DNA of 33,978 bases from Minisyncoccota bacterium (GTDB lineage Bacteria > Patescibacteriota > Minisyncoccia > Phycocordibacterales > UBA9973), in NCBI GenBank assembly GCA_025453495.1, contig JALOQM010000007.1, forward strand, positions 1-33,978, given 5' to 3'. Made by a program: the position numbers and the translations under genes. The notes under the pieces are model-generated. The model saw nothing but the letters and a program-made list of their open reading frames with translations. It was not told where the DNA came from and searched no databases. Positions within the stretch are counted from its first letter, which is position 1. Each line of letters starts with the position of its first letter. This document shows, in pieces, positions 1 through 33,978 of the stretch.

Positions 1-77
1 GCTCCCGCGAGCGAGGCCGCGAGCGAGGCGCCGATTGCGCCGGGGCCGACGATGGCGACGCGGCTCAGGGCAGGCAT
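1..77 (-). CDS. N-terminal fragment resembling 2-dehydropantoate 2-reductase (ApbA/PanE), high-GC, probably chimeric or foreign sequence
   Basis: The reverse strand from 77 reads ATG CCT GCC CTG AGC CGC GTC GCC ATC GTC GGC CCC GGC GCA ATC GGC... = MPALSRVAIVGPGAIGASLAASLAG, a Rossmann GxGxxG start. Very GC-rich compared with the rest of the window. Confidence 0.5.
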   Translation of the reverse strand, partial: MPALSRVAIVGPGAIGASLAASLAG

Positions 78-81
78 CGTG

Positions 82-343
82 GGGCGAGCTTACTGTCAAA
101 GAGGGTGTAGTGGTATCTGGTCCAACTATCCTTACTGCGGGACAAGGAGATCGTGTCATAATAAAAGTCATATCAGATGCTCCTGATACACTCTACGTAT
201 CTGGCTATGATGTCTCTACTGATCTCGTCAAGAATGTAGAAGGCGGTATAATTTTCTACGCAGCGACAACCGGCAGATTTGCACTTGAACTTCAAAATGC
301 ACAGACGCCTCTTGGTACACTCGAAGTATTACCTCGAGAATAA
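82..343 (+). CDS. C-terminal part of a cupredoxin-like domain protein (5' truncated)
   Basis: ORF 35..343. From about LTVKEGVVVSGPTIL onward it reads ...GDRVIIKVISDAPDTLYVSGYDVS...GRFALELQNAQTPLGTLEVLP, resembling EfeO/cupredoxin_1-type domains. The N-terminal part of the ORF comes from the high-GC fragment. Confidence 0.55.
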
Positions 344-465
344 TCTGCAAGAATTTCAAAAAACGCCACTTTTCTGATACAAAGGGGTGTTTTTTTGTTT
401 GATTATATTGAGAAAGATTTCTGTGGTATACTCGAGGCACTTAGTAATAATAATCGTATCGTTAT

Positions 466-699
466 ATGAAACCAGTCACAATATACAGTACTCCAACATG
501 CATCTATTGCAATATTGCCAAGAATTTCTTTAAGGAAAACAATATTGCCTATGAAGAGTACAATGTCGCTACCGATATGGAGAAGCGCAAAGAGATGGTC
601 GAAAAAAGTGGACAGATGGGAGTGCCGGTCATTATGATCGGCGAGGATGTTGTTGTCGGTTTCAATAAGCCACAGGTGTCTGCACTGCTTGGGCTGTAA
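466..699 (+). CDS. Glutaredoxin / NrdH-like thioredoxin-fold protein
   Basis: 77 aa, MKPVTIYSTPTCIYCNIAKNFF...GVPVIMIGEDVVVGFN; CxxC motif and cis-Pro TVP-like GVPV. Confidence 0.92.
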   Translation: MKPVTIYSTPTCIYCNIAKNFFKENNIAYEEYNVATDMEKRKEMVEKSGQMGVPVIMIGEDVVVGFNKPQVSALLGL

Positions 700-722
700 T
701 TTCCTCTCAAATACTGTATGAT

Positions 723-750
723 AAAAAGCGCCGTAACGAGGCGTTTTTTA
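723..750 (+). terminator. Intrinsic terminator after the glutaredoxin gene
   Basis: AAAAAGCGCCgtaacgaGGCGTTTTTT hairpin plus T-run. Confidence 0.7.
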
Positions 751-758
751 TATAGTTT

Positions 759-830
759 GTCTCCGTAGTTAAATGGATATAACAACTCCGTCCTAAGGAG
801 TAATTGTAGGTTCGATTCCTGCCGGAGACA
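759..830 (+). tRNA. tRNA-Arg(CCT)
   Basis: Acceptor GTCTCCG/CGGAGAC; anticodon arm ACTCC-GTCCTAA-GGAGT (anticodon CCT); T-arm GGTTCGATTCC; discriminator A. Confidence 0.93.
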
Positions 831-936
831 CCCTAGCCCCGACGATAGTCGGGGAGCAGACACTGGTCGGCTTTCTGTGGAGAGAATTCCAGTATGAGAG
901 CAAAGCTCCATACGGGATAGGGCATCTCCATAAAAA

Positions 937-962
937 AGAGGGTTTGCTTTCGCAAACCCTCT
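937..962 (-). terminator. Intrinsic terminator for the minus-strand gene 1016..1924
   Basis: AGAGGGTTTGC tttc GCAAACCCTCT perfect 11-bp stem; A-run on + (T-run on -) at 932-937. Confidence 0.75.
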
Positions 963-1015
963 CAAGGATTCAAGGATCAAGAATTCAAAAGACTCAAGAC
1001 CTCAAAGTTCAAACA

Positions 1016-1924
1016 TCACTTCTGCGGAACGAAAGCGGACACAGAGCCACAGTAAGCGCTGGCAATCGACACATCGTAGGCGCCGAACCCGAGCCCGCCG
1101 TCATGGAAGCGGAAGATCGGAGACTCCGAGAAGCCGCCATCCGCATTCGGAGCGAACTCATCACCTGCACAGTCGGTATCCAGTTCTTCCCAACGAACGT
1201 AGCGTTCGGGGTGAATCAGAGCCATACAGCCGATAGCGAATGCACCTAAGCCAAATTCGTTGCTTGCGAAGGTTTCCCTTGCCCTGCGAACGGATTTGCC
1301 ACGGTGACGCATACCGTACTGTACTGCGATAATCAGAATGTCGCCTGTTTGTTCAGCTTCCAGGTGTTCCAGGAAGTCAACAGTGCGTGCATGCTGGCGG
1401 AGTTTGTTGGGTACGATTTCACCATTGCGGTAGTTTGTAAAGATACGGCTGTCGGTTAATTTCATGTGTACCAGTTTTACTGCTTCGCAATACTGCTCGG
1501 CTTTGTCCGTAATTGCAGGAAACTGCTTTGTGGCAACTGCAGACACTTTCGGGATAGCGAACCATCCTTCAGAGCCTTCGGGAAGCGTAGGCAAGTTTTT
1601 GGCAAATTCCAATGCCTGTGTCGGATCAAGTCCGAACATGGTAGCAATGGTTTTCACCTGTTCTGCAATCGGTTTCGGACCCTTGTACTCTTTGGGGTAG
1701 GTGTAGTTTGAGGACACCACCTCATTGGCGTACTGGTTTGTAGCCGAATGCTTTTGAATTAGATCGCCAAGCTCTTTCCAGAACTCACGGCTTTCGTTAA
1801 GGCGTTGTGCGGAACCATCAGCTCCGTCAGTCAGTTGTTGTTTGTTGTACACAGCACGCCATTTCGCTGTGGCATCAAGACCCTTAGGGTCATCTGACGT
1901 GATCAACTTTTTAGTCGTCATCAT
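1016..1924 (-). CDS. Hypothetical protein (~302 aa), function unknown
   Basis: Long ORF. Likely start is MMTTKKLITSDDPKGLDATAKWR..., preceded by AAAGGA. Not assigned to a family by eye; composition is more GC-rich than its neighbours. Confidence 0.8.
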   Translation of the reverse strand: MMTTKKLITSDDPKGLDATAKWRAVYNKQQLTDGADGSAQRLNESREFWKELGDLIQKHSATNQYANEVVSSNYTYPKEYKGPKPIAEQVKTIATMFGLDPTQALEFAKNLPTLPEGSEGWFAIPKVSAVATKQFPAITDKAEQYCEAVKLVHMKLTDSRIFTNYRNGEIVPNKLRQHARTVDFLEHLEAEQTGDILIIAVQYGMRHRGKSVRRARETFASNEFGLGAFAIGCMALIHPERYVRWEELDTDCAGDEFAPNADGGFSESPIFRFHDGGLGFGAYDVSIASAYCGSVSAFVPQK

Positions 1925-2063
1925 CTTATTTCCTTTTGATTTGAAAGAACTGGGTCCCGACACCCAGCCTAGAAAGTTAGATAGAGGTCGGGTATCGTTA
2001 CTTAACAAATATAGCACAAATTGATTTAAATGTCAATGTCAAAAAACGTTTTGGTATATACTC

Positions 2064-2159
2064 TTATATTCCTAATTTATTTAATTCCTCAGTGTATTTT
2101 TCACAAATCTCAGCAACTTTTATCTCAGGATCATCTTCAATATCGGAGGTGAAAAACCA
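2064..2159 (-). pseudogene. Short C-terminal gene remnant (~31 aa), unknown family
   Basis: The minus strand reads WFFTSDIEDDPEIKVAEICEKYTEELNKLGI* after an upstream in-frame stop; charged, helix-like, coding-looking composition without a start codon. Confidence 0.3.
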
Positions 2160-2260
2160 AATTTAGATTTCTATGATAATCAAAAATAAATATATTTTGA
2201 GAAATATATAGACCCGCTTTAATGTGGGTTTCTGTTTTTACTATTTTTCTAAATCAACTC

Positions 2261-4420
2261 TTATTCAAAGTGTATATTCTTTTTCTTGGCTGCAAGTTCT
2301 TGGTGTAGTCGAGGATAGAGGCTAAGTGTCTCGTCTTCTGAGATGAGCACCTCTGCTTCTTTGCGCGCCGCTTGGACGAGTTTTAAGTTTTTGAGTGCTT
2401 CCATGCCAATATCTGATATACCCCATTGTTTCGCGCCCGCAAGATCACCCGCGCCACGTTGTGCAAGGTCGAGCTCCGCAAGCTCGAATCCGTTCTTGGC
2501 TTTGACGAGCGCACTCAATCGCTCGAGTGACTTTTTTGTTTTTGCATCAGAGAAGATATAGCAATACGCTTGGTGTTCACTACGGACGACACGCCCACGG
2601 AGTTGATGTAGTTGGGCAAGACCGAATCGTTCTGCACCTTCGATTATGATAATTGTTGCATTTGGGACATTCACACCAACTTCGATAACTGAAGTCGCCA
2701 CAAGTATATCTATGTCACCTTCGACAAATTCTTTCATCACTTTTTCTTTCCTCTCTTTACTCATCTTGCTATGGAGTATTTCGATGCGCTCGCTTGTAAA
2801 AATGTCTTCGCGTAAGCGCTTTGCCTCGGTGATGACTGATTTTGCAAGAATAGTACTCTGCTTTTCGGGATCTGGTTCATCAATGCGGGGACAAATCACA
2901 TATGCTTGCCGGCCGGCTTTTATCTCAGCACGGATTTTTGCATATGCGTCGTTTCTTTTTTCTTGTGTGACAATTTCAGTAATGATTCGTTTTCTCCCTG
3001 CCGGCATCTCGTCTATGAGCGAAAGGTCAAGGTCTCCGTATGCGGTAAGTGCAAGTGTACGGGGTATCGGTGTCGCTGTCATAGAAAGAAAATGTGGAGC
3101 GAATCCTTCTTTTCTTGCAAGTGTGGCGCGTTGATTTGTCCCGAATCGATGTTGTTCATCTATAATGACAAGGGCAAGATGTTTGAATTGCACTGACTTT
3201 TGGATGAGTGCATGCGTACCAAAGAGGATGGGTATATCTCCGCCTTTGACCCATTTTAAGAGCTGTGTTCGAGAGATATCAGTCCAAGAATCTGGATTGA
3301 TCTTTGAGGGGAATTTACGTGCTGTTTTGCCGGTAATGAGACCGACTGAGATACCGAGGTGTTTGAAGTACTTGATGAATGATTCAAAATGCTGCGCTGC
3401 GAGTATTTCTGTCGGTGCCATATATGCTACTTGGAGATTGCCAAAGCGATTGCTCTCCGGATGACCACTGACCACAGCATGTGCAGCGATAGCAGCGACA
3501 AGTGTTTTCCCAGATCCGACATCACCTTCAAGGAGACGCGACATAGGAACATCTTTTTTGAGATCAGAAAGTATCGTTTCTGCAGCACTATATTGTGCCT
3601 TCGTGGGAGCAAAAGGGAATCTTTGTATAAAAGCAGCTGTTTCTGTATCTTCGGCTCTGACGCGAAATGCTTTGTTTTTTCTAAAATGCGCACGCTCTTT
3701 TTGGCGGGCAAGCTGCATGAACAATACTTCTTCAAAAGCGAAACGCTTGCGTGCAGCAATTGCATCAGACTGTCGTTTGGGTGTATGTATGAAGACGATA
3801 GCTGCAGTGAGAGAAGGAAGATTGTACTTTTCTACGATAGACTCAGGCAAATAGTCTTCGAGCTCTTTTTGCGTTTCTGCGGCAAGTATTTTTTTGATTT
3901 TGTGTGCAATCCAGGTTGAGCTAATACCTTTTGTCTCAGGGTAGATTGCAAGTAGTTCATTTCCCGAAGGATCATCTGATTTCGCAAAAAGTGAATTTTT
4001 CTCATCAATCAATGTATCCGCGCCCCCGAGTTCAGGATTTGCCATGTATATACCATTTGTATTGCCACTTATCTTTCCAGAGAGTTTCACAATAGCGCCA
4101 ACAGTGAGCATTTTGCTCATGTATGCTTGATTGAACCATAGTACTTTGAGTTTGCCGCTCGCATCCTCAATCGTCGCTTCTCCCATTGGTATCCGCTTTT
4201 TCCATGCTTTACGTAGTCCAGTCTTTGTCACTTTGCCAAATACTGTTGCGGTGTCACCTGCAGCAAGCTCTCCGATCTGCTTTGCGTCACCAGCACTCGC
4301 ATACCGCGCTGGGAAATAAAAGAGAAGATCTCGCACGGTAAAAAGGCAAAGTTTAGTCAATGCCTTTTTTTGTATATCATCTATGCGAAAGGTTTTGATA
4401 AGTAAGTCGTTGAGTTGCAC
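2261..4420 (-). CDS. recG: ATP-dependent DNA helicase RecG
   Basis: 719 aa with GDVGSGKTLVA (Walker A), DEQHR, MTATPIPRTLAL, ATSVIEVGVNVPNA, QLHQLRGRVVR motifs. Confidence 0.97.
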   Translation of the reverse strand: MQLNDLLIKTFRIDDIQKKALTKLCLFTVRDLLFYFPARYASAGDAKQIGELAAGDTATVFGKVTKTGLRKAWKKRIPMGEATIEDASGKLKVLWFNQAYMSKMLTVGAIVKLSGKISGNTNGIYMANPELGGADTLIDEKNSLFAKSDDPSGNELLAIYPETKGISSTWIAHKIKKILAAETQKELEDYLPESIVEKYNLPSLTAAIVFIHTPKRQSDAIAARKRFAFEEVLFMQLARQKERAHFRKNKAFRVRAEDTETAAFIQRFPFAPTKAQYSAAETILSDLKKDVPMSRLLEGDVGSGKTLVAAIAAHAVVSGHPESNRFGNLQVAYMAPTEILAAQHFESFIKYFKHLGISVGLITGKTARKFPSKINPDSWTDISRTQLLKWVKGGDIPILFGTHALIQKSVQFKHLALVIIDEQHRFGTNQRATLARKEGFAPHFLSMTATPIPRTLALTAYGDLDLSLIDEMPAGRKRIITEIVTQEKRNDAYAKIRAEIKAGRQAYVICPRIDEPDPEKQSTILAKSVITEAKRLREDIFTSERIEILHSKMSKERKEKVMKEFVEGDIDILVATSVIEVGVNVPNATIIIIEGAERFGLAQLHQLRGRVVRSEHQAYCYIFSDAKTKKSLERLSALVKAKNGFELAELDLAQRGAGDLAGAKQWGISDIGMEALKNLKLVQAARKEAEVLISEDETLSLYPRLHQELAAKKKNIHFE

Positions 4421-4554
4421 AGGAATAGTATAGCAATCAAAGTATGGTTTTTTAGTATCCTGTAATTATGAGTAAGGAAGTTGGGATTGTCTTGTTGCAC
4501 AGGAGTGCTGCATAGTACTACACCAAACGACAATAGATTTATGAGGGATTTAGA

Positions 4555-4630
4555 ATAAAAAAGCCCGAACGACGAATCGTTCGGGCTTGAAAAGAATTAC
4601 CTACCACTTAGAAACAGAAAAGCTAGGACT
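4555..4630 (-). ncRNA. Candidate small RNA (~75 nt) with its own promoter-like element and terminator
   Basis: The minus strand has TTGACG (4661-4666) -N18- TACATT (4637-4642). A strong hairpin AAGCCCGAACGA cgaa TCGTTCGGGCTT (4561-4588) follows about 40 nt downstream, with a T-run on the minus strand. No ORF in between. Confidence 0.35.
4561..4588 (-). terminator. Strong intrinsic terminator
   Basis: Perfect 12-bp stem, 4-nt loop, AATAAAAA on the + side giving a T-run on the minus strand. Confidence 0.75.
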
Positions 4631-4678
4631 GCGACAAATGTAGCACAGTTATTGCTTCTCCGTCAATTATCACGGAAA

Positions 4679-4702
4679 TAAAAAACCGCCTAAGCGGTAT
4701 TG
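4679..4702 (-). terminator. Terminator of the response regulator/histidine kinase operon
   Basis: aaaaaaCCGCctaaGCGGta; T-run on the minus strand. Confidence 0.65.
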
Positions 4703-4761
4703 TATTATCCTTCGGCTGGTTTGGCTAAGCTCACCACAAGAAGCTCAGGATGTAGCTCCAC

Positions 4762-5136
4762 TTATTTCCCGATAGTCTGAGTTATTTTTTCTGACAATTC
4801 ATCAAGTGTGAAATTTGCTTTGATCATGAATTCTTTAACACCGAGATCTTGTGCACGTTTGATATCTTTTTCCTCAGAGAGATTTGAGAAGATGATTTTT
4901 GGAACGTCTTTTACATTTTCACGCGCCTGGATTTCCTTGAGTATTTCAAATCCATCGACGCCAGGGAGTAGGAGATCAAGAAGAAAAAGATCTGGTACAA
5001 GACCACCATCAAGCAATGCAAAAGCCTCTTTGCTATTTTGCGCACCAAAGACGGCATATCCTTCGCTTTGTAGTTTGCGTGATGCAAGTCCTTGAAGGAA
5101 ACTGTCATCTTCAACAATGAGAATTTGTTTTGCCAT
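4762..5136 (-). CDS. Response regulator receiver protein
   Basis: MAKQILIVEDDSFLQGLASRKLQSEGY...PDLFLLDLLLPGVDGFEIL...PKIIFSNL...GVKEFMIKA: CheY-like receiver. Confidence 0.93.
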   Translation of the reverse strand: MAKQILIVEDDSFLQGLASRKLQSEGYAVFGAQNSKEAFALLDGGLVPDLFLLDLLLPGVDGFEILKEIQARENVKDVPKIIFSNLSEEKDIKRAQDLGVKEFMIKANFTLDELSEKITQTIGK

Positions 5137-5175
5137 ATACAAGAAGTATAGCAAGTATTAGAGACCCTGCAATCA

Positions 5176-5931
5176 CTACCGGGCTACTGGAATAGTAAAA
5201 TGGAATGTTGTGCCTCTTTTTTGCTGGCTTTCAAACCAAATAGAGCCACCGTGCTCTTCAATAATATGTCTTGTCATGTAGAGCCCAAGACCGGTGCCAG
5301 TCTTTGACTTTGATTTTGCGTTTTCTGCTCGAAAAAAACGCTCAAATATCTTGCTTTTGTCGTGCTCGCTGATCCCAATACCGGTATCTACTACTTGTAT
5401 TTCAAGGAAATCTCCAGACTGCTTTGCAGTGATAGTGATAGAGCCACCGCTCTTGCCATATTTGAGAGCATTTTCTATGAGGTTTTGTAGGACGATGCGT
5501 ATCTTGTCACTATCCATGAGTACTTTTGGTATTCGTTCAGTCGGCTTTTTGAGTTCGATGTGTATATCGTATTTAAATGCTTCACCAGAGAAATCAATGA
5601 GTGTGTCTTGTATCAACGCGACAATATCGCCTTCTTTAAAAGTATATGTATCACGGAGATTGCCATTCTTATTTGCTTCAAGTACACCTGATACGAGATA
5701 GATCATTCGCTCTGTACGATCGTAGATTTTTTGGACATACTTTTTTTCATCATGCGTAAGCGTGCCTATATCACCATCGAGAAGCATTTTGAGTACCCAT
5801 TTTATCGCGGTGAGAGAAGTGCGCAGTTGGTGTACATTTGCCGAAACGATATCTTTGCGTCGAGCAATTTCCTCCTTGAGCTTTTTGTTTTCTCGAGCAA
5901 GGTGTACAAAGGAGAGTACTTTTTTGAACAT
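5176..5931 (-). CDS. Sensor histidine kinase
   Basis: SANVHQLRTSLTAIKWVL (H-box), NLIENALKYGKSGG (N), DTGIGISEHDKSKIFERFFRAENA (G1/F), GTGLGLYMTRHIIEEHGG (G2). Confidence 0.95.
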   Translation of the reverse strand: MFKKVLSFVHLARENKKLKEEIARRKDIVSANVHQLRTSLTAIKWVLKMLLDGDIGTLTHDEKKYVQKIYDRTERMIYLVSGVLEANKNGNLRDTYTFKEGDIVALIQDTLIDFSGEAFKYDIHIELKKPTERIPKVLMDSDKIRIVLQNLIENALKYGKSGGSITITAKQSGDFLEIQVVDTGIGISEHDKSKIFERFFRAENAKSKSKTGTGLGLYMTRHIIEEHGGSIWFESQQKRGTTFHFTIPVAR

Positions 5932-6021
5932 ATAGGACAGTATAATACGTTTTGCGACGTATCGCACTCGTCGAAACTAAAGTTTTCTTTTATTGCTATT
6001 TTTGCTATACTATTGTCTGTT

Positions 6022-6774
6022 ATGAAACAAATGCGTTTTTTGGTGTTTTCTATAGTGTTCGGTGTGTTTCTGCTTACTACAGTAGCTGTTCATGCGCAAA
6101 ACTCTGCTGAGGCGACTACTCAAGTTACTGCTCTAGAAGAGACACCAGTAATACTTCCTACTAATCCTTTTTATTTTACGAAAGAGCTTGTCCGTGACGT
6201 CCGCAGGTTTTTTACATTTGGTAGAGTAAACAAAGCGATCTATGAGCTCAAAGTTACTGATGAGAAAGCACTTGAGGTGCGTGAGCTTGAGAAGATCAGT
6301 CCTGATAATGCACCTGCACTTAATAAAGCAATACAAAACTACAATGAAGACGTCGCTCGTTTGAAGGTTCGCCTTGAATCGATCAATGAAACCTCACAAG
6401 ATGAGCGTGTCGACAAATTACTCAACACACTTACCAAGCAAACGCTCCGCCATGTCGAGCTCCTTGGTGAACTCAAAGACAATACCGCGATTACTGAGTC
6501 AGTAGAAATAGCTGAATCCTCTATGCGAGATACAGTGACAAGCGCGGTAATAAAACTTGATACTCCCGAAAAAATCGAAGTACGTCTTGAGAAAGCGATT
6601 GAAGCACAGCCAACGGAAACAGCTATTGAAGAGAAAAAAGCGATACTGCTCAATGTGCAGACACGCGCTGCTCTCTCGCCGGTAACTGATGGAGGAACAG
6701 AAACTAAGACTGAAGAAGAGGGAAGTAGTGTGTCAGAGATTACAGCTCCATTACTATTTGATAGAATCCAATAA
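6022..6774 (+). CDS. Secreted/exported hypothetical protein, DUF5667-like
   Basis: N-terminal signal peptide (MKQMRFLVFSIVFGVFLLTTVAVHAQ), then NPFYFTKELVRDVRRFFTF and helical repeats; similar to exported proteins common in CPR. Confidence 0.6.
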   Translation: MKQMRFLVFSIVFGVFLLTTVAVHAQNSAEATTQVTALEETPVILPTNPFYFTKELVRDVRRFFTFGRVNKAIYELKVTDEKALEVRELEKISPDNAPALNKAIQNYNEDVARLKVRLESINETSQDERVDKLLNTLTKQTLRHVELLGELKDNTAITESVEIAESSMRDTVTSAVIKLDTPEKIEVRLEKAIEAQPTETAIEEKKAILLNVQTRAALSPVTDGGTETKTEEEGSSVSEITAPLLFDRIQ

Positions 6775-6777
6775 GCT

Positions 6778-7002
6778 ATGGAAAGAGAAATCATCCCAGG
6801 AAAATATAGACATTTTAAGGGCTTCATCTGTGATGTTGTCGGTGTCGCGAAGCACTCCGAAGACCACACTACAGAGCTTGTCGTGTACTGGCATGCAAAT
6901 GCAGAAGGAATGCCAGAGTTATGGGCACGCCCAAAAGCAATGTTTCTCGAGACAGTGCTAGTGGATGGAAAGGAAGTAGAAAGATTTACTTATATAGGAT
7001 AG
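6778..7002 (+). CDS. Small hypothetical protein (74 aa)
   Basis: MEREIIPGKYRHFKGFICDVVGVAKHSEDHTTELVVYWHANAEGMPELWARPKAMFLETV...; DUF1653-like look (GKYRHFKG...). Confidence 0.7.
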   Translation: MEREIIPGKYRHFKGFICDVVGVAKHSEDHTTELVVYWHANAEGMPELWARPKAMFLETVLVDGKEVERFTYIG

Positions 7003-7109
7003 ACACTCTTTAAAAAGAGGTAAGTATTTGTCCTTGCATAGGCTCCTTTTGGGAGTATAATTGTTAAGGAATACGAAACTCACAAAATCTTTTACTAAAA
7101 CTAAAGATC

Positions 7110-7556
7110 ATGGAAGATCTACACATTGTTGAGGTCCAGGGGATGCACTACATTCTCCGCCTTGAAGCCACTCTTCGTTCTTTTAAGTGGATGGCCGGTA
7201 ATTCTGAAAGAGGAGATGAGACTTGCTTTAAGTATTGGTATGAAGGCACTGGCTACATACTTAAAAAAAATGAGGATCCTTCTACCAAAAAGATTTTTAC
7301 TTTTACTACCAAAGAGGAGCGCGACTCGTCTTATCCGTTCACTTTTGAAAAAGTGCTCGGTTTTAATTTTGATGGAGAAAAAGATCCTGATCTTTTCACT
7401 CCAAAAACAGAAAGTGTAAAAGAAAGTTTTATTGATTTCCTTTGTGGCGACTCAGGAATACTAGTTTCCGCGGATACGAGCAAAATAATTCCATCTCTGA
7501 AAATCTCTTATGATTTGTTTGCACATTTCTCAGAAAAAGTGCTTTCAGTTTCATAG
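7110..7556 (+). CDS. Hypothetical protein
   Basis: 148-aa ORF in an appropriate intergenic context, followed by a terminator. Confidence 0.7.
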   Translation: MEDLHIVEVQGMHYILRLEATLRSFKWMAGNSERGDETCFKYWYEGTGYILKKNEDPSTKKIFTFTTKEERDSSYPFTFEKVLGFNFDGEKDPDLFTPKTESVKESFIDFLCGDSGILVSADTSKIIPSLKISYDLFAHFSEKVLSVS

Positions 7557-7567
7557 CTCACACAGTA

Positions 7568-7596
7568 AAACCCTCTCGCTATAAACGAGAGGGTTT
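7568..7596. terminator. Bidirectional terminator between convergent genes
   Basis: AAACCCTCTCG ctataaa CGAGAGGGTTT; A/T tracts on both sides. Confidence 0.8.
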
Positions 7597-7599
7597 CTT

Positions 7600-8376
7600 T
7601 TACCTATCTTTTCTTCTGATCGAATCAAGCATGATCGCTGTGGCTGCTGCGACATTGAGTGATTCTGCTTTACCATAGCGCGGGATCATTACTTTTTCTG
7701 TAAGTAATTTTTCATTCTCTGTGCTGATACCATGAGACTCACTGCCCATCACGATGATTGCTCGGTGTGGAAATACTGCTTCGTGTACATTTTTCCCTTT
7801 GAGAGTCGCGCCAATAATTGGAATACTATTTTTTTGAGCCTGAGAAAGAAATGCAGGTAGGTCAAGCTCTGAAAAATGAATATGCGCAAACGAACCCATG
7901 CTTGCGGCAATACTTTTGGGATTATAGAAATCGACACTTCCTCGGGATGCGACGATAGTAGTGATACCAAACCAATCAGCGATACGGATAATAGTGCCGA
8001 GGTTGCCAGGATCAGTTACTCCATCAAGTGCAAGAACACATTCTGTCGAGCTATCTGTTGGCAACAGTGTTGGTATATCTTTTGATTCTTTTTTCTGTAG
8101 GACAATTGCAAGTGCCGCATTGTTTGACTGCAGTGTTCCGAAACTTGCAAGTTCTGTCTTATCTACGGTAATGCATTTTGTACCTTTTCTTTCAAAAGTA
8201 CCGGCTGCTATAGCGCGCGAATGCTTTTGTGTAAAATCTCTGGTGACATAGAGTTCTCGTATAATGAAATCTGACGCAAGAAGCTCAAGGACACTTTTTT
8301 CGCCTTCGACGAGAAATAGTCCACTTTCGGTGCGATATTTTTTCTCCTGTAGTTTTTTTATAGATTTTGAGTTCAT
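7600..8376 (-). CDS. TrmH/SpoU family RNA 2'-O-methyltransferase
   Basis: ALDGVTDPGNLGTIIRIADWFG, IIVMGSESHGIS, ESLNVAAATAIML: SpoU motifs 1-3. Confidence 0.93.
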   Translation of the reverse strand: MNSKSIKKLQEKKYRTESGLFLVEGEKSVLELLASDFIIRELYVTRDFTQKHSRAIAAGTFERKGTKCITVDKTELASFGTLQSNNAALAIVLQKKESKDIPTLLPTDSSTECVLALDGVTDPGNLGTIIRIADWFGITTIVASRGSVDFYNPKSIAASMGSFAHIHFSELDLPAFLSQAQKNSIPIIGATLKGKNVHEAVFPHRAIIVMGSESHGISTENEKLLTEKVMIPRYGKAESLNVAAATAIMLDSIRRKDR

Positions 8377-8460
8377 AGGTATATGAGAGAGTATACCGCT
8401 TTGTGTCACATCGCCAAAATCATTCTCAATTATAGCGTCGTCTGTTACAATAGCCATGTT

Positions 8461-9489
8461 ATGAAATCAACTACTATACACCAACCGTTTTTTTATGGCG
8501 TACTGCTTATACTTTTGGCTATCGCGTTTTTTATCTTTCGACCATTGTTTGTACCACTCTTTCTTGCGGGCATTATTGCGGTCGTCTCTCAACCACTATA
8601 TCGTTGGTATGTCAGGCAGATACGCTCGGCTACTGTTTCATCTTTGGTGACTGTGCTTAGTGTTGCCGTGATTATCGGTATACCTCTTGCTTTTATTGCC
8701 ACAGAGCTTTTTAAGGAATCAAAAGTACTTTTTGCACTACTTAGCAACAGTGCTCCTGAAACGTATATCAATCAGATCGAGACAGCACTTGCACCATTTG
8801 CAAAAGAGTTCCCTGACATTACTGCTCGTGCTGATGAATATATCCGCACGGTAGCAGTATTTGTTTCAAATCATCTTGGCACTATTTTTGCGAATACTGC
8901 GCAACTTTTTTTCCAGATTTTTATCATACTCATTGCTCTCTTTTATTTTCTTCGAGACGGTGGCATGTTCAAGCGTTTGATTGTCTCGCTCTCACCACTT
9001 CCTGATGATAAAGACAGGACAATCTATGAGCATATGAAAAGTGCTATCCGTGGCGTGGTGGTAGGTTCACTTATGATCGCCATTATTCAAGGTACTCTCG
9101 TAGGTATCGGTTTTTGGATCTTTGGAATTGCGAATCCTGTGCTTTGGGGAAGCATTGCGGTACTTGCAGCACTTATCCCAACAGTTGGCACAGCACTTGT
9201 GCTTGCGCCTGCGATTGTATTTCTCTTTCTCTCTGGGCAGCTCGGTGGAGCAGTAGGATTACTTGTCTGGGGAGTGCTTATGGTTGGTCTTATTGATAAT
9301 CTGTTTGCTCCGACACTTATTGGCAAGAAAACGCACATGCATCCATTTTTTGTATTTCTCGGTGTAATCGGAGGTTTGTCGTTCTTTGGCCCGATCGGCT
9401 TTTTTGCTGGACCACTTACTATCAGTCTACTGTTTGCTTTTCTTGAAATATATCGTCCTGGTGCTACGGAAGGCGCGCGTAGTCACTAA
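8461..9489 (+). CDS. AI-2E family transporter (PF01594-like)
   Basis: Polytopic membrane protein with FRPLFVPLFLAGIIAVVSQPLYRWY, LFYFLRDGG, DNLFAPTLIGKKTHMHPFFVFLGVIGGLSFFGPIGFFAGPL. Confidence 0.92.
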   Translation: MKSTTIHQPFFYGVLLILLAIAFFIFRPLFVPLFLAGIIAVVSQPLYRWYVRQIRSATVSSLVTVLSVAVIIGIPLAFIATELFKESKVLFALLSNSAPETYINQIETALAPFAKEFPDITARADEYIRTVAVFVSNHLGTIFANTAQLFFQIFIILIALFYFLRDGGMFKRLIVSLSPLPDDKDRTIYEHMKSAIRGVVVGSLMIAIIQGTLVGIGFWIFGIANPVLWGSIAVLAALIPTVGTALVLAPAIVFLFLSGQLGGAVGLLVWGVLMVGLIDNLFAPTLIGKKTHMHPFFVFLGVIGGLSFFGPIGFFAGPLTISLLFAFLEIYRPGATEGARSH

Positions 9490-9501
9490 TTGCCGTGTAG
9501 T

Positions 9502-9996
9502 ATGTCTGCGGTCGAACGTGAAAAAATAAAAAGCGAATTTGCACTGCTTGGTATAGTGCCTGAGTATATCGAGCATGAGCCAGTGATTACGAGCGAAGAT
9601 GCAGCGCGGACGAGAGGATTTGCACTCAAACAAGGCATCAAAGCACTTCTTTTTACTAACGGCAGTGCTGCTTGGGTGATTGTCGGTATACCTGGTGACA
9701 AGAAGGCTGATCAGAAGAAAGTGGCAGATACTATTGGATGGGCGAGACGAGATATCCGCATGGCGACAGTCGAGGAAGTGCTTACGATCACTGGGTGTGA
9801 GATTGGTTCAGTGCCGCCATTTGGACATAAGACACTTGTCCCTATCCTTATCGATCAGAGTGTCTATGACAATGCTGAAAATGTTTTTAACATCGGTTTG
9901 CGGACCGATTCTGCAAAGGTAGCGACAGATGATATGCGTATGCTTTTCCGTGCTATCGGTGCTCTTGAAGGAGACTTTGTCAAAGTTCTCGGCTGA
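9502..9996 (+). CDS. YbaK/ProX-type aminoacyl-tRNA deacylase-like protein
   Basis: EYIEHEPVITSEDAARTRGFALKQGIKALLF...GCEIGSVPPFGHKTLVPILID. Confidence 0.9.
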   Translation: MSAVEREKIKSEFALLGIVPEYIEHEPVITSEDAARTRGFALKQGIKALLFTNGSAAWVIVGIPGDKKADQKKVADTIGWARRDIRMATVEEVLTITGCEIGSVPPFGHKTLVPILIDQSVYDNAENVFNIGLRTDSAKVATDDMRMLFRAIGALEGDFVKVLG

Positions 9997-10044
9997 TGCA
10001 CATTAGTGTGACTTTTGGTATACTAGACCCCTCCTTCTACGTAT

Positions 10045-11787
10045 ATGCAGATACTTTTTTCTTACCTCAAAAAACATTGGAAACTATGCCTCGTAGTTCT
10101 CTCCCTCGCAGTAATCAATCAGACGTTCTCGCTGCTTGATCCGCTGGTTTTTCGCCATATTATCGATGAGTATATAGTTAATGTAAGTGTGTACACACGA
10201 GCCGAATTTGTCCGGGGAGTAGTTTCTCTTCTCGGTCTTTCTATTGCTGTCGCATTTGTCTCAAGAGTAGCAAAGAATTTCCAGGAATATTATCTCAATA
10301 CCATCACTCAGCGAGTTGGCGCTCGCATGTACAATGATGGTGTCGAGCATTCACTTGCGCTTCCGTATGCTGTATTTGAAGATCAGCGTAGCGGTGAGAC
10401 ACTTGGGACACTGCAGAAAGTCCGCTCCTCAAGTGAGACACTTCTCGCGTCTTTCATCAATATTGTATTTGTCTCACTCATTGGCTTTTTATTTGTCACG
10501 ATATACGCGTGGTATATCTACTGGGGTGTGGCACTTGTGTATGCGCTGACAGTCCCAATCATTGGAATACTGAGCTATGTACTGACAGGTAAGATAAAAA
10601 AGATACAAAAGACAATTCTTGCCGAGACAACGGCTCTTGCTGGATCGACGACAGAATCACTTCGCAATATTGAGCTTGTCAAAAGTCTCGGTCTTATCGG
10701 ACAGGAAGTAGGGCGTCTGCAGAGTACTACAGAGAGTATCCTTACACTTGAGCTCAAGAAGCTTCGCTATGTTCGGAGTATCAGTTTTGTTCAAGGGACA
10801 GCTATCAATTTACTTCGCGCTGCTATTGTCGGTTTTCTTCTCTACCTTATTTTTACTCAAACTATTACCTACGGAGAATTTTTCGCGCTCTATATCTATT
10901 CGTTTTTTATCTTTACGCCACTTCAGGAGCTTGGCACAATCATTAATAATTATCGCGAAGCAGAAGCAGCTCTTGAGCGATTTGGCGAGATTATGGCAAC
11001 ACCGCGTGAGCCAATACCAAAAGATGCAAAAAAGATCAGTCACGTAGATCAATTATCATTTATCTCAGTATCTTTCCGATATCCAAGTGCCGTCGGTAGC
11101 GCACTTGAAGATATCTCATTTTCTGCAAAAGCAGGGGAGACAATTGCATTTGTCGGACCGTCCGGTTCAGGTAAGACAAGCCTGGTGAAGCTTCTCGTGG
11201 GTCTCTATACGCCAAGTCAAGGCAGTGTCCGATACAACACTATTCGAGCAGAAGAGATCGATATGAATGCACTGCGTGCGCAGTTTGGATTTGTGACACA
11301 GGATACACAGCTCTTTGCTGGATCAATTCGTGATAACTTACGTTTCGTTAATCCACAAGCGACAGATGCCGAGTGTCATGAAGCGCTGACTAAAGCTGCT
11401 GCTGGCCCACTGCTTGCCCGTGCAAATCAAGGGCTCGATACGTTGATTGGTGAAGGAGGAGTCAAAGTCTCAGGTGGCGAGAAACAGCGTTTATCGATTG
11501 CAAGAGCGCTGCTTCGCAAACCAACTATGCTTATCTTTGATGAAGCGACATCGGCGCTTGATTCAATTACAGAAGAAGAGATTACAAAGACAATACGTGA
11601 TGTCTCGGCTATCGATTCACGTATTACAGTGCTTATCGCGCATCGACTCTCGACTATTATGCACGCCGATCGTATCTACGTTCTCGAAAAAGGAAAGATC
11701 GTGGAGACAGGCACGCATGAGGCATTGCTTGCTGAAAAAGGCCTCTACTTTGCAATGTGGCGCCAACAGATAGGCGAGCGTGTGTAA
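10045..11787 (+). CDS. ABC transporter, ATP-binding/permease (exporter type)
   Basis: TM domain plus FVGPSGSGKTSLVKLL, GVKVSGGEKQRLSIARALL, LIFDEATSALDS, LIAHRLSTI. Confidence 0.96.
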   Translation: MQILFSYLKKHWKLCLVVLSLAVINQTFSLLDPLVFRHIIDEYIVNVSVYTRAEFVRGVVSLLGLSIAVAFVSRVAKNFQEYYLNTITQRVGARMYNDGVEHSLALPYAVFEDQRSGETLGTLQKVRSSSETLLASFINIVFVSLIGFLFVTIYAWYIYWGVALVYALTVPIIGILSYVLTGKIKKIQKTILAETTALAGSTTESLRNIELVKSLGLIGQEVGRLQSTTESILTLELKKLRYVRSISFVQGTAINLLRAAIVGFLLYLIFTQTITYGEFFALYIYSFFIFTPLQELGTIINNYREAEAALERFGEIMATPREPIPKDAKKISHVDQLSFISVSFRYPSAVGSALEDISFSAKAGETIAFVGPSGSGKTSLVKLLVGLYTPSQGSVRYNTIRAEEIDMNALRAQFGFVTQDTQLFAGSIRDNLRFVNPQATDAECHEALTKAAAGPLLARANQGLDTLIGEGGVKVSGGEKQRLSIARALLRKPTMLIFDEATSALDSITEEEITKTIRDVSAIDSRITVLIAHRLSTIMHADRIYVLEKGKIVETGTHEALLAEKGLYFAMWRQQIGERV

Positions 11788-11805
11788 TGTTGGTATAATG
11801 ACACT

Positions 11806-12171
11806 ATGAAAAAATTTACACTAGAGTTCAAGCAATTTATCATGCGTGGTAATGTCCTTGATCTTGCAATCGGTATTATCATTGGTGGTGCGTTCCAGAA
11901 GATCGTGTCTTCAGCTGTTTCTGACATTGCATTTCCAGCTATTACACCACTTCTTGGCGGTATACAGTTTACTGAGTGGCAATGGGGTCCTATTATGATT
12001 GGCACTTTTTTGCAGGCAACTGTCGATTTTCTTATTATCGCGTTTTTTGTTTTCGTTATCGTCAAACTTGCAAATCGCATGAAGCGTGAAGAACCAGCAC
12101 CTGAGACAGTACACCCGACAGAAGCTGAACTACTTGTCGAAATACGCGATTTATTGAAAGCAAATAAATAA
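11806..12171 (+). CDS. mscL: Large-conductance mechanosensitive channel MscL
   Basis: FKQFIMRGNVLDLAIGIIIGGAFQKIVSS...FLIIAFFVFVIVKLANRMK...VEIRDLLKA. Confidence 0.95.
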   Translation: MKKFTLEFKQFIMRGNVLDLAIGIIIGGAFQKIVSSAVSDIAFPAITPLLGGIQFTEWQWGPIMIGTFLQATVDFLIIAFFVFVIVKLANRMKREEPAPETVHPTEAELLVEIRDLLKANK

Positions 12172-12175
12172 TTTT

Positions 12176-13147
12176 ATGGAGTCGCTTGCTCTTGAATCTT
12201 CTCTAGTCAAAAAAGAGTTTGCACCAGAGCTTGTCACTCGTGCAGAGCTTTTTCTTGGCGAGCAAGCAACGTCTTTGTCAGAGGAAACACTGCTTGCTAT
12301 CTATGCAGAGGTAGAAGCATATACAAAAAAAGAACCAGATGAAGAACGTGTAGGAGATTGCACTGTCTCTTATGATAAATACAAAAAAACATTTCTCATC
12401 AATGGTACACAAGCGACGTTTGGACAGCTTGTCGCTTCACGGCATCTTGGTGTATCGCTCGGATACAGTAAAGAGTTACTTTCTTCCGGTGAAGGTAAAC
12501 GCTTTGCCAAGATACTTACCCAACGTGAACGGGAAGACTACCTTGATGGAGTGCTCAACAAAGCATTGGCAGAGAAGCTCTCAGTAGATACTCGAAAGCA
12601 GGACCTCCTGAAGTCAAAAGCATATGAAGCAATAGCGGAGCGGAGTATGGAAAAAAGCGCTCAAGCGGGAGTGTTTGCAGAAAGTGTAATCATCGGCGTC
12701 GTCGAGACAATTACCCTTGATCGTCCTGATCTTGGTGTCTCTGTGATACCAGCAAATGCGTATCAGGACGTCGAAGAGAAAATTGATTTTATTATTGAAA
12801 CTCGTGAGAAGCGGCGTGGTGTTGGTACAGTGACTGAAGAAGTCGCACAAGAAGCTCGTTCGATTGGGGTGCAATTTACCATCAATACAAAAAAGGCGGA
12901 GCATAAAGCCGAGCAGATTGCAAAGGCAAAAGAGCGTGGGGCGCAGGTTGATGATATTGTCTATGTAGCGATTGATAGCAAGATACTAATGGGAGCAGTG
13001 GCTGCCTGGGAGAAAGCAGGTAAGCCGGTATCAGGTCCGTGGCAGTTTCTCTCTCGAGAAACACGGATTGCTACTCTTAAAGGCATATTTGGTGGTATTT
13101 TGACACCTGAACAAGAACAGAGTTTGCTTAAAACAATTGCTGCATAA
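12176..13147 (+). CDS. Hypothetical protein (323 aa)
   Basis: Long ORF immediately after mscL with a coding-like, charged, helix-rich composition. Confidence 0.75.
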   Translation: MESLALESSLVKKEFAPELVTRAELFLGEQATSLSEETLLAIYAEVEAYTKKEPDEERVGDCTVSYDKYKKTFLINGTQATFGQLVASRHLGVSLGYSKELLSSGEGKRFAKILTQREREDYLDGVLNKALAEKLSVDTRKQDLLKSKAYEAIAERSMEKSAQAGVFAESVIIGVVETITLDRPDLGVSVIPANAYQDVEEKIDFIIETREKRRGVGTVTEEVAQEARSIGVQFTINTKKAEHKAEQIAKAKERGAQVDDIVYVAIDSKILMGAVAAWEKAGKPVSGPWQFLSRETRIATLKGIFGGILTPEQEQSLLKTIAA

Positions 13148-13231
13148 ACCGGTAGAAAATTTATTTCGGATGTGCTAGTCTGAAGAAGTTTTTGAGAGTT
13201 GTAGTTGATTCATATCTAATACATAGAGTAC

Positions 13232-13322
13232 GGAGAGGTGGCTGAGCGGCTGAAAGCAGGGGATTGCTAATCCCCCATACGGCGTAATAACCGTATCGAG
13301 GGTTCGAATCCCTCCCTCTCCG
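13232..13322 (+). tRNA. tRNA-Ser(GCT)
   Basis: Acceptor GGAGAGG/CCTCTCC; anticodon arm GGGGATTGCTAATCCCC (GCT); long variable arm TACGGCGTAATAACCGTA; T-arm GAGGGTTCGAATCCCTC. Confidence 0.95.
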
Positions 13323-13360
13323 CTATTGACAGCTAGCACGACATGTGTCGTTAGCTAGGT

Positions 13361-13380
13361 ATTTAGAGCTAGCTCTAAAT
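13361..13380. repeat. 20-bp perfect palindrome ATTTAGAGCTAGCTCTAAAT downstream of tRNA-Ser
   Basis: Exact dyad. Flanked by further GCTAGC-containing imperfect inverted repeats at 13331-13358 and 13411-13418. Confidence 0.8.
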
Positions 13381-13456
13381 GCGTTCGAATCTCAAAGACC
13401 CCGCCAAGTCGAGCTAGCCCGAGTTCGTTATGTAATTCGTGCACTCGAAACGATTC

Positions 13457-13484
13457 AAAAAACTGTCTGAAAAGGCAGTTTTTT
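13457..13484. terminator. Hairpin terminator with GAAA tetraloop
   Basis: AAAAAACTGTCT GAAA AGGCAGTTTTTT, 12-bp stem with one G-U pair. Confidence 0.7.
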
Positions 13485-13499
13485 GCTATAATTCAGAAT

Positions 13500-14444
13500 A
13501 TGGCAATTTACAAGATTACAAATAATAAGCTGCTTTCTATAAAAGAAAAGCCTTTCTCTCTCGAAAAAGATATACAGAATATTGTTGAACAAAACCTCAC
13601 TGAACTCTTTGGGATTGAATTTGTGGCAAGCGAAAGAATCATCAATGGTCTTCGTATTGATACGCTCGGTTTTGACGCGGAGACAAAAAGCTTCGTTATC
13701 ATCGAATATAAACGAGGGAGCAGTTTTAGTGTCGTAGATCAAGGATTTTCATACTTGTCTCTTCTCTTGAATAATAAGGCTGATTTCATTCTTGAATACA
13801 ACGAGAAAAACAAAGAGCAATTAAAGCGAACAGATGTTGACTGGTCACAAGCACGCATTATTTTCATTTCTCCGAACTACACGACGCACCAAATTAATGC
13901 GGTAAATTTCAAGAATGCACCTTTTGAACTGTGGGAAATTAAACAATATGAAAATAATACAGTATCGCTCAATCAGATAAAGAACGAAAACTCACAAGAG
14001 TTAATGCCAAGTATCGACGACAAACCAGAACTTAAAGAATTTAAGAAAGAGTCCAAGGAACATAGTGAGGATCACATATTTAATAATCGTGACAGAGCAA
14101 AGGAACTTTACCTACCATTCAAAGAAAAGATAACCGATATTTATCCTGAAATTGTATTTGATCCGAAATCAAACTCAATCAATGTAAAGCGTAGTGATAA
14201 TTGGCGAGTTATTGTGTATATCAATGCATATACGGATAAACTCAGATGTACGTTTACTAGAAGCAAGGACACTGATTATCAAGACCCTCAAAAGAAGTTA
14301 ATTACCCAGTCAGAACTTGAAATAAAAAATAAAGGGCAAAATCTTACACGAATGGATATAAAAAACGAGGAAGATATGGAGTATGCAGTGAATATTTTCC
14401 AACAGGCGTATAAACGATTTAAGAAAGAGTTCATCGAAGGATAA
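13500..14444 (+). CDS. DUF5655-type protein with an N-terminal PD-(D/E)XK-like nuclease-fold region
   Basis: LFGIEFVASER...RIDTLGFDAETKSFVIIEYKRGSSFSVVDQGFSYLSLLL (D...ExK pattern), then a C-terminal domain with FDPKSNSINVKRSDNWRVIVYINAYTDKLRCTFTRSKD. Confidence 0.75.
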   Translation: MAIYKITNNKLLSIKEKPFSLEKDIQNIVEQNLTELFGIEFVASERIINGLRIDTLGFDAETKSFVIIEYKRGSSFSVVDQGFSYLSLLLNNKADFILEYNEKNKEQLKRTDVDWSQARIIFISPNYTTHQINAVNFKNAPFELWEIKQYENNTVSLNQIKNENSQELMPSIDDKPELKEFKKESKEHSEDHIFNNRDRAKELYLPFKEKITDIYPEIVFDPKSNSINVKRSDNWRVIVYINAYTDKLRCTFTRSKDTDYQDPQKKLITQSELEIKNKGQNLTRMDIKNEEDMEYAVNIFQQAYKRFKKEFIEG

Positions 14445-14457
14445 ATAGTAGTATTTA

Positions 14458-14486
14458 CACAAAACCACCAATGAGGTGGTTTTGTG
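14458..14486 (+). terminator. Intrinsic terminator
   Basis: CACAAAACCACC aatga GGTGGTTTTGTG followed by TTTTG. Confidence 0.7.
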
Positions 14487-14537
14487 TTTTGTTGTCCTAT
14501 AATACAATTATTGTGATATAATATTTCTACAAGCTAT

Positions 14538-14780
14538 ATGAGTACGTCAGCGAAAAAGTTGGGTGTTAACATCCGAAAGATACGAGAAGAAAAAGGTATG
14601 ATGCAAGTAGATTTATGTAGAAAGCTTGAGGTTGACCGTGCGTATATAAGCAATATTGAAAATGGAAACGTTGTTGAAGACGGAACACATGCTGCATTAT
14701 TAGGAAAAGGTGGCAAATATGCAACACTTTGGAGTATGCAAGCGGGAGGGTTCTTGCCAAGTGAAATTGAAGAACAGTAG
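14538..14780 (+). pseudogene. Fusion ORF: N-terminal XRE-type HTH joined to the C-terminal tail of an ABC exporter NBD
   Basis: MSTSAKKLGVNIRKIREEKGMMQVDLCRKLEVDRAYISNIENGN (HTH_3) runs directly into VVEDGTHAALLGKGGKYATLWSMQAGGFLPSEIEEQ, a typical ABC exporter C-terminus (compare IVETGTHEALLAEKGLYFAMWRQQ at the end of 10045..11787). Confidence 0.75.
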
Positions 14781-14804
14781 GAAATCTGGTTTTAGAAGAG
14801 AGGC

Positions 14805-15257
14805 TTATTCTAAACTAATCTTCTTCTGACTCAACAGGATCTTGCTCTTCAAACATCCGAGCAATTCGCGCTTTTCAAGGTTCGATCCCTCCTTCAAGAC
14901 ATACTTTGCATATCCTCGAATATCTATACTCGGTACAGCGATCTTATCCTTGGTTTCAACAAAGAGCTTCTGCATCTTCAAGAATCGTTCGACATCGGCT
15001 TTTATTCGCTCTTTGACTTCGATCTCATTGAGATTGATCTTGTCGATCAGCTCTTCAAACTGTTTGAGTATTTCTTTCTCTTCCGTGTAGCCACATTTAC
15101 AATCAGCCCCTCTGGCTTTTGTGCATCCGTTGTAGACAAATCGTTGGACTGTTCCATTTTTATACTTCTTGAATTTCCCATCAGCAGATATGCCCGATCC
15201 ACATAGTCCGCAGACCATCATCTTCGTGAAAGCGAATTCCTTTCCCTCGATTCGCAA
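14805..15257 (-). pseudogene. C-terminal fragment of a large serine recombinase (zinc-ribbon plus coiled coil)
   Basis: KEFAFTKMMVCGLCGSGISADGKFKKYKNGTVQRFVYNGCTKARGADCKCGYTEEKEIL...GYAKYVLKEGSNLEKRELLGCLKSKI; no resolvase N-terminal catalytic domain present. Confidence 0.8.
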
Positions 15258-15330
15258 TACTTGGCTCTTTACCTGCTTTTGGACAAGACATACTTCGCAT
15301 ATTCGCGCGTTGCGATGTCGTCCTCATCCT
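15258..15330 (-). pseudogene. Second serine-recombinase-derived scrap (DEDDIATREYAKYVL) joined to the first fragment
   Basis: The minus strand reads DEDDIATREYAKYVLSKSR* in one frame. This matches the DIRGYAKYVL segment of 14805..15257 and is joined to (V)QKQVKSQVLRIEGKEFAF in another frame. Confidence 0.5.
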
Positions 15331-15482
15331 ACGTATATATAGGATTGATGTGGGGGATATCACCTATCATGTTATCAATAGATTAAATGCTTGTATCAAA
15401 ACCTTTGATGATGATCAAGACTATGGATTATCTTTAAAAGATGGGGCTGACCCTATTTCCCCAAAATGCTATCATTATAGTA

Positions 15483-16055
15483 ATGAAAGAAATAGTTGCT
15501 ATTATCGCCGCACTTCTCGCATTTGTGGGGAATATTTCATACCTTCGTGATGTGTTCAAGGGGCGAGTGCGGCCACATCCGTACACGTGGTGTATCTGGT
15601 CAATCGTTTCGATGACGACGTTTTTTGGTGGACTTGCCAAAGGTGCGGGTATTGGTGCCCTGCCGACTGGAGTCGCGGAAGGGTTTACTATCATTATTTT
15701 TCTTTTTTCACTGAAATATCTGTTTCAAGGCAACGCAGCAGATATCCGCATGACTGATAATTACTTTTTAGTTATCTGTCTACTTGGATTGATTCCATGG
15801 GCGATCACCAAGGATCCGACTATTTCGGTGGTGATCGTTGTTCTTATCGATATTATCGCTTTTATTCCAACACTTAGGAAAACATGGCAATGCCCAGTGA
15901 CAGAAAAACCGCTTCTGTATGAAATGAATGCTATACGTCACGTACTCACACTTTTTTCATTACAGACATACAATATTGCGACAATGTTTCACTCAATCGC
16001 GATGATCTGCACCAATACTATTATGGTAATGTTTTTACATTGCAAGAAAAAATAA
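15483..16055 (+). CDS. Multi-pass membrane hypothetical protein
   Basis: MKEIVAIIAALLAFVGNISYLRDVFKGRVRPHPYTWCIWSIVSMTTFFGG...; several hydrophobic segments. Confidence 0.8.
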   Translation: MKEIVAIIAALLAFVGNISYLRDVFKGRVRPHPYTWCIWSIVSMTTFFGGLAKGAGIGALPTGVAEGFTIIIFLFSLKYLFQGNAADIRMTDNYFLVICLLGLIPWAITKDPTISVVIVVLIDIIAFIPTLRKTWQCPVTEKPLLYEMNAIRHVLTLFSLQTYNIATMFHSIAMICTNTIMVMFLHCKKK

Positions 16056-16067
16056 TATACTCTTAAT

Positions 16068-16577
16068 ATGAGTTACAATATTCATCCATTATTTGTTCAT
16101 TTCCCTATAGCGTTTTTTCTCTTGTATTCTCTCTTGAGAATTCTTCCATTTGAGCGTTGGTTTTCACATATCGCATGGCGTCAGATACGTTTTGTCATCT
16201 TGCTCGCTGGTGTATTGGGCGCGATCGCAGCAAATGCGACAGGAGAAATTGCCGAACACTTAGTCCGACCTGATCATCGTCTTGTTGAAACGCACTCGTT
16301 CTTTGCGGCAACTTCGACATGGATCTACGGGTTGCTTCTTGCTGGAGAATTGTTGGTATTTTTGAATCCATATCTTGCACAATGGTTTCCTAATCTCCAA
16401 TTATTGCAAGTGTTTGTCTTTGTGGAGCGAGTACTTGCGAACAGGGCGCGTGCCATTATCCTTGCAATAGCTGGTGTTATTGCTATTTCACTGACTGGTC
16501 TTTTGGGTGGTGTTATGGTGCATGGAACATCTGCTGATCCGCTTGCGCCGTTAGTTCTTACATTGCTCGGGATTTAG
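16068..16577 (+). CDS. DUF2231-like membrane protein
   Basis: YNIHPLFVHFPIAFFLLYSLLRIL...GAIAANATGEIAEH: HP(L/I)xVHFPIA signature. Confidence 0.8.
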   Translation: MSYNIHPLFVHFPIAFFLLYSLLRILPFERWFSHIAWRQIRFVILLAGVLGAIAANATGEIAEHLVRPDHRLVETHSFFAATSTWIYGLLLAGELLVFLNPYLAQWFPNLQLLQVFVFVERVLANRARAIILAIAGVIAISLTGLLGGVMVHGTSADPLAPLVLTLLGI

Positions 16578-16778
16578 TAGAAGCAATATCCTTAAAACAG
16601 CTCTTTTCGAAACAGGAGCACTTTTTAATTATCGGATTTTCTATGCTCGAAACTCAAGAAATAAATCATTACTAGTAGTTTAGTTTTTTTATAGAAAGTA
16701 AAAATAACTAAATCTATGATAGTGTATTGTACCATTTTGAATGTAGATGCTGGAATTCTTTTAATGCGCAGGGGCGGG

Positions 16779-16895
16779 TTATTCTGGAGCATATTGTCTA
16801 AAGTCATCATGTAAAATGGCAACTTTTTTACTACCAGGAAACGCTGTCTGTAAAATAACGCTAACCTTGTTTCTCAGTGTTGTAATTTTGATCAT
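16779..16895 (-). CDS. Small ORF (38 aa) divergent from the radical SAM gene; speculative
   Basis: The minus strand reads MIKITTLRNKVSVILQTAFPGSKKVAILHDDFRQYAPE*. Located in the AT-rich intergenic region next to the operator; no clear SD, only an A-rich leader. Confidence 0.25.
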   Translation of the reverse strand: MIKITTLRNKVSVILQTAFPGSKKVAILHDDFRQYAPE

Positions 16896-16975
16896 AAACT
16901 ATTTCTTTTTTGATTAAAAAGATACACATAAGAATTAGTTGCAATTGCAGCAATATATGTTATATTTGAATTGAA

Positions 16976-16992
16976 ATGCAAGTTAATTGCAT
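16976..16992. promoter_or_regulatory. Putative Fur-family operator, copy 1 (upstream of the radical SAM gene)
   Basis: ATGCAA-gttaa-TTGCAT; a further TGCAATTGCA dyad lies just upstream at 16940-16949. Confidence 0.75.
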
Positions 16993-17028
16993 ATTAACTG
17001 TTCTTTAACAAACAAAAAAAATACAAAG

Positions 17029-18645
17029 ATGATACAAAAAATTAGTGAAACACGCTCGTTAATTCTTAATCCCTTAACAGGCGCCATGTTGTTGGTAAAT
17101 AACGATTGGTGGCAAAAGCTCGGACTATCTTGGGTTGAAAAACCTATAGCGATAGACACTATTCCTTCTTGTGGTTGCGATTACAAACTCCTTAAAGGTG
17201 AAGTAGGACGACATCCATCTGGACTTGTGCAGTGTACTCCAAACAGTTGCTCAGAAATTGAATGGACTACTCTTAAGCAACTTGGCTTTTTTTTAACAAA
17301 GAGCAACTACCAAGAGAGACTAAGTGCAATTAGCGCTTTTGCTGAAACTTTCAAGAAAAAACGTCAAACGACTTTTTTTGTTACACCAGATACACAATCG
17401 AAAGGTTGTCCGCTGTCTTGCGTTTACTGTTTTCAGAAGGATGCCGATGGTAAAGAAAAGAAACTCCTCCAAAAAGGATCAGTAAAAGAAATCGAGAATT
17501 TTATTTACTGGTATCAAAAAGAAAATGGTTTATCGAATGAAGGTATTTGTATTCAGCTTTTCGGTGGGGAACCATTTCAAACAAAATTTCGTCCATTTTG
17601 GTATGAAATACTTGAAATTGTGCGAAAAAATCAATGGTGTTGGGCTGCAGTCACATCTGGTGCAACAATTCAAAAAGAAGATATTGTAATGATAAAAGAA
17701 TATCAGCAGTATAATCTTCAAGAGTTGAATATTACACTTGATGGTCTTGAACAAGAGCACAACAATCTTCGCCCATTTAAGGGTGGTAATGGTACATGGC
17801 AAACAATTGTATCAAATATTACCTCTTTGCTTGAAGAAGGAGTACCAGTACTAGTAAAAACAAATTTTGGTGTAAACAACATTACCACGTACCCACAGTT
17901 TCTTGATTTTGTGAAAAACCAAACAAAATGGAGAGATGGTGATCTTGTTCTTATGACCAATATTATCCAATCTTTTGGTAACATTAGTACTAAAGGCTCT
18001 AAGGGGACTGAAGACGCATTAATACTTGCTTTGTGTGATATTTTCTCGCGTACTGAGTATCAATGCTTTCTTCCTATCTTAAGACTTGAGGGTAAGAAGC
18101 TAACTGGGTATCTTGCTCATGTATTGGGTCCACAGGTTATCCGAGAAGCACATGTTGTCCGTAATGGAAAAGTTGTTTTTGACAATTACCCCTATCAGGG
18201 TTTTTGTAATCCTACAAAGGGTACTAGTTTTAATATTGATCCAGACGGAGTGATGCGGGCTTGCAATTGGATGGATGGACAAAAAGGCTTTGAAGAAATG
18301 TCAGTGTTTGACCCAAGTTCCTGGAAAACACGCAGTCGCTACTTTAATCCTATATCAGAAAATCCAATATGTGCGACTTGTGATATCTCTACTATCTGTG
18401 GTGGTGGTTGCGCAATCGATATTAAAAAAAAGGGCGATAATCAAGAGTATTATTTAGGGTGTCGTGAAGACCATTATAATATCATACGTTCATTCATTGA
18501 TGGGTGTATGGTTCGTGGGTGGATTGACACAAATCTGGATGATAAAAACTTCAAAGTTTTGTCAGAAGGATTTAATTTCGACTACAGGTATTACAATCGT
18601 GCTTTTCTAGAAACGAGGATTAGTCTTCCTGGATCATCTGCTTAA
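17029..18645 (+). CDS. Radical SAM protein with SPASM-like C-terminal cysteine cluster
   Basis: CPLSCVYC (CX3CX2C), GICIQLFGGEPF, NITLDGLEQEHNNLRPFKGG; C-terminal FCNPTKGTSFNIDPDGVMRACNW...CATCDISTICGGGCAID...GCREDHY. Confidence 0.92.
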   Translation: MIQKISETRSLILNPLTGAMLLVNNDWWQKLGLSWVEKPIAIDTIPSCGCDYKLLKGEVGRHPSGLVQCTPNSCSEIEWTTLKQLGFFLTKSNYQERLSAISAFAETFKKKRQTTFFVTPDTQSKGCPLSCVYCFQKDADGKEKKLLQKGSVKEIENFIYWYQKENGLSNEGICIQLFGGEPFQTKFRPFWYEILEIVRKNQWCWAAVTSGATIQKEDIVMIKEYQQYNLQELNITLDGLEQEHNNLRPFKGGNGTWQTIVSNITSLLEEGVPVLVKTNFGVNNITTYPQFLDFVKNQTKWRDGDLVLMTNIIQSFGNISTKGSKGTEDALILALCDIFSRTEYQCFLPILRLEGKKLTGYLAHVLGPQVIREAHVVRNGKVVFDNYPYQGFCNPTKGTSFNIDPDGVMRACNWMDGQKGFEEMSVFDPSSWKTRSRYFNPISENPICATCDISTICGGGCAIDIKKKGDNQEYYLGCREDHYNIIRSFIDGCMVRGWIDTNLDDKNFKVLSEGFNFDYRYYNRAFLETRISLPGSSA

Positions 18646-18658
18646 GAATCAATAGCTT

Positions 18659-18697
18659 TACCCAAATGCAAGACTTTTGCATTTGGGTATTTTTTAT
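18659..18697. terminator. Intrinsic terminator between the convergent radical SAM and ATPase genes; contains operator copy 2
   Basis: TACCCAAATGCAA gactt TTGCATTTGGGTA, perfect 13-bp stem followed by TTTTTT. Its inner 17 bp are ATGCAA-gactt-TTGCAT. Confidence 0.85.
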
Positions 18698-18708
18698 AAT
18701 TGAGTTAC

Positions 18709-19653
18709 TTACAAAAAGGCAAGCATGTTAAATTCAGGATCTATCTGGTCTTGTAGTTGTAAATGTTTTTCTTTTGAAGCTTTTTTATTATGAAAATACA
18801 AAAGATTTTTATAAAATTTTTCCCAATTTTTTGTATGAGTTTGTATGTGAGTATGTATTTTCTCTAATTCTGTGCGTGTTTCTTTTTCTATTTCTCCAAA
18901 AGAGATATATTCACCTCGTTCTGTTTTACGTATGTATGAAGATAAGGGAAATACAGCTATGGGCTTTTGATCAATGTTTTTTTCTATATACTCTAGTTCT
19001 TCTTGAGTAGTAATTTTATTTGCTATAGGATAAATCATTGCTTCTATATTAGTACTTTTTGCAATACGTATATAATCATTGAAGACACTTAGAGACTTAG
19101 CAGTCGGCTCTACAACTATATAGATAATGTCATAACTAACAAACATGCCAGAAGCAAGTGTGTCAATGCCAGCAGTCAAATCAACGACTACATATTCGTT
19201 TTCTTTATCAATTAGATGATTAAGGTATATTTCAGCTCCAGACATGTTTGCGTGATAGCATTGTTCGCCGAGCGTTTCGTCTTGTGGTATGCCAACACGC
19301 AAAAGCCTGATACCATTTTTTTGTATTTCAAAACTTTTTAAAACCGCATGCTCTTCACTATATTTAATAAGTGTCGAGCCAGTTCCTGGAGGGGTTGTTC
19401 TTTTGAATTGAATAGTATTTTGCAGTCTTGGATTTGTGCCTTTATATATAGAAGAAAGTAGTTCGATCTGTGTTCCTAGTGGCGGTATAGATTCGATTTC
19501 ATCTCTAGTAAAACCGACTGACTCACCAAGATGTTGGTTGATGTCACTATCAATAGCAATGACTGGTTGATTGCTATATGCAAGATATTTGATAAAAAGA
19601 GAGGCGATAGTTGTTTTACCGCTTCCACCTTTGCCTACAAATCCTATTTTCAT
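18709..19653 (-). CDS. CooC/MinD-like P-loop ATPase (SIMIBI class)
   Basis: MKIGFVGKGGSGKTTIASLFIKYLA (deviant Walker A), VIAIDSDINQHLGESVG, EYVVVDLTAGIDTLASGMFVSYDIIYIVVEPTAKSL. Confidence 0.88.
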   Translation of the reverse strand: MKIGFVGKGGSGKTTIASLFIKYLAYSNQPVIAIDSDINQHLGESVGFTRDEIESIPPLGTQIELLSSIYKGTNPRLQNTIQFKRTTPPGTGSTLIKYSEEHAVLKSFEIQKNGIRLLRVGIPQDETLGEQCYHANMSGAEIYLNHLIDKENEYVVVDLTAGIDTLASGMFVSYDIIYIVVEPTAKSLSVFNDYIRIAKSTNIEAMIYPIANKITTQEELEYIEKNIDQKPIAVFPLSSYIRKTERGEYISFGEIEKETRTELEKIHTHIQTHTKNWEKFYKNLLYFHNKKASKEKHLQLQDQIDPEFNMLAFL

Positions 19654-19682
19654 AAGCAAAATATATAATTATATTGTAATAT

Positions 19683-19699
19683 ATGCAAATAAATTGCAT
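19683..19699. promoter_or_regulatory. Putative Fur-family operator, copy 3 (upstream of the ATPase gene)
   Basis: ATGCAA-ataaa-TTGCAT, 29 bp upstream of the ATG. An outer dyad ATTGTA (19673-19678) / TACAAT (19703-19708) surrounds it. Confidence 0.8.
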
Positions 19700-19861
19700 T
19701 TATACAATTTATTTGGATCAATATATACCAAATTAAGAAAACTGAAAAATAGTAATTTGAAATCTATAGAAAGATCTAGTTATTTATTTTAATATAAAAG
19801 TTTGTACTCACTTGTTCGCTATTTGTTGTGCATATCGAGATTCTGGAATACACTATTTTAT

Positions 19862-20758
19862 ATGAATAAAAAGAATATATATTTGCTTGGTATAGCATTG
19901 TGTCTGTATGTCATTGCAGTTGGTATTACCTACTTCAATGGTCGTTCTTTCTCCAAACGAAGGGTACTGACTGATTCAGTGCTCAATACAGTTATGGTAT
20001 CTGACCTTGAAGTTGCAGGATTTATCGCAACAGTAGTCGCACAACAAAGTCCACTTCTTGCTGATAGCGAGAAGCAGGCAATATCCCAGAATTATTTTGG
20101 AGCACCACTTGCCACTGCTCCACGTGTCCACACGGTTACCGCAGAAGAAATCAGTTGTGAGAAAAACGTACTAGATACCACAACTCCACGCTGTAGTGTG
20201 CGTTTTGATAGAACTTCTATCCAATTATCTGATGAAGATGCACTTGGTATGTACAGTGCGCTCAAGAAAGCAGGAATTGTCGAGTATGTGACAGATGATA
20301 TAGCCCTGATTACAGTGCAGCCTCTCACTTGTGTTGTCGATGACATAAAAGTGCAATCTTCACCAGGCGATAACATAGAAGGTTTCTCATGTCTCCTACA
20401 CACCGCACAGCAAGTAGTAAGTACAGCAGAAAAAATCAGAAGGTATGAACAGTGCGTTTTTTCTATAGGAAACAAAGAATACTTCGTATCACCATGTACG
20501 GTTGATGCTTCTTTTGGTGGTGTCATTAGTGTCGGGGTAGCAGAAGGTGATAGCGTGACTTCTGCAAATCCATTTTTTTATTTTACCACTGGCTCAACAC
20601 CTGATGAATCGACAGCGACCTGGAATAGAGCAGAAGAATCTCGTCTTCGAGCAGATGTACCACTTCCAGGCGTGTGGATGTATGCAAATGAATGCATAGC
20701 AAGCACTGAATGGAAACTCTGTTTCCCTGAAGATATCTCAAGCATGCTCAAGCAGTAA
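19862..20758 (+). CDS. Membrane-anchored hypothetical protein
   Basis: N-terminal TM segment MNKKNIYLLGIALCLYVIAVGITYF; long coding ORF, no family recognised. Confidence 0.75.
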   Translation: MNKKNIYLLGIALCLYVIAVGITYFNGRSFSKRRVLTDSVLNTVMVSDLEVAGFIATVVAQQSPLLADSEKQAISQNYFGAPLATAPRVHTVTAEEISCEKNVLDTTTPRCSVRFDRTSIQLSDEDALGMYSALKKAGIVEYVTDDIALITVQPLTCVVDDIKVQSSPGDNIEGFSCLLHTAQQVVSTAEKIRRYEQCVFSIGNKEYFVSPCTVDASFGGVISVGVAEGDSVTSANPFFYFTTGSTPDESTATWNRAEESRLRADVPLPGVWMYANECIASTEWKLCFPEDISSMLKQ

Positions 20759-20844
20759 GACATAGTAGTAGAGAAATACTTGCTGTATCCAGTTTTTCTT
20801 GTTGCTTACTGAAACTAAAAATAGCCCAGGACTGTTACTACTAC

Positions 20845-21468
20845 TTACATCCCATACGGAAACTTTTCTAAGTCAAATGGTTTTTCGGCACGCATCTGCG
20901 AGAGATATGTTGCATAAGTGATGAGCTCATCAAGCGAATGAGTGATTTTGCCGTGGATAGAGACGTCTTCTTTGCTTTCTTGATTGGGAATATCGCTGTT
21001 GCAGACAGTATTGACGTTTCGCACGATGACATGATGCGGAATATATATAATATGAGTATTTTTATAACTACCACTACGAAGTTCTGCTATGGGATATGCA
21101 CCATTGGTTGCATTAGCGGTTGTTGAAACAAGTAATGCTGGTTTGTGTGCTAATTCTGTATCAACATACATAAAAAAGTTTTTAAGCATTGGCGAAGCGG
21201 TGCCATTCCATTCGGGGGTGATGAATACAAATCCATCACTGGTTGCGAGATGCTCTGAAAGTGGTTTCCATAGCGATTGAAGCTCTGGAGTATCTTCAAT
21301 TGTATCGTCAAAAAACGGCAATCCATAGCTAACTAGATCCACATGGACGCTTTCTAAGGGTATATTTTCAGAAATTGCTTTACGATCAAGAAGTACCTTG
21401 ATCGTCTTTCCAATTTTATTCGTCTGCGACTCTCGTCGCATAGAAGAAGAAATGATGGTTATTTTCAT
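20845..21468 (-). CDS. NADPH-dependent FMN reductase-like (flavodoxin-fold) protein
   Basis: MKITIISSSMRRESQTNKIGKTI...DGFVFITPEWNGTASPMLKNFFMYV...KPALLVSTTANATNG. Confidence 0.9.
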   Translation of the reverse strand: MKITIISSSMRRESQTNKIGKTIKVLLDRKAISENIPLESVHVDLVSYGLPFFDDTIEDTPELQSLWKPLSEHLATSDGFVFITPEWNGTASPMLKNFFMYVDTELAHKPALLVSTTANATNGAYPIAELRSGSYKNTHIIYIPHHVIVRNVNTVCNSDIPNQESKEDVSIHGKITHSLDELITYATYLSQMRAEKPFDLEKFPYGM

Positions 21469-21567
21469 GTGCTAAGTATAGCTGTTTATTTTTATAAAAC
21501 TATACTTCTATACTTTAGCAACAAAAGACCGTAGGAGTAAAGCTATTTTTGCGATAAAATAAGAAAT

Positions 21568-22716
21568 ATGAAAAAAATAGTAGCTATTTTGGCTATTGTA
21601 CTGCTTGCGGGTGGATGGCTTGCACTGCGTCACCAGTCAACACAAAATGGTCAGATCAGAGTAAAAGTACTAGAGGTACTTGCAAGCGGACAGCAAAATC
21701 CTTTTGAAGGTGGTCATACCTATGAGACGCAGACACTCAAACTACACATCCTCACTGGAGCGGAAAAAGGAGAGGTTATTGAAATGTATAACGACTATGT
21801 GATGCTCAAAGCCGGTGATAGAGCATTTGTCTCAAAAGTAGTACTTGACGACGGAGAGCGCTACACATTGACTGAACCGGACCGCCTCCCATTGATGTAC
21901 TTTCTCATGATTGTTTTTATTGCCCTTGTTGTCGTATTTGGTGGGATACAAGGTGTGCGCGGATTGCTTGCACTTGGAGGGAGTCTTGTTTTGATCGGCT
22001 ATTTGCTTCTGCCAGGAATTCTCGAAGGGTATCCGATTTTATTGGTGACAATCGGCGTGTCTGCACTCATCATCATTCTCGGTTCATATGTGACGCATGG
22101 ATTCAACAAGACGACGACTGCTGCAGTCATTGGAATGATCATTACGATTACGATCACCGGCATCGCATCATATCTTGTGGTGGATGCTGCGCGACTCAAC
22201 GGCATCTCGACTGAAGAAGATTTTTATCTGGTTAGAGCGCTTGCAGGAAATATCGATCTCATGGGATTACTGCTCGGTGGAATGGTGATCGGATTGCTTG
22301 GCGTGCTCTATGACGCGGCAATTAGTCAAGCAGTTGCAGTCGAAGAATTACACCATGTTGCGCCGCATCTTGATCGAAAGATGATATTTGCTCGTGCAAT
22401 CCGAATCGGACGTGAACACATTGGCGCGCTTGTAGATACTATCGCAATTGCCTATGTCGGCGTATCGCTTCCGATTATCCTTCTCTTTATGGCTTCTGTT
22501 GATCTTCCATTTGCCCAGATTGCGAATCGGCAATTTTTCGCAACTGAGATCATCCGCATCCTTATGGCAAGTATTGGACTTGTACTTGCAGTGCCGATCA
22601 CAACTGCTATATCTGCGTGGATGCTCATGAAAGAAAAGAAAGAACCAGTTTCAGTAGAGACAATAGAGCAAGAAAAAAAGGCATTACAGCATTTCCATCA
22701 TCACCATCACCAATAA
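21568..22716 (+). CDS. YibE/F-like family membrane protein with a His-rich C-terminal tail
   Basis: QTLKLHILTGAEKGEVIEMYNDYVMLKAGDRAFV..., multiple TM segments, GGMVIGLLGVLYDAAISQAVAVEEL; ends HFHHHHHQ*. Confidence 0.85.
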   Translation: MKKIVAILAIVLLAGGWLALRHQSTQNGQIRVKVLEVLASGQQNPFEGGHTYETQTLKLHILTGAEKGEVIEMYNDYVMLKAGDRAFVSKVVLDDGERYTLTEPDRLPLMYFLMIVFIALVVVFGGIQGVRGLLALGGSLVLIGYLLLPGILEGYPILLVTIGVSALIIILGSYVTHGFNKTTTAAVIGMIITITITGIASYLVVDAARLNGISTEEDFYLVRALAGNIDLMGLLLGGMVIGLLGVLYDAAISQAVAVEELHHVAPHLDRKMIFARAIRIGREHIGALVDTIAIAYVGVSLPIILLFMASVDLPFAQIANRQFFATEIIRILMASIGLVLAVPITTAISAWMLMKEKKEPVSVETIEQEKKALQHFHHHHHQ

Positions 22717-22803
22717 GTTGATTCTGTTTTGAAGTTTTTTTGATTAAAGCATTTTGCTATGAATAGAGGAGGGTACTTTACTCAGGATACTTTTTAGGTT
22801 ATT

Positions 22804-22820
22804 ATGCAATATACTTGCAT
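22804..22820. promoter_or_regulatory. Putative Fur-family operator, copy 4 (abuts the Fur-family gene start)
   Basis: ATGCAA-tatac-TTGCAT, ending 3 bp before the ATG at 22824. Confidence 0.8.
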
Positions 22821-22823
22821 AAT

Positions 22824-23153
22824 ATGAGAACAAATATACACAAAGAACAAATAATGAAATTACTCAAAAAGAAGCATCTTTTGAGTATCGCTCAAATTCA
22901 CAAAGCATTACCTGATGCGGACTATTCGACAGTGTTTCGTAACGTAGAGCAGTTGCTAAAAGCAAAAGAGATAAAAAGAGTCGTTGTAGACAATAAGTCT
23001 GTCGTATATGAATCATCTCATGAAAGTCACGACCATTTTATCTGCAATGATTGTGGCCTTATCGAGTCTATAGATATCCCGCATGTATCTATACAAGGAA
23101 GAAAAGTCGATGATGTCACCGTACGAGGTATGTGTGATGAGTGCAGTAAATAA
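22824..23153 (+). CDS. Fur-family metalloregulator (short form)
   Basis: MRTNIHKEQIMKLLKKKHLLSIAQIHKALPDADYSTVFRNVEQLLKAKEIKRVVVDNKSVVYESSHESHDHFICNDCGLIESID...VRGMCDECSK: winged helix, HDHFIC.DCG and a C-terminal CxxC. Confidence 0.9.
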   Translation: MRTNIHKEQIMKLLKKKHLLSIAQIHKALPDADYSTVFRNVEQLLKAKEIKRVVVDNKSVVYESSHESHDHFICNDCGLIESIDIPHVSIQGRKVDDVTVRGMCDECSK

Positions 23154-23164
23154 AGATATAAACA

Positions 23165-23281
23165 TACTATGAAAAAAGAGACGATGGAACACCAGAGGCA
23201 GAACAAAAGATTATATTTATAGGAATCGATATGGATAAGGAATCTATTATGAGAGAGTTAACGGAGGCACTTGCTGCTTAG
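23165..23281 (+). pseudogene. C-terminal remnant of a CobW/COG0523-family GTPase
   Basis: The frame reads YYEKRDDGTPEAEQKIIFIGIDMDKESIMRELTEALAA*, matching the ...RQEIVFIGIDMDKexI...L..aL C-terminal signature. No start codon and no GTPase domain. Confidence 0.6.
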
Positions 23282-23409
23282 CTTTCTTGTACCTGCAATT
23301 ACATCTATTACGCATAAGTAAATATGGGAATCTTTATTTGAATCACTATTTTTTATTGTAAAAAATTGTTCTTTTGGTTAAAAAACCCATTCAGTATAAA
23401 ATACTACAT

Positions 23410-23802
23410 ATGTTCATAAAACTATACGCGATTGCGCTGCCGATATTTTTTATCATTGATATGCTCTGGCTTGGATTTATAGCAAAGAATTTTTACAAAA
23501 ACCAAATCGGTTTTTTAATGAAGTCAGATATCAATTGGACGGCAGCAATTATTTTTTATCTACTATTTATAGTTGGCTTGGTATTGTTCGTTATCGCACC
23601 AGCTGTAGAAAAAGGCATGTGGACGCACGCACTTCTTTTTGGTGCACTGTTTGGTCTTATCACGTATGCAACCTATGATCTCACTAATCTCGCCACACTT
23701 AAAGACTGGCCACTTGTTGTCACTATTGTCGATCTTGCCTGGGGTGCGACTCTTGGAGCTCTTGTATCGGTGATAACGTACTTTATTGCTGAAGTACTAT
23801 GA
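23410..23802 (+). CDS. DUF2177 family membrane protein
   Basis: [28 protein letters not shown]...[37 protein letters not shown]. Confidence 0.92.
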
Positions 23803-24584
23803 TTGCGTATTTCACAACCCTTGCGCTTATACTTTTTGTCTACATGCAGTTCTGGTTTGTAGTCTCTTTGGTAAAAAAGAGAAATGATGTTGCTGATGTC
23901 GCATGGGGGCTTGGGTTCGTGCTCCTTGCGTGGGTGTCTTTCTTTATGGCTGATTTTAGAAATAGTGTTGGCCTTATCGTATCTGTCCTTGTGAGCATCT
24001 GGGGACTTCGCCTTGCATGGCATATCTATACTCGTAATAAAAACAAGATAGAAGATTATCGGTATCTTCAGTGGCGCAAGGAGTGGGGGAAATGGTTTTA
24101 TATTCGTTCCTATTTCCAGGTCTATATACTACAGGGAGTTTTGTTGTTCTTGATTGTTTCTCCAGTACTCATCATACATGCTAGCCAAGATCTCTCGTTT
24201 AGGGTGCTGACATTTATAGGCCTTCTTGTGTGGGCGATTGGATTTTATTTTGAAGCGATCGGTGACTTGCAGCTGGCGCGATTTATAAAAAATGCCGACA
24301 ATAAAGGCAAACTTATCATGACTGGTCTTTGGGCATATACTCGTCATCCAAACTATTTTGGCGAAGTCATGCAGTGGTGGGGGATTTGGCTCGTCGCACT
24401 AGGAACACCACTAGGGCACCTTACAATTATCGGACCGCTCACAATCACTGTCTTACTTTTGAAAATATCTGGCATTCCACTCCTTGAGAAAAAGATGGCA
24501 GCCCATCCTGACTTTGCAGCCTACAAAAAGCGAGTAAGTGTATTTTTCCCGCTGCCACCCAAAAAGGCAGATGAGTTGAACTAA
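23799..24584 (+). CDS. DUF1295 / steroid 5-alpha-reductase-like membrane protein
   Basis: [66 protein letters not shown]. Confidence 0.93.
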
Positions 24585-24588
24585 ATGG

Positions 24589-25257
24589 TTAATGCGCCAC
24601 GGTCAGACCGATCACGCGTTTTGCGCCTCCAGCAAGAAGCGCGCGCTTGGCTTCGGTGATGGTCGCGCCAGTAGTTGCGACATCGTCGATGAGGATGATG
24701 TTTCTATTTTCGACTTTTGCAGTATCAGAAACACTAAATGCGCCTCTGAGGTTCGACAGCCGCGCCTGCTTATTTTTTATCTTTGCTTGTGGGGGTGTAT
24801 TTTTCTTTTTTGTGAGCACGCTTGGAACAATTGTAAACCGATTCTCGGTGTCATGTTCTTTGATTGCACGCATGAGAAGTTCAGCTTGATTGAAGCCGCG
24901 AAAATTTCTGCGCGCTTTTGCAGAAGGTATGGCTATAAGCAAAGGGTCAGTGAAGTGAGAAAAGAGTGTTCGTTCAGCCATCTCTTCAATTAGATAGTCA
25001 TAGAGTATTCTGCCAAGGTTATGAGATATCTCACGATGCCGACGATATTTGAGAAGCCAGATTGCTTCACGGATGATAGGATGTCGGTAGTCAAATACTG
25101 AGATGATATCTTTGTCGATAGTGCCGTTTCTTGTGGAGAGCGGAGAACGCGAAAGGCAGTTCGGACAGATAGAGATACCATCTTTCCCGCATCCGACACA
25201 GCAACGAGGAAACACTAGTCCAATAAGTATTTCAAAAATAGTATATACATAGTGCAT
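24589..25257 (-). CDS. ComF family phosphoribosyltransferase-like protein
   Basis: CCVGCGKDGISICPNC, RGFNQAELL, NIILIDDVATTGATITEAKRALLAGGAKRVIGLTVA. Confidence 0.93.
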   Translation of the reverse strand: MHYVYTIFEILIGLVFPRCCVGCGKDGISICPNCLSRSPLSTRNGTIDKDIISVFDYRHPIIREAIWLLKYRRHREISHNLGRILYDYLIEEMAERTLFSHFTDPLLIAIPSAKARRNFRGFNQAELLMRAIKEHDTENRFTIVPSVLTKKKNTPPQAKIKNKQARLSNLRGAFSVSDTAKVENRNIILIDDVATTGATITEAKRALLAGGAKRVIGLTVAH

Positions 25258-25351
25258 GTACGAAATCATACGTTTCGAGACTCAAGAAAATGTCGAGTGC
25301 GTGTGGAAAAAGATGAAAACGCACACACTATGTTATACTTCTAACACATAT

Positions 25352-26458
25352 ATGGATACTTTACTCAAAAAACTCTTTGGTGACTTCAAGCTTTTTTCTG
25401 GCAAGACCAACGATAGTGTTGTCGGTGTGGACATTGGCTCATCAGCGATCAAAGTTGTCCAAATCAAAAAAAAGGGAGGCAAGGCGGTGCTTGAAACATA
25501 TGGTGCACTATCACTTGGTCCTTATGCCGACGGAGGTCAAGTTGGTCAAGTGACGAATCTCTCCGCGGAGAAAATTGCTACTGCGCTTGCTGATGTACTC
25601 AAGGAGTCAGGTGTGACGACAAAGATTGCTATTCTCTCTATTCCTGCATCAGCAAGTCTTATCTTCACAATTGAGTTACCGCCACTTGCCCTAGAAAAAG
25701 ATTTTTCTACTATCATTCCGACGGAAGCACGCAAATACATCCCTGTGCCGATCAACGAGGTCACCCTTGATTGGCTTGTGATCCCAAAGCGTGTAGAAGA
25801 AGAGCGGGTGCAGTCGGCAAATGAAAAAACAGAAGTACTTGTTACTGCAATTCACAATGACACGATTGCCAAGTACAACGAAATATTTAAACTCGCGGCG
25901 CTTGAGCCATCACCGTTTGAAATAGAAGTATTCTCTGCGGTGCGTTCGACATTCATGCACGAACTTGGCTCGGTGCTTCTTGTTGACATGGGTGCTTCCA
26001 AAACAAAGCTTACGATTGTTGATCGCGGTATTGTCAAGCAGTTCCATGCGATTGGTCGCGGTGCTGCTGATATCACTACAATGCTTGCTACCTCTCTTGA
26101 TATGCCGTTTGCAAAAGCAGAAGAGATGAAGCAAGAACTTGGCATGGCACCAGGTGCGACAGATCAGATTTCTGAGAGTATACGATCGTCATTTGATTTC
26201 ATCCTTGCGGAAATTGCAAGCGTCGTACTTGCATATGAAAAGAAGTATAATAAACCGATAAGTAAGATTATTCTTTCTGGCGGTGGTGCATTACTTCCAG
26301 GATTTGTCGATCTTGCCCGTGATCGATTTCGCTACGATACAGTGATTGCTAATCCATTTCAGAAGACTGAAACACCAGCGTTTCTTGAAGATGTTCTTGC
26401 AAAAATTGGTCCTGAGTTCTCGGTTGCTATTGGTCTTGCATTGAGAAAATTACAATAA
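25352..26458 (+). CDS. pilM: Type IV pilus assembly protein PilM
   Basis: VVGVDIGSSAIKVVQIKKKGGKAVLETYG, LLVDMGASKTKLTIVDRG, IILSGGGALLPGF. Confidence 0.93.
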   Translation: MDTLLKKLFGDFKLFSGKTNDSVVGVDIGSSAIKVVQIKKKGGKAVLETYGALSLGPYADGGQVGQVTNLSAEKIATALADVLKESGVTTKIAILSIPASASLIFTIELPPLALEKDFSTIIPTEARKYIPVPINEVTLDWLVIPKRVEEERVQSANEKTEVLVTAIHNDTIAKYNEIFKLAALEPSPFEIEVFSAVRSTFMHELGSVLLVDMGASKTKLTIVDRGIVKQFHAIGRGAADITTMLATSLDMPFAKAEEMKQELGMAPGATDQISESIRSSFDFILAEIASVVLAYEKKYNKPISKIILSGGGALLPGFVDLARDRFRYDTVIANPFQKTETPAFLEDVLAKIGPEFSVAIGLALRKLQ

Positions 26459-26598
26459 GTGTCATAATAGAGTGGTGGACACTTGTATAGCCACGCCAAT
26501 CGACATTTATTTTGTTATACTATTGGTATACTAGAAATATGAAAAACTGGAAATTACAAGCTAATACTACAAGCCTTCCAGTGGCTCTCTAAATTAGG

Positions 26599-27231
26599 AT
26601 GGATTCAGATTTCAAAACATCGTTTATACCGAAGAAACCACTTGCAGAAGAACGCGTGCCAGTCAAAACGCGTTCGTTTGGTTTGGTGTCACTTATAGCG
26701 GGAGTTATATTTTTTGCAACATTGCTTGCTGGGGTAGGAGTGTATCTCTATAAGTCCTCTCTCACAAGTCAGGTTGCTGAGCTTTCGACATCGCTTGCAC
26801 GTGCTCGTGCGGCATTTGAGCCATCACTTGTCGAAACTCTCCAGACACTCGACAAGAGATTAAATGCTTCCAAGGAAGTCCTTGCCTTGCATACAACAGT
26901 GTCCCCTATATTCAGATCTCTTGAAGATTTAACGTTAAAGTCAGTTCGTTTTACTAAGTTTGGGTATGAGGTCGATCCAGACACAAACCGTATCACTGTC
27001 AAAATGTCAGGTACTGCACGCAGTTACACATCAATTGCGCTTCAGTCAGACATGCTTGGTAAAAATAAATATTTCCGAGACGTAGTATTTTCAAATCTTC
27101 AACTTGATGCGGCTGGAAATGTCGGTTTTGATCTTGGCTTTTCTGTTGATCCGGCGTATCTTAATTATTCAAATACGATAAGTGCACAATCGGCACCATC
27201 TTCCGGCACAGTGCCGCAATCAAACAACTAG
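26599..27231 (+). CDS. PilN-like pilus assembly protein
   Basis: Position in the pil operon, one N-terminal TM segment, coiled coil, C-terminal fold-like segment. Confidence 0.65.
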   Translation: MDSDFKTSFIPKKPLAEERVPVKTRSFGLVSLIAGVIFFATLLAGVGVYLYKSSLTSQVAELSTSLARARAAFEPSLVETLQTLDKRLNASKEVLALHTTVSPIFRSLEDLTLKSVRFTKFGYEVDPDTNRITVKMSGTARSYTSIALQSDMLGKNKYFRDVVFSNLQLDAAGNVGFDLGFSVDPAYLNYSNTISAQSAPSSGTVPQSNN

Positions 27232-27232
27232 T

Positions 27233-27817
27233 ATGAGACTTTTTATACCAATTCTTTTGCTTCTTGTATCAGTGGGAACATTTGCGTTCTACATTAATCC
27301 GACATATCAAGAAGTACAGTCGCTTCGTGCTGAAAAAGCAGAGTATGATGCGGCACTCAATAATTCCAAAATTCTCCAGTCGATCCGTGGTTCGCTCTCG
27401 GATAAATACAAAAGCATTGATCCAAACAATATCGCTAAACTCTCTAAGTTACTTCCAGACAATGTCGACAATATCAAGCTCATCCTTGAGATACAGCGTA
27501 TTGCATCGACTTACGGTATGACACTTCAGAATGTGAAATTTGATACAGAACAAAAGCCAACACAAACCGCAAACCAGGCAGGCTTTGTCACCTCTGGTGC
27601 CGCACAGTCTGGCCCCAAAAAGGACTTCGGTACATTTGATCTTGAATTCTCGACACAAGGATCGTATGCGAATTTCGTAAGTTTCCTTTCTGATCTTGAG
27701 CGGAGTCTGCGCATTGTCGATGTGAAGTCGATCTCATTTACTTCACAAAATGCCCAGGCGGGAAGTGATACCTATAAATATGACTTCAAGATAACGACTT
27801 ATTGGTTTAGAGGATAA
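27233..27817 (+). CDS. PilO-like pilus assembly protein
   Basis: N-terminal TM; LLPDNVDNIKLILEIQRIASTYGMTLQNVKFD; LEFSTQGSYANFVSFLSDLERSLRIVDV. Confidence 0.85.
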   Translation: MRLFIPILLLLVSVGTFAFYINPTYQEVQSLRAEKAEYDAALNNSKILQSIRGSLSDKYKSIDPNNIAKLSKLLPDNVDNIKLILEIQRIASTYGMTLQNVKFDTEQKPTQTANQAGFVTSGAAQSGPKKDFGTFDLEFSTQGSYANFVSFLSDLERSLRIVDVKSISFTSQNAQAGSDTYKYDFKITTYWFRG

Positions 27818-27824
27818 CTACTAT

Positions 27825-28286
27825 ATGCAACCAAAAATAAAAAACATCATAATTTTTGTCGCAATCTTCGCTCTTCTTGTGGTGGGATATGTACTGTTTT
27901 TTGGCAACAAAGCTGAAACACCTGCGCTGACGAGCACTGCTGGGATCTCTGGAAGCTCAACGGCGACAACAGTGACCGGTACGAGCGATGTAGGCAAGGA
28001 ATTTCTCGCGACACTACTCAATCTGCGTACCATTAAGCTCGATGACTCGATATTTTCAGATCCAGCATTTAGAAGTCTACAAGACTTTGAGCTTGCGCTT
28101 ATTCCTGAAGCAAATCCAGGTAGACTTAATCCGTTTCTTCCTCTTGGTAGTGATATTCGCACAACTGCAGCGATTCCTACAGTATCGACCGTTACTGGAC
28201 CGACAACGCCAACAACTACAGGAACTGTGCAAGCCGCTGGCACTCCATCAGCTGGCTTTCCGACGAGTACAACTACTGCACAGTAA
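27825..28286 (+). CDS. Small membrane-anchored pil-operon protein with Thr-rich tail
   Basis: N-terminal TM plus LDDSIFSDPAFRSLQDFELALIPEANPGRLNPFLPLG and a TTTTG-rich C-terminus; between pilO-like and pilB. Confidence 0.75.
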   Translation: MQPKIKNIIIFVAIFALLVVGYVLFFGNKAETPALTSTAGISGSSTATTVTGTSDVGKEFLATLLNLRTIKLDDSIFSDPAFRSLQDFELALIPEANPGRLNPFLPLGSDIRTTAAIPTVSTVTGPTTPTTTGTVQAAGTPSAGFPTSTTTAQ

Positions 28287-28290
28287 TTTA

Positions 28291-28323
28291 AAAAAACGTT
28301 TCTCCTATGGAGAAACGTTTTTT
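28291..28323. terminator. Intrinsic terminator within the pil cluster
   Basis: AAAAAACGTTTCTCC tat GGAGAAACGTTTTTT, 15-bp perfect stem. Confidence 0.8.
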
Positions 28324-28368
28324 ATTTACTTTTGCATCAGCCATGAACTTGCTACAATAGATACAATC

Positions 28369-30114
28369 ATGAGCTTCATTGAAGAACTTACAAAGCGTGG
28401 TGTTATCAAGGAGTCGCAAGCCTCTGAGATCAAACGTCTCGCTGAAAAAAAATATGGTGGCGACATAGATGCTGCGCTTATTGAAGCTGGTATGCCTGAG
28501 AAATCAATTCTTCAGTTGAAGGCGCAGTACTATGGTATGCCTGAGCGCACTGTAGATCAAAAGTCTGTTTCTTTTGATGTACTTAAGTATGTACCAGAAG
28601 ATGCAGCCCGCCTGTATCAATTTGTGCCGATCGGACTACGCGATGGATTTCTCGAAATTGGCATTACTGATCCAGAAAACACGACCGCAATGGATGCAAT
28701 CCAATTTATCACCGGTAAGGCAAATATGCAGTACAAGACATTTCTTATCACTAAAAAAAATTTTGATCAATTGCTTGGTGCATATAAAGGATTGACAACG
28801 CAAGTAGGGGAGGCACTCTCTGAGTTTGACACTGACGCAGATGGCACCAGTGAAGAAGAAATGACAATCGAAGAGACAAAGATTCAAGACACACTAAAGC
28901 CAGGTGAAGAAGAGCGAATTGTTGAGGATGCACCGATTATAAAGATCGTCGGTGTCATCTTAAATACTGCGATCGAAGGTGGTGCTTCCGATATTCACAT
29001 CGAAAATACAGGTGAGAAGGTAAAAGTTCGTTTTCGCGTTGACGGCATTCTTCATACGAGTCTTGTGCTTCCGATGAATGTCTACTCAGGTGTTGTCGCG
29101 CGCATCAAGATTCTCGCCAAACTCCGCCTCGACGAAAAGAGAAAGCCACAAGATGGTGGTTTCTCGATTCGTTTCAAAGGGCGTAAGATTGACTTTCGTG
29201 TCTCGACACTCCCGGCATATTACGGTGAGAAAGTGGTACTCCGTATTCTCGATACTGAAAAGGGAGTAAAAGGGCTCGACGATCTTGGACTTTCTCCAGC
29301 GAACCTTGCTCTTGTCAAAGAAGCACTTGCGCGACCGTATGGCCTCATTCTTATCACCGGTCCGACTGGCTCTGGTAAGACGACAACGCTCTATTCGATG
29401 ATCAATTCACTCGATCGCGAGAAGCACAATATTGTGTCGCTTGAAGATCCAGTGGAGTACCATATTCCTGATGTGAACCAATCTCAAGTGATGCCTGAGA
29501 TCGGCTACACATTTGCGGCAGGACTTCGCTCTATTCTTCGTCAGGACCCAAATATTATCATGGTGGGTGAAATTCGTGACAAAGAAACAGCAGAACTTGC
29601 TATCCAGGCAGCACTCACAGGGCACCTCGTTTTTTCAACGTTGCACACTAATTCTGCAATCGGTGTCGTGCCGCGTTTGATCGATATGGGTGTCGATCCA
29701 TATTTGATTGCACCGACACTCACACTTGCCGTCGCGCAGCGTCTTGTGCGCACTACTTGTCAAAATGGTATTAAGGCGGTACCCATGGATCCAGGTATCA
29801 AGTCGATGATCGAAAACCAGTTTGCTGACCTACCAACGGAGTTCAAGAAAAATGTCACAATAGGCACACAGATGTTTGAGACTGTACCGACACCAGAATG
29901 TCCGACAGGTGTAAAAGGTCGTGTTGCAACCTATGAGATGTTTAAGGTAGATAAAGATATTGAGAACCTTATCTTAAAGAGTCCAAGTGAACAAGATATC
30001 TACAAAGCAGTGCGCCAGAAAGGCATGCTTACTATGCGCGAGGATGCCATTCTCAAAGCGCTTCGTGGCGAAATCCCATTTGCCGATGTGTATAACCTCG
30101 CTACCTATGATTAG
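28369..30114 (+). CDS. pilB: Type IV pilus assembly ATPase PilB/GspE
   Basis: GASDIHIENTGEKVKVRFRVDGIL, LILITGPTGSGKTTTLYSMI, RQDPNIIMVGEIRDKETAELAIQAALTGHLVFSTLHTN. Confidence 0.96.
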   Translation: MSFIEELTKRGVIKESQASEIKRLAEKKYGGDIDAALIEAGMPEKSILQLKAQYYGMPERTVDQKSVSFDVLKYVPEDAARLYQFVPIGLRDGFLEIGITDPENTTAMDAIQFITGKANMQYKTFLITKKNFDQLLGAYKGLTTQVGEALSEFDTDADGTSEEEMTIEETKIQDTLKPGEEERIVEDAPIIKIVGVILNTAIEGGASDIHIENTGEKVKVRFRVDGILHTSLVLPMNVYSGVVARIKILAKLRLDEKRKPQDGGFSIRFKGRKIDFRVSTLPAYYGEKVVLRILDTEKGVKGLDDLGLSPANLALVKEALARPYGLILITGPTGSGKTTTLYSMINSLDREKHNIVSLEDPVEYHIPDVNQSQVMPEIGYTFAAGLRSILRQDPNIIMVGEIRDKETAELAIQAALTGHLVFSTLHTNSAIGVVPRLIDMGVDPYLIAPTLTLAVAQRLVRTTCQNGIKAVPMDPGIKSMIENQFADLPTEFKKNVTIGTQMFETVPTPECPTGVKGRVATYEMFKVDKDIENLILKSPSEQDIYKAVRQKGMLTMREDAILKALRGEIPFADVYNLATYD

Positions 30115-30129
30115 TGTCAAAAGTATCTC

Positions 30130-30155
30130 GTATCTTGTATACTGTATCTTGTATA
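30130..30155. repeat. Short tandem repeat GTATCTTGTATA (2 copies) between pilB and pilT
   Basis: 30130-30141 and 30144-30155 are identical, preceded by GTATCTCG. Confidence 0.7.
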
Positions 30156-30221
30156 GAAGACAGACTACATTATAGCTTTCTCTACAATATATCAAATAGA
30201 AGCCATTAAAATATTAAATGT

Positions 30222-31283
30222 ATGGATCCAAAAAAAGAACTACAAGAACTCATAGAAATACTTATCCGTGAGAATGGATCGGATCTGCATATTTCTGTTG
30301 GCCGTCGACCCGCTATTCGCGTTGCAGGTGAGCTTGTCTTTCTTATGACACATACGGAGCTTTCCAAAGAAGCTGTTGCTGCTATGTTGCTTGAGATGGT
30401 CGGCCAAGAAAAATTCGATGCATTTCTCAAAAACGATGAAATAGACTTTTCTTATAATTTTAATGGCACATCACGCTTGCGTGGCAATGCCTACATCGAG
30501 AAAGGCAATATCTCAATCGCCCTTCGCCTTATTCCAAAAGTCAAAACACTCGAAGAGCTTAATCTTCCACCGATTCTTGCAGAGTTTGCACACAAGAAGC
30601 AGGGATTTTTCTTGGTGGTGGGTCCTGTTGGTCAGGGCAAGTCAACCACACTCTCAGCCATGGTCAGTCTTATCAACAACGAGCGTGCTGTGCACATTGT
30701 CACGATTGAGGATCCGATAGAACACATCTACGAGCCAAATAAATCCATTATCGATCAGCGTGAAGTAGGTATCGATACCAAAGATTTTAATACCGCGCTC
30801 AAATCCATTTTCCGCGAAGACGTCAATGTCATCTTGATTGGCGAAATGCGTAGCGCGGAGACGATTGCGACCGCGGTAACCGCAGCTGAGACAGGGCACC
30901 TTGTGCTCTCGACACTCCATACAAACAATGCATCACAGACAATAGATCGTATTGTCGATTCATTTCCACCAGAACAACAAGACCAGATTAGAAATCAGCT
31001 TGCTGGTAGTTTGCTTGGTATTTTCTCTCAGCGGCTTGTTCCACGCATCATTGGTGGCCTCGTGCCAGCATATGAACTTCTTATCAATAACAGTGCTGTC
31101 GCAAATCTTATCCGCGAAAATCGCACAAAAGAGATCGATGTCATCATCGAAACTGGTACTGAGAGCGGTATGATAGATATGAATCGTTCACTCGCAGAGC
31201 TTGTCCGCCGTGGCGAGATCAGTCTTGAGGTCGCGATGCAAAACTCTCTCAATCCTCGCGGACTTGAGGGGCTCATGGGATAA
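30222..31283 (+). CDS. pilT: Type IV pilus retraction ATPase PilT
   Basis: NGSDLHISVGRRPAIRVAGEL, FLVVGPVGQGKSTTLSAM, VLIGEMRSAETIATAVTAAETGHLVLSTLHTNNASQTIDRIVDSFPP. Confidence 0.96.
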   Translation: MDPKKELQELIEILIRENGSDLHISVGRRPAIRVAGELVFLMTHTELSKEAVAAMLLEMVGQEKFDAFLKNDEIDFSYNFNGTSRLRGNAYIEKGNISIALRLIPKVKTLEELNLPPILAEFAHKKQGFFLVVGPVGQGKSTTLSAMVSLINNERAVHIVTIEDPIEHIYEPNKSIIDQREVGIDTKDFNTALKSIFREDVNVILIGEMRSAETIATAVTAAETGHLVLSTLHTNNASQTIDRIVDSFPPEQQDQIRNQLAGSLLGIFSQRLVPRIIGGLVPAYELLINNSAVANLIRENRTKEIDVIIETGTESGMIDMNRSLAELVRRGEISLEVAMQNSLNPRGLEGLMG

Positions 31284-31294
31284 TTTTAAAATAT

Positions 31295-32500
31295 ATGTTG
31301 TTCAAATACAAAGTTGTAGATCAGACAGGGGCGCCAAAAGAAGGCTCTATTGACGCGGCCACAAAAGACCTTGCCATCAGCTCCTTGCAGCGACGCGGTT
31401 TTATTGTGACCTCGATTGTGGGTGAAGAAGAGAAAACATCGATTCTTCAGATGAGTTTTTTTGAAAAGATACCGCTCAAGGATGTTGTGATACTTTCACG
31501 TCAAATCTCGACACTGTTTAACGCACAAGTATCCGCGCTCAAGGCATTTACGATGCTCGCTTCAAGTGCTGAGAATACACTACTCGCGCGCAAACTCCGA
31601 CAGATTACAGATGATCTCCAGGCTGGTACTTCAATCTCAGGCGCACTCTCAAAGCATCCCGATACGTTCTCTAATTTTTATGTCAACATGGTGCGCGCCG
31701 GTGAAGAATCTGGAAAATTAAACGAAGTGTTTAGTTATCTTGCTGATTATCTCAATAGAGAATACGAGCTTACGCAAAAGACCAAAAATGCGCTTATTTA
31801 CCCTGCGTTTGTGGTCCTTGTGTTTATTGCTGTCATGGTACTCATGTTTACTATGGTTATCCCGAAACTTTCTTCAATTATTCAGGAGTCAGGTCAGGCG
31901 GTCCCGGTCTATACACAGATTGTCATCGGTATTTCAAACTTCTTCGTCAACTACGGTGTCTTTGTCGTCATATTCTTTGTGGTCCTTGGTTTATACCTTT
32001 GGCGGATGTCACGGACAGAGAGTGGTAAGACATATCTCGATAGTCTCAAGATCTCAACGCCAGTCATCGGCAATCTGTATCGCAAGCTCTATCTTGCGCG
32101 AATCTCTGACAACCTCGATACCATGCTCTCTTCTGGTATCTCGATTGTTCGCGCAATTGATATCTCATCAGATGTTGTGGGCAATAAGGTCTACGGCAGT
32201 ATTCTTAAGAAGTCGGGTGAGAGTGTGAAGGAAGGTAGTTCACTCTCTGATGCATTTGCAAAACATGAGGAAATGCCACCGATCATGGTCCAGATGGTCA
32301 AAGTCGGTGAAGAAACAGGTTCTCTTGGTTCTATTTTAAAGACGCTCGGACAATTTTATAAACGTGAAGTTGATGACGCAGTTGATACACTTGTTGGCTT
32401 GATTGAGCCAATCATGATTGTCCTTCTCGGTCTTGGTGTTGGTGTGCTCTTGACGTCAGTACTCGTGCCAATTTACAACATTGCCGGCGGTATCCAATAA
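31295..32500 (+). CDS. pilC: Type IV pilus inner membrane platform protein PilC/GspF
   Basis: Two GspF repeats: LSRQISTLFNAQVSALKAFTMLA...VNMVRAGEESGKLNEVFSYLADYL... and ISDNLDTMLSSGISIVRAIDISS...MVQMVKVGEETGSLGSIL. Confidence 0.95.
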   Translation: MLFKYKVVDQTGAPKEGSIDAATKDLAISSLQRRGFIVTSIVGEEEKTSILQMSFFEKIPLKDVVILSRQISTLFNAQVSALKAFTMLASSAENTLLARKLRQITDDLQAGTSISGALSKHPDTFSNFYVNMVRAGEESGKLNEVFSYLADYLNREYELTQKTKNALIYPAFVVLVFIAVMVLMFTMVIPKLSSIIQESGQAVPVYTQIVIGISNFFVNYGVFVVIFFVVLGLYLWRMSRTESGKTYLDSLKISTPVIGNLYRKLYLARISDNLDTMLSSGISIVRAIDISSDVVGNKVYGSILKKSGESVKEGSSLSDAFAKHEEMPPIMVQMVKVGEETGSLGSILKTLGQFYKREVDDAVDTLVGLIEPIMIVLLGLGVGVLLTSVLVPIYNIAGGIQ

Positions 32501-32505
32501 CATAT

Positions 32506-33477
32506 ATGCATATGCAAAAAATTCTATTTAGTTCATCACTATTTCTTGTTCTTATATTGATCACTCCATTCAGTTCTCTCGCGCAGTATACACAAGCAGC
32601 AAATAGCGGATCTTCGGTTGCAACGCCAGTGTCTACTACAACAAGTACTGCACCACAAACACCCGTACTTGGTGCTTGCACAGACACGACTGCACCATGG
32701 GTGAAAGTTGTGTCTCCAAATGGGGGAGAGGTGCTTGGTGTCGGGCAACTTACTACAATCAAATGGCAGACCTGTAATTTTCCATTAAACATCAATACGC
32801 AAGTTGATATCAATGATGATCGTGTCGTCGGCTGGATACATACACTCTTTGGATTTGTGCCAGCACTCAACCACGCACAAGCTACATCGATAGCTGCTGG
32901 TGTTATCAATTATGAATATTCATTTATTGTGCCGTCACAGTTTAATTGGCCCACACAGTATCTCGGTGTATTTGGTGACAATCATTATAAGATTGCAGTG
33001 ATTGTCGGAGGGTCAGTCACTCAGACTCAGGCTGATTACAGTGACGCACCATTTACTATTACTCCACCTACCACGCCAACCACTCCTTCTTCAGCGGCGA
33101 GTGTCTACAATGCTTCGGGTACCAATCAATCAGCGACAGGTACGTATGCAAATTCTTCTACTACGTCACAAGTAAATCAAGGATCTTCTGGCTATCAAGC
33201 ATATTCTGTCGGGAGTGGTGCGATCAATGCTGGTGTTCCAAATACGTCTTCTGGAACTAAATATATATTTACTACTGACTTAGAATTTGGCATACGTGGT
33301 GAAGCAGTCAGACAACTCCAGCTTGTGCTTATCACGCAAGGACTTCTCGCCGCGGATAATGCAACTGGCTATTTCGGACCACTGACGCGCGTGAGTGTGC
33401 AAGAGTTTCAGAAACGTAACAATCTTCCTAGTGTAGGTCGTGTTGGTCCACTCACCCGAGCAGTACTCAATAAATGA
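32506..33477 (+). CDS. Secreted protein with N-terminal Ig-like (Kre9/KNH-type) domain, Ser/Thr-rich linker and C-terminal peptidoglycan-binding domain
   Basis: Signal peptide; VKVVSPNGGEVLGVGQLTTIKWQT; linker rich in S/T/N/G; FTTDLEFGIRGEAVRQLQLVLITQGLL...GYFGPLTRVSVQEFQKRNNLPSVGRVGPLTRAVLNK. Confidence 0.88.
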   Translation: MHMQKILFSSSLFLVLILITPFSSLAQYTQAANSGSSVATPVSTTTSTAPQTPVLGACTDTTAPWVKVVSPNGGEVLGVGQLTTIKWQTCNFPLNINTQVDINDDRVVGWIHTLFGFVPALNHAQATSIAAGVINYEYSFIVPSQFNWPTQYLGVFGDNHYKIAVIVGGSVTQTQADYSDAPFTITPPTTPTTPSSAASVYNASGTNQSATGTYANSSTTSQVNQGSSGYQAYSVGSGAINAGVPNTSSGTKYIFTTDLEFGIRGEAVRQLQLVLITQGLLAADNATGYFGPLTRVSVQEFQKRNNLPSVGRVGPLTRAVLNK

Positions 33478-33605
33478 TCAGGCCAAAAAGCTATAAATGA
33501 TGTTTTCGCTTTTAGAGAGTAGCTACACTATACTTAGAGCAACAATAATACACTATTCCTGTGCAGCAGGACTCGCGAGATCCCTGAGTAAGTGTTCTAT
33601 TTATT

Positions 33606-33978
33606 ATGCCAAACGGTGCGATTTTCGATAGAGGCATAAAAAATCTCAATTGTTCCTGGTCGAGGCGCTTCTACTGTCTACTATGCGACGGACGGTAGTA
33701 CACCAAAGTGCAGGGAATATGCACTATATACTGTGGGCCATTTACGTTATCAACTCATACAACAGTGCAGGCACTTGATTGTGTCGTGGGTATCGCATCA
33801 CAAGTGGCAATTGCCACGTTTGATTTTTTCGGAAAGCGAGCCGGTGGAGGAACCACTTCTTCTCTTCCCACCAATCTCACCGGCGGCCCAGACTGCAGTA
33901 CTGATCCACGTGTCTGCCCACCTGAGTCACCACTTACAGGTCAAACTACTACACCACTTGCTGCACCAGCATTTGGTA
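33606..33978 (+). pseudogene. Chitobiase/beta-hexosaminidase C-terminal-like (CHB_HEX) domain region, frameshifted, runs off contig end
   Basis: PNGAIFDRG | KISIVPGRGASTVYYATDGSTPKCREYALYTVG | GPFTLSTHTTVQALDCVVGIASQVAIATFDFFG...: contiguous domain logic spread over shifted frames. Confidence 0.6.

Follow-up and report, generated by a model that had tools for sequence, protein, structure and literature searches.

Genes and palindromes at the locus

The window (the whole stretch of DNA analysed, 33,978 nucleotides) holds genes for a radical SAM/SPASM enzyme, a CooC-like ATPase, a YibE/F-family membrane protein and a Fur-family regulator. The radical SAM gene (17029..18645, + strand) encodes 538 amino acids matching PF04055 (E 3e-11) and, above cut-off, the SPASM model TIGR04085, and it converges with the gene for a 314-aa CooC-like ATPase of the SIMIBI/MinD class (18709..19653, − strand; similar to CooC 3kje over residues 1–249, E 2e-16) on a common terminator (18659..18695). 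The YibE/F-family gene (21568..22716, + strand; PF07907, E 2e-62) lies just 5′ of the Fur-family gene (22824..23153, + strand; PF01475, E 2e-12), which encodes 109 aa from an ATG at 22824.

Exact copies of ATGCAA-N5-TTGCAT occur at 16976, 18666, 19683 and 22804, and the positions and spacers given for them in an earlier, sequence-only reading proved exact throughout. The distances to genes also hold after start correction: one copy (16976..16992) lies 36 bp before the radical SAM ATG at 17029, one (19683..19699) 29 bp 5′ of the ATPase ATG at 19653, and one (22804..22820) 3 bp before the Fur ATG. These three copies are, by sequence, very probably Fur-family operators; the last, ATTATGCAA-TATAC-TTGCATAAT in full, overlaps the presumed −10 region and would serve autoregulation. 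Beside the predicted ATPase operator lies a degenerate second palindrome (19702–19718, two mismatches). A sigma-70 promoter scan gave matches no commoner than in shuffles. Dinucleotide shuffles yielded a mean of 0.01 exact palindromes per window, and at least four in 0 of 100, so that four coincidental palindromes in an AT-rich region can practically be dismissed: nothing beyond the terminator copy speaks for chance, and conservation in other genomes already refutes it.

The whole genome (685 kb in 12 contigs, ~97% complete) contains five exact matches, with no site at exactly one mismatch and no match to a reversed-control motif. The fifth, outside the window at 4435–4451 of contig C6, lies 30 bp 5′ of a gene for a His-rich membrane protein of 155 aa that matches no Pfam family and looks, from its sequence context, like a further regulon member. 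The palindromes keep a constant spacing of 5, their spacers differ except for an inner T and A, and four of the five sit 3–36 bp 5′ of start codons, the exception being the terminator copy at 18666. Two further sites of the broader core described below (C1:22007 and C6:52069) were excluded, not being directly 5′ of called gene starts. No operator of its own was found for the YibE/F gene, which in many relatives lies next to the regulator gene (it occurs at 14 of the loci compared); its product, with a natural poly-His C-terminus (HFHHHHHHQ), is possibly linked to the regulator in function.

The copy at 18666–18682 had also been counted as a regulatory site, a claim that we reject. It serves as the stem (13 bp, −18.7 kcal/mol, z −5, then TTTTTT) of a strong rho-independent terminator. 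Its spacer, GACTT, has neither T7 nor A9 at the inner positions, whereas 34/34 operators keep one or both. In the Nomurabacteria locus L053 (contig CALQZW010000005.1, genome G836), where the radical SAM and ATPase (73%) genes are convergent too, the terminator at the same place has a different stem (ACGGAATGC) and the copy is not kept as an operator. We take the terminator to match the palindrome by descent or chance. Extending its case to all copies, as RNA hairpins or terminators, dispersed repeats or recombination sites, is highly improbable. The Fur-leader copy is able to fold (z −3.2) and a serine-recombinase remnant lies nearby, as such a reading would have it, but the rSAM-leader copy folds no better than shuffles (z −0.2), the spacers vary apart from the inner T/A while their length does not, and the position before start codons is kept across families.

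Conservation of the predicted operator core among relatives

Loci of relatives were collected by protein similarity alone, not by motif. The exact core TGCRA-N5-TYGCA was kept 5′ of homologues, lying within −200..+20 of 22 of 34 Fur-family starts and 12 of 27 ATPase starts, against 0.08 and 0.02 sites expected from the respective shuffled upstreams; with control spacers of 3, 4, 6, 7 and 8, the same upstreams gave 0–1 core sites. The consensus over 34 sites is aTGCRAwTnAwTYGCAt with AT-rich flanks, the inner T and A standing at 88%; a 7-1-7 box has been described for several Zur proteins (PMC6103462). A conserved palindromic operator at the promoters of regulator and targets, as in Zur-type regulons, is thus found across species. 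Across a sample of 148 related genomes, the exact palindrome itself occurs 0 or 1 times in each one apart from the window genome, so the strict form with 6-bp arms is enriched in the latter, and on the sequences compared the conserved entity is the broader core rather than that strict form.

Homologues of the regulator in other families of the same order are 43–57% identical. The same palindrome stands 5′ of its close homologues in four genomes (G110, G180, G267 and G209), directly before the Fur ATG in G110 (TTATGCAAATCACTTGCACAA), G267 (TTATGCAAGTAACTTGCATAA) and G180 (TTTTGCAATTAGATTGCAAAA). About one-third of Fur-family and one-half of ATPase genes have no exact core site 5′; ATPase genes without their own site are second in a Fur operon in G110, G180, G209 and G215, and in the first three of these Fur–ATPase operons the operator lies 5′ of the Fur gene. 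Of 26 genomes with the ATPase, 19 also encode a Fur-family protein (Fisher p 1.7e-10, ignoring kinship of genomes).

A close radical SAM homologue was met in the Nomurabacteria genome alone. Its 600 kb contain the exact core only twice: 5′ of the radical SAM gene, where the core is joined by a one-mismatch site at the equivalent upstream place, and between the starts of the ATPase gene (21 bp 5′ of it) and of a divergent gene whose 166-aa product is homologous to the C6 membrane protein (25%, E 5e-13). A third membrane protein of the C6 type is encoded in G209, divergent from the Fur–ATPase operon with a core site in between. This membrane protein therefore adjoins an operator in all three genomes in which it was found, on a separate contig in the window genome.

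The proposal that the Fur-family protein autoregulates and controls the ATPase and radical SAM genes through the palindrome gains good support from this cross-genome comparison. It is quite improbable that the palindromes serve a different, unlinked regulator of which the Fur-family gene is merely one target. The evidence for the Fur link is all positional, which would leave room for such a regulator, but the site tracks Fur-family genes over many families (the 22 of 34 above), and boxes of Fur-family proteins typically have its symmetric 7-1-7 form (PMC6103462).

The probable metal signal and the predicted targets

The regulator belongs to a short clade with the metal-ligand motifs CxxC...CxxC and HDH in alignment; CNDC and CDEC provide the structural CxxC...CxxC zinc site of Zur-type regulators. 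Its weak NCBIfam subfamily matches are spread over PerR, Fur, Irr and Zur. The short clade is without the C-terminal His (HSLEFFG) that most relatives have, and its metal could differ for that reason.

Zinc is nevertheless the best-supported signal, because genes for ZIP transporters, ZnuA and COG0523 GTPases adjoin the same operators in relatives, and these are standard Zur targets (Table 3 of the review PMC6103462). ZIP genes were assigned by Pfam in G098, G235, G265 and G284 and elsewhere by similarity to these, and ZnuA by Pfam in G201 and by similarity in G267 and G354; the ZnuA of locus L127 has a long His-rich loop. COG0523 genes adjoin operators in G140 and G342, and in G129 a ZIP-like gene is followed by a third. 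In G836, a ZIP gene with a one-mismatch operator upstream precedes the Fur gene. The exact sites of the window genome itself precede none of these genes; the relatives' Fur-family proteins that carry the zinc argument are often only ~30% identical.

Of the two metals suggested earlier, nickel or zinc, it is zinc that is favoured. That the regulon is real and answers to another metal (nickel, manganese or iron), under a Nur-, Mur- or Fur-type regulator and with the ATPase as a nickel-insertion protein, is unlikely, though it deserves some weight. The Nur box has the same TGCAA-N5-TTGCA core, ZnuA-family and ZIP proteins can transport further metals, and the mixed subfamily matches of the regulator would fit as well. 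Nickel in particular keeps its share of probability because CooC, the sole close characterised relative of the ATPase, handles and inserts that metal (PMC6006190, PMC9164220). Against another metal stand the usual Zur targets beside the operators (PMC6103462) and, against nickel insertion, the compared loci, in which no neighbour of the ATPase gene was seen to encode CODH.

The ATPase has the deviant Walker A motif GKGGSGKTT of the MinD class, and its best solved relative is CooC (3kje), with similarity over the CooC length. CooC-1 holds Zn or Ni between two monomers via Cys112 and Cys114 (PMC6006190). That strict Cys-x-Cys site is absent from 28/28 homologues of the ATPase, all of which have C-x-H (CYH, CSH, CAH or CPH) at the aligned position. 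By the sequence tests made, the ATPase is CooC-like, yet not CooC, and we infer that its family binds metal at an altered site.

In the radical SAM enzyme, CxxxCxxC stands at residues 127–134 and the N-terminal NPLTG/WW region resembles peptide maturases, so that the radical SAM core and SPASM domain characteristic of SPASM RiPP maturases are both present. Scores against all named peptide-maturase models are far under cut-off, and near the gene no small ORF is shared with L053 except overlaps with large genes, hence no precursor peptide was found there. AlphaFold models of this enzyme (pLDDT 41) and of the membrane protein (57) were too poor for fold searches. The close form of the enzyme is rare (two genomes found, the sole close homologue being that of L053, 66% identical), and this rarity points to horizontal gain, with which the low G+C content at 16–20 kb (34–36%) and the nearby serine-recombinase remnant agree. 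A viral or mobile origin was considered and rejected, as no viral contigs matched and plasmid matches were generic SPASM proteins at ~25% or less. So was a viperin (pVip) or defence role: the NCBIfam viperin model gave 34 bits where its cut-off is 180, and the 29 bits obtained with PADLOC were confined to the common radical SAM core.

Taken together, we consider it probable that a Zur-like, probably zinc-sensing repressor encoded at 22824 governs its own gene and those of the ATPase, the radical SAM enzyme and the C6 membrane protein. A metal-loaded dimer would bind the 7-1-7 palindrome and repress these four genes, and metal shortage would derepress them. The C6 membrane protein would then be a candidate importer and the ATPase, with its invariant C-x-H, a candidate ATP-dependent zinc chaperone; the radical SAM enzyme may modify some peptide or protein for the low-metal state. 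Binding, repression, the metal and the protein roles are read here from the motif, its positions, its conservation, gene co-occurrence and family assignments. More tentatively, and with more doubt than confidence, we suggest that Candidate Phyla Radiation (CPR) bacteria may possess a hitherto undescribed class of zinc chaperone, a CooC-derived C-x-H ATPase induced in zinc starvation via a Zur-like repressor whose operator code is its own; to this chaperone, one lineage may have added a new membrane importer and a radical SAM enzyme making a modified, possibly zinc-binding peptide or protein.

Relation to known systems

CPR bacteria comprise a large share of bacterial diversity and are mostly uncultivable. 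In the open-access literature, no paper turned up on how Fur-family proteins regulate metals in these bacteria, on Zur in them, or on a Zur regulon with a CooC-type ATPase. The operator aTGCRAwTnAwTYGCAt makes the regulon readable in CPR genomes of the same order, perhaps beyond, and it points to a candidate metal-chaperone ATPase family with C-x-H, to a partner membrane protein and to an orphan radical SAM enzyme.

In Streptomyces coelicolor, the Nur box has a TGCAA-N5-TTGCA-like core and Nur targets include nickel uptake and superoxide dismutase. The box core seen here is similar, but those targets were not seen, and zinc-uptake genes were. The radical SAM enzyme shares its radical SAM core, SPASM domain and N-terminal NPLTG with the geopeptide, CefB, Clo7bot and PapB maturases; unlike them, it falls far below all model cut-offs and has no conserved precursor peptide nearby. 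With CooC (PDB 3kje; PMC6006190), the ATPase shares the fold class, the deviant Walker A (GKGG-x-GKTT), similarity over residues 1–249 and the position of the metal motif. It differs in having C-x-H (28/28), in the lack of any CODH neighbour seen and in its linkage to Fur-family operators and zinc importers. The COG0523 proteins (YciC/ZagA/CobW) are likewise presumed NTP-driven metal chaperones induced by zinc shortage, but they are G3E GTPases, whereas the ATPase belongs to another, MinD/BioD-like NTPase class; nor would it merely replace COG0523, because in G129, G140 and G342 the two are neighbours under operators of this kind.

The nearest likeness is to the Zur regulons of Bacillus, Streptomyces and Proteobacteria (PMC6103462), with which the system shares a Fur-family protein as probable repressor, predicted autoregulation, a 7-1-7 promoter palindrome and, in relatives, the placement of these operators next to ZIP, ZnuA and COG0523 genes. 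It departs from them in its operator, TGCRAwTnAwTYGCA, and in having no classical target at an exact site in the window genome. Its predicted targets differ as well: besides the unnamed membrane protein these are a radical SAM/SPASM enzyme and an ATPase of the CooC type, and neither kind of enzyme appears in the review's Zur table (PMC6103462). As far as sequence goes, this looks like a real regulon of Zur type, new in its operator and in part of its membership.

Membrane proteins beside the regulator gene, and a variant operator

Across the order, the gene for the Fur-family (predicted Zur-like) regulator is adjoined by genes for YibE/F membrane proteins (window 21568-22716 and 13 related loci), which in some loci overlap it. 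The window YibE/F protein carries a natural poly-His tail at its C-terminal end, and its role may be metal-related. Some relatives use TGCGA-N5-TCGCA as a variant operator (upstream regions of loci L042, L079, L090 and L097), which suggests that the recognition code has shifted between regulator clades.

Recombinase and exporter fragments

The C-terminal piece of a serine recombinase, with a zinc-ribbon domain, lies at window 14805-15257. The end of this piece has a relative (52% over 62 aa) on a related contig at L104:5873-6058, directly upstream of the operon in genome G110 that joins the Fur-family and ATPase genes, and this position hints at mobile carriage. An ORF at 14538-14780 joins a helix-turn-helix start to the C-terminal tail of an ABC exporter similar to the one encoded at 10045-11787 (44% over 41 aa), and is an apparent chimera or gene remnant.

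A protein family beside the ATPase

An uncharacterised family of ~230-aa proteins, often beginning with MCY and without a Pfam match, is encoded 3' of, or adjoining, the ATPase gene in at least five genomes (L111:1555-2250, L116:6707-7450, L123:5540-6235, L107:1091-1810 and L135:6119-6811). Members of this MCY-type family are candidate clients or partners of that enzyme, in which C-x-H replaces the C-x-C of CooC.
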